NCBI GenBank assembly: GCA_016869735.1
Contig: VGDL01000010.1
Coordinates: 1 to 64,000 of the forward strand
Direction: 5' to 3'
Source of the DNA: Alphaproteobacteria bacterium
GTDB taxonomy: Bacteria; Pseudomonadota; Alphaproteobacteria; Acetobacterales; Acetobacteraceae
Length of the DNA stretch: 64,000 nt
Position 1 is the first letter of the stretch; each line of letters begins with the position of its first letter. Below the pieces are notes generated by a model, which was given only the letters and a program-made list of their open reading frames with translations, was not told where the DNA came from and ran no database searches. Below, piece after piece: positions 1 through 64,000 of this stretch. A program made the position numbers and the translations under genes.

Positions 1-265
1 GTTTATATAATCCGATAATAAAACATTGTTTATGATGACATGAGATTACAGAAAATCACCTCGCGGCACGCATCTGGTAATAAAATACATAATAATTTAC
101 AATTAAAAAAGTAAATTCTAAATAAAATTTTTTAATTTCAATTTTCAAACAGATATCTATGAAGAAGAATTCTTTATTTGATAAGTTGATTTTTTTATTT
201 TTCTGGGGCAGAAACGTGCTGTCCTTTATTTCGCGTGGACTGCGCGAATTTGGGGGGAAAAAATA
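1..265. other. AT-rich non-coding edge
   Basis: This stretch is dominated by A and T runs, unlike the GC-rich remainder of the window. I find no convincing gene in it. A frame opening at 159 is rich in Lys, Phe and Leu at its start, but it runs on into the aminopeptidase gene in the wrong frame and has no family resemblance. The segment may hold the promoter of the downstream aminopeptidase, or be the end of a transferred AT-rich segment lying to the left. A poly-T/poly-A structure could act in transcription, but I cannot define a specific element. Confidence 0.5.
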
Positions 266-1633
266 TTGCCTGAAGCCATATCAGTCGAAGGGGGCTCGTC
301 ACGGCCGTTGCACGCCGTTGATGCGCGTGGATTGTCCGCGTTTCTGGCCAGGCTTCCCGCTGCTGCGGCCGCGTTTCTGCTGGCTTCCGGCTTTGCGGCC
401 AAGCCTGGGGAAATTGCCCTGCTGCCGGATGAACATGGATTGGCTGGCGCTGTTATCGGGGTTGGAAAGGAAGCTTCGCCCTGGCATTTCGGCGGGACAG
501 CCTGGGCGCTACCGGCGGGGAGTCGCTGGCATTTCGCTGGCCCATTCGCTGATACCGCGGAAGCTGTTCTGGGTTGGCATTTGGGTGCCTATCGTTGGTT
601 GCGCCACAAGCAGGCGGAACGCGCCCCGGCTGAGTTGGTTGTGCCAGCCGGCGCCGAACATGCCGTAATGATGGCCGAAGCCATTTGTTGGGCACGTGAT
701 CTTATCAATATGCCGGCCGCAGAATTGGGCCCTCAGCAATTGGCGGAAGCGGCGGCTGGGCTTGCCCTCCGCCATGGTGGACGCGCGGAAATCATCACCG
801 GCCAGGCTTTGTCCGCGGGCTTTCCCTGCATGGCGGCAGTTGGCGCAGGCAGCCCGCGTGTGCCGCATCTTGCGGTCCTTCACTGGGAAGGTGCCGCCGA
901 TGGTCCGCTGATTGCGCTCTGCGGCAAAGGTGTCTGCTTTGATACTGGCGGGCTAGACCTGAAGCCTTCGGCCGCGATGCTGCGCATGAAGAAGGATATG
1001 GGCGGTGCGGCGGTAATGCTGGCCGTTGCCGAAATGGTGATGCGTGCCAAGCTGCCGATCCGGCTTCTGGTGTTGATTGGCGCAGTGGAAAATAGTGTTT
1101 CCGGCAGTGCCATGCGGCCGATGGATGTTCTGCCGACACGCAAGGGATTGCGGGTGGAAATCGGCAATACCGATGCTGAAGGAAGGCTTGTGCTGTGCGA
1201 TCTGTTGCAGTTTGCAGCAGAGCAGAAGCCCAAGATGATTCTGGATGCTGCCACGCTTACCGGTGCAGCGCGTGTTGCGCTTGGCCCTGATCTACCCGCG
1301 CTTTTCAGCAATGATGATGCCCTGGTGGAGCAGCTTTTGCGCGCCGGCACAGCAGTGCATGATCCGCTTTGGCGGCTGCCTTTGCATAACGGCTATGATG
1401 CCTGGCTGGATAGTCCCTTTGCTGATCTTTCCAATGTTTCGCAGAAACCCATGGCAGGCGCGATAACGGCAGCGTTATTCCTGCGTCGTTTTGTGCCTGA
1501 AGGTCAGCCTTGGGCGCATCTTGATGTCTATGCCTGGAACGATAGCACGCGACCCGGTCGCCCAGAGGGCGGGGAAGCACAAGCTGCACGCGCCATCTTC
1601 ACGATGTTGCTCCATTCATCAAAGGAAATGTGA
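266..1633 (+). CDS. leucyl aminopeptidase family protein (M17)
   Basis: Cytosolic M17 metallo-aminopeptidase of 455 residues, expected to release N-terminal amino acids from peptides using two divalent metals. The catalytic half is clear: GKGVCFDTGG near residues 220-229 and KDMGGA near 243-248 supply metal ligands, and NTDAEGR at 301-307 is the family signature. The N-terminal half is the weakly conserved M17 N-domain. The length fits the shorter PepB-like members. The start is a TTG preceded by a G-run that could serve as ribosome binding site; this choice is less certain than the frame. A MarR-type regulator gene follows about 120 bases downstream, and a perfect palindrome overlaps the stop codon. 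Confidence 0.9.
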   Translation: MPEAISVEGGSSRPLHAVDARGLSAFLARLPAAAAAFLLASGFAAKPGEIALLPDEHGLAGAVIGVGKEASPWHFGGTAWALPAGSRWHFAGPFADTAEAVLGWHLGAYRWLRHKQAERAPAELVVPAGAEHAVMMAEAICWARDLINMPAAELGPQQLAEAAAGLALRHGGRAEIITGQALSAGFPCMAAVGAGSPRVPHLAVLHWEGAADGPLIALCGKGVCFDTGGLDLKPSAAMLRMKKDMGGAAVMLAVAEMVMRAKLPIRLLVLIGAVENSVSGSAMRPMDVLPTRKGLRVEIGNTDAEGRLVLCDLLQFAAEQKPKMILDAATLTGAARVALGPDLPALFSNDDALVEQLLRAGTAVHDPLWRLPLHNGYDAWLDSPFADLSNVSQKPMAGAITAALFLRRFVPEGQPWAHLDVYAWNDSTRPGRPEGGEAQAARAIFTMLLHSSKEM

Positions 1634-1646
1634 TATGGACATATCA
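1631..1646. promoter_or_regulatory. palindrome, candidate operator upstream of the MarR gene
   Basis: TGATATG-GA-CATATCA is a perfect 7-base inverted repeat with a 2-base centre. It begins at the aminopeptidase stop codon and lies about 107 bases before the MarR-family start. Size and symmetry match MarR-family operators, so autoregulation is possible. This is inference from symmetry and position; no promoter was assigned. Confidence 0.35.
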
Positions 1647-1752
1647 TTTATCCTGAACGATGAAGATCGCACTCCGGTGCTAATAAACGATGCAACAAAA
1701 ATTTGTCGGTCACAAAAAGACCGTAATCAGCCTTAAGAAAGGGACAAAAATC

Positions 1753-2133
1753 ATGGCTAGCAACAATAACGGTTCAGAGCATCTGATCCGTGTTCTTCAG
1801 GAAACAATGGTCGCCTTGGTGCGCCGCGATGTTGATGATCTTTCGTCGCGCCAGCTTGGCGTGATGCTGATCAGTTATCTTTCGGATGGTCCCCATACCG
1901 TGCGCGGATTGGCAGCAAAGCTGAATGTGTCCAAGCCCGCCATCACACGCGCCCTGGACCGCTTGGCCGATCATGAACTCACGCGGCGCAAGCATGATCC
2001 ATCGGATCGTCGTTCGGTGCTGGTGCAGCGCACCCCCAAGGGCAATGCCTTCATGCGGGAATTGCGCAACACCATCCTTGCTGCCGAACAGCGCGTGAAT
2101 GAAGCAGCCAAGGCCGAAGCCGGCCGCAAGTAG
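1753..2133 (+). CDS. MarR family winged-helix transcription regulator
   Basis: A 126-residue DNA-binding protein. The segment from about residue 30 to 90 (SRQLGVMLISYLSD, then VRGLAAKLNVSKPAITRALDR, then DPSDRRSVLV) is the MarR winged helix: recognition helix followed by the DxRSxxV wing. The start at 1753 is chosen because AAAGGGA lies just upstream; an in-frame ATG 63 bases earlier lacks such a site. The C-terminal tail is rich in Ala, Glu and Lys, as usual for the dimerisation helix. The ligand is unknown. Neighbours do not form an obvious regulon, although a palindrome upstream could be its own operator. Confidence 0.85.
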   Translation: MASNNNGSEHLIRVLQETMVALVRRDVDDLSSRQLGVMLISYLSDGPHTVRGLAAKLNVSKPAITRALDRLADHELTRRKHDPSDRRSVLVQRTPKGNAFMRELRNTILAAEQRVNEAAKAEAGRK

Positions 2134-2142
2134 TTGCGCGGG

Positions 2143-2171
2143 CTGAGCCGGGCCATAAGCGCCCGGCTCAG
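2143..2171 (+). terminator. GC-rich hairpin after the MarR gene
   Basis: CTGAGCCGGGC and GCCCGGCTCAG form a perfect 11-base stem with a 7-base loop, starting 9 bases after the MarR stop codon. There is no T-run behind it, so it may be a weak or Rho-assisted terminator or an mRNA-stabilising structure. Confidence 0.5.
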
Positions 2172-2221
2172 GCTTCGCTTGACAGGCCCTTGAGGCACTG
2201 CTTTTCGCTTAGGAGCGCGGT

Positions 2222-3034
2222 GTGGGTCCTGTCCTGATGGATATCAGCTATCTTGTTTCCAAGATTTTGTGGTTTCCGGCGCGGCCAGGGCATTTCGCGC
2301 TTTTGGTCGGTGCCTTGGGGCTCGCCATGGTCTGGCGCGGGCGACGGTTCGGGCGGTGGCTTCTGCTTTGCTGCCTGGCTTTCTTTTTCCTGCTGATCGC
2401 AACCCCAATCAGCCAATTCATCCTGCTGCCTTTGGAAGACCGTTTTCCGCGCCCTGCCGAAGTGCCTGCGCGTGTTGACGGTATTGTTGTGCTGGGCGGT
2501 GCTGTGGATCAGAACATTACCGATGCACGCGGCATTCCCGCCATCAATGGTGCTGCCGAACGCATGACTGAAACCATTGCGCTGGCGCGCCGCTTTCCCG
2601 ATGCGCGGATTGTCTTCACGGGGGGGCAGGGATCGCTCGTGCATGGTGGGCTCACGGAAGCTGATGTGGCGCGCCAGTTTTTTGAAAGCTTGGGCCTGTC
2701 CGGTCCGCGCGTGATATATGAGGACGCAGCGCGCAACACGCATCAAAATGCGGTGCTGACTCGGGATTTGGTGCGGCCAAAAGCGGATGAGGTCTGGCTG
2801 TTGGTGACCTCGGCCAGCCATATGCCGCGCGCCATGGGGGTTTTCCGCAAGGCGGGCTGGCCAGACATCCTTGCGTGGCCGGTGAATTATCGCACCGGGC
2901 ATAGTTTTGCCGCGATGTATGACGCGCCTTTTCCCGAACGGCTTGGTCAATTTGAATGGGGGTTTAGGGAATGGCTGGGGCTTATTGCCTATCGCCTGAT
3001 GGGGCGCACCGATGCCTTATTGCCGGCGCCCTGA
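2222..3034 (+). CDS. YdcF/ElyC family protein (DUF218)
   Basis: A 270-residue inner-membrane protein with two hydrophobic segments near residues 15-35 and 42-62, followed by a periplasmic or cytosolic DUF218 domain. Family marks are GIVVLGGAVDQ near residue 88, the FTGGQGS motif, and the SASHMPRA motif near residue 200. Members such as ElyC and SanA affect cell-envelope or peptidoglycan integrity, but the reaction is not established. The start is GTG; an ATG 15 bases downstream is also possible. Its own transcription unit seems likely because of the hairpin upstream. Confidence 0.85.
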   Translation: MGPVLMDISYLVSKILWFPARPGHFALLVGALGLAMVWRGRRFGRWLLLCCLAFFFLLIATPISQFILLPLEDRFPRPAEVPARVDGIVVLGGAVDQNITDARGIPAINGAAERMTETIALARRFPDARIVFTGGQGSLVHGGLTEADVARQFFESLGLSGPRVIYEDAARNTHQNAVLTRDLVRPKADEVWLLVTSASHMPRAMGVFRKAGWPDILAWPVNYRTGHSFAAMYDAPFPERLGQFEWGFREWLGLIAYRLMGRTDALLPAP

Positions 3035-3134
3035 AGCCTGCCACGCGGCAAGCTGGGCATGAGATTGGCGGGCGAGGTTCGCCGGAACAGGCCCTGGGCT
3101 TGTAGCTTTGCGCCGGTGGCGCCAAATTCCACGC

Positions 3135-3725
3135 ATGGCCAGAAAGGGTAAAGCCGCGAAGCGCGGCGCTGGTGATTATCTGACCGGGCATTTGCTGATT
3201 GCGATGCCGGGCATGGGAGATCCGCGCTTTGCGCATAGCGTGGTGTGTCTTTGCAACCATTCCGCCGAAGGGGCGATGGGGCTGATCGTCAATCGCCCGA
3301 TCGAAGGTTTGGGCTTTGATAAGCTATTGAAGCAGCTTGGGTTAAAGCCAGTGCCGTCGCAGCGGCAAATCCGCTTGGTTTCGGGCGGCCCAGTGGAAGC
3401 CGGGCGCGGCTTTGTGCTGCACACGGATGATTGGTCGGCAGATGGCAGCCTTGCCTTTGGTCCGGGCCTCGCCCTGACGGCCAGCGTTGATATTCTAAGC
3501 GCGATTGCAAGCGGTGGCGGCCCGCGCCAGGGATTGCTGGCGCTTGGCTATGCGGGCTGGGCCGCCGGGCAGTTGGAAGAAGAAATCCAGCGCAATTCCT
3601 GGCTGAGCGTGCCGGCAGATGAGGCGCTGCTATTCCATGAAAAAGCCAGCACTGCCTGGCAGGCGGCGCTGGCGAAGCTCAAGGTTCATCCGGCTTGGTT
3701 GTCTTCAGCCGCCGGCCATGCGTAA
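3135..3725 (+). CDS. YqgE/AlgH family protein (UPF0301)
   Basis: A 196-residue cytosolic protein of the YqgE/AlgH family. Visible family features are the N-terminal LTGHLLIAMPGMGDPRFAHS block, the GAMGLIVNRP segment, the VSGGPVE loop and the C-terminal ALGYAGWAAGQLEEE. AlgH was linked to alginate regulation in Pseudomonas, but the biochemical role is not settled. The ATG at 3135 is preferred over a TTG 27 bases earlier, because family members usually begin close to the conserved block. It is followed 13 bases later by the DHCW cupin gene, so the two may be cotranscribed. Confidence 0.9.
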   Translation: MARKGKAAKRGAGDYLTGHLLIAMPGMGDPRFAHSVVCLCNHSAEGAMGLIVNRPIEGLGFDKLLKQLGLKPVPSQRQIRLVSGGPVEAGRGFVLHTDDWSADGSLAFGPGLALTASVDILSAIASGGGPRQGLLALGYAGWAAGQLEEEIQRNSWLSVPADEALLFHEKASTAWQAALAKLKVHPAWLSSAAGHA

Positions 3726-3738
3726 GGCGCCCTGAAAC

Positions 3739-4080
3739 ATGCACATGTCGGCCATTCCCTTTGACACAACTGATTGGGCGGATCTGGCACCCACACGCCA
3801 TGCGGGCGTGACCGGGGAAGCGCTTTGGCGCACCCGCCATGTTGGGCCGGCGGAAAACCCGATCCGCGTGCGCATGGTGGAATATTCACCCGGCTATGTC
3901 GCGGATCATTGGTGCCAGAAGGGCCATGTGCTGCTGGTGCTGGAAGGCGAATTGGAAACGACGCTCGCGGATGGGCGCGTGTTCCTGTTGAAGCCCGGCA
4001 TGTCCTATCAGGTGGCCGATGGGGCAGAGCCGCATATGTCGCGCACCACCATCGGCGCCAAGCTGTTCATTGTGGATTGA
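3739..4080 (+). CDS. DHCW-motif cupin-fold protein
   Basis: A 113-residue single-domain cupin. The ADHWCQKGH segment near residues 55-63, followed by VLEGELETTLADGR and LKPGMSYQVADGAEPH, matches the small family named for this Asp-His-(Cys/Trp) motif. A metal site made by the His residues is likely. No reaction is known for the family. It follows yqgE closely on the same strand and converges with the HAD gene (9-base gap). ATG codons at 3739 and 3745 are both possible starts. Confidence 0.8.
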   Translation: MHMSAIPFDTTDWADLAPTRHAGVTGEALWRTRHVGPAENPIRVRMVEYSPGYVADHWCQKGHVLLVLEGELETTLADGRVFLLKPGMSYQVADGAEPHMSRTTIGAKLFIVD

Positions 4081-4088
4081 AGGCGGCG

Positions 4089-4952
4089 CTACCAGCGGAG
4101 ACTCCGCAACGCCGCGAGCGGCGCCACTTTTTCCGCTGCCGCCACGGCCGCCAGGGCTTCACCGCTAGGGTCCGCGCCATGGGCTTCGCCGGCCAAGCCT
4201 GTCAGCGCCCAAAGCGCATCAATGCCTGTGGCTTGCGCGCCGGCCAAATCCGTATGCGGGCTATCACCAATCGCCAGCACGCGCGCCTTGGGGATAGGCC
4301 CCAGCAATTCCATCACCGGTTCATAAACCGCCGGGTCAGGCTTGCCGATTTCCAGCACATCGCCGCCGAATTCGCGGTACACATCGGCCAAAGCGCCGGC
4401 GCAAATCACCTTCTCACCCGCCACCATCACGTGACGATCAGGATTGACGCAGAGCATGGGCAGCCCGGCATCGAAACACGCGCGAAGTGCCGCGCGATAG
4501 GGTTCCGCGCTTGTGGTGCCGCCATCTGCATCCGGGCCGGTATTCAACAGGAAATCCGCCTTGGTCGGGTCTGTCACAATCTCAGCCGCGTCTTCTTCGA
4601 CCACGGAAAGATCACGTTCTGGCCCGATATGCATCACGCGGCGTCCAAGGCGCGCGAACCAAGGATGCTTGCGTTCCTTCATCAGCCGCCAGGAAGCCTC
4701 ACCAGAGGACATGATGCCATCATAAAGCCCGCGATCGAGCCCCATGCGGTCCAGCATGCCTTGCACAAACCAGGCGCGGCGCGGCGCATTCGTCAGAAAG
4801 ACAATACGCTTGCCGCGCGCCTTCAGCGCCGCCAGGGCTTCCGGCACGCCGGGATAGGGTGTGCGCCCATCATGCACCACGCCCCAAAGATCGAGCACAT
4901 AGCCGTCATAGCGGTCAGCCAGGCCAGCGATACCTTCCAGAATTTGCATCAC
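4089..4952 (-). CDS. HAD superfamily hydrolase, class IIA (TIGR01459-like)
   Basis: A 287-residue cytosolic HAD phosphatase. The nucleophile motif YVLDLWGVVHDG is near residues 18-29, with Asp21 as the expected nucleophile. LTNAPRR is motif II, GKPDPAVYEP carries the motif III Lys, and AIGDSPHTDLAGA near 228-240 is motif IV. This pattern is typical of the TIGR01459 family found in alphaproteobacteria, whose substrate is unknown; class IIA relatives act on nucleotide or sugar phosphates. The start overlaps the pyrD stop by 4 bases, so translation is probably coupled to pyrD. Confidence 0.88.
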   Translation of the reverse strand: MMQILEGIAGLADRYDGYVLDLWGVVHDGRTPYPGVPEALAALKARGKRIVFLTNAPRRAWFVQGMLDRMGLDRGLYDGIMSSGEASWRLMKERKHPWFARLGRRVMHIGPERDLSVVEEDAAEIVTDPTKADFLLNTGPDADGGTTSAEPYRAALRACFDAGLPMLCVNPDRHVMVAGEKVICAGALADVYREFGGDVLEIGKPDPAVYEPVMELLGPIPKARVLAIGDSPHTDLAGAQATGIDALWALTGLAGEAHGADPSGEALAAVAAAEKVAPLAALRSLRW

Positions 4953-6007
4953 GCATCCTTGCCGACAGCATCGGCGACCGAGGTAAAGCCATCACGCGCC
5001 AGAAGTGCGGCGAGGCCATCGAGAATCTGCCGCACCAGAACTGGCCCGGCATAGGCAAAGCCGGAATAAAGCTGCACGAGCGAAGCGCCGGCGCGGATTT
5101 TCGCATAGGCCTGTTCCGCGCTGGCAATGCCGCCAACACCGATCAGCGCAAGCCGACCCTGCGCGATACGGTAGCAGCGGCGCAGCATTTCAGTGGAAAG
5201 CGTGAAAAGCGGCGCACCTGAAAGCCCGCCCGCCTGATCCTTGAAGCCGGAACGCAGCGACGCTGGGCGCGTAATGGTGGTGTTGGAAATGATGAGCCCG
5301 GCAATGCCCTGGGCCACGCAGGCTTCCACAATCGGCCCCAGCGCATCAACGGCCAGATCAGGCGCGATTTTCACGAATAAAGGCGGGCGCTTTGACAATG
5401 CCGCACGGCGCGCATTGATCGCGCTCAGAATCGCGGCCAAGCGTTCTTCCCCCTGCAAATCCCTAAGGCCCGGCGTATTGGGGGAGGAGACATTGACGGT
5501 GACGTAATCCGCGTAAGGGGCCAGCGCCTCATAAAGTGCCGGGTAGTCGCGTTCGGGATCGGCGCCTTCCTTGTTGATGCCGATATTGGCGCCGAAAATG
5601 CCCGGCAGCGGGCGGGGCAAAGCCTTGATCCGCGCCAGATAAGCATCAAGCCCGGCATTGTTGAAGCCCATGCGGTTGATCACGGCCTGATCTTCGGTCA
5701 GGCGAAACAATCTTGGCCGAGGATTACCCGCTTGAGGTCGCGGCGTAACCGTGCCGGCTTCGACAAAGCCAAAGCCAAGCCGCAGCAAGGGCAGCACGGC
5801 TTCTGCGTTCTTATCAAAGCCGGCAGCAAGGCCAAGCGGATTGCGGAAGCGAAGCCCCGCGACTTCGGTGGCCAAGCTTGCGCGATCCGCGCCGCGATCC
5901 TGGCCGGCCAGGCAAAGCGAGAGGGCGCGCAGCGCGATACCATGGGCGGTTTCAGCATCCATACCGCGCATGAGCGGCATGAGGGCGGAGGCAATGGCGG
6001 GTGTCAT
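4949..6007 (-). CDS. pyrD: quinone-dependent dihydroorotate dehydrogenase (class 2)
   Basis: Oxidises dihydroorotate to orotate in pyrimidine synthesis, passing electrons through FMN to the membrane quinone pool. The 352-residue length and N-terminal helix (MTPAIASALMPLMRGMDAE) fit class 2. Seen in the sequence are NPLGLAAGFDKN for FMN binding near residue 56, VNVSSPNTPGLRDLQ with the catalytic Ser region near 173, and IISNTTI and GVGGI with the LVQLYSGFAYAGP phosphate-binding end. The HAD hydrolase gene follows with a 4-base overlap. About 180 bases separate it from the ABC ATPase gene upstream, and I see nothing defined there. Confidence 0.97.
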   Translation of the reverse strand: MTPAIASALMPLMRGMDAETAHGIALRALSLCLAGQDRGADRASLATEVAGLRFRNPLGLAAGFDKNAEAVLPLLRLGFGFVEAGTVTPRPQAGNPRPRLFRLTEDQAVINRMGFNNAGLDAYLARIKALPRPLPGIFGANIGINKEGADPERDYPALYEALAPYADYVTVNVSSPNTPGLRDLQGEERLAAILSAINARRAALSKRPPLFVKIAPDLAVDALGPIVEACVAQGIAGLIISNTTITRPASLRSGFKDQAGGLSGAPLFTLSTEMLRRCYRIAQGRLALIGVGGIASAEQAYAKIRAGASLVQLYSGFAYAGPVLVRQILDGLAALLARDGFTSVADAVGKDA

Positions 6008-6186
6008 GGCGCCCTTCTGCCCTGGAAGGTGGTCGGCGAAAAGGGTCCGCCGGGCAGTTCACTCCATTCCCTGGCTTTTTTGTCCAGGTCGCGGAAATGA
6101 TGAAAGCTGTGGCGCGAATAAGATGTCGCCCGGCAGGTTTGGGTCGTGCTGCCCGATGGCTTGGCCAGGCCCTACGCCCTTGAAGC

Positions 6187-7260
6187 TTACTGGACCACCG
6201 CGATTTGTTGCGAGTCTATGCGCAGCCAAAGCTTGGCCCCAACCGGGTAGGCAGCAAGCGGCGGCGCAGCGGCGCGCAGGCGCAGCGCAACCCCTTCCGG
6301 ACGCAGCACATAATCCCAGGCTTCGCCGAGATAGGTGCGTTCCAGTAGCTCCACCGGCAGGGTCAGGGCGTTATCTTCGCGGGGCGGTTCCGACAGATGC
6401 AGGCTCATTGCCTGGGGGCGGAGGGAAAGCAGAACCTCGCCCGAAACGTCTGGCGCAATGCCGGCCAGCGCGGCAGGACCGAGCGATAGGCCCCCAAGCA
6501 TCAAGGCGCTGGCTTCCACACGTGCTTCCAGCAAATTGGTGCGCCCGACAAAGCCCGCGACAAAGCGGGTGCGCGGTTTGGTGTAGAGCAGATGCGGCGC
6601 ATCCACCTGTTCGATCTTGCCCGCATTCATCACCGCAATGCGGTCCGATGTCGCCATGGCTTCCGCCTGATCATGCGTGACATAAACCGTGGTGATGCGG
6701 AATTCATCATGCAGGCGGCGGATTTCGAAGCGCATTTCCTCCCGCAGATTGGCATCCAGGTTGGACAGCGGTTCATCCAGCAATAGCACGGCGGGCTTCA
6801 CCACAATGGCGCGCGCGAGCGCCACGCGCTGCTGCTGGCCGCCAGAAAGCTCCGCCGGGTAGCGCGCGGCCAGATGGCCCATTTTCACGACATCCAGAAT
6901 CTCGGCCACGCGGCGTTTGATTTCATCGCCGGGCAATTTGCGGAGCGTGAGACCGAAGCCGACATTCTCCGCCACTGTCATATTGGGCCAAATGGCGTAG
7001 GATTGAAAAATCATGGACATGCTGCGGCGTTCTGGCGGCAATACGGCGCCAGGCGCGGAAAGCACCGTGCCATCCACGGCGATGGTGCCGGCATTGGGTT
7101 CAACGAAGCCCGCGATCATGCGCAAGGTTGTGGTCTTGCCGCAGCCGGATGGGCCAAGCAGGGACAGGAATTCCCCTTCTTCCAACGTCAGATCAATCGC
7201 GTCCACAACGACATTTTTGCCATAGGCCTTGGTCAGGCCGGAAAGGGTAAGGCGCGGCAT
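6187..7260 (-). CDS. ABC transporter ATP-binding protein (iron/polyamine type)
   Basis: Cytoplasmic ATPase (357 residues) of the importer encoded upstream. It has Walker A GPSGCGKTT near residue 36, the signature LSGGQQQR near 133, Walker [13 protein letters not shown], and the switch YVTHDQ. The C-terminal TOBE-like region is typical of FbpC/PotA/UgpC-class ATPases. The ATG at 7260 is preferred to one 36 bases upstream, because it places the start 1 base from the permease stop. Gene order binding protein, permease, ATPase on the minus strand indicates one operon. Iron is the best guess for substrate given the permease and binding-protein types. Confidence 0.93.
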   Translation of the reverse strand: MPRLTLSGLTKAYGKNVVVDAIDLTLEEGEFLSLLGPSGCGKTTTLRMIAGFVEPNAGTIAVDGTVLSAPGAVLPPERRSMSMIFQSYAIWPNMTVAENVGFGLTLRKLPGDEIKRRVAEILDVVKMGHLAARYPAELSGGQQQRVALARAIVVKPAVLLLDEPLSNLDANLREEMRFEIRRLHDEFRITTVYVTHDQAEAMATSDRIAVMNAGKIEQVDAPHLLYTKPRTRFVAGFVGRTNLLEARVEASALMLGGLSLGPAALAGIAPDVSGEVLLSLRPQAMSLHLSEPPREDNALTLPVELLERTYLGEAWDYVLRPEGVALRLRAAAPPLAAYPVGAKLWLRIDSQQIAVVQ

Positions 7261-7261
7261 T

Positions 7262-8992
7262 TCAATCCCTCCGCAGCATGAAATCGCGGCCGACAAGCTT
7301 CATGCCGATACCGACAAAAACCATGGTGATCACCAGCAATATGCCGCCAAAGGCGGAGACCAATTCGAAATTGCCTTGCTCGCTAAGGTCATACAGCAGA
7401 ACAGACATGGTGCGCGTGCGCGGCCCCACCAGGAAGATGGCGGCGGATAATTCGCGGGATGCGACGATGAAAACAATCAGCCAGCCACCGAGCAAGGATG
7501 TTTTCAGCAAAGGCGCCGTGATGCGGCGGATGGTTTGCAGCCGCCCACTGCCCAGAATACGCGCGGCTTCTTCCATTTCCGGATGTACCGCACGGATGGA
7601 GGCCTGCGCATTCGCATAGGCAATCGGCAGAAAACGCGCAGTAAAGGCCAGGATGATCAGGAGCGCCGTGCCATAAAGCATCAAGGGCGGGCCGGCATAG
7701 GCCGCGTAGAAGCCGATTGCCATGACAATGCCGGGAATGACGAAGGGCGCCATGGCAAGGAAGGCCAAGCCATCAGCGAAACGTATCAGGTGTCGCACAA
7801 CAATATAGGCAATCAGCAAGGCCAGGATCAGCGCCAATCCGGCTGAGGCCGCCGAAAACCAGATGGTATTCCAGACCGATTGCAGCGCCATATCATGTTC
7901 AAACAACAGCATTCGGTAATTGCGGAACGTAAGATTATCCAGCGAAAACCCGCGACCCCAGGCCTTGGCGAAGGATGCCTGCAACAGCACCAGCAAGGGC
8001 TTCAGTACCGCAAGCAGCGCCACGGCGAAGCACCAGGCAAATAGCACCCAGCGCCAGGGGCCAAGCTTGATCTGTCGCCTTTCACCACCCTTGCCGGTTT
8101 GCGAAACAAATCCCTTGCGGGAGAGCAGCAACTTCTGCACGCCAATCAGCGCTACGGTTATCAGCAATAACGGGATGGAATAGGCCGCGGCCACTTCCAC
8201 GCGCACCGGGTCTTCAAAAAACTGCCAAAGCTGTGTGGTCACGACATTGATGCGGGCTGGAATGCCGATAATGGCGGGCGTGCCAAAAAGCGCGATGGTT
8301 TCAAGGAAAATCAGAATGAAGCCACCCAGGATGGATGGCCACACCAGCGGCAGCGTCACCTTGCGCATGGTGGTCCAGGTGCCCGCACCCATGATATTGG
8401 CCGCATCCTCCATTTCGGAAGAAATCAAATCGAGCGCGGATTTGACAAAAATGAAGACCAGCGGGAAGGAATGCAGCGCAATGACAAAGGCCATGCCGGT
8501 GAAGGTATAAACATTCATCAACGGTTCTTGCGCATCGGTCACAGCGCGCCAGACCCGATTGATCCAACCTGCATTGGGACCCGCGAGCAAAATCCATCCA
8601 ATGGCGCCAAGATAGGGTGGCATGACAAAGGCGGCCAAAACCATCGCCCAGGTAAAGCCCTTGCCTGGCATATCGGTGCGCGAAACCGCCCAGGCCATGG
8701 GCACGGCAATGATGGTGGAAATCGCCGCGGTCAAAAGCCCGAGCAGAAGGGAATTGCGCAAGGCATCCAGATAACGCTGCCGGCCATAGGCGGTCGCGTA
8801 ATTCATTAGTGTGAAGTCGCCGGTATCCTGTTCCTCAAAGCTGATCAGCAGCATTTTGAGAAGCGGTGCGGCAATCAGGAAGAAAAGGCCAATGATCAGT
8901 ATCACCCAAAGCAGGGTGACCGGTTCAAGCATTTTGAGCCGCGCGCCAAATAATACGCGCGGCCCAGCTTTCGTGACTGCAGCTTCAGACAT
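7262..8992 (-). CDS. ABC transporter permease, two fused halves (FbpB-like)
   Basis: A 576-residue inner-membrane permease. Two homologous hydrophobic halves, about residues 20-290 and 310-570, each carry an EAA-type cytoplasmic loop: EDAANIMGAGTWTTMRKVTLPL in the first and EEAARILGSGRLQTIRRI in the second. This double-length arrangement is characteristic of ferric iron and related 2-aminoethylphosphonate/thiamine-class permeases. It sits 9 bases after the binding-protein gene and 1 base before the ATPase gene, so it is part of the same operon. Confidence 0.93.
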   Translation of the reverse strand: MSEAAVTKAGPRVLFGARLKMLEPVTLLWVILIIGLFFLIAAPLLKMLLISFEEQDTGDFTLMNYATAYGRQRYLDALRNSLLLGLLTAAISTIIAVPMAWAVSRTDMPGKGFTWAMVLAAFVMPPYLGAIGWILLAGPNAGWINRVWRAVTDAQEPLMNVYTFTGMAFVIALHSFPLVFIFVKSALDLISSEMEDAANIMGAGTWTTMRKVTLPLVWPSILGGFILIFLETIALFGTPAIIGIPARINVVTTQLWQFFEDPVRVEVAAAYSIPLLLITVALIGVQKLLLSRKGFVSQTGKGGERRQIKLGPWRWVLFAWCFAVALLAVLKPLLVLLQASFAKAWGRGFSLDNLTFRNYRMLLFEHDMALQSVWNTIWFSAASAGLALILALLIAYIVVRHLIRFADGLAFLAMAPFVIPGIVMAIGFYAAYAGPPLMLYGTALLIILAFTARFLPIAYANAQASIRAVHPEMEEAARILGSGRLQTIRRITAPLLKTSLLGGWLIVFIVASRELSAAIFLVGPRTRTMSVLLYDLSEQGNFELVSAFGGILLVITMVFVGIGMKLVGRDFMLRRD

Positions 8993-9001
8993 ATTGAAGG
9001 T

Positions 9002-10051
9002 TTATACGCCGAAAATATCGCGCCAGGCGTCGCGCACTTCGGGGACACCCTTATCGGCTTCCTCTAGCGTTGGTGCCAACATCTTGACCTGATCCAGCGG
9101 GCGGGAGCCCTCTGGCGGTGCAACATCAGGGCGCAGGCTTTCATTAAACAGCTTTACCACTGCCGCCGATAGCGCCGGGCCGGTCTGAAATTCCATGAAC
9201 AGCTTTGCGGCATTGGGGTGCGGCGCATTGCGGATGATGGCGGAAGGCGACAATGCGGCCACAACGCCTTCTTCAGGATAGATCAGCTTAAGCGGATTGC
9301 CGCGTGACATGCTGAACAGCGTGGAAGAAGATGGCACTGCCACCCCAACCGCACGTTCCCCCGCATTCATGGCGGTGACAGGGTCAATGGAAGAACGCCC
9401 GATTTGTGGCTTATTCTTTTCAAAATCACGCAGGAAATTCGCGCCATAAAGACGGCGCATCTCTAGCGCCCAAAGTCCAATGGCGCCGCTGAAGCCGGGA
9501 TGGCCGATAGCCAGCTTATCCTTCCACTTGGGATCGAGCGTGTCCTTCCAGCTTTTGGGGGCATCAGCCTCTGAGACCAGGCGCGTATTATGCGCCATCA
9601 GGAAAATGCCGAGGAAGGAGGACTGAAAATAATTCTCGGAATCCGCAACGCGCAGCAGCGGCAGCAGGCCATCCGCATTTTTGGGCCGGAACTGCATCAG
9701 GCGATTCTGCCGCTTCAACTGGCTGTAATGGCCGCCATTGGTGGATGAAAAAACGTCACATTGCGCGACACCCGCCCTTTGATCCTGCGACAGGCGCTGA
9801 AAGGCCACTTGCGACGTGCTGCGAACAACATTGCAGCGCACCCCTGGGTAGCGTTCATTGAAGGCGCGGCCGGCAGCTTCTGAAGCCTCAGCGCTGTATT
9901 GGCCGGAATACCAGGTGATTTCGCCTTCCCGCTTGGCGGCTTCATACAAGGCCCGTTCATGATCCGGCATGGGGGCTTGGGCGAAGGCTTTGCTGGTGGC
10001 AGCGGCCCAGGCGCCAAGCGCCAGCATACCGCGACGATCAATCATCATCAT
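9002..10051 (-). CDS. ABC transporter substrate-binding protein (iron type, FbpA/AfuA-like)
   Basis: Periplasmic binding protein of about 349 residues. The N-terminus has MIDRRGMLALGAWAAA followed by SKAFAQA, a twin-arginine-like export signal with an AxA cleavage site. The mature part shows EGEITWYSGQYSAEASEAAGRAFNERYPGV, typical of class 1 iron-binding proteins. The start at 10051 is chosen for an AAGGAAG ribosome site upstream and for the signal peptide; an open frame extends further but would bury the signal. It is the first gene of the operon and divergent (about 113 bases) from the isomerase gene. The ligand could also be another oxyanion. Confidence 0.88.
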   Translation of the reverse strand: MMMIDRRGMLALGAWAAATSKAFAQAPMPDHERALYEAAKREGEITWYSGQYSAEASEAAGRAFNERYPGVRCNVVRSTSQVAFQRLSQDQRAGVAQCDVFSSTNGGHYSQLKRQNRLMQFRPKNADGLLPLLRVADSENYFQSSFLGIFLMAHNTRLVSEADAPKSWKDTLDPKWKDKLAIGHPGFSGAIGLWALEMRRLYGANFLRDFEKNKPQIGRSSIDPVTAMNAGERAVGVAVPSSSTLFSMSRGNPLKLIYPEEGVVAALSPSAIIRNAPHPNAAKLFMEFQTGPALSAAVVKLFNESLRPDVAPPEGSRPLDQVKMLAPTLEEADKGVPEVRDAWRDIFGV

Positions 10052-10164
10052 TGCTTGCTTCCTTCCCAGGGTTACGGGCGCCTCATGGACGCTCTCTTCA
10101 ATTGGAAGAAGCTTGCCACCTTGCCCCAAGCCTGTAAACCATGGGCCAAAGAAGGAGGCACGCC

Positions 10165-10998
10165 ATGGCGTTGATTGACCGTATTGGGGTGGATGTTGGC
10201 CGTAAGCTGAAGCTGGAAGCCGCCATTGAATGGGCAGCACGCAATCAGGTACGACACATAGATATCCAATTGGACACTGGCGAGAATAAGGTGAACATGT
10301 TCGATGATGCGCGCTGCCGCGCCATTGTTGCCTCTGCCCGTGCCAATGGCGTGACGATTGCGCTGCATACGCTCTCAGCCGTCAATGTGGCCGAATATTC
10401 GCCCTTCCTGTCGGAAGCGGTGGATGCCTATATGCGCGCCTATATTGAAGTGGCGCCGAAGCTTGAAGCGGAATGGATTGTTGTCCATGCCGGCTATCAT
10501 TTCACCGCCGATGTGCCGATGCGCATGGAAGCGGGGCGCGACCGCCTGCAGCGCATGGTGCAGCATGCAGAAAAGCATGGCGCCCTGTTATTGCTTGAAA
10601 ACCTGAATGTGGAACCGCCAACGGCCGAGGTGCATTATTTGGCCCATACGCAGGAAGAATGGCGCTATTATTATGATGCCATCCATTCGCCGGCCTTCGC
10701 ACTTTCCTTCACCGCCAATCATGCGCATTTGATGCCCGGTGGCGTCGCTGCCTGGGTGGCGGGCATTCCCATGGAACGTGTGCGCGAAGTGCGCCTCGCG
10801 GATTGTTGGCGCAATGGGCATGAAGAACATCTGGTTCCCGGCAAGGGCAATTTTGATTTCGGCGATATGTTCCGGCTGATCGAAGCGCGCGGCTTCAGGG
10901 GGCATTACACCAATGCCTTCGGGTCGCTTGAAGATATGCAATGGGCGCGCGGCTATATGGTGGAAAAAGCCCGCGCTGCCGGCGTTAAGGTGGATTGA
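10165..10998 (+). CDS. sugar phosphate isomerase/epimerase family TIM barrel
   Basis: A 277-residue xylose-isomerase-like (AP endonuclease 2 fold) protein. The metal-site pattern is visible: WIVVHAGYHF, then LLLLENLN with the metal Glu, then NHAHLMPGG, DCWRNGHEEHLVPGKGNFDF near residue 220, where the His and following glycine loop bind metal and substrate. The start at 10165 follows AAGGAGG with good spacing. Such proteins act on sugar or inositol derivatives; the specific substrate cannot be told. It is divergent from the iron-type ABC operon, and a shared regulatory region of about 113 bases lies between. Confidence 0.85.
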   Translation: MALIDRIGVDVGRKLKLEAAIEWAARNQVRHIDIQLDTGENKVNMFDDARCRAIVASARANGVTIALHTLSAVNVAEYSPFLSEAVDAYMRAYIEVAPKLEAEWIVVHAGYHFTADVPMRMEAGRDRLQRMVQHAEKHGALLLLENLNVEPPTAEVHYLAHTQEEWRYYYDAIHSPAFALSFTANHAHLMPGGVAAWVAGIPMERVREVRLADCWRNGHEEHLVPGKGNFDFGDMFRLIEARGFRGHYTNAFGSLEDMQWARGYMVEKARAAGVKVD

Positions 10999-11032
10999 GG
11001 CGCAGAAATCACGGGCGGGTAGGGGGCGCGCT

Positions 11033-11249
11033 ATGCCCCTGACCGCCTTGGGCTACCTGGAACTGCGCGCCAGCCGATTGTGGTTAGGCTTTGGCGCGCG
11101 CCTGAAAATCGGCACGCGAAATCGCCTTTCGGATGGATGATCAGCAGCTGAGCGTGATCAGCGGCGTTCATGAGCATGATGGGCTTGGCGCCTTTGGCTG
11201 GGAAGGGACGGGTGCGCCGGTCTTGGTGCTGCCCCGCGCGGCGGCGTAG
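11033..11249 (+). pseudogene. decayed VOC/extradiol dioxygenase N-terminal fragment
   Basis: From ATG 11033 the frame reads MPLTALGYLELRASRLW then FGARL, and stops at 11138-11140. In the +1-shifted frame, from about 11115, the text continues as EIAFRMDDQQLSVISG, then DGLGAFGWE, to a stop at 11247. Together these follow the N-terminal module of bacterial extradiol dioxygenases (a GYLGIRAS-like start, then AFRMDD and FGWE). The remnant therefore carries a frameshift and small deletions and lacks the rest of the gene. It lies between the isomerase and cfa genes with no partner. Confidence 0.6.
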
Positions 11250-11326
11250 CGCGCCTCACGCCTTCTTGTGTTGCAAAAGCGCCCTTGCAGATGCGGTTAT
11301 TGCCGTATCGGCAAGGGAAACGTGCT

Positions 11327-12586
11327 GTGCTTTTCGATCTTTTCATGAAGCGCCTGATCAAGCATGGCACGCTGCATGTGCGCCTGCCGCAGGGGGAATT
11401 GCGATCCTATGGCACGGGGCAGGGGCCTGTTGCGGGCTTTGCGGTGCGGTCCCGCGCGGCGTTGCAGCGCCTTGGCCTGAACCCGGCCTTGGCCTTGGGC
11501 GAAGCCTATATGGATGGCGAGGTTCTGCCGGAAGATTGCACGCTGAATGAATTGCTGGATTTGCTGACACTCAACCTGATGGAGGGGGGCGCGCATCCAG
11601 CGGAGAAGGCATTCGAATGGGCGCGCTGGACGAAGCGGCGACTGGATCAATTCAACCCAGCCGGCCGTGCGCGGCGCAATGTGGCGCATCACTATGATTT
11701 GAATGCGCGGCTTTATGCGCTGTTTCTGGATAGGGATCGGCATTATTCCTGCGCCTATTTCCAAACCGGTTCTGAAAGCCTGGAAGAAGCGCAAGAGGCC
11801 AAAAAACGCCATATCGCGGCCAAGCTGAAACTGGATCGCCCAGGGCTGGAGGTTCTGGATATTGGCTGCGGTTGGGGCGGTATGGCGCTAACCTTGGCGC
11901 GGGAATGGGGCGCGCAAGTGACCGGCATTACGCTTTCTGCCGAGCAATTGGCCGTGGCGCGGGCGCGGGCGGAAGCGGCAGGGCTTTCGCGGCAAGTGCG
12001 CTTTGCGCTGATGGATTACAGGGATTGGCGCCAACCCATGGATCGCATTGTCTCGGTTGGCATGTTTGAACATGTCGGCCTGCATCATTACGCTAGCTTC
12101 TTTCGCGTTATCCGCCGCGCGCTGAAGCCGCAGGGCGTTGCTTTGGTGCATGCCATTGGGCGCGCGGATGGGCCGGGTTCCACCAACCCCTGGCTTGCCA
12201 AATACATCTTCCCCGGCGGCTATTCCCCCGCACTTTCCGAAGTGCTGCCGGCGGTTGAAAAGGCGGGGCTTTGCGTGACCGATATCGAAATCCTCAGGCT
12301 GCATTACGCCAAGACCATCGCCCATTGGCGGCTGCGCTTCGCTGGGAACCGGGATGCCATTGCTTCGCTTTATGATGAGCGTTTCTGCCGCATGTTCGAA
12401 TTCTATCTTTCCGGGGCGGAGCTTGCCTTCCGCCGCATGGGGCATATGAACTGGCAAATGCAGGTCACGCGCGAACAAAGCGCGTTGCCCGTTACGCGCG
12501 ACTATATGTGGCAGGCGGAGCGTCAATCGGTGATCCGGGCGCTTGGGGTGGGCGGAATTCACAGCCAATCCCCACCATCCCCGTAA
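11327..12586 (+). CDS. cfa: cyclopropane-fatty-acyl-phospholipid synthase
   Basis: SAM-dependent methyltransferase that adds a methylene bridge to unsaturated acyl chains of membrane phospholipids. About 419 residues. The N-terminal lipid-binding region is followed by HHYDLNARLYALFLDRDRHYSCAYF and the SAM motif VLDIGCGWGGMALTLARE. The YRDW and SVGMFEHVGLHHY segments and a C-terminal block ending in RRMGHMNWQMQ are family features. I place the start at GTG 11327, preceded by AAGGGA at 8 bases; TTG 11285, ATG 11291 and ATG 11345 are alternatives. Upstream lies only the dioxygenase remnant. Confidence 0.9.
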   Translation: MLFDLFMKRLIKHGTLHVRLPQGELRSYGTGQGPVAGFAVRSRAALQRLGLNPALALGEAYMDGEVLPEDCTLNELLDLLTLNLMEGGAHPAEKAFEWARWTKRRLDQFNPAGRARRNVAHHYDLNARLYALFLDRDRHYSCAYFQTGSESLEEAQEAKKRHIAAKLKLDRPGLEVLDIGCGWGGMALTLAREWGAQVTGITLSAEQLAVARARAEAAGLSRQVRFALMDYRDWRQPMDRIVSVGMFEHVGLHHYASFFRVIRRALKPQGVALVHAIGRADGPGSTNPWLAKYIFPGGYSPALSEVLPAVEKAGLCVTDIEILRLHYAKTIAHWRLRFAGNRDAIASLYDERFCRMFEFYLSGAELAFRRMGHMNWQMQVTREQSALPVTRDYMWQAERQSVIRALGVGGIHSQSPPSP

Positions 12587-12628
12587 TCCCCAGGGGGCAA
12601 TTCCGCCCCGCCGGGCTATAAGGGGGGC

Positions 12629-14155
12629 ATGAATAGTTTTGATCCCTCGCCAAGCGCCACCCCCGGGGCCGGTTTGCTCGGCCTGTCGCAGCGTATTCCG
12701 CCTTCCAACCTGGCGGCGGAACAGGCGCTGCTGGGCGCGCTTTTGGCCAATAACAAGGCGTTTGAGCGTGTGGGCGAATATCTGGCGCCGGAACACTTCG
12801 CCGATCCCGTGCATGGGCGGATTTTCCACGCCATCAAGCGGCGCGTGGAAGCGGGCAGCCTTGCGGATGCGGTGACTTTGCGCGCGGAATTTGAACATTC
12901 CGGGCTGTTGGATGAAGTGGGCGGGCCTGCCTATTTGGCGCAGCTTCTGTCGGCCATGGTGGGCGTTATCAATGCCGGCGAATATGGCCAGGTGATTTAT
13001 GATGCCTGGCTCCGCCGCCAATTGGTGGATTTGGGCGAGGTGGTGGTGAACCGTGCCTTTGGTGCGGAAGCCGAATTGGATGCCAAGGGGCAATTGGAAG
13101 CCGCCGAACAATCGCTGTTCGAATTGGCCAAGGAAGGCGGCGCGGGTGAGGGGGGCTTCCTGACCTTCGAACGCGCGCTGACCATTGCCGTGCAGCATGC
13201 GGAAAAAGCCTTCACCACGCCAGGCGGCGTTTCCGGCCTTGCCACTGGTTTGCGTGATTTGGATGCGAAAACGGGCGGGCTGCATCCGTCCGATCTGCTC
13301 ATTATCGCGGGCCGGCCCGGCATGGGCAAAACGGCGCTGGCGACCAAAATCGCCTTTGGTGCGGCGAAATCCGTGCTGCGCAGCGCGCAGGAAGCTGACC
13401 CGAATGCGGTGCCCAGGGGTGGGGTTGCGTTGTTCTCACTGGAAATGAGCGCGGATCAATTGGCAACGCGTTTGCTGGCTGAGGAATCGCGCATTTCAGG
13501 GGATCGTATTCGGCGCGGCGAAATCAGCCAGCGTGATTTTGATCGGTTTTTGGAAGTCAGCCGCGAATTGGCGTCCCTGCCGCTGAATATTGATGACACG
13601 CCGGCGATCAGCATCTCCGCCTTGCGCACGCGCTGCCGGCGCTTGCAGCGCACCAAGGGGCTTGATCTGATCGTGGTTGACTATTTGCAGCTGATGCGCC
13701 CGGCAGCGGGCACGCGCCCTGAAAGCCGCGTTTTGGAAATCAGCATGATCACCCAGGGGCTCAAGGCTTTGGCCAAGGAATTGTCGGTGCCGGTGATTGC
13801 GCTTTCTCAGCTATCGCGTGCCGTAGAAAGCCGCGAAGACAAGCGCCCGCAGCTTTCGGATTTGCGTGAATCGGGTTCGATCGAACAAGACGCCGATGTG
13901 GTCATGTTCGTCTATCGCGATGAATATTACCTGATGCAGCGGGCACCCAAGGAGCTTTCCTTCGACAATTCCGAAAAATTCCAAGGTGCCTTGGATAAAT
14001 GGCAAAAGGATATGGAGGAGGCGCATAACAAGGCGGAACTGATCATCGCCAAGCAGCGCCATGGCCCGACCGGCACCATCAAGCTGTTTTTTGAAGCGGA
14101 ATTCACGCGCTTTGGGGATTTGGACACGCAGCATGATGATGGCTATGGCGGCTGA
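12629..14155 (+). CDS. dnaB: replicative DNA helicase DnaB
   Basis: Hexameric 5'-3' helicase at the replication fork; 508 residues, the normal length without an intein. The N-terminal primase-interacting domain begins at PPSNLAAEQALLGALL. The RecA-like C-domain has Walker A AGRPGMGKTALA near residue 230, FSLEMSADQLATRLLAEES, Walker B LDLIVVDYLQLM near 347, and the IALSQLSRAVESREDKRPQLSD arginine/sensor region. A typical ribosome site (AAGGGGGG) precedes ATG 12629. alr follows after 12 bases, a common pairing in alphaproteobacteria. Confidence 0.97.
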   Translation: MNSFDPSPSATPGAGLLGLSQRIPPSNLAAEQALLGALLANNKAFERVGEYLAPEHFADPVHGRIFHAIKRRVEAGSLADAVTLRAEFEHSGLLDEVGGPAYLAQLLSAMVGVINAGEYGQVIYDAWLRRQLVDLGEVVVNRAFGAEAELDAKGQLEAAEQSLFELAKEGGAGEGGFLTFERALTIAVQHAEKAFTTPGGVSGLATGLRDLDAKTGGLHPSDLLIIAGRPGMGKTALATKIAFGAAKSVLRSAQEADPNAVPRGGVALFSLEMSADQLATRLLAEESRISGDRIRRGEISQRDFDRFLEVSRELASLPLNIDDTPAISISALRTRCRRLQRTKGLDLIVVDYLQLMRPAAGTRPESRVLEISMITQGLKALAKELSVPVIALSQLSRAVESREDKRPQLSDLRESGSIEQDADVVMFVYRDEYYLMQRAPKELSFDNSEKFQGALDKWQKDMEEAHNKAELIIAKQRHGPTGTIKLFFEAEFTRFGDLDTQHDDGYGG

Positions 14156-14167
14156 AACCGCCTTTTC

Positions 14168-15250
14168 ATGATGGACCCTTCGGCGGTTTTGCATATTGAT
14201 CTGGCCGCCATTGCGGCGAATTGGCGCGCGCTGGCCGCGCGTGCCGCGCCAGGGGCGGTGGCAGGCGTGGTGAAGGCCAATGCCTATGGGCTGGGGGCGG
14301 CGCGGGTGGCGCCCGCCTTGCATGCCGCGGGCTGCCGGCATTTTTTCGTGGCGCATCTGGCAGAAGGTGTGGCGCTGCGCGCCGCCCTTGGTGCCCGGCC
14401 AATGATTGCCGTGCTGAATGGCTTTGCCCCTGGTGCGGATCAGGACGCTGCGCTGGTGCCAGTGCTAAACAGCCTTGGTGACGTGCTGGCCCATGCTGCC
14501 GCAGGGCGGAGCACGGGCAGGGCGCGCCAGGCGTCACTGCATCTGGATACCGGCATGGCGCGGCTTGGGCTGGATGCCGGGGAACAGGCGCGGCTCGCCG
14601 CCGATCATTCCCTGCTGGCGGGGCTCGATCTGCTTTATGTCATGTCGCATCTGGCCTGCGCGGATGAAGCGGACCATCCCTTGAATGCGGAACAGGCAGC
14701 GCGTTTTGCCCGCGCTTGTGCGGGGCTGCCGCCCCTGCCGCGATCCTTTGCCAATTCATCGGGCCTGTTTTTGGGCGGGGATTACGCTTCAGACCTCGCC
14801 CGGCCAGGCTGCGCGCTTTACGGCATCAACCCCACCCCCGGCGCGCCAAACCCGATGCGCCAGGTGGTCCGGCTGGAAGCGCCCATCCTGCAAATCCGCG
14901 ACATCCCCGCTGGCGCCAGCGTGGGTTATGGCGCTGCCTTTGTGGCGGCGCGGCCCAGCCGGATTGCCACCATTGCGGTTGGCTACGCGGACGGCTACCT
15001 GAGAAGCTTATCTGGGCGGGGTGTTGCGGCCTATCGCGACATGATTCTGCCCATGGTGGGGCGCGTTTCCATGGATTTGATCACGTTGGATGTGACGGAT
15101 GCGCCGAGCCTTGTGCCGGGTGATCTTGTGCAACTGATCGGCGGCGCCGCGCCTTCGCCGGATGATCTGGCGGCGCGCACCGGCACGATTGGCTATGAAA
15201 TCCTGACATCGCTTGGCGATCGTTATCGCCGCACCTATGGGGCTGGCTGA
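14168..15250 (+). CDS. alr: alanine racemase
   Basis: PLP enzyme making D-alanine for peptidoglycan. 360 residues. The PLP lysine is in VVKANAYGLGA near residue 37. HLDTGMARLG, FANSSG, and the CALYGINPTP segment are family marks, and the catalytic Tyr lies in GYGAAFVA of the C-terminal beta domain; MVGRVSMDLITLDVT and IGYEILTSLGDRYRRTY close the fold. Two adjacent ATGs (14168, 14171) are possible starts. It lies in a same-strand run with dnaB upstream and the MlaE-type permease gene 2 bases downstream. Confidence 0.96.
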   Translation: MMDPSAVLHIDLAAIAANWRALAARAAPGAVAGVVKANAYGLGAARVAPALHAAGCRHFFVAHLAEGVALRAALGARPMIAVLNGFAPGADQDAALVPVLNSLGDVLAHAAAGRSTGRARQASLHLDTGMARLGLDAGEQARLAADHSLLAGLDLLYVMSHLACADEADHPLNAEQAARFARACAGLPPLPRSFANSSGLFLGGDYASDLARPGCALYGINPTPGAPNPMRQVVRLEAPILQIRDIPAGASVGYGAAFVAARPSRIATIAVGYADGYLRSLSGRGVAAYRDMILPMVGRVSMDLITLDVTDAPSLVPGDLVQLIGGAAPSPDDLAARTGTIGYEILTSLGDRYRRTYGAG

Positions 15251-15252
15251 AC

Positions 15253-16038
15253 TTGGGCGCGATCCTTGATCCTGTCGCGGCATTGGGGCGCGCGGTGCTC
15301 GGCGCTTTTCAGCGCATCGGCGCGGTGGTGCTGTTTGCGCTTGAAGGTGTTTCACATCTGCTGCGCCCGCCCTTCTACGGGCGACTATTCCTGCGCCATG
15401 TGATGGAGATTGGCTATTTCTCCCTGCCCGTGGTTGCCCTGACCGCGTTTTTCACCGGCATGGTGCTGGCGCTGCAAACCTATACCGGCTTTGCGCGCTT
15501 CAATGCGGAAGGGGCGGTCGCGAATGTTGTCGTGCTTTCCATCACGCGCGAATTGGGGCCGGTGATTGCCGGGCTGATGGTGGCCGGGCGCATCGGTGCG
15601 GCCTTTGCCGCTGAAATCGGCACCATGCGCGTGACGGATCAGATAGATGCGCTGACCACGCTTTCCACCAACCCGATGAAATATCTGGTGGCGCCTCGGC
15701 TTTTGGCCGGCACTATCGCCTTGCCCTTCCTGGTGTTGATTGCCGATATCCTTGGCATTATGGGCGGTTGGCTGATTGGCACGGCGAAGCTTGGCTTTAG
15801 TTCTGCTGGGTATTTGCGCGCCACACTTGATTTCATGCAGACCATGGATGTGGTCTCCGGCCTGGTGAAGGCTTCTGTCTTTGGCTTCATCATTGCGCTG
15901 ATGGGCTGCTGGTGCGGCTATAACAGCCGGGGCGGGGCGCAGGGCGTGGGGGCAGCGGCGACATCGGCGGTGGTGGCATCTTCCATCCTGATCCTGGCGC
16001 TGGATTACATCATCACTGAAATGTTCTTCGCACGATGA
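15253..16038 (+). CDS. mlaE: MlaE family lipid ABC transporter permease
   Basis: A 260-residue inner-membrane permease of the MlaE/YrbE (DUF140) family, which moves phospholipids between the inner membrane and the periplasmic Mla system. Hydrophobic segments fill the protein, and the family motifs are clear: TREFGPVI-like SITRELGPVIAGLMVAGRIGAA with ALTTLSTNPMKYLVAPR. A TTG start directly after alr is used, giving a 2-base gap. The next gene is its ATPase, overlapping by 4 bases. No MlaD, MlaC or MlaB gene follows, so those partners must be elsewhere. Confidence 0.92.
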   Translation: MGAILDPVAALGRAVLGAFQRIGAVVLFALEGVSHLLRPPFYGRLFLRHVMEIGYFSLPVVALTAFFTGMVLALQTYTGFARFNAEGAVANVVVLSITRELGPVIAGLMVAGRIGAAFAAEIGTMRVTDQIDALTTLSTNPMKYLVAPRLLAGTIALPFLVLIADILGIMGGWLIGTAKLGFSSAGYLRATLDFMQTMDVVSGLVKASVFGFIIALMGCWCGYNSRGGAQGVGAAATSAVVASSILILALDYIITEMFFAR

Positions 16039-16811
16039 GCGAGGCAGCGCCAAAAATCCGCCTACGCGGGCTGTCCAAGGCCTTTGGGCCGAAGCAGGTG
16101 CTGGATGGCGTGGACCTCGATATCCGTGCAGGGCATGGCATGGTTATTCTGGGGGGGTCGGGGTCCGGCAAATCCGTGACGATCAAATGCATTCTGGGGC
16201 TGATTGAACCGGATGCCGGCAGCATTGAAATTGATGGCCAGGATATTCTGAAGCTGCCGCGGCGCGAACGGGAAGCGCTGAATGACCGTATCGGCATGCT
16301 GTTTCAGAATGGCGCGCTATTCGATAGCCTGCCGGTCTGGGAGAATGTTTGCTTCAAGCTACTCGCACAAAAGCGCATTGCGCGCGCCCGCGCGCGCGAC
16401 AAGGCGGCAGAAGTGCTGGCGCAAGTGGGGCTTGCCGCGTCGGTCGGTGATCTTTCGCCATCCGAGCTTTCCGGCGGCATGCAGAAACGCGTCGCATTGG
16501 CGCGCGCCATCGCCGCCGAGCCTGAGATCATTTTCTTCGATGAACCCACAACCGGCCTAGATCCCATCATGGGGGCGGTGATTGATGGGCTGATTGTAGA
16601 TGTGGTGCATCGGCTGGGTGCGACCGCCGTTTCCATCACGCATGATATGGCAAGCGCGCGGCGGATTGGCGATGACGCCGCCATGATCCATAAGGGCCGC
16701 ATCATCTGGACCGGTGAGGCCGCGAAGCTTGGCGATACCGGCAATGCCATGGTGGACCAATTCGCCCGTGGTGAGCGGGAAGGGCCGATCCAGATGGAGT
16801 TGCGGAAGTAG
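16035..16811 (+). CDS. mlaF: MlaF family lipid ABC transporter ATP-binding protein
   Basis: A 258-residue ATPase partner of MlaE. Walker A is [10 protein letters not shown] near residue 37, the signature is LSGGMQKRVALARA near 150, Walker B is IIFFDEPTTGLDP and the switch is SITHDM. The GMLFQNGALFDSLPVWENV segment is characteristic of the MlaF subclass. Start and mlaE stop share ATGA, suggesting translational coupling. A symmetric hairpin follows the gene, then the convergent nitronate monooxygenase gene. Confidence 0.94.
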   Translation: MSEAAPKIRLRGLSKAFGPKQVLDGVDLDIRAGHGMVILGGSGSGKSVTIKCILGLIEPDAGSIEIDGQDILKLPRREREALNDRIGMLFQNGALFDSLPVWENVCFKLLAQKRIARARARDKAAEVLAQVGLAASVGDLSPSELSGGMQKRVALARAIAAEPEIIFFDEPTTGLDPIMGAVIDGLIVDVVHRLGATAVSITHDMASARRIGDDAAMIHKGRIIWTGEAAKLGDTGNAMVDQFARGEREGPIQMELRK

Positions 16812-16840
16812 CGGTAAGCCTTACCTGCAAAAGCGCCAAA

Positions 16841-16859
16841 CGCCCGCCAAGGGCGGGCG
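16841..16859. terminator. GC hairpin between convergent genes
   Basis: CGCCCGCC-AAG-GGCGGGCG is a perfect 8-base stem with a 3-base loop located between mlaF (+) and the nitronate monooxygenase gene (-). It has no T-run on either side, so any terminator role for both strands is inferred from its position. A shorter dyad (GGTAAG-C-CTTACC) lies at 16813-16825. Confidence 0.45.
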
Positions 16860-16882
16860 CGAGCCCGAATGGGCGACGCCGC

Positions 16883-17821
16883 TTATGCGGCGAAGCCCCT
16901 GTTCAACCCCGCAATCGCTTCCGCATATTCCCGCCTGAGCCGCGCCACCAGATTCGCCGTGCTTGGCACATCCTGAATGGCGCCAACGCCCTGACCGGCG
17001 GACCAGATATTCTTCCAGGCGCGTTTTTCGCTGCTACCCAAATGAAGTTCCCTGTTGAATTCAGGCAGGTTTGCGGGATCAAGCCCCGCCGCTTCCAGTG
17101 ACGCACTCAGGAAATTGCCATTCACCCCGCTGATGGCATTGGTGTAGACAATATCCTTGGCTGTCGCGGCCAGGATCATTTGCTTGTAGTCTTCCGGTGC
17201 GCGGCTTTCGGTGGTCGCGATGAAGCGCGTGCCCAAATACGCAAAATCCGCCCCTGCCGCGCGGGCCGCCACGACATGCGCGCCGGTGGACATGGCACCC
17301 GACAGGATGATGGTGCCCTGATAGAATTGCCGAATTTCCTGCAAAAAAGCGAAGGGGCTATAAGTGCCCGCATGGCCACCCGCGCCGGCACAAACCGCGA
17401 TCAGCCCATCAACGCCGGCCTCGGCAGCCTTTTGCGCATGGCGCAGATTGATCACATCGTGGAACACCAAGCCGCCATAACTGTGGATCGCGTCCACCAC
17501 TTCCGACACCGCGCCGAGTGAGGTGATCACAAAGGGCACGCGCTGGCGCACGGTTTCCGCCAAATCCGCATCCAGCCTGGTATTAGAACGATGCACAATG
17601 AGATTGACGCCAAAGGGCGCGGCGGCATTGCCGGTTCTCTCCCGGATTTCGGCCAGCCATTCCCCGTAGCCTTCCGTGCTGCGCTGATTGAGTGCCGGGA
17701 AGCTGCCCACCATGCCGGCCTTGCAGGTTTCCACCACCAGATCAGGGCCAGAAACCAGGAACATGGGGGCGGCAATCACCGGCAGGGCGATCCGGCCCTG
17801 GAACAAGGCGGGGATGGGCAT
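16883..17821 (-). CDS. nitronate monooxygenase family protein
   Basis: FMN-dependent enzyme of the 2-nitropropane dioxygenase family; members oxidise nitronates such as propionate 3-nitronate. 312 residues. LPVIAAPMFLVSGPDLV near the N-terminus and VCAGAGGHAGTYSPFAFL near 144 (the family GxxAGGHxG loop) are clear, with GADFAYLGTRFIATTES binding FMN phosphate. It is convergent with mlaF and divergent (about 168 bases) from the ThDP operon. The region between contains GGGG-TGCAA-CCCC and GGCGCC repeats, but I cannot assign a promoter. Confidence 0.88.
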   Translation of the reverse strand: MPIPALFQGRIALPVIAAPMFLVSGPDLVVETCKAGMVGSFPALNQRSTEGYGEWLAEIRERTGNAAAPFGVNLIVHRSNTRLDADLAETVRQRVPFVITSLGAVSEVVDAIHSYGGLVFHDVINLRHAQKAAEAGVDGLIAVCAGAGGHAGTYSPFAFLQEIRQFYQGTIILSGAMSTGAHVVAARAAGADFAYLGTRFIATTESRAPEDYKQMILAATAKDIVYTNAISGVNGNFLSASLEAAGLDPANLPEFNRELHLGSSEKRAWKNIWSAGQGVGAIQDVPSTANLVARLRREYAEAIAGLNRGFAA

Positions 17822-17989
17822 GGTTTGTCCTTCAATGGGTCAGGGCAAAGCCTGCCGGGGCAGCGCCTGGGGTGCAACCCCAAAGCCCTGTTGCGTCCGG
17901 GCGCAAAGCAAGCCTAGGCTTCCCTTCAGGCACCGTCAGCGTGCTATGGGATGAAACGGCGCCTGGCGCCAGGGTAGGGGAAGTCCGGC

Positions 17990-19618
17990 ATGAAACTCGG
18001 CGCCGCCATTGCGGAAATCATGAAGCGTGAGGGGATTCAAATCCTCACTGGCTATCCCGTGAACCATCTGATCGAATATGCCGCGGATGCCGATATCCGC
18101 CCCATCATGGTGCGGCAGGAAAGAATCGGTCTGCATATGGCGGATGCCATTTCGCGCGTGACATCGGGCCGCACCATCGGCGCCTTCTGCATGCAGCATG
18201 GGCCGGGCGCCGAGAACGCCTATGGCGGAGTGGCGCAATGCTACGGCGAAAGCGTGCCCGTGCTGGTGCTGCCCATGGGATATCCGCGCCGCATCGCGCA
18301 TATTGACCCGAATTTCAATTCTTCCGTGCAAATGCGCGGCATCACCAAATCCGCTGAACCGATCATGAGCGCGGCTGAGGTACCAAATATTCTGCGCCGT
18401 GCTTTCGCGCGGCTGCGCAATGGCCGCGGTGGCCCGGTGCTGGTCGAAATCCCGACCGATATGTGGAATGAGGAAGTGCCGGAACCGCTGGCCTATCACC
18501 CGGTTGCCGCCACACGTTACGGTCCTGATCCGGTTGATCTGGAACGCGCAGCGGCGATGCTGGCGAAAGCGAAGCGCCCGGTGATTTATGCCGGCACTGG
18601 CGTGCATTGGGCCCGCGCCTGGCCGCAATTGCAGGCTTTGGTGGAGATGTTGGCGGCGCCGGTCACCACCAGCCTTGGCGGCAAGTCTGCCTTCCCGGAA
18701 GACCATCCGTTGGCGCTTGGTTCCGGTGGCCTCGCGATGCGGCGCGGCGTGCGGCATTTCCTGGATAATGCCGATGTGATCCTTGGCATTGGATGTTCCT
18801 TTACCGAAACAAACTTCGGCGTGAAAATGCCAAGCGGCAAGAAGATCATTCACGCGACGCTTGATCCTGACCATCTGGGCAAGGATATCCCGATTGATAT
18901 CGGCCTGGTCGGTGATGCGGGCCTGACCCTGGATGGGCTGATTGCCGATTTGGCGACGCGCATCAAAAAACCGCGCAGCCGAACCGCGGTTGCCAAGGAA
19001 ATTGCCGCGCTGGACAAGGATTGGCTGGCCGCCTGGGCGCATAAGACGGATAGCGATGCATCCCCGCTCAACCCCTATCGCGTGCTGCGCGATTTGTGGC
19101 GCACGGTGGATGTGGACAATACCATCATCACCCATGATGCCGGCAGCCCGCGCGATCAGCTTTCTCCCTTCTGGGTCAGCCGCAAGCCGCTGACTTACCT
19201 CGGCTGGGGCAAGACCACGCAGCTTGGCTATGGGCTGGGGCTGGCGATGGGCGCGAAGCTTGCCGCGCCTGATAAGCTTTGCATCAATGTCTGGGGCGAT
19301 GCGGCGATTGGCTTTACGGGGATGGATTTTGAAACCGCGGTGCGTGAGCGGATCCCCATTCTTTCAATCCTGCTAAATAATTTCTCGATGGCGATCGAAT
19401 TGAAGGTCATGCCGATCAGCACGAAGAAATATCGCTCGACCGATATTTCGGGCGATTACGCGGCGATGGCGCGGGCCTTTGGCGGCTATGGCGAAAGGGT
19501 GGAAAAGGTCGCGGATATCATCCCCGCGATCAAACGTGGCATTGAGCAGACGAAGAATGGCACGCCAGCGCTGCTGGAATTCATCACCTGCAAGGAAACC
19601 GAAGTCTCACGCCAATAG
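17990..19618 (+). CDS. thiamine diphosphate-dependent enzyme, acetolactate synthase-like
   Basis: A 542-residue cytosolic enzyme with the three ThDP domains. The N-domain catalytic Glu is in [13 protein letters not shown] near residue 45; the central domain runs from about 180 to 330; the C-domain carries the cofactor motif [16 protein letters not shown] ending in LLNN near 465. The usual GDG reads GDA here. Members decarboxylate or condense 2-keto acids or cleave 2-hydroxyacyl-CoA; I cannot choose among these. No acetolactate regulatory subunit is adjacent, so branched-chain synthesis is unlikely. It heads an operon with a sugar-type ABC importer, a hydroxyacid dehydrogenase and a crotonase. 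Confidence 0.85.
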
Positions 19619-19652
19619 AAGCGGAATACCGCGGGCCGGGAAGGAAAAGAGT

Positions 19653-20705
19653 ATGGCGACAGTTGATATACGCGAAGTGCGCAAGGCTTTCGGTTCCACG
19701 CAGATCCTGCATGGCGTGAGCGTGGATATTGAGGACGGGCAATTTGTGGTGCTGGTCGGGCCTTCCGGCTGCGGGAAATCCACCTTGCTCCGCATGTTGG
19801 CGGGGCTTGAGAATATCACGGGTGGCGAAATCGTGATCGGCGGCAAGGTGGTGAACAAGGTGCCACCAAAGGACCGCGATATTGCGATGGTTTTCCAAAA
19901 CTACGCGCTTTATCCGCACATGACCGTTTATCAGAACATGGCCTTTTCCATGAAGCTGGCGGGCGCGCCCAAGGAAGTGATGGACCAGGAAGTTCAGAAG
20001 GCTGCGCGCATTCTGGGCCTTGAGCAATTATTGCATCGCTTCCCGCGCCAGCTTTCGGGCGGACAGCGCCAGCGCGTTGCCATGGGGCGCGCCATTGTGC
20101 GCAACCCGCAAGTGTTCCTGTTCGATGAGCCGCTTTCCAACCTTGATGCGAAGCTTCGCGTTCAGATGCGCTCCGAAATCAAGGATTTGCATCAGCGCTT
20201 GAAGGTCACAACGGTTTACGTGACGCATGACCAGATCGAAGCCATGACCATGGCGGATAAGATCGTTGTCATGAATCACGGGCGGATCGAACAGGCCGGC
20301 GCCCCGCTGGAGCTTTATGACAGGCCGGCCAATCTTTTTGTGGCCGGGTTCATTGGATCACCCGCTATGAATATGCTGCCCGGGCGCATCAAGGATGGCA
20401 AATTCATCGATGGTGGCGGCACAAGCTGGCCCTTGCCACCTGTCCATGCCGGGCGTGAGGGGGCTGAGGTAGTTTATGGCATTCGGCCAGAACATCTCCG
20501 CCTTGACCCCAATGGCATTCAGGCCACGATTCAGGTCGTGGAGCCAACGGGTTCTGAAACCCAGGTAATTCTACGGATTGGCGAGATTTCTGTGATGGGC
20601 GCCTTCCGTGAACGTATCGCGGCAAATCACGGCGATATGCTTGCGGTTTCGCCCGAGCTTGACCTTGTGCATCTTTTTGACAAGGCAAGTGGTCAACGGA
20701 TTTAG
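19653..20705 (+). CDS. ABC transporter ATP-binding protein, UgpC/MalK type
   Basis: A 350-residue ATPase of carbohydrate-type importers. Walker A is [13 protein letters not shown] near residue 37; the [18 protein letters not shown]-loop region, signature [14 protein letters not shown], Walker [17 protein letters not shown] and [13 protein letters not shown] switch are textbook for this class. The C-terminal TOBE/OB region includes [14 protein letters not shown] and [11 protein letters not shown]. The start at 19653 follows AAGGAAAAG; earlier in-frame starts lie inside the ThDP gene. It lies in one operon with the ThDP enzyme upstream and the binding protein downstream. Confidence 0.95.
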
Positions 20706-20738
20706 TTTCGTTTCAACACAACATCAGGGAGTAGAAAC

Positions 20739-22082
20739 ATGGCAAATATCATAACACGCCGCAGCGTTCTGGGTGCCGGTGTCGGTATGGCGGCACTCGC
20801 CGCCGGCGGTGAGGCATTGGCGCAAAGCCAGGTGCGTGGTGACAGCAGCGTCGCTGCGCCGCGGCTTGCGATTGAAAATAGCGCAACGCTGCGCATTTTG
20901 CGCCCGGTGCGCTTCGTGCAACCCGATGAGGAAGTGTTCCGTGCTTCCGCCGCGCGCTTCACGCAGCGGACAGGGGTGCAGGTGCGCGTGGATTTTGTGG
21001 GTTGGGAAGATATCAACCAGCAAACCGCCGTCACCGCCAATACCGGCGCTGGCCCCGATTGCATCATCGGCTTTGGTGATTCACCACATATCTATGCCGA
21101 CAAACTGGTTGAGGTTTCAGATATTGCTGAATATCTTGGCAAGAAATATGGCGGCTGGATGTTTGTCGGCGAAAAGCTCGGCAAGCGGCATGGCACCAAC
21201 AACTGGATCGGCCTGCCCTTTGGTGGCACCGCCGGGCCGCTGGTTTGGCGCAAATCGGCGGTGAAGGAAGCGGGTTATGATAAGCCGCCTTCAGATCTGC
21301 CGGGCTTCCTTGAAATGTGCAAACGCTTGCGCCGCATCAACAAGCCTTCCGGCTTCGCGCTTGGCAATGCCGTGGGTGATGGCAATGGTTTCGCCAATTG
21401 GCTGATGTGGAGCCATGGCGCTTCCATCACCAATGAAAGCGGCGGTGTTTCAGTGAATAGTCCGCAAACGCTGGCGGCGCTGAATTACCTCAAGGAACTC
21501 TACCCGACCTTCGTTGATGGTGGCACGATTTCCTGGGGCGATATCAGCAACAACCAGGCTTACGCGGCCAATACCTGCTGGGTGACTTCCAATGGCGTGT
21601 CGCTTTACTTCGCGCTGAAGAACGACCCCGCGACGCGCGCCATTGCAGAAGATACCGAACATTCCGTCATGCCGCTGGGCGTTGCCAATAGCTGGCCAAG
21701 CGCGCCGCTGACGCTGAATGCCATGGTGTTCAAGCATAGCCGCTTCCCGAATGCGGCTAAGGCTTTCCTGACGTTCATGATGGAACAGGAACAATATGAA
21801 CCCTGGCTGAATGCCAATCTTGGCTATTGGGCGCATCCGCTGAACGCCTATCGCGCTTCTGCGGTTTGGACCAGCGATCCGAAGATCACGCTTTTCCGCG
21901 ATTCCATGAATAACCAATTCTGGAATGGCTATAAGGGTCCGATTTCGGAAGCCTCTGGCCAGGCAAATGCGGAATATGTGCTGGTGCAGATGTTCGCATC
22001 CGTCGCTGCCGGCCAAGCCACGCCCGATGCGGCGATGCGCGAAGCTGAACGCCGGGCGCGCCGTATCTTCCGCCGCGGTTGA
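20739..22082 (+). CDS. ABC transporter substrate-binding protein, carbohydrate type
   Basis: A 447-residue periplasmic protein of the extracellular solute-binding family 1. The N-terminus TRRSVLGAGVGMAALAAGG followed by ALAQS is a convincing twin-arginine signal with AxA cleavage. The mature part starts with FRASAARFTQRTGVQVRVDFVGW and contains GPDCIIGFGDSPH. A ribosome site AGGGAG precedes ATG 20739. It lies between the ATPase gene and two permease genes. The strong hairpin right after its stop probably raises its transcript level relative to the permeases. The ligand is unknown; sugar acids or polyols would fit the neighbouring enzymes. Confidence 0.92.
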   Translation: MANIITRRSVLGAGVGMAALAAGGEALAQSQVRGDSSVAAPRLAIENSATLRILRPVRFVQPDEEVFRASAARFTQRTGVQVRVDFVGWEDINQQTAVTANTGAGPDCIIGFGDSPHIYADKLVEVSDIAEYLGKKYGGWMFVGEKLGKRHGTNNWIGLPFGGTAGPLVWRKSAVKEAGYDKPPSDLPGFLEMCKRLRRINKPSGFALGNAVGDGNGFANWLMWSHGASITNESGGVSVNSPQTLAALNYLKELYPTFVDGGTISWGDISNNQAYAANTCWVTSNGVSLYFALKNDPATRAIAEDTEHSVMPLGVANSWPSAPLTLNAMVFKHSRFPNAAKAFLTFMMEQEQYEPWLNANLGYWAHPLNAYRASAVWTSDPKITLFRDSMNNQFWNGYKGPISEASGQANAEYVLVQMFASVAAGQATPDAAMREAERRARRIFRRG

Positions 22083-22091
22083 ACCAAACAA

Positions 22092-22118
22092 GGGCGGCCT
22101 TCAATGTAAAGGCCGCCC
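22092..22118 (+). other. intercistronic hairpin after the binding-protein gene
   Basis: GGGCGGCCTT and AAGGCCGCCC make a perfect 10-base stem with a 7-base loop, 9 bases after the binding-protein stop and before the first permease gene. No T-run follows. Comparable structures in ABC importer operons protect the binding-protein message and lower permease expression; that role is inferred here. Confidence 0.6.
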
Positions 22119-22136
22119 CCTGCCGGAGCCCAAGTA

Positions 22137-23087
22137 ATGTCCAGCACAACTACCGGATGGGTCAGGCCCAAGATCGAGCAAAACTGGCTGACCAGGCTGC
22201 TTGATTGGAAGCCCTTTCTTATCATCATTTGCCTGCTGCCCGCCCTTGGGTTGCTTGCGGTATTCCTGACCTATCCCTTGGGGCTTGGTATCTGGCTTGC
22301 CTTTACGGACACAACCATCGGGCGCAGTGGGCGTTGGGTTGGGCTCGAAAACTTCGAATTCATGTTCGAGGATCCGATTTTCTGGAATGCCGTTTTCTAC
22401 AGTGTTTTTTACACAAGTGTCGCCACGATCGGGAAGTTTGGGCTTGGTCTGTGGCTGGCGCTTTTGCTGAATAATCACCTGCCGTTCAAATCCCTGCTGC
22501 GCGCCATCATCCTGCTGCCCTGGATCGTGCCCACAGTGCTGACAGCGGTTGCCTTTTGGTGGATCTACAATCCGCAATTTTCCGTTATTTCCTGGATGCT
22601 GATCGAACTTGGCCTACGAGACACCAATGTGGATTTCATCAATACTGCCTGGCCCGCGCGCTGGTCACTGATTGCCGCCAATATTTGGCGCGGTATTCCC
22701 TTTGTCGCGATTTCGCTGCTGGCGGGTCTGCAGACCATTTCGCCATCGCTTTATGAGGCCGCGCTTTTGGATGGCTCCACCGCCTGGCAGCGTTTTCGCT
22801 ACATCACCTTTCCGATGCTGCTGCCGATCCTGGCGATTGTGATGACCTTCAGCATCATCTTCACCTTCACCGATTTCCAGCTTGTCTATGCCATCACGCG
22901 TGGTGGGCCGGTAAATTCAACGCATCTGCTGGCGACCCTTGCGTTTCAGCGCGGCATCCCAGGTGGGCAATTGGGCGAAGGGGCGGCGATTGCCGTTTCC
23001 ATGATTCCCTTCCTCGTTTTCGCGACACTGTTTAGCTACTTCGCCCTGGCGCGGCGGAAATGGCAGCAGGGTGAGAGCAATGACTGA
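22137..23087 (+). CDS. ABC transporter permease, sugar type (UgpA/MalF-like)
   Basis: A 316-residue inner-membrane permease with about six hydrophobic segments beginning near residue 27 (FLIIICLLPALGLLAVFLTY). The EAA loop reads YEAALLDGSTAWQRFRYITFPML near residue 205, the contact point for the ATPase. The family pattern WIVPTVLTAVAFWWIYNP is also present. It pairs with the following permease gene, 18 bases downstream, to form the membrane channel of the operon's importer. Confidence 0.93.
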   Translation: MSSTTTGWVRPKIEQNWLTRLLDWKPFLIIICLLPALGLLAVFLTYPLGLGIWLAFTDTTIGRSGRWVGLENFEFMFEDPIFWNAVFYSVFYTSVATIGKFGLGLWLALLLNNHLPFKSLLRAIILLPWIVPTVLTAVAFWWIYNPQFSVISWMLIELGLRDTNVDFINTAWPARWSLIAANIWRGIPFVAISLLAGLQTISPSLYEAALLDGSTAWQRFRYITFPMLLPILAIVMTFSIIFTFTDFQLVYAITRGGPVNSTHLLATLAFQRGIPGGQLGEGAAIAVSMIPFLVFATLFSYFALARRKWQQGESND

Positions 23088-23105
23088 CGCCGGGAGCAAC
23101 GAATA

Positions 23106-24008
23106 ATGAGCGCCACAACAGAAGCCGAAGAAACCCAGGCAAGTGCTGCCCCGCCATCGGAAGCCATGGCCTGGGACAGCAAGGCGCGGCGGATGGTCAC
23201 CATCTATCTGCCATTGGCTTGCTTTCTGATCATCCTGCTATTTCCGTTTTACTGGATGACGATCACGGCCTTCAAACCGAATGCTGAACTTTACGATTAC
23301 AAGACGCATAATCCCTTCTGGATTACGTCCCCCACGCTGGATCACATTCGGTTGCTGCTTTTCAATACGTCTTATCCAAAATGGCTCATGACGACGATGA
23401 TGGTGGCGATCGGGTCAACCATCCTCTCACTCGTCAGCTCAACCCTTGCGGCCTATGCCATCCAGCGCTTGCGCTTTACGGGCAGCCAATATGTCGGGCT
23501 TGGGATTTACCTTGCCTATCTTGTGCCGCCTTCCATTCTGTTCATTCCGCTGGCGACCATGGTGTTTCAACTGGGGCTGTTTGATACGCCCTTTGCGCTG
23601 ATCCTGGTCTATCCGACCTTCCTTGTGCCTTTCTGCACCTGGTTGCTGATTGGCTATTTCAAATCCATTCCTTATGAGCTTGAAGAATGCGCGCTGATTG
23701 ATGGTGCGACGCGGCTGCAAATCCTGCGGCAGATTACCTTGCCCTTGGCCGTGCCGGGGCTGATCAGCGCGGGCATATTCTCCTTCACGCTGTCCTGGAA
23801 TGAATTCATCTATGCGCTCGCTTTCATCCAATCGAGCGAGAACAAGACTGTTCCTGTGGCCATTCTGACCGAATTGGTCACGGGCGATGTCTATCAATGG
23901 GGTGCGCTGATGGCGGGTTCGCTTCTGGGATCACTCCCGGTTGCGATCTTCTATTCGTTCTTTGTGGATTACTATGTTTCCTCCCTGACCGGCGCGGTCA
24001 AGGAATGA
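23106..24008 (+). CDS. ABC transporter permease, sugar type (UgpE/MalG-like)
   Basis: A 300-residue permease, the second channel subunit. After a polar N-terminal 30 residues the first membrane segment is LACFLIILLFPFYWMTITAFK. The EAA loop is YELEECALIDGATRLQILRQITLPLA near residue 195, and the C-terminus has SFTLSWNEFIYALAF and FFVDYYVSSLTGAVKE, typical of MalG/UgpE proteins. The hydroxyacid dehydrogenase gene follows after 19 bases on the same transcript. Confidence 0.93.
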   Translation: MSATTEAEETQASAAPPSEAMAWDSKARRMVTIYLPLACFLIILLFPFYWMTITAFKPNAELYDYKTHNPFWITSPTLDHIRLLLFNTSYPKWLMTTMMVAIGSTILSLVSSTLAAYAIQRLRFTGSQYVGLGIYLAYLVPPSILFIPLATMVFQLGLFDTPFALILVYPTFLVPFCTWLLIGYFKSIPYELEECALIDGATRLQILRQITLPLAVPGLISAGIFSFTLSWNEFIYALAFIQSSENKTVPVAILTELVTGDVYQWGALMAGSLLGSLPVAIFYSFFVDYYVSSLTGAVKE

Positions 24009-24027
24009 TCTGAAAAGGACTGATCAC

Positions 24028-25071
24028 ATGGCAAAATTCACCATCCTGACGCCCGCGGCGGCGTCCTTCACCACCACCGGCGGCGGCTATGATTATGAGC
24101 TTGAAGCGCTGGAAGGCATGGGTATTGAAATCATTGAATGCCAGCCGACGGAGAAGGATTTCATTGCCAAGGCCGGCCAGGCGGATGCGGTTTACGCGAA
24201 GGGCATGCAATTCAATGCCAAGATGATCAAGGCGCTGAAGAAGTGCCGCATCATCGCGCTTGGGTCCGTCGGCGTTGATTATGTGGATGTGGCGGCGGCC
24301 ACCGCGCATGGCATTCCGGTCACGAATTGCCCAGATACCTTCATCGAAGAAGTTGCCGATCACGCCATGATGTTGCTGCTCGCCACGCATCGGCGCTGCA
24401 TCGAACAGGACCGCATGGTGCGTGAAGGCCGTTGGGGGGAAGGCCGCCCGCAATTGCTGCAAATCCCGCGCCTGATGGGCCAGACGCTTGGCTTCATAGG
24501 CTTTGGTCGTGTGGCGCGCGCCACCGCAATTCGCGCCCGCGCTTTCGGGCTGCATATGAAGGCCTTTGATCCCTTCGTGGAAGAACTGACGATGTCCGCG
24601 CTTGGCGTGGAGCCCGCGAGCCTTTCTGATCTGCTCGCCACGTCCGATTTCGTTTCCATGCATTTGCCGGATACGCCTGAAACGCGCGGCTTCTTAAAGG
24701 AAAAGCACTTCAAGCAGATGAAGAAGAATGCGCTTTTCATCACCACAGGCCGCGGCCCGACAGTGGAAGAAGCCGGGCTGATCAAGGCGCTGCAAAAGGG
24801 CTGGATCGCGGGTGCCGGCATTGATGTGTTCGAAATTGAACCCACCAAGCCCGATAATCCGCTGCACAAGATGCAGAATGTGATCCTGTCGCCGCATAAT
24901 GCCTCGGCCTCAGCGCGGTTTGATCCGGCGCGCAAGCGTCGCGTGGGGCAGAATATCTCCCTGGTATTGTCAGGGCGTTGGCCGCTGTCTTGCGTCAATC
25001 CAACCGTGCTCGCGGGCACAAGCCTGAAGCGTTGGCAGCCCTATTCCATGGAACGCGGGCCGAATTCGTAA
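24028..25071 (+). CDS. D-2-hydroxyacid dehydrogenase family protein
   Basis: A 347-residue NAD-dependent dehydrogenase of the D-3-phosphoglycerate dehydrogenase/CtBP superfamily. The Rossmann motif is LGFIGFGRVARATA near residue 155. The catalytic triad positions are visible: Arg in ITTGRGPTVEEAGL, Glu in VFEIEPTKP, His in LSPHNASAS. There is no ACT or ASB regulatory domain, so it is not a serine-pathway SerA. A role in oxidising or reducing an intermediate made by the ThDP enzyme or imported by the ABC system is inferred. A crotonase gene follows after 19 bases. Confidence 0.88.
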   Translation: MAKFTILTPAAASFTTTGGGYDYELEALEGMGIEIIECQPTEKDFIAKAGQADAVYAKGMQFNAKMIKALKKCRIIALGSVGVDYVDVAAATAHGIPVTNCPDTFIEEVADHAMMLLLATHRRCIEQDRMVREGRWGEGRPQLLQIPRLMGQTLGFIGFGRVARATAIRARAFGLHMKAFDPFVEELTMSALGVEPASLSDLLATSDFVSMHLPDTPETRGFLKEKHFKQMKKNALFITTGRGPTVEEAGLIKALQKGWIAGAGIDVFEIEPTKPDNPLHKMQNVILSPHNASASARFDPARKRRVGQNISLVLSGRWPLSCVNPTVLAGTSLKRWQPYSMERGPNS

Positions 25072-25090
25072 CAGCACGAAGGCGCATCAC

Positions 25091-25888
25091 ATGTCTGAAA
25101 CCGAAAACCCCGTTCTGCTCATACGGGAAGGGCCAGTGGTGCGCCTTACCCTCAATCGGCCACATCGGCGCAATGCCATGTCGGCGGCGATGGGGGTTGC
25201 CCTGGATGTGGCGCTTGATGCGCTCGAGAAAGATACCACCGCCCGCATCGTGATTTTCTCCGGTGCTGGTGGGCATTTCTGTGCGGGGCTTGATTTGACG
25301 GAAGTGGGTTCTCAGGGCACGGAAGCGGAACGTCTGGCCGCCGCGCAGCAACGCAATCACGCAACCGGCCATCGCTTTATCAGGCTCTGCAACCTGCCGC
25401 AGGTGGTGATTGCGGCCGTGCAGGGCTCGGCCCATGCGGGCGGGCTTGGGTGGGTTTGCGCGTCGGATATCGCGATCGCCACCGCCGATGCGCGCTTTGC
25501 CGCGCCGGAGGCCAAGCGCGGCCTGGTGCCGGCGCAAATCCTGCCCTGGATGGTGCGCCGCATGGGCCGCAGCAATGCCGCGCGCATGGTGCTGCAAGGG
25601 CATGTGATTGATGCGCCCGAAGCCGCGCGTATTGGCTTGGTGCATCAATTGGTTGCCGATGCGCCCGCCTTGGATGCTGCGGTCGCTTCGGTGATTGCGG
25701 ATTGCCGACAGGGCGCGCCGCGTGCGCTCGCCGAGACCAAGAAGCTGATCGCAGCCCTCGGCCCGCTCTCGCCCGATGGCTATGCGGAAGCGGGCGCGCT
25801 CGCCTTCGCGCGTTGTGCCTCGGGCGATGAGGCGCGAGAGGGCATCGCCGCCTTCAAGGAAAAGCGCCCCCCTGCCTGGGCGTCCTGA
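25091..25888 (+). CDS. enoyl-CoA hydratase/isomerase family protein
   Basis: A 265-residue crotonase-fold enzyme acting on acyl-CoA thioesters. The first oxyanion-hole segment is GGHFCAGLDLTEV near residue 58 and the second is VQGSAHAGGLGWVCASDIAIA near 112. PEAKRGLVPAQILPW supplies one conserved acidic residue. The exact reaction (hydration, isomerisation, hydrolysis) cannot be told. It is the last gene of the ThDP/ABC operon, and its 3' end overlaps the convergent MFS gene by 35 bases. Confidence 0.9.
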   Translation: MSETENPVLLIREGPVVRLTLNRPHRRNAMSAAMGVALDVALDALEKDTTARIVIFSGAGGHFCAGLDLTEVGSQGTEAERLAAAQQRNHATGHRFIRLCNLPQVVIAAVQGSAHAGGLGWVCASDIAIATADARFAAPEAKRGLVPAQILPWMVRRMGRSNAARMVLQGHVIDAPEAARIGLVHQLVADAPALDAAVASVIADCRQGAPRALAETKKLIAALGPLSPDGYAEAGALAFARCASGDEAREGIAAFKEKRPPAWAS

Positions 25889-27074
25889 GCCCCAATCCGA
25901 CCAGCGCTGAGACCAGCAAAAGCTGCGCTGCCATCAGGATTTGCGGCAAGGTCCAACTTCCGGTGAAGCTGACCAGCGTCGCAAAAATCGACGGCCCCGC
26001 GACATAGCCGAGAAAGACGAAAATTGTCGAACCCGCGGTCGCATCCGCGACCTTACCGGGTGGCGCAAGCCGCGCGACCTCGGCCAATGAAATGCCGTTC
26101 CAGGAAGCGCCGAAAAAACCTGTCAGCGCGCATATCAGCGCGAGGGGCCAGAAACCGGCATCTGCGGGCAGCAGGGCCAAGGCAAGGATAGCGCCGCCCG
26201 CGACAAAGCCCTGCGCCACCAGATTGGCGAGTGCATTGCCGGTGCTGTCCGCGACCCAGCCCAGCAGAATGCGCGCCACCACGCCGGCGAATTGCATGGC
26301 GGCAAAAACACTGCCGGCCAGCACCAGATCAAAGCCGCGCTTTTCAACAAGCCAGGTCACGGTGAAGGAAAACAGGCAGCCCTGGCAAATCGCGAAGGAA
26401 ACAGAAAGCGCCGTCACGCGCTTCAGTACCGGATTCTGTTTGAAGGTGGACAAGGGGGCGCTGATGGCGCGCGGCGAGAATATGTCGAACAAGCGAAGCG
26501 GCTGCGCGCGATTGCGCTCCGCATCAAAGGCAGGGCGCAGCGGCTGGATCACCAGGATAGCGGCAACGCCAACACCAAAGGCCAGCATCAACGCTGCCGG
26601 CCAGCCATAGGCGAGTGCGACGGGTGCTGCGATCAGCCCGGCCAAGGCGCCACCGGCCGGCGCGCCGGCCTGTTTGATGGAAAAGATCAGCGAACGATGC
26701 GCGGGCGGCGCGGTTGCGGCCAGCATGCGGCTGCCCGCGGGCGGTGTTGGCCCATAGCCGAGGCCGAGCATGAAGGCCGCGAGGAATATCGCCCAAGCCT
26801 GCCCAAGGCCTGCCACCAGCAGCGCCGTCACTGCCATGGCCGTGCCCAATTGCAGCATCCGCACCGGGCCCATGCGCGACAGGAAAACCGCGCTAATCGT
26901 CAAGTAAAGCACGGTGGCAAGCGCCGTCAGGGAAGAAAGATTGCCAATCCGCTCCGGCGCCAGCCCTGTACTGGCCATCATGAGTGGTGCGATCACCGGC
27001 AAGCTTTGGCCCATGAAGGAAGCGACCAATTGCATCAGCATGGTGGCGCCAAGGGCGGCTAGCCAGTGTTTCAT
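25854..27074 (-). CDS. MFS transporter
   Basis: A 406-residue inner-membrane carrier with about twelve hydrophobic segments. The loop after helix 2 (LSRMGPVRML) and the GLGYGPTPPAGSRML segment resemble cyanate/nitrate-type and oxalate-type MFS proteins. The ATG at 27074 is chosen because it starts the first membrane helix; an upstream in-frame extension of 35 residues is polar and unlikely. The 3' end overlaps the crotonase gene by 35 bases on the opposite strand. It is divergent from the UPF0114 gene. Substrate unknown. Confidence 0.88.
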   Translation of the reverse strand: MKHWLAALGATMLMQLVASFMGQSLPVIAPLMMASTGLAPERIGNLSSLTALATVLYLTISAVFLSRMGPVRMLQLGTAMAVTALLVAGLGQAWAIFLAAFMLGLGYGPTPPAGSRMLAATAPPAHRSLIFSIKQAGAPAGGALAGLIAAPVALAYGWPAALMLAFGVGVAAILVIQPLRPAFDAERNRAQPLRLFDIFSPRAISAPLSTFKQNPVLKRVTALSVSFAICQGCLFSFTVTWLVEKRGFDLVLAGSVFAAMQFAGVVARILLGWVADSTGNALANLVAQGFVAGGAILALALLPADAGFWPLALICALTGFFGASWNGISLAEVARLAPPGKVADATAGSTIFVFLGYVAGPSIFATLVSFTGSWTLPQILMAAQLLLVSALVGLGLRTPRQGGAFP

Positions 27075-27181
27075 GGCACCATCTTGCCTGCTCCCATGCC
27101 GCCCGGCCAGGGGCGCCCTGCTGACATTTTCATAATCTAAGCCTATGTCACCGGGGCACTTCAACCCAGCCGAGGACAATC

Positions 27182-27739
27182 ATGGCCCATCCTGACGAAT
27201 TAAAGCCGCTTCGCCCCCTGGCCGCGCTGATCTTTGGTTCACGCTGGCTGCAATTGCCGCTCTATCTTGGGCTGATCGTGGCGCAATGCGTCTATGTCTA
27301 CAAATTCCTTAAGGAATTGATCCATCTGGTGGTGGATGCCGCGACCTTCACCGAACAGCAGATTATGCTGATCGTCCTTGGCCTTATTGATGTGGTGATG
27401 ATTGCCAATCTGCTGGTCATGGTGATTGTTGGCGGGTTCGAGACCTTTGTTTCGCGCCTGAACCTTGCCGGGCATCCGGATCAGCCGGAATGGCTGAGCC
27501 ATGTGAATGCCAGCGTCCTCAAGATCAAATTGGCTATGGCGATTGTGGGCATATCCTCGATCCATTTGCTGCGGACCTTTATTGAGGCCGGGAACCTTGG
27601 TTCGCCCCAAGCGGCCTTCACCGAAACGGGCATCATGTGGCAGACCATTATCCACACCATCTTCATCCTCTCGGCGATCGGCATTGCGCTGGTGGACCGC
27701 CTGTCCACCGTGCCGACTGGCGTGAAATCTGGCCATTGA
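27182..27739 (+). CDS. UPF0114/YqhA family membrane protein
   Basis: A 185-residue protein with four hydrophobic segments, near residues 22-42, 62-87, 110-130 and 150-170. FGSRWLQLPLYLGLIVAQCVYVYKF and KIKLAMAIVGISSIHLLRTF are the family blocks (TIGR00645). No activity is established for this widespread family. It lies about 107 bases from the divergent MFS gene and 125 bases before the TRAP binding-protein gene, with which it may share a transcript. Confidence 0.9.
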   Translation: MAHPDELKPLRPLAALIFGSRWLQLPLYLGLIVAQCVYVYKFLKELIHLVVDAATFTEQQIMLIVLGLIDVVMIANLLVMVIVGGFETFVSRLNLAGHPDQPEWLSHVNASVLKIKLAMAIVGISSIHLLRTFIEAGNLGSPQAAFTETGIMWQTIIHTIFILSAIGIALVDRLSTVPTGVKSGH

Positions 27740-27864
27740 GAAGCATTTTTGGAAAAGATTCAGCTTTTCTAGCGCGTCACAGCGTATTAGAAGTGTACCT
27801 TCCAAGCCCCGGTATAAGGGTGCTGGCAGACCTCATCAACCACGTAACAGGGGAGCTTCCCGCA

Positions 27865-28968
27865 GTGGAACGTCGTAATTTTATTAAGCAAGCCGGCTTC
27901 GGCGGTACCGCCGTTGCCGCCACAGCATTGGCCACACCGGCGCTGGCCCAGGCCAATCCGGAAATCCGCTGGCGCCATACCTCGGCCTTCCCGAGGTCAC
28001 TCGATACGCTGTTCGGCGGGACAGAGCTTTTCGCCAAAATCATCAACGAAATGTCCGATGGCAAGTTCCAGCTTCGTATTTATTCCGCTGGTGAAATCGT
28101 GCCCGCGCTGCAGGTGTATGATGCGGTGCAGAATGGCACGGTGGAATGCGGGCAGGATGCGGCCTATTACCATTTCGGCAAGGACCCATGCTTCGTGTTC
28201 GAAACGGGCCTGCCCTTCAGCCTGAACCAGCGGCAATATTATTCCTGGCTGCGAAATGGCGGCGGGCATGAATTGATCCAGGAATTCTACCGCCCGCTTG
28301 GCGTGCGGTCCTTCTCCTTCGGCGGCACGGCCTGCCAGATGGGTGGCTGGTTCCGCAAGGAAATCAACACGGTTGAGGATCTGCGCGGCCTGAAATTCCG
28401 CGTGGGTGGCTTTGCCGGCAATATTCTGCGCCGCCTTGGCGTTGTGCCGCAGCAGATTGGCGCTGGCGATATCTATCCCGCGCTAGAACGCGGCACGATT
28501 GATGGCGCCGAATGGGTCGGCCCCTATGATGATGAAAAGCTCGGCTTCAATAAGGTCGCACGTTTCTATCATTACCCCGGCTGGTGGGAAGGCGCGTCCT
28601 GCGGCACGCTGTTCATCAATGAGCGGGCGTGGAATTCTATCCCCAAGAGCTACCAGGCGATGATCGAAGCTGCGGCAGGTATCGTCACCGCATCCATGGT
28701 GCCGAAATATGACGCGCTGAACCCGCAGGCCATGAAACGTCTGCTGGCTGGCGGTACGCAGCTGAAGCCCTTCTCGACCCCTGTTCTGCAGGCATGCTAT
28801 GATGAGTGCTGGAAATACTATGATGAAGTTGCCGCGCAGAACGCCATGTTCAAGAAGCTGCTCGACAGCATGAAGGCCTTCCGTCCGGATACCGTCGCTT
28901 GGTTCCGTGTTGCAGAGGCCACGTTTGACGGCTTCTTGCACAGGATGTCGGCTGCCAACCGCATCTGA
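27865..28968 (+). CDS. TRAP transporter substrate-binding protein, TakP-like
   Basis: Periplasmic binding protein of about 367 residues. The start GTG 27865 follows AGGGGAG and opens a twin-arginine signal, ERRNFIKQAGFGGTAVAAT, with an ALAQA cleavage site; the open frame extends upstream without one. Mature segments RWRHTSAFPRSLDT, QMGGWFRKEINTVEDLRGLK, GDIYPALERGTIDGAEWVGPYDDEKLGF and PGWWEGAS closely match the alpha-keto acid binding protein TakP of Rhodobacter. Ligand is therefore probably a small 2-oxo acid. The membrane partners lie downstream on the opposite strand, and a strong terminator separates them. Confidence 0.92.
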   Translation: MERRNFIKQAGFGGTAVAATALATPALAQANPEIRWRHTSAFPRSLDTLFGGTELFAKIINEMSDGKFQLRIYSAGEIVPALQVYDAVQNGTVECGQDAAYYHFGKDPCFVFETGLPFSLNQRQYYSWLRNGGGHELIQEFYRPLGVRSFSFGGTACQMGGWFRKEINTVEDLRGLKFRVGGFAGNILRRLGVVPQQIGAGDIYPALERGTIDGAEWVGPYDDEKLGFNKVARFYHYPGWWEGASCGTLFINERAWNSIPKSYQAMIEAAAGIVTASMVPKYDALNPQAMKRLLAGGTQLKPFSTPVLQACYDECWKYYDEVAAQNAMFKKLLDSMKAFRPDTVAWFRVAEATFDGFLHRMSAANRI

Positions 28969-28990
28969 TCCAGACGCGTAGTTGGTTTTT

Positions 28991-29094
28991 TAGAGCAGAT
29001 CACGTTCAGATGGAAAATCTGAACGTGTGAAGATGCTCGAAAAACAACGAGGTAGAGGCTGCTGCGTGAACCCACGTGAACGCAACATGCTCTA
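28991..29094. repeat. composite palindromic element (possible dispersed repeat)
   Basis: The segment is bounded by TAGAGCA at 28991-28997 and its reverse complement TGCTCTA at 29088-29094. Inside, CACGTTCAGAT and ATCTGAACGTG form a perfect 11-base stem with a 5-base loop at 29001-29027. Alphaproteobacterial genomes carry families of intergenic palindromes beginning with similar TAGAGCA boxes, so this may be one copy. I see no second copy in the window. Confidence 0.5.
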
Positions 29095-29097
29095 GAG

Positions 29098-29129
29098 CCG
29101 GTCGGGTGGAAGCACCTGACCGGTTTTTT
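29098..29129 (+). terminator. Rho-independent terminator after the TRAP binding-protein gene
   Basis: CCGGTCGGGTG pairs with CACCTGACCGG (11 base pairs with one G-U), loop GAAG, followed by six T. It is a classic terminator for plus-strand transcription, about 130 bases after the binding-protein stop. Confidence 0.9.
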
Positions 29130-29150
29130 GTTGCCCGATCACGCCAAAAG

Positions 29151-29178
29151 AAAAACCCCATGGCGGTGTGCCATGGGG
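29151..29178 (-). terminator. Rho-independent terminator for the TRAP permease operon
   Basis: On the minus strand CCCCATGGC and GCCATGGGG form a 9-base stem with a 5-base loop followed by T5. It lies about 26 bases past the stop of the large permease gene and so ends that transcript. Confidence 0.88.
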
Positions 29179-29204
29179 CTTTGCGTTGACGGCCTGTCAA
29201 GGAC

Positions 29205-30809
29205 TTACCTTGGCGGGCCGAAGCTAGGCGGCGGCAGATCATCTTCCTCAGGCGGCGGTGCCACTTCGATCCTGATCGTACTCGGATCAATCCCGTGTGG
29301 CTTATCCAGGAAGAAGGTGACGGTGATCGGTGCGAAGATAACGATCGCCACCATGATGAGCTGCAAGCCCACCCAGGGAATCGCGCCCCAATAGATATCC
29401 GCGCTACTGATGGTCTTTGGAATGACGCTGCGGAGATAGAACAGCGCAAAGCCGAAGGGCGGGTGCATGAAGCTGGTTTGCATATTCACGCAGAGCATCA
29501 CGCCAAACCAGATCAGCGCCGCATCCGCACCAACCACCGGGGTCAATAGCTTCTGCGCCACCGGGGCCAGCATGGGCACGATGATGAAGGCGATTTCGAA
29601 GAAATCAAGGAAGAAGGCCAGGAAGAAGACCAGCAGATTGACCGCGATCAGGAAGCCCCAAACGCCGCCCGGCAGGCTGGTCAGCCCATGTTCCACCCAA
29701 AGATTGCCATCCACCCCGGCAAAGACGATGGAAAAGCAGGTAGCCCCCACCACGATGAAGGCGACCATGGAGGTGATGCGCATGGTGGAACGCATGCCCT
29801 CCACAATCAAATCATGCAGCGTCTTATCCCGCCAGGCGCGCCAGCACAGCCAGATGATGGAGGCAAAAAACACGGAGAAGCCGATGCGAAACGGCACCGT
29901 CTTCATGCCGACCGTATAGGCAGCGACCAGGCAGCCAGCGACCGCGATCAACCCGGCCGCATAGGCCAACCTATCTATGTTGGTCATCTGCGTATTGCGC
30001 AGCACCGCCAGAATGATGGCGCCAACCGTACCAAGCGCACCCGCTTCGGTTGGCGTTGCGAGCCCGAGCATAATGGTGCCAAGCACCAGGAAGATCAGCA
30101 CCCCGGCTGGGATGATGCCCCACAAGCATTTGATGAGCAGTGGACGGCCCGTGAGGGTGCGCGGCACCGGCGGCAAATCCTGCGGCCGGATGATCGTCAG
30201 GAACCAGGTATAAAGCGCAAAGAGCGCGATCTGCAGCAGCGAAGGTCCCCAGGCGCCCAGGTACATATCGCCCACAGACCGGCCCAACTGGTCTGCCAGC
30301 ACCACCAGCACGAGTGAAGGCGGCACCAACTGCGTGATGGTGCCGGATGCTGCCAAAACGCCTGTCGCGTAGCGGATATTGTAATTGTAGCGCATCATCA
30401 CCGGCATGGTGATCAGCGCCATGGCGATTACCTGTGCGGCTACGGTGCCGGTAATGGCCCCCAGGATGAAGCCCACAATAATAACCGAATAGCCAAGCCC
30501 ACCCTTCATGGGGCCGAAAAGCTGGCCCATGCTTTCAAGCATGTCTTCCGCCAGCCCGCATCTCTCCAATATCGCGCCCATAAGCGTAAAAAATGGAATG
30601 GCGAGCAGCAGATCATTGGCCAAAATACTGCCGAAAATACGCCCAGGGATGGCTTGCAGGAAGTCTATGGTGAAGAACCCCTGCGCCATGGAAATCATGC
30701 CGAAGAAGAGCCCAACTGCCGCCAGCGAAAAGGCCACCGGAAAGCCAATAATCAAGAATACCACCAGCCCCGCAAACATCAGGGGCGGCATCCAATCCAA
30801 AGGTATCAT
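29205..30809 (-). CDS. TRAP transporter large permease, DctM type
   Basis: A 534-residue inner-membrane protein with roughly twelve to fourteen hydrophobic segments; this is the ion-coupled channel of a TRAP carrier. Characteristic parts are FLIIGFPVAFSLAAVGLFFG near residue 18, FFTLMGAILERCGLAEDMLE, and LTPVVGADAALIWFGVMLCVNMQTSFMHPPFGFALFYLR. The C-terminal tail is Pro- and Glu-rich. Its start overlaps the small-permease stop by 4 bases, so the two are coupled. It probably works with the TakP-like binding protein encoded convergently. Confidence 0.95.
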   Translation of the reverse strand: MIPLDWMPPLMFAGLVVFLIIGFPVAFSLAAVGLFFGMISMAQGFFTIDFLQAIPGRIFGSILANDLLLAIPFFTLMGAILERCGLAEDMLESMGQLFGPMKGGLGYSVIIVGFILGAITGTVAAQVIAMALITMPVMMRYNYNIRYATGVLAASGTITQLVPPSLVLVVLADQLGRSVGDMYLGAWGPSLLQIALFALYTWFLTIIRPQDLPPVPRTLTGRPLLIKCLWGIIPAGVLIFLVLGTIMLGLATPTEAGALGTVGAIILAVLRNTQMTNIDRLAYAAGLIAVAGCLVAAYTVGMKTVPFRIGFSVFFASIIWLCWRAWRDKTLHDLIVEGMRSTMRITSMVAFIVVGATCFSIVFAGVDGNLWVEHGLTSLPGGVWGFLIAVNLLVFFLAFFLDFFEIAFIIVPMLAPVAQKLLTPVVGADAALIWFGVMLCVNMQTSFMHPPFGFALFYLRSVIPKTISSADIYWGAIPWVGLQLIMVAIVIFAPITVTFFLDKPHGIDPSTIRIEVAPPPEEDDLPPPSFGPPR

Positions 30810-31351
30810 TGCACTGGCCTCTCGTAATGGGCTTCAAGGTCCGGGATATCATGCCCGTTCAGTGCCGCCACGCGCTTGATGAGTTCGGAAATGCCTTGCA
30901 GCGCCAGCAGGCCAAAGCCCAGCGGGATCAGGAATTTCACCGGCCAGCGCAGCAAGCCACCGGCATTGCTGGACCATTCACCCATGGAGAAGGACTGCAT
31001 GAAGAAGGGCCAGGAAAGCCAGCCGAGCAGGATGCAGGCCGGCATCATAAAGACAATGATGCCCGCAATATCAAGCAGGATCTGCCCACGGCGCGACAGC
31101 ATCGTGTAAAGGATATCCACCCGCACATGCTCATTCTTCTTGAGCGTGTAGCTGGCACCGAGCATGACGATGGTGGCGTACATATACCATTGCGCTTCAA
31201 GCCAGGCATTGGAACTGCTGTCATAGCCATAACGCATCATGGCGTTTACGGAGCTGACAAGGCACGCGAGCAAAACAAGCCAGTCGCATAGCTTACCGAT
31301 ATTCTGATTGATCCAGTCGACAAAGCGACTGAACGCCAAAAGTGGCGCCAT
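30806..31351 (-). CDS. TRAP transporter small permease, DctQ type
   Basis: A 181-residue protein with four hydrophobic segments. The LVLLACLVSSVNAMMRYGYDSSSNAWLEAQWYMYATIVMLGASYTLKKNEHVRVD region is the DctQ signature block. It is the first gene of the permease operon. A ribosome site AGGGGG lies about 10 bases before ATG, and two overlapping dyads lie directly upstream of that. Confidence 0.93.
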   Translation of the reverse strand: MAPLLAFSRFVDWINQNIGKLCDWLVLLACLVSSVNAMMRYGYDSSSNAWLEAQWYMYATIVMLGASYTLKKNEHVRVDILYTMLSRRGQILLDIAGIIVFMMPACILLGWLSWPFFMQSFSMGEWSSNAGGLLRWPVKFLIPLGFGLLALQGISELIKRVAALNGHDIPDLEAHYERPVQ

Positions 31352-31374
31352 GAAGCGAGTACCCCCTGTTGGAA

Positions 31375-31399
31375 CTTCCGTCCCGCTCGGAAGGCGGGA
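31375..31399 (-). promoter_or_regulatory. two interleaved dyads in the dctQ leader
   Basis: CTTCCG (31375-31380) can pair with CGGAAG (31388-31393), and TCCCGC (31381-31386) with GCGGGA (31394-31399). The two stems interleave, so only one hairpin can form at a time. They sit just upstream of the ribosome site of the small-permease gene. A regulatory switch or a protein operator is possible; neither is shown. Confidence 0.35.
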
Positions 31400-31574
31400 T
31401 TCTCAACTAATTGTGTTTGAAGCTAGCTTAGGATCGAACAAAAGAAAACTACTTCAAGGGGGTGGCAGATAAGATTTCGGTAACGCGCCCCCTTCGCGCA
31501 CCGCCCTTGGCAAGCCAGGATGGGAGCCACCGAGGAAGGGGGCGAACCCAGCCCGGCCACAGAAGGAGGAAACC

Positions 31575-32540
31575 ATGAAGCGTCGCCAGATTCTTGCCGC
31601 CGGGGCCGCTATGCTCGCTGCTCCCAGGGCGCATGCCCAGGCCTATCCAGCGCGCCCTATCACCATTATCGCTGCTGGCGCTGCCGGGGGACCCACCGAC
31701 ACCATCACCCGGATCATTGCCGACAGCCTTGGCAAGCATATCGGCCAATCCGTGGTGGTGGAATCCATTGGCGGGTCGGTTGTGGGGCCGCAGCGCCTCG
31801 CGCAATCGCGCCCCGATGGCTATACGCTGATGATCAATAATATTGGCATGGCCGCGAGTGCCACCCTGTATCGGCGTTTGCCCTATCAGGTGCCGGGCAG
31901 CTTTGCGCCGCTTGGTATTGTGTCCGACGCCGCCATGACGGTGATCACCCGGCCCGATTTCCCGGCGGCCAATTTGCGGGACGTGATGGCCGAAATGAAT
32001 CGCAAGGGCGATGTAATTAACCTGGCAACCGCCGGCATCAGCTCGGCGGCCAATCTCTGTGGGCTTCTGGTGCAGCAGGCTGCCGGCGCCAAGGCCACCA
32101 CCGTGGTGTTTCGTGGCACTGCGCCGGCAATCGCCGAGCTTATGGCCGGGCGGATTGATGTGCTGTGTGATCAGGCAACCAATACCGTGCCTTATATCCG
32201 CGACAATCGCGTGAAGGTTTATGGCGTGAGCAGCCCTGCGCGGCTTTCTGGCCTGCCGAACGTCCCCACCACGACCGAGGCCGGATCGCCCGGCATCGCC
32301 ATGTCCACCTGGCATGGGCTTTACGCACCCGCCGGCACGCCGGAGCCGATCCAGGAACATATCTCGGCCGCGTTGCGCATGGCCTTGAAGGAAGAAAGAC
32401 TGCGTCAGCGCTTTGCCGATCTGCTGACCGATGTGCCTTCAGATGAACGCGCTTCCATCGCCTTCCATCGCCGCTTTGTCGCCGAGGAAGTGACACGCTG
32501 GCAGCCTATTATTGAAGCCGCTGGCGCTTACGCGGATTAA
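31575..32540 (+). CDS. tripartite tricarboxylate transporter substrate-binding protein (TctC/Bug)
   Basis: A 321-residue periplasmic binding protein. Signal peptide MKRRQILAAGAAMLAAPRAHAQA has an AHAQA cleavage site. The YPARPITIIAAGAAGGPTDTITR start and the SRPDGYTLMINN segment are the Bug-family marks; the usual P-G-G ligand loop reads A-G-G here. No TctA or TctB membrane gene is near, as is common for these proteins, so the transport partner or a sensing role is unknown. It is divergent from the TRAP permease operon (about 220 bases) and convergent with recA. Confidence 0.9.
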   Translation: MKRRQILAAGAAMLAAPRAHAQAYPARPITIIAAGAAGGPTDTITRIIADSLGKHIGQSVVVESIGGSVVGPQRLAQSRPDGYTLMINNIGMAASATLYRRLPYQVPGSFAPLGIVSDAAMTVITRPDFPAANLRDVMAEMNRKGDVINLATAGISSAANLCGLLVQQAAGAKATTVVFRGTAPAIAELMAGRIDVLCDQATNTVPYIRDNRVKVYGVSSPARLSGLPNVPTTTEAGSPGIAMSTWHGLYAPAGTPEPIQEHISAALRMALKEERLRQRFADLLTDVPSDERASIAFHRRFVAEEVTRWQPIIEAAGAYAD

Positions 32541-32595
32541 GCGGGCAGGGGGGCGTGACCCAGAGAGATGGGGCTCGCCTATTTGAGGGGGGCGG

Positions 32596-33642
32596 TTATT
32601 CCGCCGCCGCCTTTTCCTCTTCTTCGGTGACATCACCAGAGAGCATCTTTTCGGCCAGCAAGCCGGCCTGGCCACGAATGCGCTGTTCGATGGATGTCGC
32701 CATTTCCGGATGTTCGCGCAGGAAGCCCTTGGCGTTTTCGCGCCCCTGGCCGATGCGCTGACTATCGCAGGAGAACCAGGCGCCTGATTTCTCGACAATA
32801 TTGGCCTTCACGCCAAGATCAATGAGTTCACCAAGTTTGCTGATGCCCTCACCATACATGATGTCGAATTCCACTTCCCGGAAGGGGGGCGCCATCTTGT
32901 TCTTCACCACCTTCACGCGGGTATGGTTGCCCGTCACTTCATCACGTTCCTTGATGGCGCCGATGCGGCGGATTTCCATGCGGACCGAGGCGTAGAATTT
33001 CAGCGCATTGCCGCCCGTGGTGGTTTCGGGATTGCCGAACATCACCCCGATCTTGAGGCGGATCTGGTTCAGGAAAATCAGCAGCGTATTGGATTTGGCG
33101 ACCGAACCCGTGAGCTTGCGGAGCGCCTGCGACATCAGCCGCGCATGCAGCCCGACATGGCTATCGCCCATTTCGCCTTCCAATTCCGCGCGCGGCACGA
33201 GCGCTGCGACGGAATCCACCACCAGCACGTCAACGGCGCCGGAGCGCACCAGCGTATCGGCGATCTCAAGCGCCTGTTCTCCGGCATCGGGCTGGCTGAT
33301 CAGCAGATTATCCACATCCACGCCAAGCTTCTTGGCATAGCCGGGATCGAGCGCATGTTCCGCATCCACAAAGGCACAGGTGCCGCCGCGCTTCTGCGCT
33401 TCCGCGATCACATGCAGCGCAAGCGTGGTCTTGCCTGAGGATTCCGGCCCGTAGATTTCAACAATCCGCCCTTTCGGCAGGCCGCCAATACCAAGCGCCA
33501 GATCAAGCCCGAGCGAGCCTGAGGACACGACCTCAATATCGCCCTGCTGGGATTGCTTGGCGCCGAGGCGCATGATGGAGCCCTTGCCGAAGGCCCTTTC
33601 GATCTGGCTGAGCGCTGCGTCGAGCGCCTTTCCCTTATCCAT
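32596..33642 (-). CDS. recA: recombinase RecA
   Basis: DNA-dependent ATPase for homologous recombination and LexA cleavage in the SOS response. 348 residues, normal length and no intein. Walker A is [16 protein letters not shown] near residue 65; [24 protein letters not shown] covers Walker B and loop L1; [31 protein letters not shown] is the L2 and core block. The acidic C-terminal tail EEEEKAAAE is present. An SOS box lies 178 bases upstream. The gene stands alone, with tctC genes on either side. Confidence 0.98.
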
Positions 33643-33819
33643 GCTGCACCCCTGATGCTGGTGAATAGCTCATTGTCATTTCAACCATAACGCGATTTTG
33701 GGCACGGTTACCACAGCTTATGGTAATGTGACCAGAAAATTCGTCAGAGCCCCGCCACAAGGCCCTGCGGCCTCGATTCGGTGCAAGAGGAAGATGCCAA
33801 GTGGTTAGGGATTTGGCAA

Positions 33820-33834
33820 GAACAAAAAAAGAAC
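33820..33834 (-). promoter_or_regulatory. LexA (SOS) box upstream of recA
   Basis: GAAC-AAAAAAA-GAAC on the plus strand reads GTTC-N7-GTTC on the recA strand, an exact match to the direct-repeat SOS box of alphaproteobacteria. It is 178 bases upstream of the recA ATG, implying a long leader. The same site lies about 50 bases past the stop of the TctC gene at 33884, which is transcribed away from recA's promoter region only in its tail. Confidence 0.8.
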
Positions 33835-33883
33835 AAGAATGATTTCTTGCGCCAAAATCCTCATTTTGGCGAAGGTTGCATCA

Positions 33884-34864
33884 CTACCCCGCCGCGCGAA
33901 TGCCGCGGCTTTTGATCACCTCACCCCATTTGGCGATCTCCCGCGTCCAGTAATCCTGAAACTCTGCCGGGCTATCGCCAATCGGCTCTGTCCCCTGCGT
34001 GATCATCTGCTGGCGAAACGCCGGGTCATCCACTGCCGCGCGCACGGCACCCGCCAGCCTTTCCACCACCACGCTCGGCAAGCCCGCCGGGCCCATCAGC
34101 GCCATATCGGTCGAGGAATCAAACCCTGTCACGCCGCTTTCCGCCAGCGTCGGCAATTCCGGCAAAAGCGAGGATCGCGTCGCCGTCCCCACCGCCAGCA
34201 ATTTCAGCGTCCCCGCAGCGCGATGCGGCAGGGAAGATACCGCATCAATGAAGGACATTTGCGTCTCGCCTGCCACCACCGCCTGCATGGAAGGCGCGCC
34301 ACCGCGATAAGGCACATGCAGCATGCGCAAGCCCGCAATCGCCATCAGCATTTCTGTCGCCAAATGGCTCGATGCGCCAATCCCGGCGGAGGAGAAGGAA
34401 ACCTGTTCCGGCCGCGCGCGTACATAGGCCAGGAATTCCGCGATATTGTTCACCGGCAAGGCAGGATGCACGCAAAGCGCCTGCGGCGTGCGCCCAACCA
34501 GGCTGATCCCGGTAAAGCCCGCGCGATTATCATAGGGCAGGGGATCAATCAGATGGGGCGCGATGGCATAGGTGCTATTGGTTGCGAACAGCAGCGTATA
34601 GCCATCCGGCCGCGCACGCGCGACAACACCATGTCCGATCGTGCCCGAAGCCCCGGCGCGATTATCCACCACGAATTGCTGGCCGAAAGCCTGGCTGAAA
34701 CGCTGTGCAAAAAGCCGCGCCATGGTGTCTGACGACCCACCCGCCGGCCAGGGATTGATGATCTGCACCGGGCGCGCGGGCCAGACCTCCTGCGCGGAAG
34801 CAGTCCGAAGCGCGGGCGCGGCAAGCAAACCGGCCAGAACCACGCGGCGTTGGATGAAATGCAT
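33884..34864 (-). CDS. TctC/Bug family substrate-binding protein of the hyu operon
   Basis: A 326-residue periplasmic binding protein. The signal peptide is QRRVVLAGLLAAPALRTASAQE. The mature start WPARPVQIINPWPAGGSSDTMAR, with RARPDGYTLLFATNS and LHVPYRGGAPSMQAV, is typical of the family. It follows hyuA after 11 bases and is probably the last gene of the hyuB-hyuA-tctC transcript. This suggests that it binds a hydantoin, oxoproline or related cyclic amide, but that is inference. Confidence 0.92.
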   Translation of the reverse strand: MHFIQRRVVLAGLLAAPALRTASAQEVWPARPVQIINPWPAGGSSDTMARLFAQRFSQAFGQQFVVDNRAGASGTIGHGVVARARPDGYTLLFATNSTYAIAPHLIDPLPYDNRAGFTGISLVGRTPQALCVHPALPVNNIAEFLAYVRARPEQVSFSSAGIGASSHLATEMLMAIAGLRMLHVPYRGGAPSMQAVVAGETQMSFIDAVSSLPHRAAGTLKLLAVGTATRSSLLPELPTLAESGVTGFDSSTDMALMGPAGLPSVVVERLAGAVRAAVDDPAFRQQMITQGTEPIGDSPAEFQDYWTREIAKWGEVIKSRGIRAAG

Positions 34865-34875
34865 GGAAGCCTCCT

Positions 34876-36966
34876 TCAGCTTTGGCTTAATTCAATGACC
34901 AGATTGCGGTGCCTGTCCACGGAAACCTGCGCGCCGGGCGGGATCACGCAGGTTGATTCGCGTTCTTCCACCAGCGCTGGCCCGGCAAAAGCCGTACCGG
35001 GGGCCAGCCGATAACGGTCATAAACCGCGCAATCGCACCAGCCATGGCCTTCAAACAGCGCGCGCCTGGTTCCGCGCCGCGCCTCACCTGCTTCGGATTT
35101 TTGCGCGCCTTCCATGGCGATATCTCGGCCCGGCGCGGATGCGGCAAGCCGCCAGGTGAGTGCCTCAATCGGCAGCCCATCCAGCGCGCGGCCGAAGCGT
35201 TCACGATAGGCCGCCAGGAAATTCTGCTCAATCGCCGCAACATCCTGCGGGCCGGGCCTCAGGCTCGGCATCGGCACGGGGATTTCAAAACCCTGGCCGA
35301 CATAGCGCATATCCGCTGCCGGCTTGTAGATGATGTCGGCGGGATCAGCGCCGGCGCCAATCAGCAAGCCGCGCGCTTCCGCGACCATTTCCGCATATAG
35401 GGCGGCGATCTTCGCCCAATCGAGCCGTTCCAGCCGCCCGACCAGGCTGCGTACCAGATCGGTCGCGGGTGGTGCGACCAGAAAGCCAATCGCAGAAGCA
35501 ACCCCGGCGCCAAGTGGCACCAGCACGCGCTTGATCTTCAGCAAGCGCGCGAGGTCGCAGGCATGCACCGGCCCAGCACCGCCAAAGGCAATCAGCGTAA
35601 AGCGGCGCGGATCGCGGCCCTTTTCAGCCATATGCATGCGCGTTGCCGCCGCCATGGTCTCATCCACAATGCGGCGAATGCCAAGCGCTGCATCATCCGC
35701 ACTCACGCCCAGCTTGGCGGAAAGATCACCGCTCACGGCGCGCGTCACGGCGTTGAGGTCAAGCGCCATTTCGCCACCGAGGAAATAGGCGGGATCAAGC
35801 CGGCCCAGCACCAGATCGGAATCGGTCACGGTGGGTTCCGCACCGCCGCGCCCGTAACAGATCGGCCCTGGCTTCGCGCCCGCGCTGCGCGGGCCAACCT
35901 TCATCAGCCCGGAAGCGGGATCAACCCGCGCGATGGAACCACCGCCCGCGCCGATTTCGATCATATCCACGACAGAGACTTTCAAGGGCAGGCCAGAACC
36001 TTTCTGAAAGCGCCGCACGCGCCCCGCTTCGAAATCGAATTTCCGGTCCGGCGCGCCATTCTGGATCAGGCACATCTTGGCGGTGGTGCCGCCCATGTCA
36101 TAGGAAATCACCTGATCCAGCGAAGCGCGTTGCGCGAGCCATGATGCCGCCATGGCCCCCGCTGCCGGCCCGCTTTCAATCAGCCGGATCGGGTAATCCT
36201 TCGCCTCCTGCACGGAAGCAATGCCACCGCCCGAGAGCATGACATAAAGCGCCCCCGTCACGCCCATGGCCGCGAGGGATGCTTCAAGCTTCGCCAAATA
36301 GCGCTGCATGCGCGGCTGCACATAGGCATTGGCGCAGGCGGTGCTGATGCGCTCAAATTCGCGAATTTCCGGCGCCACGGCGGAAGAAAGCGTCATGGGC
36401 AGATCAGGGAATAGGCCGCGAATAACCTCTGCCGCGCGGCGTTCATGGCGCGGGTCGCGCCAGGCATGCAAAAAGCCAATAGCGAGGGCTTCTACCTTCT
36501 CAACTTCCACCAATTGGCGCGTGGCGGCGATCAGCGCGGCCTCATCCAACGGCAACAATACCTCGCCCTGCACATCCAGGCGTTCCGGCACTTCCAGGCG
36601 CAAATGGCGCGGCACCAAAGTCGGCGGCGCTTCCAGGAAAAGATCGTAAAGATCGTAGCGGATTTCACGCCCGATTTCGATGGAATCGCGAAAGCCATCG
36701 GTGGTGAGCAAGCCCACCTTGCAGCCGGTGCGTTCGATGATGGTATTGGTCACCAGCGTCGTGCCATGCACGATGCTGTGCAGATCGCCGGGCTGAAGGC
36801 CGGTTTCTTCCAAAAGCCGCGCAATGCCGGCGACAATCGCTTCCGACGGATCATCCGGCGTCGTCAGCCGCTTGCCGGTTGCGACCAGATTGCGCGCGGG
36901 ATCATGCAAGACGAAATCGGTGAAGGTACCACCGACATCAACGCCGATGCGGGCTGTCGCCTTCAT
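34876..36966 (-). CDS. hyuA: hydantoinase/oxoprolinase family protein, subunit A
   Basis: A 696-residue ATP-dependent amidohydrolase subunit. The N-terminus IGVDVGGTFTDFVLHD is the actin-like ATP phosphate loop. HGTTLVTNTIIERTG, the VISYDMGGTTAKMCLI block near 290 and ITLIAFGGAGP-like FTLIAFGGAGPVHACDLA near 463 are family marks. Together with subunit B it opens 5-oxoproline or N-methylhydantoin type rings using ATP. The start overlaps the hyuB stop by 4 bases. Sequence alone does not separate the oxoprolinase, hydantoinase and acetone-carboxylase-like branches, but the separate A and B genes of this size favour the first two. Confidence 0.93.
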   Translation of the reverse strand: MKATARIGVDVGGTFTDFVLHDPARNLVATGKRLTTPDDPSEAIVAGIARLLEETGLQPGDLHSIVHGTTLVTNTIIERTGCKVGLLTTDGFRDSIEIGREIRYDLYDLFLEAPPTLVPRHLRLEVPERLDVQGEVLLPLDEAALIAATRQLVEVEKVEALAIGFLHAWRDPRHERRAAEVIRGLFPDLPMTLSSAVAPEIREFERISTACANAYVQPRMQRYLAKLEASLAAMGVTGALYVMLSGGGIASVQEAKDYPIRLIESGPAAGAMAASWLAQRASLDQVISYDMGGTTAKMCLIQNGAPDRKFDFEAGRVRRFQKGSGLPLKVSVVDMIEIGAGGGSIARVDPASGLMKVGPRSAGAKPGPICYGRGGAEPTVTDSDLVLGRLDPAYFLGGEMALDLNAVTRAVSGDLSAKLGVSADDAALGIRRIVDETMAAATRMHMAEKGRDPRRFTLIAFGGAGPVHACDLARLLKIKRVLVPLGAGVASAIGFLVAPPATDLVRSLVGRLERLDWAKIAALYAEMVAEARGLLIGAGADPADIIYKPAADMRYVGQGFEIPVPMPSLRPGPQDVAAIEQNFLAAYRERFGRALDGLPIEALTWRLAASAPGRDIAMEGAQKSEAGEARRGTRRALFEGHGWCDCAVYDRYRLAPGTAFAGPALVEERESTCVIPPGAQVSVDRHRNLVIELSQS

Positions 36967-38624
36967 GGCTTCACCCCGTAATCGCGCGTGGCACCTTCCG
37001 CTGAGACATAACCATCGCGGATATCCTGCGCGAGGGCTTCGGGATCACGCGTTCCGGGGTCCCCATACCCCCCACCGCCGGGATAGAGCAGCGTCACGCG
37101 CGTTCCAGGGGCGACAGTGGTGCGGGATTTCGGATGCGGGCGGGTGCCATCATCAAAGGCAATCACCGCGGCGCCGCCTGCTGCGCCGCCCAATACACCC
37201 TGCGCTGGGTGGTCGCGCCGGTCGGACAGCAGCGAAAGCCGTACCTCATCCGGGGCGCGCACTTCGATTTCCACTTCCTGGCCGAGGCCGCCGCGGAAGC
37301 GACCCGCACCGCCGGAATCCGCGCGAAGGCGTTTCTTCCACACCACCAGGGGGGCCACGCTTTCATAAGCCTCAATCGAACCAGCGCCGACATTGGTCGG
37401 GAAGGCTGTGGTCGGCAGCCCGTCGCGGTGTGGCGAGGCGCCCATGCCGCCCGAGGCGAACAATACCTGCGAAAACCGATCCCCCGCGCCATCCAACCCG
37501 CTGAAAAGTGCCCGCATGGTGGGCGCGCCGCCGCATTCCGCGATGATCTTATCCGGCATGACCGGCGCCAGCGCCTTATAGATCGCGCCCGCCAGCAAAT
37601 GCCCGGTCAATTGTCGCGCGCTGCAAGCCGCCGGAAAGCGCGGGTTCAGGATACTGCCTTCCGGCGCGCTAACCGTAATGGCGCCATAGGAACCCTCATT
37701 GCGCGGGGTGAAGGGATCAAGCGCGCATTTCACCGGATAAACCGCATAGGCATGGGTGTAATTCATCACGCAATTAATGCCGCGATCCACCTGCTTCGAT
37801 GTACCCGCGAAATCAATATGCATGGTCTCGCCCGCGATGGTGACAGCGCAGGCAATGCGCGTAATCGCCTCATCAAAGCCATCCGCTTCCAGCGAGGAAT
37901 GCCAGGTGCCATCGGGCAATGCGGCAATGGCGCGGCGCATGGCAGCATCGGCCCGTTGATGCAACGCCGCGCCGAGCCCCTGCAAATCTGGCAGGCCCGT
38001 ATCGGTCAGGAATTCATCCACGCCCCGCGCGCAGACCTCATTCGCGATCACCTGCGCTTCCAGATCGCCCATGACTTGCCGCGGCAGCCGCACATTCGCG
38101 AGCAGCACTTCCGCCAAATCCTCATTGCGCTTGCCGGCGCGAAACAGGCGGGAAGGGGGGATGCGGATGCCTTCCTCAAACAATTCCCGACAATCAGCGG
38201 ACCAGAGCGCGCCGCCAACATCAGGCGAATGGGAAATGGACCCGGCAAAGCCCACCAGTCGCCCCTGATGGAAAATCGGGCTGACCGCGGTGAAATCCGG
38301 CAAATGCCCGGTCGCAAGCCAGGGATCATTGGTGATGACGCAATCACCTGGCTGCCAGCTCTCTGCCGGGAAGCGTTCCAGAAAGGTTTTCGTCGTTTTC
38401 GGCAAAATGCATGAGAAGGACGCAATCCCCCCCGTATTCTCGCTGATGGAATCGCCATTGCGGTCCATCAGCACCGTCGCGAAATCATTTGATTCGCGCA
38501 CAATGGTGGAAAAGGCGGTGCGCAACAGGCCGGTTGCGGCCTCATCAGCGATGGAAATCAGCCGCGACCAATAGATTTCCAGGCTGATCGGGTCGAATGT
38601 TTCCTGCCGATGATGCGCTGCCAT
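36963..38624 (-). CDS. hyuB: hydantoinase B/oxoprolinase family protein, subunit B
   Basis: A 553-residue subunit paired with HyuA. Family segments are DPISLEIYWSRLISIADEAA, TAFSTIVRESNDFATVLMD, GDCVITNDPWLATGHLPDF near residue 95 and RADSGGAGRFRGGLGQEVE near 440. The Gly-rich C-terminal LLYPGGGGYGDPGTRDPE closes the protein. An ATG at 38639, five residues earlier, is an alternative start. It is the promoter-proximal gene of the hyuBA-tctC operon. Confidence 0.93.
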   Translation of the reverse strand: MAAHHRQETFDPISLEIYWSRLISIADEAATGLLRTAFSTIVRESNDFATVLMDRNGDSISENTGGIASFSCILPKTTKTFLERFPAESWQPGDCVITNDPWLATGHLPDFTAVSPIFHQGRLVGFAGSISHSPDVGGALWSADCRELFEEGIRIPPSRLFRAGKRNEDLAEVLLANVRLPRQVMGDLEAQVIANEVCARGVDEFLTDTGLPDLQGLGAALHQRADAAMRRAIAALPDGTWHSSLEADGFDEAITRIACAVTIAGETMHIDFAGTSKQVDRGINCVMNYTHAYAVYPVKCALDPFTPRNEGSYGAITVSAPEGSILNPRFPAACSARQLTGHLLAGAIYKALAPVMPDKIIAECGGAPTMRALFSGLDGAGDRFSQVLFASGGMGASPHRDGLPTTAFPTNVGAGSIEAYESVAPLVVWKKRLRADSGGAGRFRGGLGQEVEIEVRAPDEVRLSLLSDRRDHPAQGVLGGAAGGAAVIAFDDGTRPHPKSRTTVAPGTRVTLLYPGGGGYGDPGTRDPEALAQDIRDGYVSAEGATRDYGVKP

Positions 38625-38699
38625 GATATTCCATCCCAAACCTCACCATGCTCTGCGCATGGCTGAGGTATCGGAAGCCCGGATGGCAGGCGCGTCAAG

Positions 38700-40371
38700 T
38701 CACGCGGGCTGGGCTTCCTCGGCGGGTGCGATGGTAATGAGCCCAAGCTTCATCGTCCAGACCATGCCCATGGCCGCGCGCGCGCGTTGATCCGGCGGCA
38801 GGGCGCCCCCCAATTCACCTGCGGTCATGCTGCCTTGAGCCAAGCGTTCCAGCATTGCTTGAAAACCCGGAAGCGAAGGCAGCAACGAACCACGAGAAAC
38901 CGCGCCAGGAATAGAAGCGCGCTGGCGCAGCAGATTAATATTGGCGCCGGGCACAAGGGTAACGCGCTGCTTCGGGTCCAGCCGATGCGTCGGGTAATCC
39001 GCAAACAGCATGAAGGGATAAGGCCGCGTTGGTGCTGGCTGGCGGCCGGGGATAAGTGGCGCGAATTCCGTGGCCTTGGCACGAATGCGCGCCTGTTCCT
39101 GCCATAGCGCAAGATACTGCGGAATGATGGCGGACCAATCATACATGCGCCGCGCGCGCAGCCGCGCTGCCTCCGCCATTTGCCGGCGCAAATTGCCATC
39201 TTCCGCCAGCCGATAATAGGCATCCGCCGCCGCGCAGATATCCATGGCGATGCCTTGCGATGTGCCGCGCAGATAGGCGTTGTAGTCATCCGCACCCATC
39301 TGGTAGCGCGTGGCAATCAGGTTGCCATTGCCGCCCATTACGGTTGGAATGCGAATGCCCGTGACGCCATCTTCCACCGTATCGCGGAACCCATCCCAAT
39401 CCGTCACCACCACCGGCAGGCCCGCGCCATGGCTTCCACCGGGGCCAGGCCGAAGGTTTCCTGCACATTATCCACCGGCAGAGTGAAGATATCCGCCGCT
39501 GCCCATGCTTTTGAGCGTATCTCGGCATTCTGGCCATCAAGCACATGCACCTTCACATCGGGGCAGGCTGCATCGCGGCATCGGTGAAGGCGGGGCGTGA
39601 CCCGTCATTTTCGATCCATCCCGTCAGCAGCAGGTGCTGCTTCCGTCCGCGGCGCTCGGCGGCCTTTTGCAGGGCGAGAAACATGGGCAGGGGCGAGAAT
39701 TTCGTCGCATTGGAAAGCCGCGCCACCATAATTATGGCGACATCCTCAGGCCCGATGCCCAACTCCTGACGATAGGCAGCACCAAGGGCCGGATCGCGGC
39801 GGAAGGCATCGCAATCCACACCAAGCGGAATCATGGGCAGCATTGGCACGCCGGCGCGCGTCGCCCCCAACGCGCTTTGCAGGTACCCGACATTTTCCTG
39901 CAATTGCCGCCGCACCATCCCTTGCACCGCGCGGGAAGTGCAGATGATCGCATCCCAGGGCTGAACCGGCGCGGTCAGCGAATGGGCCAGCGCATCCATC
40001 ACCCGGTCGGTGGAGGTGGTATGCGTCACGCCGCAAAGGCTGAAGGCGCGCTGATTGCCCGACCGTCGCCGCCAATAGGCGTAGGATTCAAGCCCAGGCC
40101 CGGGCAGGAACAGCGTGCCCGCTTCCGCCACCGGGCGGTAATCATCAAAGCCGGCGGTCCGCACTTGCAGGCCGGGCGCGCGGGATTGAATTTCGGCGGG
40201 AAAGCCCTGGGCTTTGCGGTCATTCAGCATCAGCCCAACCAGGCTTTCCAGCCCGCCATGCCGGAGCAAGCCATTCAGGAAGCCATCACCCGCAACGCGC
40301 CGGCCCAGCATGGCGCGGCCCTGCGAAACATAGCCATCAGCGGCATAGAGAATGGCAAGAGAACGGGTCAT
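38700..40371 (-). pseudogene. glycosyltransferase family 4-like gene broken by two frameshifts
   Basis: Read on the minus strand, the first part (40371 to about 39560) starts MTRSLAILYAADGYVSQGRAM and contains PLGVDCDAFRR and IIMVARLSNATKF, then stops at 39553. In the next frame the text continues without a gap as CPDVKVHVLDGQNAEIRSK and PVDNVQETFGLAPVEAMARA, the nucleotide-binding E-x7-E region of GT-B glycosyltransferases. A second shift near 39421, equivalent to loss of 4 bases in a GC repeat, leads to LPVVVTDWDGFRDT, which runs to the stop at 38700. Joined, the protein would be about 557 residues. Lesions could be real or assembly errors. Confidence 0.82.
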
Positions 40372-40474
40372 GAGGGGCCACACTTTCGATGATGTTTCGT
40401 CACTAAATCCTTCCCCACGCCCGATCAATGCCACCCCGATTGTGGGGCTGTCCTGGTCGGGCTAAGCGCTGAGC

Positions 40475-41671
40475 ATGCAGCTTGTTGAGGAAAGCGACTC
40501 GAAAACCAAAGTGGCGGCGCCTGGGCCAATATCGGCCTATCAGGCGAAGCTCGGCAGCGGCGAATTGGCGCCTGACCCGGCTCAGGCCGCGGCGATGGAG
40601 CGTTTGCAGGCCCTTTGGCAGGCGCTGCGTGGTTATGACCCTCCGCCTTTGGAAGCAGCTGTGGCAAAACCCTCCGGGCTGCTGGGCCGGCTTTTCGGGC
40701 GAAGCTCCGCCCCGCCACGCTCTGACCCGCCCCGGGGCCTCTATTTGGTGGGAGAGGTCGGGCGCGGCAAATCCATGCTCATGGATTTGTTTTTTGAGAC
40801 CGCTGAGGTGCCGCGCAAGCAAAGGCTTCATTTCCACGCCTTCATGCAGCAGGCGCATCGGCGCATTCATTGCTGGAAGCAGGTGCATGGCGATAGCGCG
40901 GATCCCATCCCGCCCTTGGCCGATTCCATCGCCGCCGATGCCGCTTTGCTGTGTTTTGACGAATTTCAGGTGCATGACATTGCGGACGCCATGATCCTGG
41001 GCCGGTTGTTTGAGGCACTTTTCGCCCGGGGAACCGTGATTGTTGCCACGTCCAACACCGCCCCGGATGATTTGTTCAAAGGGCAGCCGGGGCGCGATGC
41101 CTTCCTGCCCTTCATCGCCCTGATCAACCGCCATGTTGAGGTGTGGCCACTTGTGGCTGTGCGCGATTACCGGCGCGAGAGGATCAGAAGCCTGCCCACT
41201 TGGCATGTCCCCGCCGATGGTCGGGCCGAAGCCGCGCTTGATGCAGCCTTTGCGGAGCTGACGGGGCAGGCGCGGGGGGCGCCCATGGAATTGCCTCTGC
41301 TTGGCCGGGTGATTGAGGTGCCCGAAGCCGCCCGCGGCGTGGCGCGGTTTGATTTCAACCAGCTTTGCGGCAAGCCCTTGGGCCCGGCGGATTACCTTGC
41401 GATTGCCGAGGCCTTTCATACCCTGGTGCTGGACAATATCCCGCGCCTGGGGCCGGAGAATTTCGACAAGGCGCGCCGCTTCATCACCTGCATCGACACG
41501 CTTTATGAATATCGCTGCAAGCTGGTGGCGAGTGCGGCATCCCCCCCCGACCAGCTTTATGAACGCGGCACCAATGCTGCCATGTTTGAACGCACGGCTT
41601 CCCGGCTTGCGGAAATGCAAAGCCAGGAATACCGCGCCCTGCCGCATTTGGTGGGGCAATCACCGGCCTGA
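40475..41671 (+). CDS. zapE: AFG1/ZapE family ATPase
   Basis: A 398-residue AAA-type ATPase. Walker A is YLVGEVGRGKSMLMDLFFE near residue 92, Walker B is LLCFDEFQVHDIADAMIL near 166 with the sensor VATSNTAPDDLFKG. RFDFNQLCGKPLGPADYLAIAE is a family block near the C-terminus. E. coli ZapE modulates FtsZ in cell division; the mitochondrial homologue AFG1 helps degrade respiratory proteins. Here it precedes mdh by 76 bases, the usual alphaproteobacterial arrangement at the head of the TCA cluster. Confidence 0.93.
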   Translation: MQLVEESDSKTKVAAPGPISAYQAKLGSGELAPDPAQAAAMERLQALWQALRGYDPPPLEAAVAKPSGLLGRLFGRSSAPPRSDPPRGLYLVGEVGRGKSMLMDLFFETAEVPRKQRLHFHAFMQQAHRRIHCWKQVHGDSADPIPPLADSIAADAALLCFDEFQVHDIADAMILGRLFEALFARGTVIVATSNTAPDDLFKGQPGRDAFLPFIALINRHVEVWPLVAVRDYRRERIRSLPTWHVPADGRAEAALDAAFAELTGQARGAPMELPLLGRVIEVPEAARGVARFDFNQLCGKPLGPADYLAIAEAFHTLVLDNIPRLGPENFDKARRFITCIDTLYEYRCKLVASAASPPDQLYERGTNAAMFERTASRLAEMQSQEYRALPHLVGQSPA

Positions 41672-41738
41672 GGCGGAAGGCGCCTTGCCGGGCGGGGGCT
41701 TCGGGGCTAGGAAACGGGCGTTTTCCAGGCAAGGTTAA

Positions 41739-42701
<963 letters not shown>

Positions 42702-42710
42702 ACAGCCTGG

Positions 42711-42734
42711 GGCCAGGTATCGCCTGGCCCTTTT
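42711..42734 (+). terminator. hairpin between mdh and sucC
   Basis: GGCCAGG and CCTGGCC form a 7-base stem with a 5-base loop, followed by C and four T, 9 bases after the mdh stop. The short T-run suggests a leaky terminator that would reduce read-through into sucC rather than end it. Confidence 0.65.
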
Positions 42735-42759
42735 CGCATCCGGACCGGAGGCATTTTGC

Positions 42760-43953
42760 ATGAATATCCATGAATATCAGGCGAAGGAATTGCTGCGCCG
42801 CTATGGCGTTGCGGTACTTGAAGGCCATGTCGCCTGGAATGCCGAGGAAGCCGCCGCGGCAGCGGCCAAGCTCCCTGGCCCGGTCTATGTGGTGAAATCC
42901 CAAATCCATGCGGGTGGTCGTGGCGCTGGCCGCTTCAAGGAGGACCCGAATGGCAAGGGCGGCGTGCGTGTGGTGAAATCCGCCGCCGATGTAAAGGCCG
43001 CCGCGGACGCCATGATCGGCAAGACGCTGGTGACGAAGCAAACCGGCCCCGCCGGCAAGCTTGTGTCGCGCGTTTATGTCGAAGATGGCTGCGATATCGC
43101 GCGTGAGCTTTACCTTGGTTTGTTGGTGGACCGTGCGACATCGCGGCTCACGATCATGGCCTCCACCGAAGGTGGGATGGAGATTGAGGAAGTCGCCGAA
43201 AAGCACCCCGAGAAAATCCTGAAGGTCGCAATTGACCCCGCTTCAGGGGTTTCGGGCTTTCATGCGCGCAAGCTTGCTTTCGGGCTCGGGCTGACGGGCA
43301 AGCAGGTTTCGTCCTTCACGAAGTTTGTGCTGGCGCTTTACGGCGCCTTTGTTGAACTCGATTGCGCCATTGTTGAAATCAACCCGCTGGTCGTGACCAG
43401 GGCAGGGGAGATTGTGGCACTCGACGCCAAGGTTTCCTTCGATGACAGCGCGCTGTTCCGCCACAAGGACCTTGAGGCGCTGCGCGATGATACGGAAATG
43501 GACCCGAAGGAATTGGACGCGGTCAAGAATGACCTGAATTATGTGGCGCTGGATGGTGAGATCGGCTGCATGGTCAATGGCGCGGGCCTGGCCATGGCGA
43601 CGATGGATATCATCAAGCTTTATGGCTCCAGCCCGGCCAACTTCCTGGATGTGGGTGGCACGGCCACGGCGGCGCGCGTGACTGAGGCGTTTCGCATCAT
43701 CACGTCCGATGCCAATGTGAAGGCCATTCTGGTCAATATCTTCGGCGGCATCGCGAAATGCGACATGATCGCCACGGGCATTGTGGAAGCGACCAAGACG
43801 CTGTCATTGAAAGTGCCTTTGGTGGTGCGGTTGGAAGGCACCAATGTTGATTTGGGCAAGAAAATCCTCGCCGATAGCGGGCTTGCCATTATTGCCGCCG
43901 ATAATCTTGCCGATGCAGCGAAGAAAGTTGTCGCTGCCGTGAAGGGGGCCTGA
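42760..43953 (+). CDS. sucC: succinyl-CoA synthetase beta subunit (ADP-forming)
   Basis: TCA-cycle subunit that binds nucleotide and succinate, 397 residues. The ATP-grasp region begins [17 protein letters not shown], with [18 protein letters not shown] near residue 45. [12 protein letters not shown] near 205 holds Mg ligands. The C-terminal domain contains [19 protein letters not shown] and [16 protein letters not shown]. sucD follows after 3 bases and is certainly cotranscribed. Confidence 0.98.
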
Positions 43954-43956
43954 ACC

Positions 43957-44847
43957 ATGGCTGTTCTTGTCAACGCCAATACCCGCGTAATGACCCAGGG
44001 CTTTACCGGGGCGCAGGGCACCTTCCACGCCGAACAGGGCATTGCCTATGGTTCGACCTATGTCGGCGGTGTGACACCCGGCAAAGGCGGCACCACCCAT
44101 ATCGGCCTGCCGGTTTTTGATACGGTGGCGGAATGCGTGGCGGCCACGGGGGCCAATGCATCCGTGATCTATGTGCCGCCGCCCTTCGCTGCCGATGCGA
44201 TTCTGGAAGCGATTGATGCGGAAGTGCCGCTGATTATCTGCATTACGGAAGGCATTCCGGTGCTGGATATGGTGAAGGTGAAGCGCGCGCTGGATGGGTC
44301 AAAATCCCGCCTGGTTGGGCCGAATTGCCCGGGCGTGATCACGCCGGGCGCCTGCAAGATCGGCATCATGCCGGGGCATATCCATAAGCCTGGGTCGGTT
44401 GGCATTGTCTCACGCTCGGGCACGCTGACCTATGAAGCGGTGGCGCAAACCACCGCCGCCGGGCTTGGCCAATCAAGCTGCGTTGGCATTGGCGGTGACC
44501 CGGTGAAGGGCATGGACTTCATCGAAGTGCTGGAGATGTTCCTGGCCGACCCCGATACCAAATCCATTGTCATGATCGGCGAGATTGGCGGGCAATCCGA
44601 AATCCTGGCGGCCGAATACCTGAAGCGGGAGAATTTCGCCCCCGGCAAGCCGAATAAGCCGGTGGTGGGCTTCATCGCCGGCGCCACGGCCCCCCCGGGC
44701 CGGCGAATGGGCCATGCCGGGGCGGTGATTTCCGGTGGTGCGGATACCGCGGAAGCGAAAATGGCCGCCATGAAAGCCGCTGGGATTCACGTTGCGGATA
44801 GTCCTTCTGCGCTAGGGTCCACCATGGTCAAGGCGCTTGGCGGCTGA
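43957..44847 (+). CDS. sucD: succinyl-CoA synthetase alpha subunit
   Basis: CoA-binding subunit carrying the phosphohistidine, 296 residues. The CoA-binding start reads [32 protein letters not shown] and [16 protein letters not shown] are family blocks, and the active His is in [13 protein letters not shown] near residue 249. It lies 3 bases after sucC. The 155 bases before sucA contain a GC hairpin. Confidence 0.98.
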
Positions 44848-44915
44848 TTTCGCCCGGAAGTTGATTTTGGGGGGCTGCCGCTACGGGCGTTAAAGCCTTA
44901 TGCTTGCAGCCCTCT

Positions 44916-44931
44916 GCCCCGGTGCCGGGGC
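44916..44931 (+). other. GC hairpin in the sucD-sucA gap
   Basis: GCCCCG-GTGC-CGGGGC forms a compact 6-base stem with a 4-base loop. No T-run follows, so it may stabilise or process the message rather than end it. Confidence 0.35.
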
Positions 44932-45002
44932 GATGCGCGGCACCACAAGAACACATCCGCCCGACCCCAGCGGGGGCAGCCGAGGCGGAAGGGAGAAGGT
45001 TG

Positions 45003-47873
45003 ATGGCCGGAGTGGATATTCTCGCAACCGCGATGACGGGGGCGAATGCTGCCTATCTTGCTGATCTCTACGCCAAATGGACGGAAAATCCCGGAAGCGT
45101 GGACCCCACCTTTGCGGAGCTTTTTGCTTCCCTGAATGACGAAGCCCGCGCGGTACTGACGGACGCGTCTGGCGCTTCCTGGGCGCCGCGCATTCGCGGC
45201 GCCTTCGGGCCAGAACCCGAAAAGCCAGCGCCCGCCAAGGGTGCGAAAACAGCTGCGGCTGACCCGGAAGCGACCCGCCGCGCGGTGCTGGATTCGATCC
45301 GTGCGCTCATGTTGATCCGCAGCTATCGTGTGCGCGGGCATTTGGAAGCGCGGCTTGATCCGCTAGCCCTGCAAGTGCCGAAGCCCCATCCGGAACTCGA
45401 CCCCAAGACCTATGGCTTCACGGATGATGATTGGGATCGCCCGATTTTCCTTGATTTCGTGCTGGGCAAGGAAACGGCCTCGCTTCGTGAGATTCTGGCG
45501 ATCTGCCGCGCTTCCTATTGCGGTTCCATCGGCGTTGAATTTATGCATATCCAGGACCCAGATCAGAAATCCTGGATTCAGCGCCGCATAGAAGGCGCGC
45601 CCTGGAACGGCGCCTTTGATACCGCGCAGAAGAATCAAATCCTGCAGCAATTGACGGAAGCGGAGGGCTTTGAAGCCTTTTGCGCGCGGAAATTCGTGGG
45701 CACCAAGCGCTTCGGCCTGGAAGGTGGTGAAGCGACTATCCCCGCGGTGCAGGCGGTGATTGAAACCGCCGCCAAGCAGGGGGCGAAGGAAATCGCGATT
45801 GGCATGGCCCATCGCGGCCGGCTCAATATGCTTGTCAATGTCGTGAAGAAATCCTTCACGCAGGTGTTTTCGGAGTTCAAGGGGAATTCAAGCAATCCGG
45901 ACGATATTGGTGGGTCTGGTGACGTCAAATATCACCTTGGCACCAGCACCGATATCGAAATTGCCGGCAATAAGGTCCATCTTTCGCTGCAACCCAACCC
46001 TTCGCATCTTGAGGCGGTTGACCCGGTGGTGGCCGGCAAGGTGCGCGCGCGGCAGGATATGTCGGGCGACATCAAGGGCCGCCGTTCCGTCATGGGTATT
46101 CTGCTGCATGGCGATGCCGCCTTTGCGGGGCAGGGCGTGGTTTATGAAACGCTCGCGATGAGCCAATTGGTTGGCTATCGCACGGGCGGGACAGTGCATA
46201 TCGTCACCAATAACCAGATCGGCTTCACCACCGTGCCGGCGCATGCCTATTCCGGGCTTTATTGCACCGATGTCGCGAAATCCGTGCAGGCACCTATCCT
46301 GCACGTGAATGGGGATGACCCGGAAGCGGTGGTGTTCTGTGCGCGGCTGGTTTCGGAATTCCGCATGGTGTTTGGCGCGGATGTGGTGCTGGATATCGTC
46401 TGCTATCGCCGCCATGGGCATAATGAAAGCGACGAACCAGCCTTCACCCAGCCGCAAATGTATAACCGCATTCGTGAAATGCGCACGACGCGCAACCTTT
46501 ATGCGGATCGCCTGGCGCAGGAAGGCTCGGTACCCGCCGAATCCTCCAAGGCCATGCTTGATGCCTTCAATGCGCGGTTGGAAGAAGCCTTTGAGGCTTC
46601 GCAATCCTTCCGCCCGAATAAGGCGGATTGGCTGGAAGGGCATTGGTCTGGCCTGCGCCCTGCCGGTTCCACCGATGAGGCGGAGCAGCTTGAGGCAACC
46701 TCGGTCACACCGGAAATTCTGAAGGAAGTTGGTGAGGCACTTTGCCGCGTGCCCGCGGAATTTGGCGCCAATTCCAAGATCACGCGGCAATTGGAACAAA
46801 AGCGCCAGGCGATCGAAACCGGCGAAGGGATTGATTGGGCAACCGGTGAAGCGCTTGCCTTCGGGTCCCTGCTGCTGGAAGGGCATCGCGTTCGGCTTTC
46901 GGGTGAGGATGTGCAGCGCGGCACCTTCAGCCATCGCCATGCGGTGCTGATTGATCAGGCAAATCAAGCGGAATACACGCCGCTCAATAATATCCGCGCG
47001 GGGCAGGCGAAGTTTGAAGCCTTCAATTCGCTGCTCGCGGAATTCGGCGTGCTTGGCTTTGATTACGGCTATTCGCTGGCAGATCCCAAGACCATGGTGC
47101 TGTGGGAAGGCCAGTTCGGTGATTTCGCCAATGGCGCGCAGGTCATCATTGACCAGTTCATCGCGTCCGGTGAGACGAAATGGCTCCGCATGTCGGGCTT
47201 GGTCATGCTGCTGCCGCATGGTTATGAAGGGCAGGGGCCGGAACATTCCTCCGCCCGGCTTGAACGCTATTTGCAGCTTTGTGCCGAACGCAACATGCGT
47301 ATCTGCAATTTCACCACGCCGGCCAATTATTTCCATGCGCTGCGCCGGCAGATGAAGGCCAATTACCGCAAGCCCTTGGTGGTGATGACACCGAAATCCC
47401 TGCTGCGGCATAAGCTTGCCATCAGCAGTTTGTCGGAATTCGGCCCCGGCAGTGGTTTCCGCCATGTGATTGATGAGGTGGATAAGATCGCGCCGCCCAA
47501 GAAAATCCGTCGGGTCGTGCTGTGCACCGGCAAGGTCTATTATGATCTGCTGCAGGAACGCCGCGACAAGGGCATCAAGGATGTCGCGATTGTGCGCATG
47601 GAACAGCTCTATCCCTTCCCGCGCATCAGCCTGCCGCCTGTGCTGGCGCAATACAGCAATGCGGAAGTGATCTGGTGCCAGGAAGAACCAGAGAATATGG
47701 GCGCGTGGAACTTCGTGGATCGCAAGATTGAAGGCGTGTTGAAGACGCTGGATATCAAGGCGAAGCGCCCCGAATATGTGGGCCGGGAAGAAGCGGCGAG
47801 CCCCGCGACCGGCCTGGCCAAGGTGCATCAACAACAACAGGAAGCATTGGTGCGCGCGGCCCTGATGGGCTGA
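45003..47873 (+). CDS. sucA: 2-oxoglutarate dehydrogenase E1 component
   Basis: ThDP-dependent decarboxylase of the 2-oxoglutarate dehydrogenase complex, 956 residues. The N-terminal segment [22 protein letters not shown] is the E2-binding/assembly region. [14 protein letters not shown] near residue 265, [10 protein letters not shown] and [17 protein letters not shown] near 480 are the cofactor blocks; [22 protein letters not shown] lies in the C-half. ATG 45003 is chosen because GGAAGGGAGAAGG precedes it; an upstream in-frame ATG at 44904 lies in the hairpin region. Confidence 0.97.
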
Positions 47874-47902
47874 CGCGTATTGGTTTTGGAACGGATCGAG
47901 CA

Positions 47903-49105
47903 ATGACCGATATTGTCGTGCCCAGCCTGGGCGAAAGCGTTTCTTCCGCCACCGTCGCGCGTTGGCTCAAAAAGGCCGGCGATGCCGTAGCGGCGGATGA
48001 GCCGCTGGTGGAATTGGAAACCGATAAGGTGACGGTGGAAGTGAATGCGCCGGTGGCCGGCGTGATTGCCGCCATTGCCGCTGATACGGGCGCTGAAGTG
48101 CTGCCGGGCGCCGTTCTTGGCAGCATTCAGGCCGGCGCTGCCGCTGCCGCGAAGCCCGCCGCCGCGCCGGCACCTGCGGCCAAGCCTGCCACGCCACCCG
48201 CGCCCGCACCCGCTGCCACTTCGGGCCATGCGCCGATGCCGGCGGCGGCGAAGATCATTGCCGAAACTGGTGTTTCCGCTGCCGCGATTGGCGCGGGCAC
48301 TGGCAAGGATGGGCGCATCACAAAGGGCGATGTGCTGGCCTATCTGGCGCAACCTGCCGCCGCGCCGGCGCCTGCACCCGCCGCGCGCGCTTCGCGCCCG
48401 CCTGAAGCGGGTGAAGAACGCGTGAAGATGACGCGCCTGCGCGCCACCATCGCACGCCGCTTGAAGGAAGCGCAGAACACAGCCGCGATGCTGACCACCT
48501 TCAATGAGGTGGATATGTCAGCTGCCATGGCGCTCCGTTCAGATTATCGCGATGCCTTTGAAAAGCGCCACGGCGTGAAGCTTGGCTTCATGTCCTTCTT
48601 TGTGAAGGCGTGCATTGCCGCGCTCAAGGAATTCCCGGCGGTGAATGCCGAAATTGATGGCGATGAGATTGTCTATAAGAACTTCGTGCATATGGGCATT
48701 GCGGTGGGTGGGCCTTCAGGCCTGGTGGTGCCGGTGCTGCGCAATGCCGACACTTTGGGCTTTGCCGAAATTGAAAAGCGCATTGGCGAATTCGGCAAGC
48801 GCGCGCGTGATGGTGCCTTGAAGCTTGATGAATTGGCGGGTGGTTCCTTCACCATCACCAATGGCGGGATTTACGGTTCGCTGATGTCCACACCAATCTT
48901 GAACCCGCCGCAATCGGGCATTCTTGGCATGCACAAGATTCAGGATCGCCCCATGGCGGTGGCTGGCAAGATTGAAATCCGCCCGATGATGTATATCGCG
49001 CTTTCCTATGACCACCGCATTGTGGACGGCAAGGAAGCCGTCAGCTTCCTGGTGCGCGTCAAGGAAAGCATTGAAGACCCGCGCAGGCTGATGCTGGATA
49101 TTTGA
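47903..49105 (+). CDS. sucB: dihydrolipoyl succinyltransferase E2 (2-oxoglutarate dehydrogenase)
   Basis: Core of the 2-oxoglutarate dehydrogenase complex, 400 residues. Domains in order: lipoyl domain (residues 1-75) with lipoyl Lys in [12 protein letters not shown]; an Ala/Pro-rich linker; E3-binding domain with AAKIIAETG and [14 protein letters not shown]; a second Ala/Pro linker; catalytic domain from about 170 with TTFNEVDMS and the active [15 protein letters not shown] near 372. A strong bidirectional terminator follows, so the E3 gene lpdA, 2.2 kb further on, is not on the same direct transcript. Confidence 0.98.
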
Positions 49106-49111
49106 AAAACG

Positions 49112-49144
49112 CGGGAGGGCAAATAGCCCTCCCGTTTTTCTTTT
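49112..49144. terminator. bidirectional Rho-independent terminator
   Basis: CGGGAGGGC-AAATA-GCCCTCCCG forms a 9-base stem followed by TTTTTCTTTT on the plus strand and preceded by an A-run, so it can end both sucB (+) and the tctC gene (-) whose stop lies inside it. Confidence 0.9.
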
Positions 49145-50111
49145 AGTCTATGCTCAGCTTCAATCTTGCGACCATGCGTTCTTCATAGACCGCACGTTCA
49201 CGGGCGAATTTTGTGTAGTCTGCCGGTCCAAGATATTCATTGGGCAGGTCGTGTTTCTTCATGTATTCCTGAACCAGCGGGTGATGCTGGGTCTTTTTGA
49301 AGGCTTGATGCAGGAATTCGGTTATCTCGGGGTCCATGCCTTTAGGGCCGGTAATCCCGTAGGGTGACGTGACCACCATGTCATAGCCCAACTCCCGCAG
49401 GGTTGGTGCATCTGGAAAGGCGCTTAGTCTTTCGCGGGTCCATACTGCCAAAAGACGCAATTGACCTGCTTCCACATTCGGCGCCCAGGAATTCGAATTG
49501 GCGATGCAGTCAATCTGGCGCGCAAGCAGCGCTGTGATATTTTCCGATGCGCCGCGATAGGGCACATGGATCATTTCAGCGCCTTCCTTTTCGCATAATT
49601 CTTCCATCGCCAGGTGGTTGGATGTGGCGATGCCGGAAGTGCCATAAGTTAAATGCCCTGGGCGGCGCCGCGCTTCGGCAAACATGTCCTTCAGAGAATT
49701 CCATCCTGAGGCCGGATGAACGACATGGCCGAAAATAAAGCCTGTCTGCTGCATGATGTAGGTGAAGTCGTTCACCGGATCCCAGGTTGGACGTTTTGTC
49801 AGGAACGGATGGCGGATCACTGAGAGATGATGATGGGCCAGTGTATAGCCATCTGGCCGCGCTTGCGTCAGCAATTGCTGGGCGGCCAGGGTCCCGCGGG
49901 CGCCTGGACGATTTTCGATAATGATCGTCTGGCCATGTTCCTGCTGAAACAACTCAGTCTGCAGGCGCATGAAGCCATCCAGCAGACCACCGGGCGCCCA
50001 TGGGATCAGGAAGCGTATCGGCCTATTGGGAAACCGCCCCTGGCCGAGCGCGGGTGCGGCCAGGATGCTGGCGCCGAGGCCAAGGGCAGCGCGGCGGGGA
50101 AGCTGTGGCAT
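49143..50111 (-). CDS. TctC/Bug family substrate-binding protein
   Basis: A 322-residue periplasmic binding protein. The signal peptide is MPQLPRRAALGLGASILAAP then ALGQG. Family marks are FPNRPIRFLIPWAPGGLLDGFMR and ARPDGYTLAHHHL, IHVPYRGASENITALL and YGITGPKGMDPEI. The start at 50111 follows AAGGGGG; an alternative GTG-type start at 50132 would overlap the upstream gene. It is a close paralogue of the preceding tctC gene (both have the HVPxRGA-E and YG-GPKGMDP segments), indicating tandem duplication. No membrane partner is near. Confidence 0.92.
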   Translation of the reverse strand: MPQLPRRAALGLGASILAAPALGQGRFPNRPIRFLIPWAPGGLLDGFMRLQTELFQQEHGQTIIIENRPGARGTLAAQQLLTQARPDGYTLAHHHLSVIRHPFLTKRPTWDPVNDFTYIMQQTGFIFGHVVHPASGWNSLKDMFAEARRRPGHLTYGTSGIATSNHLAMEELCEKEGAEMIHVPYRGASENITALLARQIDCIANSNSWAPNVEAGQLRLLAVWTRERLSAFPDAPTLRELGYDMVVTSPYGITGPKGMDPEITEFLHQAFKKTQHHPLVQEYMKKHDLPNEYLGPADYTKFARERAVYEERMVARLKLSID

Positions 50112-50124
50112 GGCGCATGCCCCC

Positions 50125-51111
50125 TTAACCATCCAGGGTCAGGCCAAGGCGGCGCACCATGGTTTTTTCATATTCCACACGTTCAGCAATGAAGCGGCGG
50201 TAGCTTTCCGTGTCCTGATAGACCAGCGGCATGTCGAAGCGGGAGCGGATGGTCGTATTTTCCGGGCTGAACAGCGCGTCCTTCATGGCATCATGCAGCA
50301 CGCGCACAATGCCGGGGTCCATGCCCTTGGGGCCGCTGACCCCGTAAGGGGATGCAACGACCATATCGTAGCCAAGCTCCTTCAAGGTGGGCACGGCGGG
50401 GAAGCGCGGGGCGCGTTCGGCGCTCCATACCGCCAGTGCCCGCATCTGCCCGGCTTCCACATTGGGCGCCCAGGTGGAGCTATCGCAGATCATATCCACC
50501 TGGCCGGACAGCACGGCGGTGACCCCTTCATTGGCACCGCGGAAGGGCACATGGGTCAGGCTGATTTTCTCAATTTCCTGAATGCTTTCCATGGCAAGGT
50601 GGTTGGTGGTGCCAATGCCGCTGGTGGAATAGGTGAGCTTGCCGGGATTGGCCCGCGCATAGGCAATCAAATCCTGCCAGGATTTCAAATGGCTATCGGC
50701 CTTCACCGCCGTGCCAAACAGCCAGCCCGTCATGCCGATGATATGCGTGAAATCGCCAACCGGGTCCCAGCCCGGTGTCCGCATCATCCATGGCCGCCGC
50801 AGCACGGAAAGATGCATTTGCGTCAGCGTATAGCCATCCGGCCGCGCCTGCTGCGCGACCGTCAGCGGACCAAGCGTGCCACCCGCGCCGGGGCGGTTCT
50901 GCACTACCATGGGCTGGCCAAGCACCTTGCCGACCAGATCGGAGATGGAGCGCAGTTGCGCGTCGGCGGAACCGCCGGCGGGCCAGGGGATCACAAGCTG
51001 GATGGGCCGATCCGGGTAGCGGCTTTGCGCCAGGGCCAGGCCGGGCGCAGCAAGCGCCGCACCGGTTGCGGCCAATACGCCCCGTCGTGATATCCCAGTG
51101 ATCTTCGACAT
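50125..51111 (-). CDS. TctC/Bug family substrate-binding protein (tandem paralogue)
   Basis: A 328-residue periplasmic binding protein. ISRRGVLAATGAALAAPGLALAQS is a twin-arginine-like signal with clear AxA cleavage. YPDRPIQLVIPWPAGGSADAQLR, QARPDGYTLTQMHLSVLRRPWM and HVPFRGANEGVTAVL are family blocks. Shared features with the next gene (TLxxLHLSVxRxP region, YGVSGPKGMDPGI) show common origin. It is divergent from lpdA with about 160 bases between. Confidence 0.92.
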   Translation of the reverse strand: MSKITGISRRGVLAATGAALAAPGLALAQSRYPDRPIQLVIPWPAGGSADAQLRSISDLVGKVLGQPMVVQNRPGAGGTLGPLTVAQQARPDGYTLTQMHLSVLRRPWMMRTPGWDPVGDFTHIIGMTGWLFGTAVKADSHLKSWQDLIAYARANPGKLTYSTSGIGTTNHLAMESIQEIEKISLTHVPFRGANEGVTAVLSGQVDMICDSSTWAPNVEAGQMRALAVWSAERAPRFPAVPTLKELGYDMVVASPYGVSGPKGMDPGIVRVLHDAMKDALFSPENTTIRSRFDMPLVYQDTESYRRFIAERVEYEKTMVRRLGLTLDG

Positions 51112-51270
51112 TGGTTTTCCTCCCTAGGGGCGCGTCTATCGGCGCCGCCTTCCGGCAGGAAGGTTAAGCCGGAAAGCACAAAAAACCCAAGTCCGATTTG
51201 ATGGCTTGATCGGCCCGCCTGCCCGGTCCAAACAAGGTGGCGAAAACAAACGGGTTGAGGACGCCTGACC

Positions 51271-52662
51271 ATGACTGAAGCCTTTGACGTGATCGTGATT
51301 GGCGCCGGCCCCGGCGGTTATGTTTGCGCCATCCGTGCGGCGCAATTGGGCATGAAGGTCGCCTGCGTGGAAAAGCGCGAGACTTTGGGCGGCACCTGCC
51401 TGAATGTCGGCTGCATCCCATCAAAGGCGCTGCTGCAATCCTCGGAACATTACGAAGAAGCGCTGCATAAGCTCGCGGATCATGGTGTGACGGTTGGTTC
51501 GGTGAAGCTTGATCTGGCGCGGATGCTGGCGCGCAAGGGCGAAGTGGTCGGTGCCAATGTGAAGGGGGTCGAATTCCTGTTCCGCAAGAACAAGGTGACC
51601 TGGCTGAAGGGGGAGGGCAGCATTGCCGCGCCCGGCACCGTCAGCGTCGGCGGCAAGGACTATACCGCAAAGCACATCGTGATCGCGAGCGGGAGTGAGA
51701 GCATTCCCCTGCCGGGCGTTGAGGTTGATGAAAAGCAGATCGTTACCTCAACCGGTGGTTTGGAATTGACGAGCGTGCCGAAGCATCTGGTGGTGATTGG
51801 CGGTGGTTATATCGGGTTGGAATTGGGCAGCGTCTGGCGCCGCCTTGGCGCGGAAGTGACGGTGGTGGAATTCCTCGATCGTCTGGTGCCGAGCATGGAT
51901 TTGGAAGTTGGCAAGGCGTTTGAACGCATCCTGGCGAAGCAGGGCATCAAGACGAAGCTCAAGACCAAGGTGATGGGTGCGGCCAAGTCAAAGAAGGGTG
52001 TTACGCTGAAATTGGAACCCGCCGCCGGGGGCGCTGCGGAGGAACTGATGGCCGATGTCGTGCTGGTTGCGATTGGGCGCCGGCCTTATGTGGCAGGGCT
52101 TGGTTTGGACAAGGCGGGCGTTGCCTTGGATGAGCGTGGTCGCATCAAGGTGGATGGCCATTACGCGACGAATGTGCCGGGCATCTACGCCATTGGCGAT
52201 GTGATCGCGGGGCCAATGCTGGCACATAAGGCCGAAGAAGAAGGTGTTGCGCTGGCGGAAATGCTGGCCGGGCAAAAGCCGCATGTGAATTATGGCGCGA
52301 TCCCGGGCGTGGTTTATACCTGGCCGGAGGTTGCTTCGGTGGGCGAAACCGAGGAACAGCTCAAGGCCCGTGGCATTGCCTATAAGGTTGGCAAATTCCC
52401 CTTCACCGCGAATGGCCGCGCCCGCGCCATGGGGGATATGGATGGGTTTGTGAAAATCCTGGCCGATAAGGCAACCGATAAGGTTTTGGGCGCACATATC
52501 ATCGGCCCGGATGCCGGCACGCTGATTGCGGAATTGGCGCTGGCGATGGAATTTGGCGCAAGTGCTGAAGATGTGGCCCGCACCTGCCATGCGCACCCTT
52601 CGCTGAATGAGGCGGTGAAGGAAGCGGCACTCGCCGTGGATGGGCGGGCTTTGCATATCTGA
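51271..52662 (+). CDS. lpdA: dihydrolipoyl dehydrogenase E3
   Basis: FAD flavoprotein that reoxidises lipoamide for 2-oxoacid dehydrogenase complexes, 463 residues. The FAD motif is [21 protein letters not shown] near residue 6, the redox disulfide [16 protein letters not shown] near 40, the NAD motif [20 protein letters not shown] near 178, and the active His-Glu in [16 protein letters not shown] near 440. Presumably it serves the SucAB complex encoded upstream, although separated from it by the two tctC genes and a terminator, so it needs its own promoter. Confidence 0.97.
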
Positions 52663-52673
52663 GCAAGGCCGGC

Positions 52674-53542
52674 GTGACGTTCGGCATTGAAGTCTATAAA
52701 AGCCCTAGCATGAGCGTGACCCTTTCAAGGAAACGAGTCTTTGATGCCGCCAACCCCGAGCGGGTGCAGCGGGCTTTGGCGGATTTGCGCGAAGGCATTT
52801 TGCAATGGCGTCTTGCGGCTGCCTTGGCTTGGGGTGACATCAAGCATCGGTATCGCGGGTCCGTTTTGGGGCCGTTTTGGGTAACCCTGACGACGGCGGC
52901 GATGGTCGTCGCACTCGGCTTCTTTTACTCACATATATGAAGGTGGATCCGGGCACTTTCTTTCCCTGGCTTGCGATCAGCCTGATTCTTTGAGCCATGA
53001 TCAATCAGGCTGTGACTGATGGTGCTGATTGCTTTACCTCAAGCGAAGCGGTTATTAGGCAAATGTCCTTGCCTTTCACCGTGCATGTTTTGCGGTGCGT
53101 TTTGCGTAATCTCCTGGTGGCCGCGCATAATCTGCCGTTGATTTTTGTGGTTTTATTTCTGTTCGGCATCTCACCTGGTTTCGGGATCGTTGCGTTTTTG
53201 CCAGGCTTTCTGATATTCCTGTGCAACGCCTTTTGGGCGGCGTTTTTCCTGGGGATGATTTGCGCGCGTTTTCGGGATATCTCGCCCATCATTTCATCCC
53301 TGATGCAGCTTTGCTTTTTCATCACCCCGATCATCTGGATGCCTGAACAATTGGGTGAAAGGGCGGTCTGGCTCGCGCTTAATCCCTTCAATGCCGTTAT
53401 GGAAATTATGCGCGCTCCTTTGCTGGGGCGCGCGATTGATCCGATGGTGTGGGCCACAGCGCTTGGTTTCACAGTGATGCTATCGGCGGTGGGGTTCGCG
53501 TTTTTCACCCGCTTTCGCGGCCGCATCGCGTTTTGGGTTTGA
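52674..53542 (+). pseudogene. polysaccharide ABC-2 permease (Wzm-like), frameshift plus nonsense
   Basis: The first frame from 52674 (or ATG 52710) contains AALAWGDIKHRYRGSVLGPFW, the hallmark N-terminus of O-antigen/capsule exporter permeases, and stops at 52938-52940. One base shift there restores KVDPGTFFPWLAISLIL, which then meets TGA at 52991-52993 where family members have Trp. The same frame continues from 52997 as MINQAVTDGADCF to RFRGRIAFWV at 53542. Two independent lesions make a real pseudogene likely. The intact protein would have had about 277 to 290 residues and six membrane segments. Its ATPase gene follows after 5 bases. Confidence 0.88.
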
Positions 53543-53547
53543 ACGCC

Positions 53548-54282
53548 ATGGCTGGCATTGAAGCGCATGCGCTCACGATCGAATTTCCGCTTTATCACCA
53601 CAATGCGCGGTCCTTGAAGCGGCGTATTTTTGATGGTGCGACGCGCCGGGTGAAGCAGCATGCGGAAAGCCGCGTTGTTGTGGCGGCCCTGGCGGATCTC
53701 AATTTTCTCATCGGCAAGGGCGACCGCGTTGCGCTGATCGGTTCCAATGGTGCCGGTAAAACCACGCTTTTGCGTACCATCGCCGGCATTTATGAACCCG
53801 TCGCTGGCCAATTAATGGTGGAAGGAACCATCGGTTCTTTGATTGACCCTGGGGCGGGCATGAACCCCTTGCTCACCGGGCGCGAGAATATCGTCCTCCG
53901 TGGTCTCTACCGAGGTCTCACGGAACGGGAAGGGCGTTCCCTGGCCGATGAGGTGGCCGAATTTTCTGGGCTTGGCGAATTCATAGACCTGCCCATCCGG
54001 GGTTATTCTGCCGGTATGAATGTTCGGCTTTCTTTCGCGATGGCGACAGCGATGACCCCGGAAATCCTATTGATGGATGAATGGTTCCTGGCGAGCGATG
54101 CGGACTTCATGGCCAAGGCTGAAGCGCGCCTGACGCGATTGGTGACCGGCGCAGACATACTTGTCATTGCAACGCATGACATGGCGATTGTGCGCAAATG
54201 GTGTACCCGCGCCATCAAACTTGATGCCGGGCGCATCATCGCGGACGGCTCGGTTGCCGAAGTATTGGGCCCAGCGGATTAG
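53548..54282 (+). CDS. polysaccharide export ABC ATPase (Wzt/KpsT-like)
   Basis: A 244-residue ATPase. Walker A is [19 protein letters not shown] near residue 72, the signature region is [14 protein letters not shown] near 153, Walker B is [15 protein letters not shown] and the switch is IATHDMA. The N-terminal ALTIEFPLY start and absence of a C-terminal carbohydrate-binding extension fit KpsT-type or short Wzt proteins. Start ATG 53548 is chosen because the longer frame overlaps the permease remnant. It seems intact although its partner permease is broken. The 3' end overlaps upp by 4 bases. Confidence 0.9.
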
Positions 54283-54944
54283 GTCCCGAAAACGCGATCC
54301 CCGGCATCGCCCAGGCCGGGGCGGATGTAGCCGTTTTCATCAAGCCTATCGTCAATCGCCGCAGTCCAGATCGGCACATCAGGATGGGCTTGCCGCACAT
54401 GCCGAATGCCCTCGGGCGCGGCGAGCAGGCAGATGAAGCGGATGCGTGTCGCGCCGCGCGCCTTCAGCCTATCCAGCGCCGCGATGGCTGAATTACCGGT
54501 CGCCAGCATGGGATCAAGCAGGATCACCAGGCGTTCAGGCAGATCCTCTGGCGCCTTGAAATAGTATTCATGTGCTTGCAGCGTTTTGTGGTCCCGATAA
54601 ACGCCGATATGCGCAACACCGGCTTCCGGCAGAAGGGTCAACATGCCGTCCAGAAAGCCAATGCCCGCGCGGAGCACCGGGGCGAAGATAGGCGGCTTGC
54701 CGGCAAGCTTTGGGGCCGACATGGTTTCAAGAGGCGTTTCAATCTCCCGCGCTTCCAGCGACAGGTCGGCCAAGGCAGCGGCGCCAAGCAGTATGGCGAT
54801 GTCACGCAATAGGGCGCGGAAGGTCGGCACGGGGCAGGATTTTTCGCGCATTTGCGAAAGCCTGTGCTGGATCAGCGGATGCCCGACCACGGTCAGCATG
54901 CCGTCATCATCTGACCCTGAAAGCCTCGCCATGGCTGCCTCCAA
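54279..54944 (-). CDS. upp: uracil phosphoribosyltransferase
   Basis: Salvages uracil to UMP using PRPP, 221 residues. The PRPP loop is [22 protein letters not shown] near residue 140; [22 protein letters not shown] is the N-terminal block, and [10 protein letters not shown] and [17 protein letters not shown] at the C-terminus bind uracil. A TTG at 54944 or ATG at 54932 may start it. It converges on the exporter ATPase with a 4-base overlap and is divergent from the nucleotide-sugar dehydrogenase gene; the 145 bases between are AT-rich and probably hold both promoters. Confidence 0.96.
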
Positions 54945-55089
54945 CCGCTTGGGAGCGTGTCTTTAGGCGATAACGCGCCGCGCAGGAAATAGGGTTTCCG
55001 GCGCCTTGGCTGGGCGTGGAGACCGAGGGAAATGAATTTTAATAAAAACCCAGGGTTGTAATAAGGCAAATTAATACAATCATAAAATC

Positions 55090-56355
55090 GTGATCCAAGA
55101 TCTGTTGCACCCAGCGATCGCACCCAGGCCGAGCCTTAATCGGGGGCGGCTGGCTGTGCTTGGCCTTGGCTATGTTGGCCGACCCTTGGCGCTTGGTGCC
55201 GCCGCCGCAGGCTATGAGGTGATTGGCTATGACCCGGCGCCAGCGGCGCGGGCGGTCACCAGCGCGGCCCATCGCCCAGGCAGGGGCAGCTCTCGCGCCA
55301 GTGCTGATCCGGCGGTATTGGCCGGCGCCGATACCTGGTTGATCTGCGTTCCAACCCCGCTTGATGCGCGCGGGCGCCCTGATCTGGCAGCGGTGCGGGC
55401 AGCGCTTGGGGTTGCGGCGCGCGGCTTGAAGCCTGGCGCGCTGGTCTGTCTGGTGTCCACCTGCCAGCCGGGGGCGACCAATGGGTTGTGTCGTTCGGTG
55501 TTGGAAGAAGCGGGGTGGCGCATCGGGCGCGATGTTTTCCTTGCCGTTTCGCCCGAACGTGAAAACCCCGGCCCCCATGCGCTGGCCACAAGCAGCATTC
55601 CGCGGCTTTTGGGGGCGACGGATGATGCCTCACTCCGCCGCGCCTTGGCCTTTTGGCGCCATATCGTGGACCGGGTCGAGGTGGTGGCATCGCCCGAAAT
55701 TGCCGAATGCGCCAAGCTTTTGGAAAACACCTATCGCCTGGTGAATATCGCGCTGATGGATGAACTCCATGCTGCCTTCACGGCACTTGGCGTCGCGACC
55801 CGCGATGTGGTGGCGGCAGCGGCGACCAAGCCGTTTGGTTTTGCGCCCTTTTGGCCCGGGCTTGGCGCCGGCGGGCATTGCATTCCGGTGGACCCGGCGT
55901 TTTTGCAAATGGAAGCAGCGCGCGCGGGCGCGCCATCCGTTTTGCTCGCCAAGGCCATGGCGCGCAATCGTGGGCGCGTGGCGCGCGTGATGCGACAAAT
56001 CAGCGCAAGGCTTGGTGATGATCTTGAAGGCAAGCGCGTGCTGGTGGCAGGCGTCACCTATAAGCCCGATGTCGCCGATTTGCGCGCCGCAGCGCCGGTC
56101 AGGCTTTTGCGCGCCTTGCAGGGCGGGCGTGCTGATCTTGCCTGGCATGATCCAGTGATCGGCGCCGCGCCCAAGGCACTGTCAGCCATGCCACGCAGCG
56201 CTGCCCTGACAATGCCGGATGGCGCACGGCCTGACGCGATTATCCTTGGCACGCCGCATCGCGCCTTTGATATGGTAGCAATTACCCGCGCCGCGCCTTT
56301 GCTGTTTGACCCCTTTGGTATTCTGCCGGCAGGACTAGGCGTTATCGTCGTCTGA
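55090..56355 (+). CDS. nucleotide sugar dehydrogenase (UDP-ManNAc/UDP-glucose dehydrogenase family)
   Basis: A 421-residue NAD-dependent enzyme that oxidises a UDP-sugar to the uronic acid for surface polysaccharides. Rossmann motif LAVLGLGYVGRPLALGAAAAG near residue 20; SPERENPG near 158; the catalytic Cys is in GAGGHCIPVDPAFL near 262; GVTYKPDVADLRAAAPVRLL near 322 is the UDP-binding domain. The pattern is closest to WecC-type UDP-N-acetylmannosamine dehydrogenases. GTG start. Physically linked to the exporter ATPase and broken permease, so it belongs with that polysaccharide set. Confidence 0.9.
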   Translation: MIQDLLHPAIAPRPSLNRGRLAVLGLGYVGRPLALGAAAAGYEVIGYDPAPAARAVTSAAHRPGRGSSRASADPAVLAGADTWLICVPTPLDARGRPDLAAVRAALGVAARGLKPGALVCLVSTCQPGATNGLCRSVLEEAGWRIGRDVFLAVSPERENPGPHALATSSIPRLLGATDDASLRRALAFWRHIVDRVEVVASPEIAECAKLLENTYRLVNIALMDELHAAFTALGVATRDVVAAAATKPFGFAPFWPGLGAGGHCIPVDPAFLQMEAARAGAPSVLLAKAMARNRGRVARVMRQISARLGDDLEGKRVLVAGVTYKPDVADLRAAAPVRLLRALQGGRADLAWHDPVIGAAPKALSAMPRSAALTMPDGARPDAIILGTPHRAFDMVAITRAAPLLFDPFGILPAGLGVIVV

Positions 56356-56357
56356 CG

Positions 56358-57320
56358 TTAGGCTTTACCCTGCCATTCGGGTGGCGCCACGCTGCCCACC
56401 TGTTCGGCGATGCGGCCATAATGTTCCGGGCGGCGATGGCGCGCGAAATCGAAAATCGTCTTCCGCCCCAATTCGCATTTGCCAAGGTCCGCTTCCGCCA
56501 CAATCAGCTCATCATCCCAGCTGGTAGCCTGGGCCATGATTTCCCCTTGCGGGTTCACGATGATGGAATGGCCGAACAGCTCATGCCCATCTTCCGTGCC
56601 AGCCTTGGCGGTTGCGACCGCAAAGCATGAATTCTGGTAGCACCCCGACTGAATGGAGAGGTGGCTATGGAAGACACGCAGATGCGGCGCCTCAAAACCG
56701 CGATTTTCCATATTGAGTGACGGCGTATTGTAGCCAAGCATGACCAATTCCACCTGCTGCAACCCCATCACGCGCCAGGCTTCCGGCCAGCGGCGGTCAT
56801 TGCAGATCATCATGCCAAGATTGACGGGCTGGCCCGCAACCGACGCGCGGATTACCGGAAAGCCAAGATCGCCCGGCTCAAAATAGCGCTTTTCCAGATG
56901 CTGCACATGGCGGACAGGATCGAATTCCTTATGCCCCGGCAAATGTACCTTGCGGTATTTCAGGATAATCTCGCCAGATGGCAGCACGAAAACCGCGGTA
57001 TTGAAGCGCCGGCCTTCCGGTGTTTTCTCGGCATAGCCCAGATGAAAGGCGATGCCCCATTTGCGCGCGGCTTCAAATAGCGGCGCGGTTTCATTGGAAG
57101 GGAGTGCCGCTTCATACCAATGATCTGCATTAGCGAGGTCTTCCTCATACCAGCGTGGGAAGAAGGTGGTCAGCGCCAATTCGGGAAAGACTACCACCTC
57201 GGCACCACGTTGATGCGCCTTTTCCATCAGGCGGATCATGCGCCCGACGGCAACATCACGGCCTTCGGCCTTTTGGATCGGGCCCAATTGCGCGGCGGCC
57301 AGAACAAGGGAACGGGTCAT
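56358..57320 (-). CDS. N-carbamoyl-D-amino-acid amidohydrolase-like nitrilase (copy 2)
   Basis: A 320-residue nitrilase-superfamily amidase. The catalytic triad is visible: Glu in VVFPELALTTFFPRW near residue 46, Lys in YRKVHLPG near 128, Cys in MMICNDRRWPEAWRVMGLQQ near 173. The ICNDRRWPEAWR and HSHLSIQSGCYQNSCF blocks match D-carbamoylases, which split N-carbamoyl-D-amino acids to amino acid, CO2 and ammonia. It is the last gene of the minus-strand operon, 60 bases after its paralogue, with a TATATATA stretch between that could hold an internal promoter. Confidence 0.9.
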   Translation of the reverse strand: MTRSLVLAAAQLGPIQKAEGRDVAVGRMIRLMEKAHQRGAEVVVFPELALTTFFPRWYEEDLANADHWYEAALPSNETAPLFEAARKWGIAFHLGYAEKTPEGRRFNTAVFVLPSGEIILKYRKVHLPGHKEFDPVRHVQHLEKRYFEPGDLGFPVIRASVAGQPVNLGMMICNDRRWPEAWRVMGLQQVELVMLGYNTPSLNMENRGFEAPHLRVFHSHLSIQSGCYQNSCFAVATAKAGTEDGHELFGHSIIVNPQGEIMAQATSWDDELIVAEADLGKCELGRKTIFDFARHRRPEHYGRIAEQVGSVAPPEWQGKA

Positions 57321-57380
57321 GCGCTCATCCTTTGCTTACACATATATATAAGTGTGTCATCGTGAACCGCGCGGCGCGCA

Positions 57381-58325
57381 TCACGCCGGCGGCACCGCCC
57401 CCACCTGGTCAATCATGGCGCGATACCATTGCGGGCGGCGATGGGCGGCGAAGTTGAACATCTTCTCCTTCCCCTGCCGGCAGGCATCGAAATCCACATC
57501 AGCGACAATGATCTCATCGCCCAGTGTCTTCGCTTCCGCCACCACGCGGCCATTCGGGTCCACAATCACTGAACCGCCAATGAGGCCGGAGCCATCCTCA
57601 ACGCCCGCCTTGGCAACCGAAATCGCCCAGGTCGCATTCATATAGACATTGCCCTGCACCGCGAGAGTCGAATGGAAGGTCCGCAGCGACTGGTCTTCGT
57701 TATCGCCGCCCATCGGATCATAGGCGGCCGAGTTATAGCCAATCAGCATCAGCTCAATCCCCTGCAAGCCATAGCAGCGCCAGGCTTCCGGCCAGCGGCG
57801 GTCATTGCAGATCAGCATGCCAAGCACCGGCCGGCCCCAGGCATCGGGACCGCGAAAAGCGGGAAAGCCGAGATCACCATACTCGAAATAGCGCTTTTCC
57901 AATTGCTGGAAGCGATTCCCAACGCGTGGTTCAACCGTGCCGGGCAGATGAATCTTGCGGTACTTGCCAAGCACGCTGCCATCCGGCCCAACCGTGATCG
58001 CCGTATTGTAGCGCTTGCCATGCGGTGTCAGTTCCGCATAGCCAAGATAAAAGCCAATGCCCAAGGCGCGGGCGCGATCAAATAGCGGCTGCACGCGCGG
58101 ATTGGGCATCTCGCGCTCAAAATAGCTGTCCAATTCGGCCTGGTCGGTGAATAGCCAGCGCGGGAAGAAGGTGGTCAGCGGCAATTCCGGAAACACCACC
58201 ATCTTCGCCCCGGCGGCGGCGGCCTGTTCCAACAAGGCGATCATACGCGCCAGGATCGCTTCCCGGCTATCGGCTTTTTGGTTCGGCCCCATTTGGGCGC
58301 CGGCAAGGCGCAATACTCGGCTCAT
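57381..58325 (-). CDS. N-carbamoyl-D-amino-acid amidohydrolase-like nitrilase (copy 1)
   Basis: A 314-residue paralogue of the next gene. Catalytic residues: Glu in VVFPELPLTTFFPRW, Lys in YRKIHLPG, Cys in MLICNDRRWPEAWRCYGLQG. Differences near the substrate pocket (HSTLAVQGNVYMNATW versus HSHLSIQSGCYQNSCF) suggest a different side-chain preference. The start overlaps the tctC stop by 4 bases, so it is translationally coupled. With the amidohydrolase at the operon head it could complete a hydantoin-to-amino-acid route. Confidence 0.9.
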   Translation of the reverse strand: MSRVLRLAGAQMGPNQKADSREAILARMIALLEQAAAAGAKMVVFPELPLTTFFPRWLFTDQAELDSYFEREMPNPRVQPLFDRARALGIGFYLGYAELTPHGKRYNTAITVGPDGSVLGKYRKIHLPGTVEPRVGNRFQQLEKRYFEYGDLGFPAFRGPDAWGRPVLGMLICNDRRWPEAWRCYGLQGIELMLIGYNSAAYDPMGGDNEDQSLRTFHSTLAVQGNVYMNATWAISVAKAGVEDGSGLIGGSVIVDPNGRVVAEAKTLGDEIIVADVDFDACRQGKEKMFNFAAHRRPQWYRAMIDQVGAVPPA

Positions 58326-59314
58326 TGTTCAAGCTCCGGACGAATAGCCTCGACCACAGGCGCGTAACGCCTGGTCTCGGCGGCGATGAAAGCGGCGGCG
58401 CTGGCGGGGGTGCCTAGCGCGGAAGCGGTGATGCCGGATGCGGCGAGGCTTGCGCGGAAAGTAGCATCGGCCAGGGTGGCATTGGTGGCAGCAGAAAGCC
58501 GTTCCAGGATTGGCGCAGGAAGGGCAGGGGGTGCGAAGACCGCATGCCACAACACCGCTTCAAAACCGGCAAGGCCAAGTGCTTCAGCAACGGTCGGCAC
58601 ATCGGGCGCCGCTTCCAATCGCCGTGCTGTTGCAACCGCCAACATGCGTGCGCGCCCGCCTTGGTGCAGCGGCAAGCCGCCGCCAAAAGTATTGACTGCG
58701 ATTGCCAAGGTGCCGCCCACCAAATCATTCATCGCTGGCGCTGCGCCGCGATAGGGCACATGGGTCAGCGCCACCCCGCCCGCCTGCTGCTTCAGCAACT
58801 CAGTGGCAAGGTGCATCATGGTCCCACTGCCTGGTGAGCCATAGGAAAGTGGTGGATTGGCGTTGCGCGCAACGGCGAGAAATTCGCGCAGCGTGTTGGG
58901 GCGCGATTGATGCGCCAACCAGCAAAGCGGCCCACCGCCCAATTCCGCAATCGTCGTGAAATCGCGCACCACATCGAACTGAGGCTGGCGCGTCACCAGC
59001 GGGTAAAGCGCATGGGTCGAAGCCGTGCCAAATAGGATCGTGTAACCATCAGCCCGCGCGCGCGACACTTCCAAGGAGCCAATCGCGCCACCCGCACCGC
59101 CACGATTTTCCGTCACCACCGTCTGGCCCAATTCGCGGCCCAGGCGCTCAGCATAAAGCCGAGCATAGACATCGGTCGGACCGCCGGCGGGGAAGGGGAT
59201 GATCATGCGGATCGGGCGGGAGGGATAAGCCTCCTGCGCCCGCACGCCGCCCGCGATCAGCGCCGCGCCAGCGCCAAACAGCGCGGCGCGGCGATAGATA
59301 TCAAAGCGCGGCAT
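58322..59314 (-). CDS. TctC/Bug family substrate-binding protein of the carbamoylase operon
   Basis: A 330-residue periplasmic binding protein. Signal YRRAALFGAGAALIAGGVRAQE. Family blocks are YPSRPIRMIIPFPAGGPTDVYAR and ARADGYTILFGTAST and LTHVPYRGAAPAMNDL. ATG 59314 overlaps the GlcG-like gene by 14 bases, and the stop overlaps the first carbamoylase gene by 4, which fixes it inside the operon. It is the only transport component here, so it should bind the pathway substrate, if it transports at all. Confidence 0.92.
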   Translation of the reverse strand: MPRFDIYRRAALFGAGAALIAGGVRAQEAYPSRPIRMIIPFPAGGPTDVYARLYAERLGRELGQTVVTENRGGAGGAIGSLEVSRARADGYTILFGTASTHALYPLVTRQPQFDVVRDFTTIAELGGGPLCWLAHQSRPNTLREFLAVARNANPPLSYGSPGSGTMMHLATELLKQQAGGVALTHVPYRGAAPAMNDLVGGTLAIAVNTFGGGLPLHQGGRARMLAVATARRLEAAPDVPTVAEALGLAGFEAVLWHAVFAPPALPAPILERLSAATNATLADATFRASLAASGITASALGTPASAAAFIAAETRRYAPVVEAIRPELEQ

Positions 59315-59798
59315 CACGCCAATTTTCAACCGCTGCATCGGGGTGGGAAGCAAGGCCCACGGCCTTGATGCCCTCACACGCCGCGTGTTCATCGCGGTCT
59401 GACGCATCGCCGCTGACGCCCACAGCACCAATCACGGCGCCGGCGGCATTCAGGATCAAGACGCCACCTGGCACGGGGACGAAGCTGCCATCGGAAGCGG
59501 CGGCGACGGCGGCCTGGAAGGCAATGCGTTCCTTCAGGCGATCACGCAGGATACGGCTGCCAACCCCCATGCCAAGCGCTGCATAGGCTTTGCCGCGCGC
59601 GATTTCGGCGCGCAGAATGCCCGAACCATCTTCGCGCTTTTGCACCACAACATGCCCGCCTGCATCCAGCACCACCACGGTCAGCGGCAGCATGCCCGCC
59701 GCGCGGCCCGTGGCCAGCGTGACATCTGCGATCTTATCGGCGGTCGCCAAAGGCAAATCCACCGCCAGGTGCTTCACATAATAATCTGCGGAATTCAT
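59301..59798 (-). CDS. GlcG/HbpS family protein (DUF336)
   Basis: A 165-residue cytosolic or secreted single-domain protein. VVVLDAGGHVVVQKREDGSG near residue 40 and FVPVPGGVLILNAAGAVIGAVGVSGDASDRDEHAA near 107 are the diagnostic blocks. Relatives include GlcG of the glycolate locus and the haem-binding sensor HbpS; the general function is unknown. GGGAGAAACGCG precedes ATG 59798, and no signal peptide is apparent. Such proteins often sit in catabolic operons. It overlaps tctC by 14 bases. Confidence 0.88.
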   Translation of the reverse strand: MNSADYYVKHLAVDLPLATADKIADVTLATGRAAGMLPLTVVVLDAGGHVVVQKREDGSGILRAEIARGKAYAALGMGVGSRILRDRLKERIAFQAAVAAASDGSFVPVPGGVLILNAAGAVIGAVGVSGDASDRDEHAACEGIKAVGLASHPDAAVENWRDAAL

Positions 59799-59865
59799 CG
59801 CGTTTCTCCCTGCGAAAATGGAAGGCCCTTCCATGGGCCAAGCAATACCGAGCGGCAAGCCGGGT

Positions 59866-60159
59866 TCAGAAAAACAAATCCCGGAAATCCTGCCGCGTGC
59901 CGCCAAACAGGCGCCAGGTCGCAATGGCGCCAATGCAAAGCCCGATGCCGGCGGCAATCGCCGGCACGGGATCGGGCAAGCCGCCCGCACCCGTGGCGGC
60001 GGCGTTCAACATGCCAAGCATGATGCCAACCGAACCCGCAATCATCGCCTGTACCAGTCCGGGCTTCCGCCTTGGTGGCGGCGCTGCGGGCTTGGATGGC
60101 CGCGGTGGCCGCTTGATCCAATGCCCTTCCGGGCGCTGCTTTTCCTTATTCTCCGACAT
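59866..60159 (-). CDS. small hypothetical membrane protein
   Basis: A 97-residue protein with a polar, Pro- and Lys-rich N-terminus (KEKQRPEGHWIKRPPRP, then PAAPPPRRKP) and two hydrophobic segments near residues 36-57 and 64-84, ending in FGGTRQDFRDLFF. I do not recognise a family. Its start overlaps the end of the amidohydrolase gene by 14 bases, in the same way as the other genes of this operon overlap, which supports it being real. It may be a membrane anchor or accessory subunit; no function is claimed. Confidence 0.7.
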   Translation of the reverse strand: MSENKEKQRPEGHWIKRPPRPSKPAAPPPRRKPGLVQAMIAGSVGIMLGMLNAAATGAGGLPDPVPAIAAGIGLCIGAIATWRLFGGTRQDFRDLFF

Positions 60160-61534
60160 AGGTTTCCCTGTGCTGACGCGGCACGAAGCGCCCGGCGCCG
60201 GGCTTGGCCAAAACTTGCTTGCCATCCCAAATCTGCTTGCCGCGCAGCCAGGTGGCGGCAACGCGGCCCTTCACCTTCATGCCATCATAGGGCGACCATT
60301 TGGCATCTTCCTGGTCCTGGATATCCTGTGCATCAAAGGTGAAATCGCCTTCTTCCATGACCAGCAAATCCGCATCCGCGCCCACACGCAACGCGCCCTT
60401 CTTCGGATAAAGCCCATGGAAGCGTGCCGGGCGTTCGGCGCAGTAAAGCGCCATCAGGCTGGGCGATAGGCCGCGTTGCTTGAGTAGCGTGAACATCACG
60501 GGCGCGAAGCTTTGCATCCCCGTGAGACCCGCGCCGACCGTGAAGATATCGCCGGTATAGGTCTTCCGGTCACGCGGCCAGGGCGCGTGATCGGTGGAGA
60601 CATAAGCGATCTGCCCCTTGGCAAAGGCGCCCCACATGCGTTCCACCTCATCCGCCGTGCGGAAGGGCGGGTTGCATTTGCCGAAGCCCTCAAGCCGGAT
60701 GATGTCTTCTTCCGTCATGCACAGGTATTGCAGGCAGGCTTCGCCCGATGCCTTGCCGCCCATGCGGCGGAACACCTCCGCAATCTCGAAACCGCGCGCC
60801 AGCGATGAATGGGCGATATGCACATGCGCGCCGGTCTCAAGCCCGATTTCGAAAATCTCCAGATCCGCCATGGTCTCACAGAGCGGCGGGCGGGTGCGGC
60901 AATGCCAGATGGGGGAGGTATTGCCAGCGGCCTTGGCTTCTTCGGTCAGGCGCACCACGATCTCCTGATCCTCATTATGCACGGCCACCATCAGCCCGGT
61001 CTTGGCGATTTCGCGAAAGGCCGCGACCATGGTGGGGTGGTCAATGCGCGGGAAGCGCACCGGGTCATATTCATAAGTGGAAAGCTTGAAGGAACAGGCG
61101 CCGGCTTCAGCGAGCCCGGCAATGGCATCCACACCGCCTGATTTCAGGATGGTGCCGTAAAGCGCCATATCCACATGGGATAGGCGGTTCACATATTCGA
61201 CCTTTTCCTTGAAAATGCCTGCATCCGTCACCGGGCGCGGCACATCATAGGGCATGTCAACGCAAGTCGTGACCCCGCCTGCGGCAGCGGTTTTGGAAGC
61301 GCCTTCAATCCCCGGCCAGCCGCGCGAAGATGAGGTATGCATATGCCCATCCACCAGCCCCGGCATGATCAGCTTGCTGCCGTAATCCTCGACCGATGTG
61401 GCCACCGGCGATGGTCCTTCGCCAATGCCGGCAATGATGTCGCCGCGCGTCGCGATCCAACCATTGGCCAGGATGCGATCAGGGAGCACCAAGGTGCCGC
61501 GAATGACGCGATCAAAAGGGGTGGTGGCGGGCAT
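60146..61534 (-). CDS. cyclic-amide amidohydrolase (allantoinase/dihydropyrimidinase/hydantoinase-like)
   Basis: A 462-residue metal hydrolase that opens a cyclic amide ring. Metal ligands: HxH in MPGLVDGHMHTSS near residue 60, the probable carboxylated Lys in SFKLSTYEYDP near 150, His in MVAVHNED near 183, His in AHVHIAHSS near 239, Asp in AYVSTDHAPWPRD near 313. AAAGGVTTCVDMPYD is typical of allantoinases. The exact ring substrate is not fixed by sequence. It heads the six-gene minus-strand operon and is divergent (133 bases) from the phosphonopyruvate hydrolase-like gene. Confidence 0.88.
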   Translation of the reverse strand: MPATTPFDRVIRGTLVLPDRILANGWIATRGDIIAGIGEGPSPVATSVEDYGSKLIMPGLVDGHMHTSSSRGWPGIEGASKTAAAGGVTTCVDMPYDVPRPVTDAGIFKEKVEYVNRLSHVDMALYGTILKSGGVDAIAGLAEAGACSFKLSTYEYDPVRFPRIDHPTMVAAFREIAKTGLMVAVHNEDQEIVVRLTEEAKAAGNTSPIWHCRTRPPLCETMADLEIFEIGLETGAHVHIAHSSLARGFEIAEVFRRMGGKASGEACLQYLCMTEEDIIRLEGFGKCNPPFRTADEVERMWGAFAKGQIAYVSTDHAPWPRDRKTYTGDIFTVGAGLTGMQSFAPVMFTLLKQRGLSPSLMALYCAERPARFHGLYPKKGALRVGADADLLVMEEGDFTFDAQDIQDQEDAKWSPYDGMKVKGRVAATWLRGKQIWDGKQVLAKPGAGRFVPRQHRETYVGE

Positions 61535-61667
61535 GGCTTACTCCTGCATCAAGATATTGCGGGGATTGGTCTTATTCCCCAGGGCGCAGGCGTGAACCTA
61601 ATCCAGCACGGCACGCCGGGCCAGAGCCGGGCTTGATCTGAAGGCGCGGCAGGGATGAACATCGGCC

Positions 61668-62537
61668 ATGTCAGAAAACCCCGCCGCGCGGCTTCGCGCC
61701 CGCCTTGACCCATCCCGCCCCGCGCTTGCCATGGCGGCACATAACGCGATTTCGGCGAAACTCGCCGCCGAAGCGGGTTTCGATGCCATTTGGGGCAGCG
61801 GGTTTGAGCTTTCCGCCGCCCATGCCGTGCCGGATGCCAGCATCCTATCCTGGGATACGCATCTGGCGGCGATGCGCGCCATGGTGGAAGCGCAGCCCGC
61901 CCCGGTAATTGCCGATATTGATACCGGGCAGGGCAATGCGGTGAATGTCGCCTATCTGGTGCCGCGCTATGCGGCGGCGGGTGTCGCGGCCGTGGTGATG
62001 GAAGACAAGACCTTCCCGAAAGGCAGCAGCCTGCGCCCCGGTGGGCGGCAGGAACTGGTGCCGATTGCAGAATTCCAGGGCAAGATCGAAGCCGCACGCA
62101 TCGCGGGCGGCCCGCTGGTGATCGCCCGCACGGAAGCGCTGATCGCGGGGCTGGGTCAGCATGAGGCGTTGAAGCGCGGTGCAGCCTATGCCGAAGCCGG
62201 GGCGGATGCGGTGCTGATCCATAGCAAGCAGAAAACGCCCGATGAGATTCTGGCCTTTTGCCGTGCCTGGCGGGGCCCGGTGCCGCTGGTGCTGGTGCCC
62301 ACTTCCTATCCCGAGCTTTCCTTCGCCGAAGTCGCGGCACTCGGCAAAGTGGGGCTGATCATTTGCGGCAATCACGCGATCCGCGCTGCCGTCGCCGCCA
62401 TGCGCCGCTGCTTTGCGCGCATCATCGCCGATGGCGGCATCGCTGGCGTCGAAGGCTCCATCGCCAGTGTCGCAGATATCCTTGCCCTTCAGGGGGATGG
62501 CGCGATGCGGGAGATTGAAAAGCGCTATTTGCGCTGA
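61668..62537 (+). CDS. phosphonopyruvate hydrolase-like protein (PEP mutase/isocitrate lyase superfamily)
   Basis: A 289-residue TIM-barrel enzyme. IWGSGFELSAAHAVPDA, IADIDTGQGNAVNV near residue 81, MEDKTFPKGSSLRPGGRQELV near 111 and LIAGLGQHEALKRG, VLIHSKQKTPDEILAF follow the known phosphonopyruvate hydrolase of Variovorax, which cleaves phosphonopyruvate to pyruvate and phosphate. In the gating loop the PEP mutase Asn (KTNS) and the hydrolase Thr (KDTS) correspond to Ser120 here (KGSS), which argues against mutase activity. No other phosphonate gene is visible. The 3' end overlaps the LysR gene by 13 bases on the other strand. Confidence 0.82.
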   Translation: MSENPAARLRARLDPSRPALAMAAHNAISAKLAAEAGFDAIWGSGFELSAAHAVPDASILSWDTHLAAMRAMVEAQPAPVIADIDTGQGNAVNVAYLVPRYAAAGVAAVVMEDKTFPKGSSLRPGGRQELVPIAEFQGKIEAARIAGGPLVIARTEALIAGLGQHEALKRGAAYAEAGADAVLIHSKQKTPDEILAFCRAWRGPVPLVLVPTSYPELSFAEVAALGKVGLIICGNHAIRAAVAAMRRCFARIIADGGIAGVEGSIASVADILALQGDGAMREIEKRYLR

Positions 62538-63436
62538 TCATTCCCGCCGAACTGCGCATCGGCGATTTGAAGCGCGAGGCTCGTTGCCTCATTCTCCCGC
62601 TCCGCATTCCAGGCGAGTGCGACACCAACGCCGCGAATGGGCCCCGCCAGAATCCGAAAGGCCACACCCGGCGGATTGAGCCGCGCCATGCCTTCCGAGA
62701 CCAGCGCAACACCAAGCCCTGCCGCGACGAAACCAAGCTGCGCCATGGCCGATCCCACTTCGCGCACCACACGCGGCGTGAAGCCTGCCGCATGGCAGGC
62801 GGCTGTCATCGCATCCGAATAGGCGGGGCTGATCGCGCGCGGCAGCATCAGCATCGGCGCTTCGGCCAGGGCAGATAGCGGCAAAGGATCAGGCCCGGCC
62901 AGAATCGGATGGCCTTCCGGCAAGGCGGCAGCGAGCCTGTCTTCTCCCAAGGGCCGTAGCCTGATCGGCGCGCGGTCCCGATCCGAACGGAGCAAGGCCA
63001 GATCAACCTCGCCGCGCCTTAGTGCTTCCAACGCCTCGGCCGTATCCATCTCCCTGACGCCAATCGCGGCTTCCGGGCGTGCCGCCTGCATGGCGCGCAC
63101 GATGGGCGGCAGATAATCGAATAGCGCGGAGGTGACGCAGGCAATGGAAACCGGCGCGTGATGGCCCATGCGCAATTCGCGCGCGAGGCTTTCAAGATCC
63201 GCCGCATTGCCGGCGATGCGCCGTGCGAGGGGCAGCAACGCTTCCCCCTCCCGCGTCGGGCGTGCGCCCTTGCCGCTGCGTTCCAGCAGCTTCACGCCGA
63301 GTTCCTTTTCCAGCAATTGGATTTGCGCCGTCAGTGGCGGCTGCGAAATGCCAAGCCGCGCGGCGGCGCGACCGAAATGACCTTCTTCGGCCACGGCCAG
63401 AAAATGCCCCAGGCGGCGGATCAGGCGAAAATCCAT
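62525..63436 (-). CDS. LysR family transcription regulator
   Basis: A 303-residue regulator. The N-terminal helix-turn-helix is FLAVAEEGHFGRAAARLGISQPPLTAQIQLLEKELG near residues 12-47, followed by the linker helix and the two-lobed ligand domain (HHAPVSIACVTSALFDYLPP). It is divergent from the prpD/mmgE gene (134 bases), the usual position for regulating it, and convergent with the phosphonopyruvate hydrolase-like gene. The ligand is unknown. Confidence 0.93.
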   Translation of the reverse strand: MDFRLIRRLGHFLAVAEEGHFGRAAARLGISQPPLTAQIQLLEKELGVKLLERSGKGARPTREGEALLPLARRIAGNAADLESLARELRMGHHAPVSIACVTSALFDYLPPIVRAMQAARPEAAIGVREMDTAEALEALRRGEVDLALLRSDRDRAPIRLRPLGEDRLAAALPEGHPILAGPDPLPLSALAEAPMLMLPRAISPAYSDAMTAACHAAGFTPRVVREVGSAMAQLGFVAAGLGVALVSEGMARLNPPGVAFRILAGPIRGVGVALAWNAERENEATSLALQIADAQFGGNDQRK

Positions 63437-63453
63437 GAGCGATCCAATGCGGT

Positions 63454-63468
63454 TTCGCCCATACGGAA
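63454..63468. promoter_or_regulatory. candidate LysR-type box
   Basis: TTCGCCCATACGGAA has partly dyad TTC...GAA ends and contains T-N11-A, as in LysR-type operators. It lies in the 134-base divergent region between the LysR and prpD-like starts. A single imperfect match is weak evidence. Confidence 0.3.
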
Positions 63469-63570
63469 AACCTATCAGCGCGCCACGTCAATTGGATTGG
63501 ACGATGGCGGCGGATGGGCGCAGAAGAAGCGCATCAGGCAAGCCGCCAGCAACAAAGGGAGAAGCCCCAG

Positions 63571-64000
63571 ATGAAACTCAACGCCGTAAAGGTTCACCCA
63601 TCCAAGGCGCTATTAAAGCGCGAAGACCAACTGGCCTGGAAAATGGCCGGAGTCGCCGTGGACAAGGTCGCGGTCGAAAAGCCGGTGCAGGAGATGATCA
63701 TCAACCGGATCATCGACAACGCCTCGGTCGCCATCGCCGCCATCAATCGCCGGCCGGTCGTCTCGGCGCGCGGCATGGCGCTTGGCCATGCGAAGAAGGC
63801 CGGTGGCGCGCAGGTGTTTGGCGTGAAATCCGCCACCACGGTTTCCCCCGAATGGGCGGCCTGGGCCAATGGCACTGCCGTGCGCGAATTGGATATGCAC
63901 GACACTTTCCTCGCCGCTGATTACTCCCACCCTGGCGATAATATCCCGCCGATCCTGGCGGTGGCGCAGGCCATGGGGAAATCCGGGCGTGATCTGATCC
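63571..64000 (+). CDS. prpD: MmgE/PrpD family protein, 5' part (2-methylcitrate dehydratase-like)
   Basis: Only the first 143 residues are in the window; the gene runs off the end. KLNAVKVHPSKALLKREDQLAWKMAGVA, IIDNASVAIAAINRRPV and FGVKSATTVSPEWAAWANGTAVRELDMHDTFLA, then YSHPGDNIPPILAVAQ, match the PrpD N-domain. PrpD dehydrates 2-methylcitrate in propionate catabolism; MmgE-type paralogues act on other substrates, so the specific role is open. AAAGGGAGAAG precedes ATG 63571. Probably regulated by the divergent LysR gene. Confidence 0.85.
   Translation, partial: MKLNAVKVHPSKALLKREDQLAWKMAGVAVDKVAVEKPVQEMIINRIIDNASVAIAAINRRPVVSARGMALGHAKKAGGAQVFGVKSATTVSPEWAAWANGTAVRELDMHDTFLAADYSHPGDNIPPILAVAQAMGKSGRDLI

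Follow-up and report, generated by a model that had tools for sequence, protein, structure and literature searches.

A conserved six-gene operon in Acetobacteraceae that probably encodes a variant hydantoinase-carbamoylase module

Introduction

Does a compact operon that joins a ring-opening hydrolase to two carbamoylase-like enzymes belong to a known catabolic route, or does it define an undescribed one? This question is raised by a locus in the window analyzed here, by which we mean the whole stretch of 64,000 nucleotides from a genome of the Acetobacteraceae. The original prediction, made from the letters alone, proposed a route from a hydantoin, dihydropyrimidine or allantoin-like ring to an amine or amino acid. 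D-carbamoylases serve industry in the production of D-amino acids; their natural role is unclear, and we know of no activity for any member of the amidohydrolase and carbamoylase groups described below. Among the open-literature matches listed for ergothioneine and ErtD, hydantoinase-carbamoylase clusters, the methylcitrate link, HbpS/GlcG and the role of D-carbamoylases, no title or opening part of an abstract describes the gene set. The gene set examined here is conserved and under selection; its ring opener is of a different kind, one of its carbamoylase clades has a pocket altered at two published ligand contacts, and its metabolic neighbor is steady.

Results

All six open reading frames are present on the minus strand, from 61534 down to 56358, and are separated, in order of transcription, by a 14-base overlap, a 67-base gap, overlaps of 14 and 4 bases and a 60-base gap. 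These coordinates and spacings bear out the compact layout that had been predicted, with most genes overlapping by 4 or 14 bases or separated by no more than about 70 bases, and the six genes presumably share a single transcript. The features are as follows.

60146..61534, minus strand: AMH, a cyclic amidohydrolase (ring opening) of 462 aa, in a subfamily near ErtD, allantoinase and L-hydantoinase that holds no characterized member (Pfam, NCBIfam, structure matches)
59866..60159, minus strand: SMP, a small protein of 97 aa, probably with two membrane spans, of no known family (no family matches; hydropathy; 14-base overlap with AMH)
59301..59798, minus strand: GLCG, a GlcG/HbpS-like protein (PF03928; weak EfgA likeness)
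58322..59314, minus strand: TCTC, a Bug/TctC periplasmic solute receptor (Pfam; solved structures)
57381..58325, minus strand: DC1, an amidase of the D-carbamoylase (DCase) fold, in a separate clade with an altered pocket (Q, S and A at DCase positions 144, 198 and 199)
56358..57320, minus strand: DC2, a D-carbamoylase with classical pocket residues
62525..63436, minus strand: LysR-type gene, a candidate regulator, divergent from prpD (Pfam; in 38 of 61 relatives it lies upstream, on the same strand as the operon)
63571..64000, plus strand: prpD (2-methylcitrate dehydratase family), extending past the window end (upstream neighbor in relatives)
about 65172-66305 in window numbering: prpC, on the same contig after prpD, outside the window

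Gene order, protein families, intact catalytic residues and conservation can be read from the sequence itself. Pfam assigned Amidohydro_1, HbpS-like, TctC and two CN_hydrolase domains to the operon proteins, and all six genes are under purifying selection (dN/dS 0.00-0.14). Compared with two near relatives, AMH, GlcG, DC1 and DC2 had dN/dS values of 0.03-0.06 and TctC one of about 0.13; the small protein had values of 0.00-0.03, over 59 codons only because its gene calls are short.

The same gene set was then sought in relatives at 80 loci selected by AMH, with downstream genes counted in the 57 whose downstream sequence extends for 8.9 kb or more. All six genes recurred together in 15 of the 57 loci; over all 80 loci the count was 18, of which 14 come from near-identical relatives. 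In 50/57 loci a carbamoylase follows AMH within 9 kb on the same strand, and the two divergent carbamoylases, DC1 and DC2, were both retained in 29/57. GlcG and TctC were each present in 16/57 loci and the small membrane protein in 23/57. The conserved core in Acetobacteraceae is AMH plus a carbamoylase, with GlcG, TctC and the small membrane protein as accessories, and the suggestion that the pairing with GlcG/HbpS and the small membrane protein may define the pathway is not supported.

Among the accessory proteins, TCTC matched the BugD, Bug27 and TBP structures (E 2e-50 to 4e-46) and GLCG weakly resembled EfgA (6bws, 41 bits). The small protein had no match in Pfam or NCBIfam at E 0.001, and its hydropathy profile contained two weakly hydrophobic stretches. 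An anti-phage role for GlcG and the small protein was considered and rejected, as a PADLOC search gave no match.

Upstream, prpD adjoins the operon in 57 of 61 loci and prpC in 56 of 61; both are methylcitrate cycle genes. One genome of another alphaproteobacterial family likewise has the operon next to prpD and prpC, and the genome studied here encodes a PrpB that scores over the cut-off. The steady partners prpD and prpC, which were hidden from the original prediction, lie mostly outside the window.

Next we compared the two carbamoylases with solved D-carbamoylases. Full-length alignments of DC1 and DC2 with the enzymes of Agrobacterium (1fo6) and Nitratireductor (6lei) gave E values of 1e-101 to 4e-95, and Glu, Lys, Cys, Asn and two Arg are kept in both proteins, which form separate clades. 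PMC11503299 names His144, Asn173, Arg176 and Pro199 as DCase ligand residues. This pocket, together with the Cys-Glu-Lys triad, is complete in DC2 of the window and in 54/56 distinct DC2 genes, and the DC2 pocket equals that of 6lei at 13 compared positions in 54/56 distinct genes. DC1 also has the triad in 51/51 distinct genes, whereas His144, Thr198 and Pro199 of 1fo6/6lei are replaced by Gln, Ser and Ala in all 51, so that DC1 departs from the DCase pattern at His144 and Pro199, two of the published ligand contacts. The substrates of DC2 are most likely N-carbamoyl-D-alpha-amino acids, and DC1, its pocket being consistently altered, most likely takes an N-carbamoyl acid other than that of DC2.

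For the ring opener AMH, the best NCBIfam model was ErtD (NF058538), the hydantoin-5-propionate amidohydrolase of ergothioneine use, which aligned over the full length with 498.7 bits against a cut-off of 600; the best solved-structure match was L-hydantoinase 1gkr (E 3e-58). AMH also remained below the cut-offs of TIGR03178 for the allantoinase AllB (292.8 bits, cut-off 357.85) and, by far, of TIGR02033 for D-hydantoinase/dihydropyrimidinase (196.5 bits, cut-off 393.25). The binuclear-metal-site ligands expected of cyclic amidohydrolases (HxH, Lys, His, His, Asp) are complete in 81/81 distinct orthologues as H64, H66, K150, H186, H242 and D315, roles that we assign by homology. In contrast, position 64 is Gln in the five ErtD proteins that were aligned, which thus do not have the full HxH motif, and further invariant differences from AMH include positions 73, 75, 76, 99 and 154-156. 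Because six of eight other sister proteins also have Gln at position 64, this residue marks the wider sister group and not ErtD alone.

Discussion

We consider it somewhat more probable than its negation that the operon serves catabolism as a hydantoinase-carbamoylase module, in which a receptor, ring opening by AMH and decarbamoylation by DC1/DC2 act in sequence; as a gene set, it is a variant of the module already known. The operon probably opens a hydantoin-like ring and removes its urea part. In this scheme the periplasmic TctC receptor may capture a cyclic ureide, the metal-dependent AMH would hydrolyze it to an N-carbamoyl acid, and DC1 and DC2, as Cys-Glu-Lys amidases, would split off the carbamoyl group to give ammonia and carbon dioxide, leaving an amine or amino acid. 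Transport, ring size, stereochemistry, substrates and end product are those that we infer. Thus, the combination of a ring-opening hydrolase with carbamoylases stands as originally predicted, given the D-carbamoylase matches and the frequency of a carbamoylase downstream. The catalytic residues kept in DC1 and DC2, the L-hydantoinase match of AMH and its complete set of metal ligands also speak for the module. Of the proposed substrates, hydantoin was retained, a 5-substituted hydantoin presumably fitting best, and dihydropyrimidine and allantoin were disfavored.

The operon resembles D-hydantoinase/hydantoin racemase/D-carbamoylase clusters in having a ring opener with a D-carbamoylase homologue. 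In other Alphaproteobacteria genomes, a hydantoinase- or racemase-type match lies no more than about 1.5 kb away at 16 of 29 D-carbamoylase loci. Genome G559 has a same-strand run of a DCase, an Asp/Glu/hydantoin racemase and an AMH-like enzyme (43% identical to AMH); we count this run in favor of the module, and likewise the racemase of that Pfam family that lies downstream in 20/57 loci. However, AMH falls outside the D-hydantoinase family, the operon has no racemase and contains two carbamoylases, one from a separate clade, and it adds GlcG, TctC and the small protein, with prpD-prpC adjoining. Counted against the module are several observations. The ring opener of G559 belongs to the sister group and not to AMH proper because it has Gln at position 64. 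The genome studied here encodes its canonical D-hydantoinase/dihydropyrimidinase in a separate gene on contig C1 (485 bits against a cut-off of 393). In the 20/57 loci with a downstream racemase, that gene is on the opposite strand, and the closest racemase match in the genome studied here (58%) is on contig C24, not at the operon. In 7/57 loci the expected strand carries no carbamoylase, although one of these (L072) has an inverted DC2, and DC1 is present in two genomes, G641 and G799, in which a search at E 1e-60 gave no relative of AMH.

Several other explanations were weighed against the module. The operon could scavenge products of accidental carbamoylation or cyclization, namely hydantoins of ordinary amino acids, with no dedicated growth substrate and with DC1 and DC2 sharing the side-chain range. 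Retention of the divergent carbamoylase pair and the variable accessories are consistent with this, whereas the receptor and the LysR gene suggest catabolic, inducible use; we regard it as possible but unlikely. Slightly more doubtful is that AMH and DC1 form a dedicated pair for an undescribed cyclic ureide other than a D-amino-acid hydantoin, a dihydropyrimidine, allantoin or hydantoin-5-propionate. Its carbon skeleton would end as propionyl-CoA, and this would be the reason that the pair accompanies prpD and prpC throughout Acetobacteraceae and into another alphaproteobacterial family. The same neighbors, the PrpB of the genome and the membership of dihydropyrimidinases in the AMH superfamily could also point to reductive pyrimidine breakdown, in which AMH would open dihydrouracil or dihydrothymine and a carbamoylase would yield beta-alanine or beta-aminoisobutyrate, the latter feeding propionyl-CoA to the adjoining PrpC/PrpD. 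This is very unlikely, since the best match to PreA (dihydropyrimidine dehydrogenase) in the genome scores 29.3 bits against a cut-off of 335; the separate dihydropyrimidinase/D-hydantoinase gene, the low score of AMH on that model and the D-carbamoylase branch of DC1 and DC2 also count against it. We attach just as little probability to an allantoin or other purine-ureide pathway: the TIGR03178 score of AMH suggests an allantoinase but does not reach the cut-off, and we know of no carbamoylase of the D-carbamoylase branch that acts on allantoate.

The lower half of ergothioneine breakdown, with AMH as ErtD converting hydantoin-5-propionate to N-carbamoyl-glutamate and DC1/DC2 replacing ErtE, is the most improbable, although ErtD is the best-scoring curated family for AMH. 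It is disfavored by the ErtD cut-off, by the metal motif (allowing that Gln marks the whole sister group), by the urocanase search, which found no urocanase-family protein (PF01175) in the 99% complete genome, and by the different gene neighbors of the one ErtD locus typed (L132), namely a histidine-lyase homologue, ErtE and a thiourocanate hydratase. The ErtD cut-off of 600 bits was passed in 6/398 genomes of the same phylum.

For the hydantoinase-carbamoylase module, the physiological substrate could be tested in cultured Neoroseomonas species using a small set of compounds, and the gene set offers two uncharacterized enzyme subfamilies for biocatalysis. As to noncoding elements, no Rfam family reached its gathering score within the window, and a palindrome precedes DC2, its pattern being present in 1 of 80 relatives.

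Organization, conservation, and distribution of the operon

Six minus-strand open reading frames span 61534 to 56358, and their inter-gene spacings of -14, +67, -14, -4, and +60 bases bear out the original prediction of a compact six-gene set with overlaps of 4 or 14 bases and gaps of about 70 bases or less. In operon order, with Pfam families, the genes are as follows.

60146..61534, minus strand, cyclic amidohydrolase (AMH), the putative ring opener; Amidohydro_1
59866..60159, minus strand, small protein of 97 amino acids; no Pfam match
59301..59798, minus strand, GlcG/HbpS-like protein (GlcG); HbpS-like
58322..59314, minus strand, periplasmic solute receptor (TctC); TctC
57381..58325, minus strand, D-carbamoylase homologue DC1; CN_hydrolase
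56358..57320, minus strand, D-carbamoylase homologue DC2; CN_hydrolase

The dN/dS ratios, computed against two near relatives (loci L038 and L049, respectively), were 0.030 and 0.057 for AMH, 0.034 and 0.041 for GlcG, 0.135 and 0.134 for TctC, 0.052 and 0.038 for DC1, and 0.041 and 0.033 for DC2; the small protein gave 0.025 and 0 over a comparison of only 59 codons. The source assembly is 3.25 Mb and 99% complete. The nearest named loci are 17 metagenome-bin contigs (AMH identity 97-99%), 11 of them labelled Roseomonas, followed by Neoroseomonas species at ∼82%. At E 1e-80, AMH was detected in 62 of 146 relatives, including all 34 same-genus genomes listed, and was absent from several genomes of the same family. 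GlcG shows weak similarity to EfgA (6bws, 41 bits) and NahX (9jth, 30 bits).

AMH and a carbamoylase form the core of the gene set

We surveyed the neighborhoods of 80 of 277 AMH relatives using script-made gene calls, and downstream genes were tallied, at chosen identity thresholds on which the counts depend, in the 57 loci with at least 8.9 kb of downstream sequence. Only same-strand matches within 9 kb were counted, and L072, in which DC2 is inverted, was thus scored as a miss. DC1 was present in 34 loci and DC2 in 45; 29 loci carried both, 5 only DC1, 16 only DC2, and 7 neither. The complete set recurred in other genomes (15/57 loci); without the flank filter, it was found in 18 of 80, comprising 14 near-identical metagenome bins and four loci at 82% (L054, L055, L056, and L106). 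Because GlcG and TctC were each found in 16 of 57 loci and the small protein in 23, we regard AMH plus a carbamoylase as the core and these three genes as accessories; the suggestion that GlcG and the small membrane protein define the system was therefore not upheld. Other branches carry instead a flavin monooxygenase (13/57), other small proteins, or a Peripla_BP_6 receptor.

In close relatives, the stretch separating DC1 from DC2 (57321-57380) is an insertion spot, occupied by an antisense glyoxalase-like gene in L036, L041, L045, L049, L052, and L073 and by an extra TctC-like gene in L038 and L043. The flavin monooxygenase-like gene of Neoroseomonas loci (e.g. L109:13108-14865 and L154:11561-13318) is likewise situated between DC1 and DC2. 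At 57338-57355, within these 60 bases preceding DC2, lies the near-palindrome ACACTTATATATATGTGT, a pattern seen again in 1 of 80 relatives (L046).

AMH is distinct from its ErtD-containing sister group

Among solved structures, AMH matched allantoinases at E 3e-50 to 1e-45 and, more strongly, L-hydantoinase 1gkr (E 3e-58). Its top NCBIfam model was ErtD, the hydantoin-5-propionate amidohydrolase of ergothioneine use (498.7 bits, under the cut-off of 600), and it also fell under the cut-offs for allantoinase (292.8 against 357.85) and D-hydantoinase (196.5 against 393.25). The six metal-ligand positions were invariant in all 81 distinct AMH sequences (85 rows aligned). Among 398 genomes from the phylum, 6 encode a protein over the ErtD cut-off, and in all five of these proteins that were aligned, Gln replaces the first His of the HxH motif. 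Gln also occupies this position in six of eight other AMH relatives (40-49% identity), with His in those of genomes G140 and G103. In a FastTree phylogeny of 35 of the 101 aligned sequences, AMH and the G140 protein formed a clade (local support 1.0) with ErtD and the remainder outside. AMH and ErtD differ at 46 positions that are near-invariant on each side, e.g. 73, 75, 76, 99, and 154-156, which we take to fall near the loops of the hydantoinase stereochemistry gate. Across the ErtD-containing sister group, 11 of 12 aligned proteins have the Gln (L132-L137, L140-L143, and L193), the exception being L139, and it extends to proteins outside ErtD clusters.

The pocket of DC1 differs from that of other D-carbamoylases

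DC1 and DC2, which are 52% identical, align over their full length with solved D-carbamoylases (best 6lei, E 7e-102 and 1e-101). Of 385 Alphaproteobacteria genomes, 60 gave D-carbamoylase matches, and part of these matches, 29 loci, served as the comparison set. DC2 formed one clade (22/22, support 1.0) in a tree of 72 sequences, and the DC1 clade held 20 sampled sequences together with 3 of the 29 comparison enzymes (support 0.999). Pocket residues, numbered as in the Pseudomonas enzyme, were counted after removal of duplicate genes. DC1 has Gln, Ser, and Ala at the positions of His144, Thr198, and Pro199 in 51 of 51 distinct genes; DC2 has His144 in 55 of 56 and Thr-Pro at 198-199 in 56 of 56; and the other 26 D-carbamoylases have His (24) or Asn (2) at position 144 and Thr-Pro throughout. 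The ligand-interacting residues named in a docking and dynamics study are Lys127, Gly132, His144, Cys172, Asn173, Arg176, and Pro199 (PMC11503299). DC1 is consistently changed at two of these seven ligand residues, since Gln and Ala replace His144 and Pro199, with the catalytic residues kept. From these residues, DC2 would be expected to be an ordinary D-carbamoylase and DC1 not.

A probable cyclic ureide route and its alternatives

In the most likely scheme, judged from sequence, a cyclic ureide would enter, perhaps via the TctC receptor, and be opened by AMH to an N-carbamoyl acid, which DC2 or DC1, acting on different substrates, would split into an amine, carbon dioxide, and ammonia. Of 57 relatives, 20 have a hydantoin-racemase-family gene downstream, oriented opposite to the operon. 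In genome G559, a D-carbamoylase, a racemase, and a sister-type ring opener share a strand, with the racemase in the middle; the closest racemase match in the source genome (58%) is on another contig. The predicted chemistry and the racemase context fit hydantoin use. Two other routes are disfavored. Ergothioneine use would miss a step because a search of the source genome (99% complete) yielded no urocanase-family protein, and the reductive pyrimidine route would miss its first enzyme because no dihydropyrimidine dehydrogenase (PreA) over the cut-off was found there; the dihydropyrimidinase model is passed by another gene of this genome, not by AMH.

Methylcitrate-cycle genes accompany the operon

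Upstream genes were tallied in 61 loci whose sequence extends 4.5 kb or more in that direction. In the source contig, these are as follows.

61668-62537, plus strand, phosphonopyruvate-hydrolase-like gene, head to head with the operon; 403 bits against a cut-off of 374.4, nearest structure 2dua
62525..63436, minus strand, LysR gene
63571 (start), plus strand, prpD; 98% identical to typed genes of relatives
after prpD on the same contig, prpC; 98% identical to typed genes of relatives

The methylcitrate-cycle genes prpD and prpC were found in 57 and 56 loci, respectively; 38 loci carried the LysR gene and 11 the phosphonopyruvate-hydrolase-like gene. The prpD-prpC pair is as steady a neighbor as the carbamoylase side, in tallies that favor close neighbors because the loci were chosen by AMH. 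The relatives' typed synthase passes the 2-methylcitrate/citrate synthase model (572.7 over 479), and the best model of their typed dehydratase is PrpD (827.6, under the cut-off of 950); PrpB is over its cut-off (410.7 against 354.4) on another contig of the source genome. The link may reflect a pathway yielding propionyl-CoA, or it may be only an old gene order kept or a block moved whole. In G140, a genome of another family, AMH (49%), DC1 (64%), prpD (69%), and prpC (66%) lie together, and among 115 genomes searched around it (itself counted), only G140 and G559 have a close AMH relative.

DC1 is present without an AMH relative at E 1e-60 in genomes G641 and G799 (88% and 95% complete), and the AMH-DC1 pair is therefore not obligatory. 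Loci L202 and L203 (family f56) carry carbamoylases of the DC1 type, with Gln/Ser/Ala again in the pocket and no AMH relative in the genome at E 1e-60; the neighbors at L203 include a histidine kinase, an HlyIII-like protein, and two proteins without a Pfam match.
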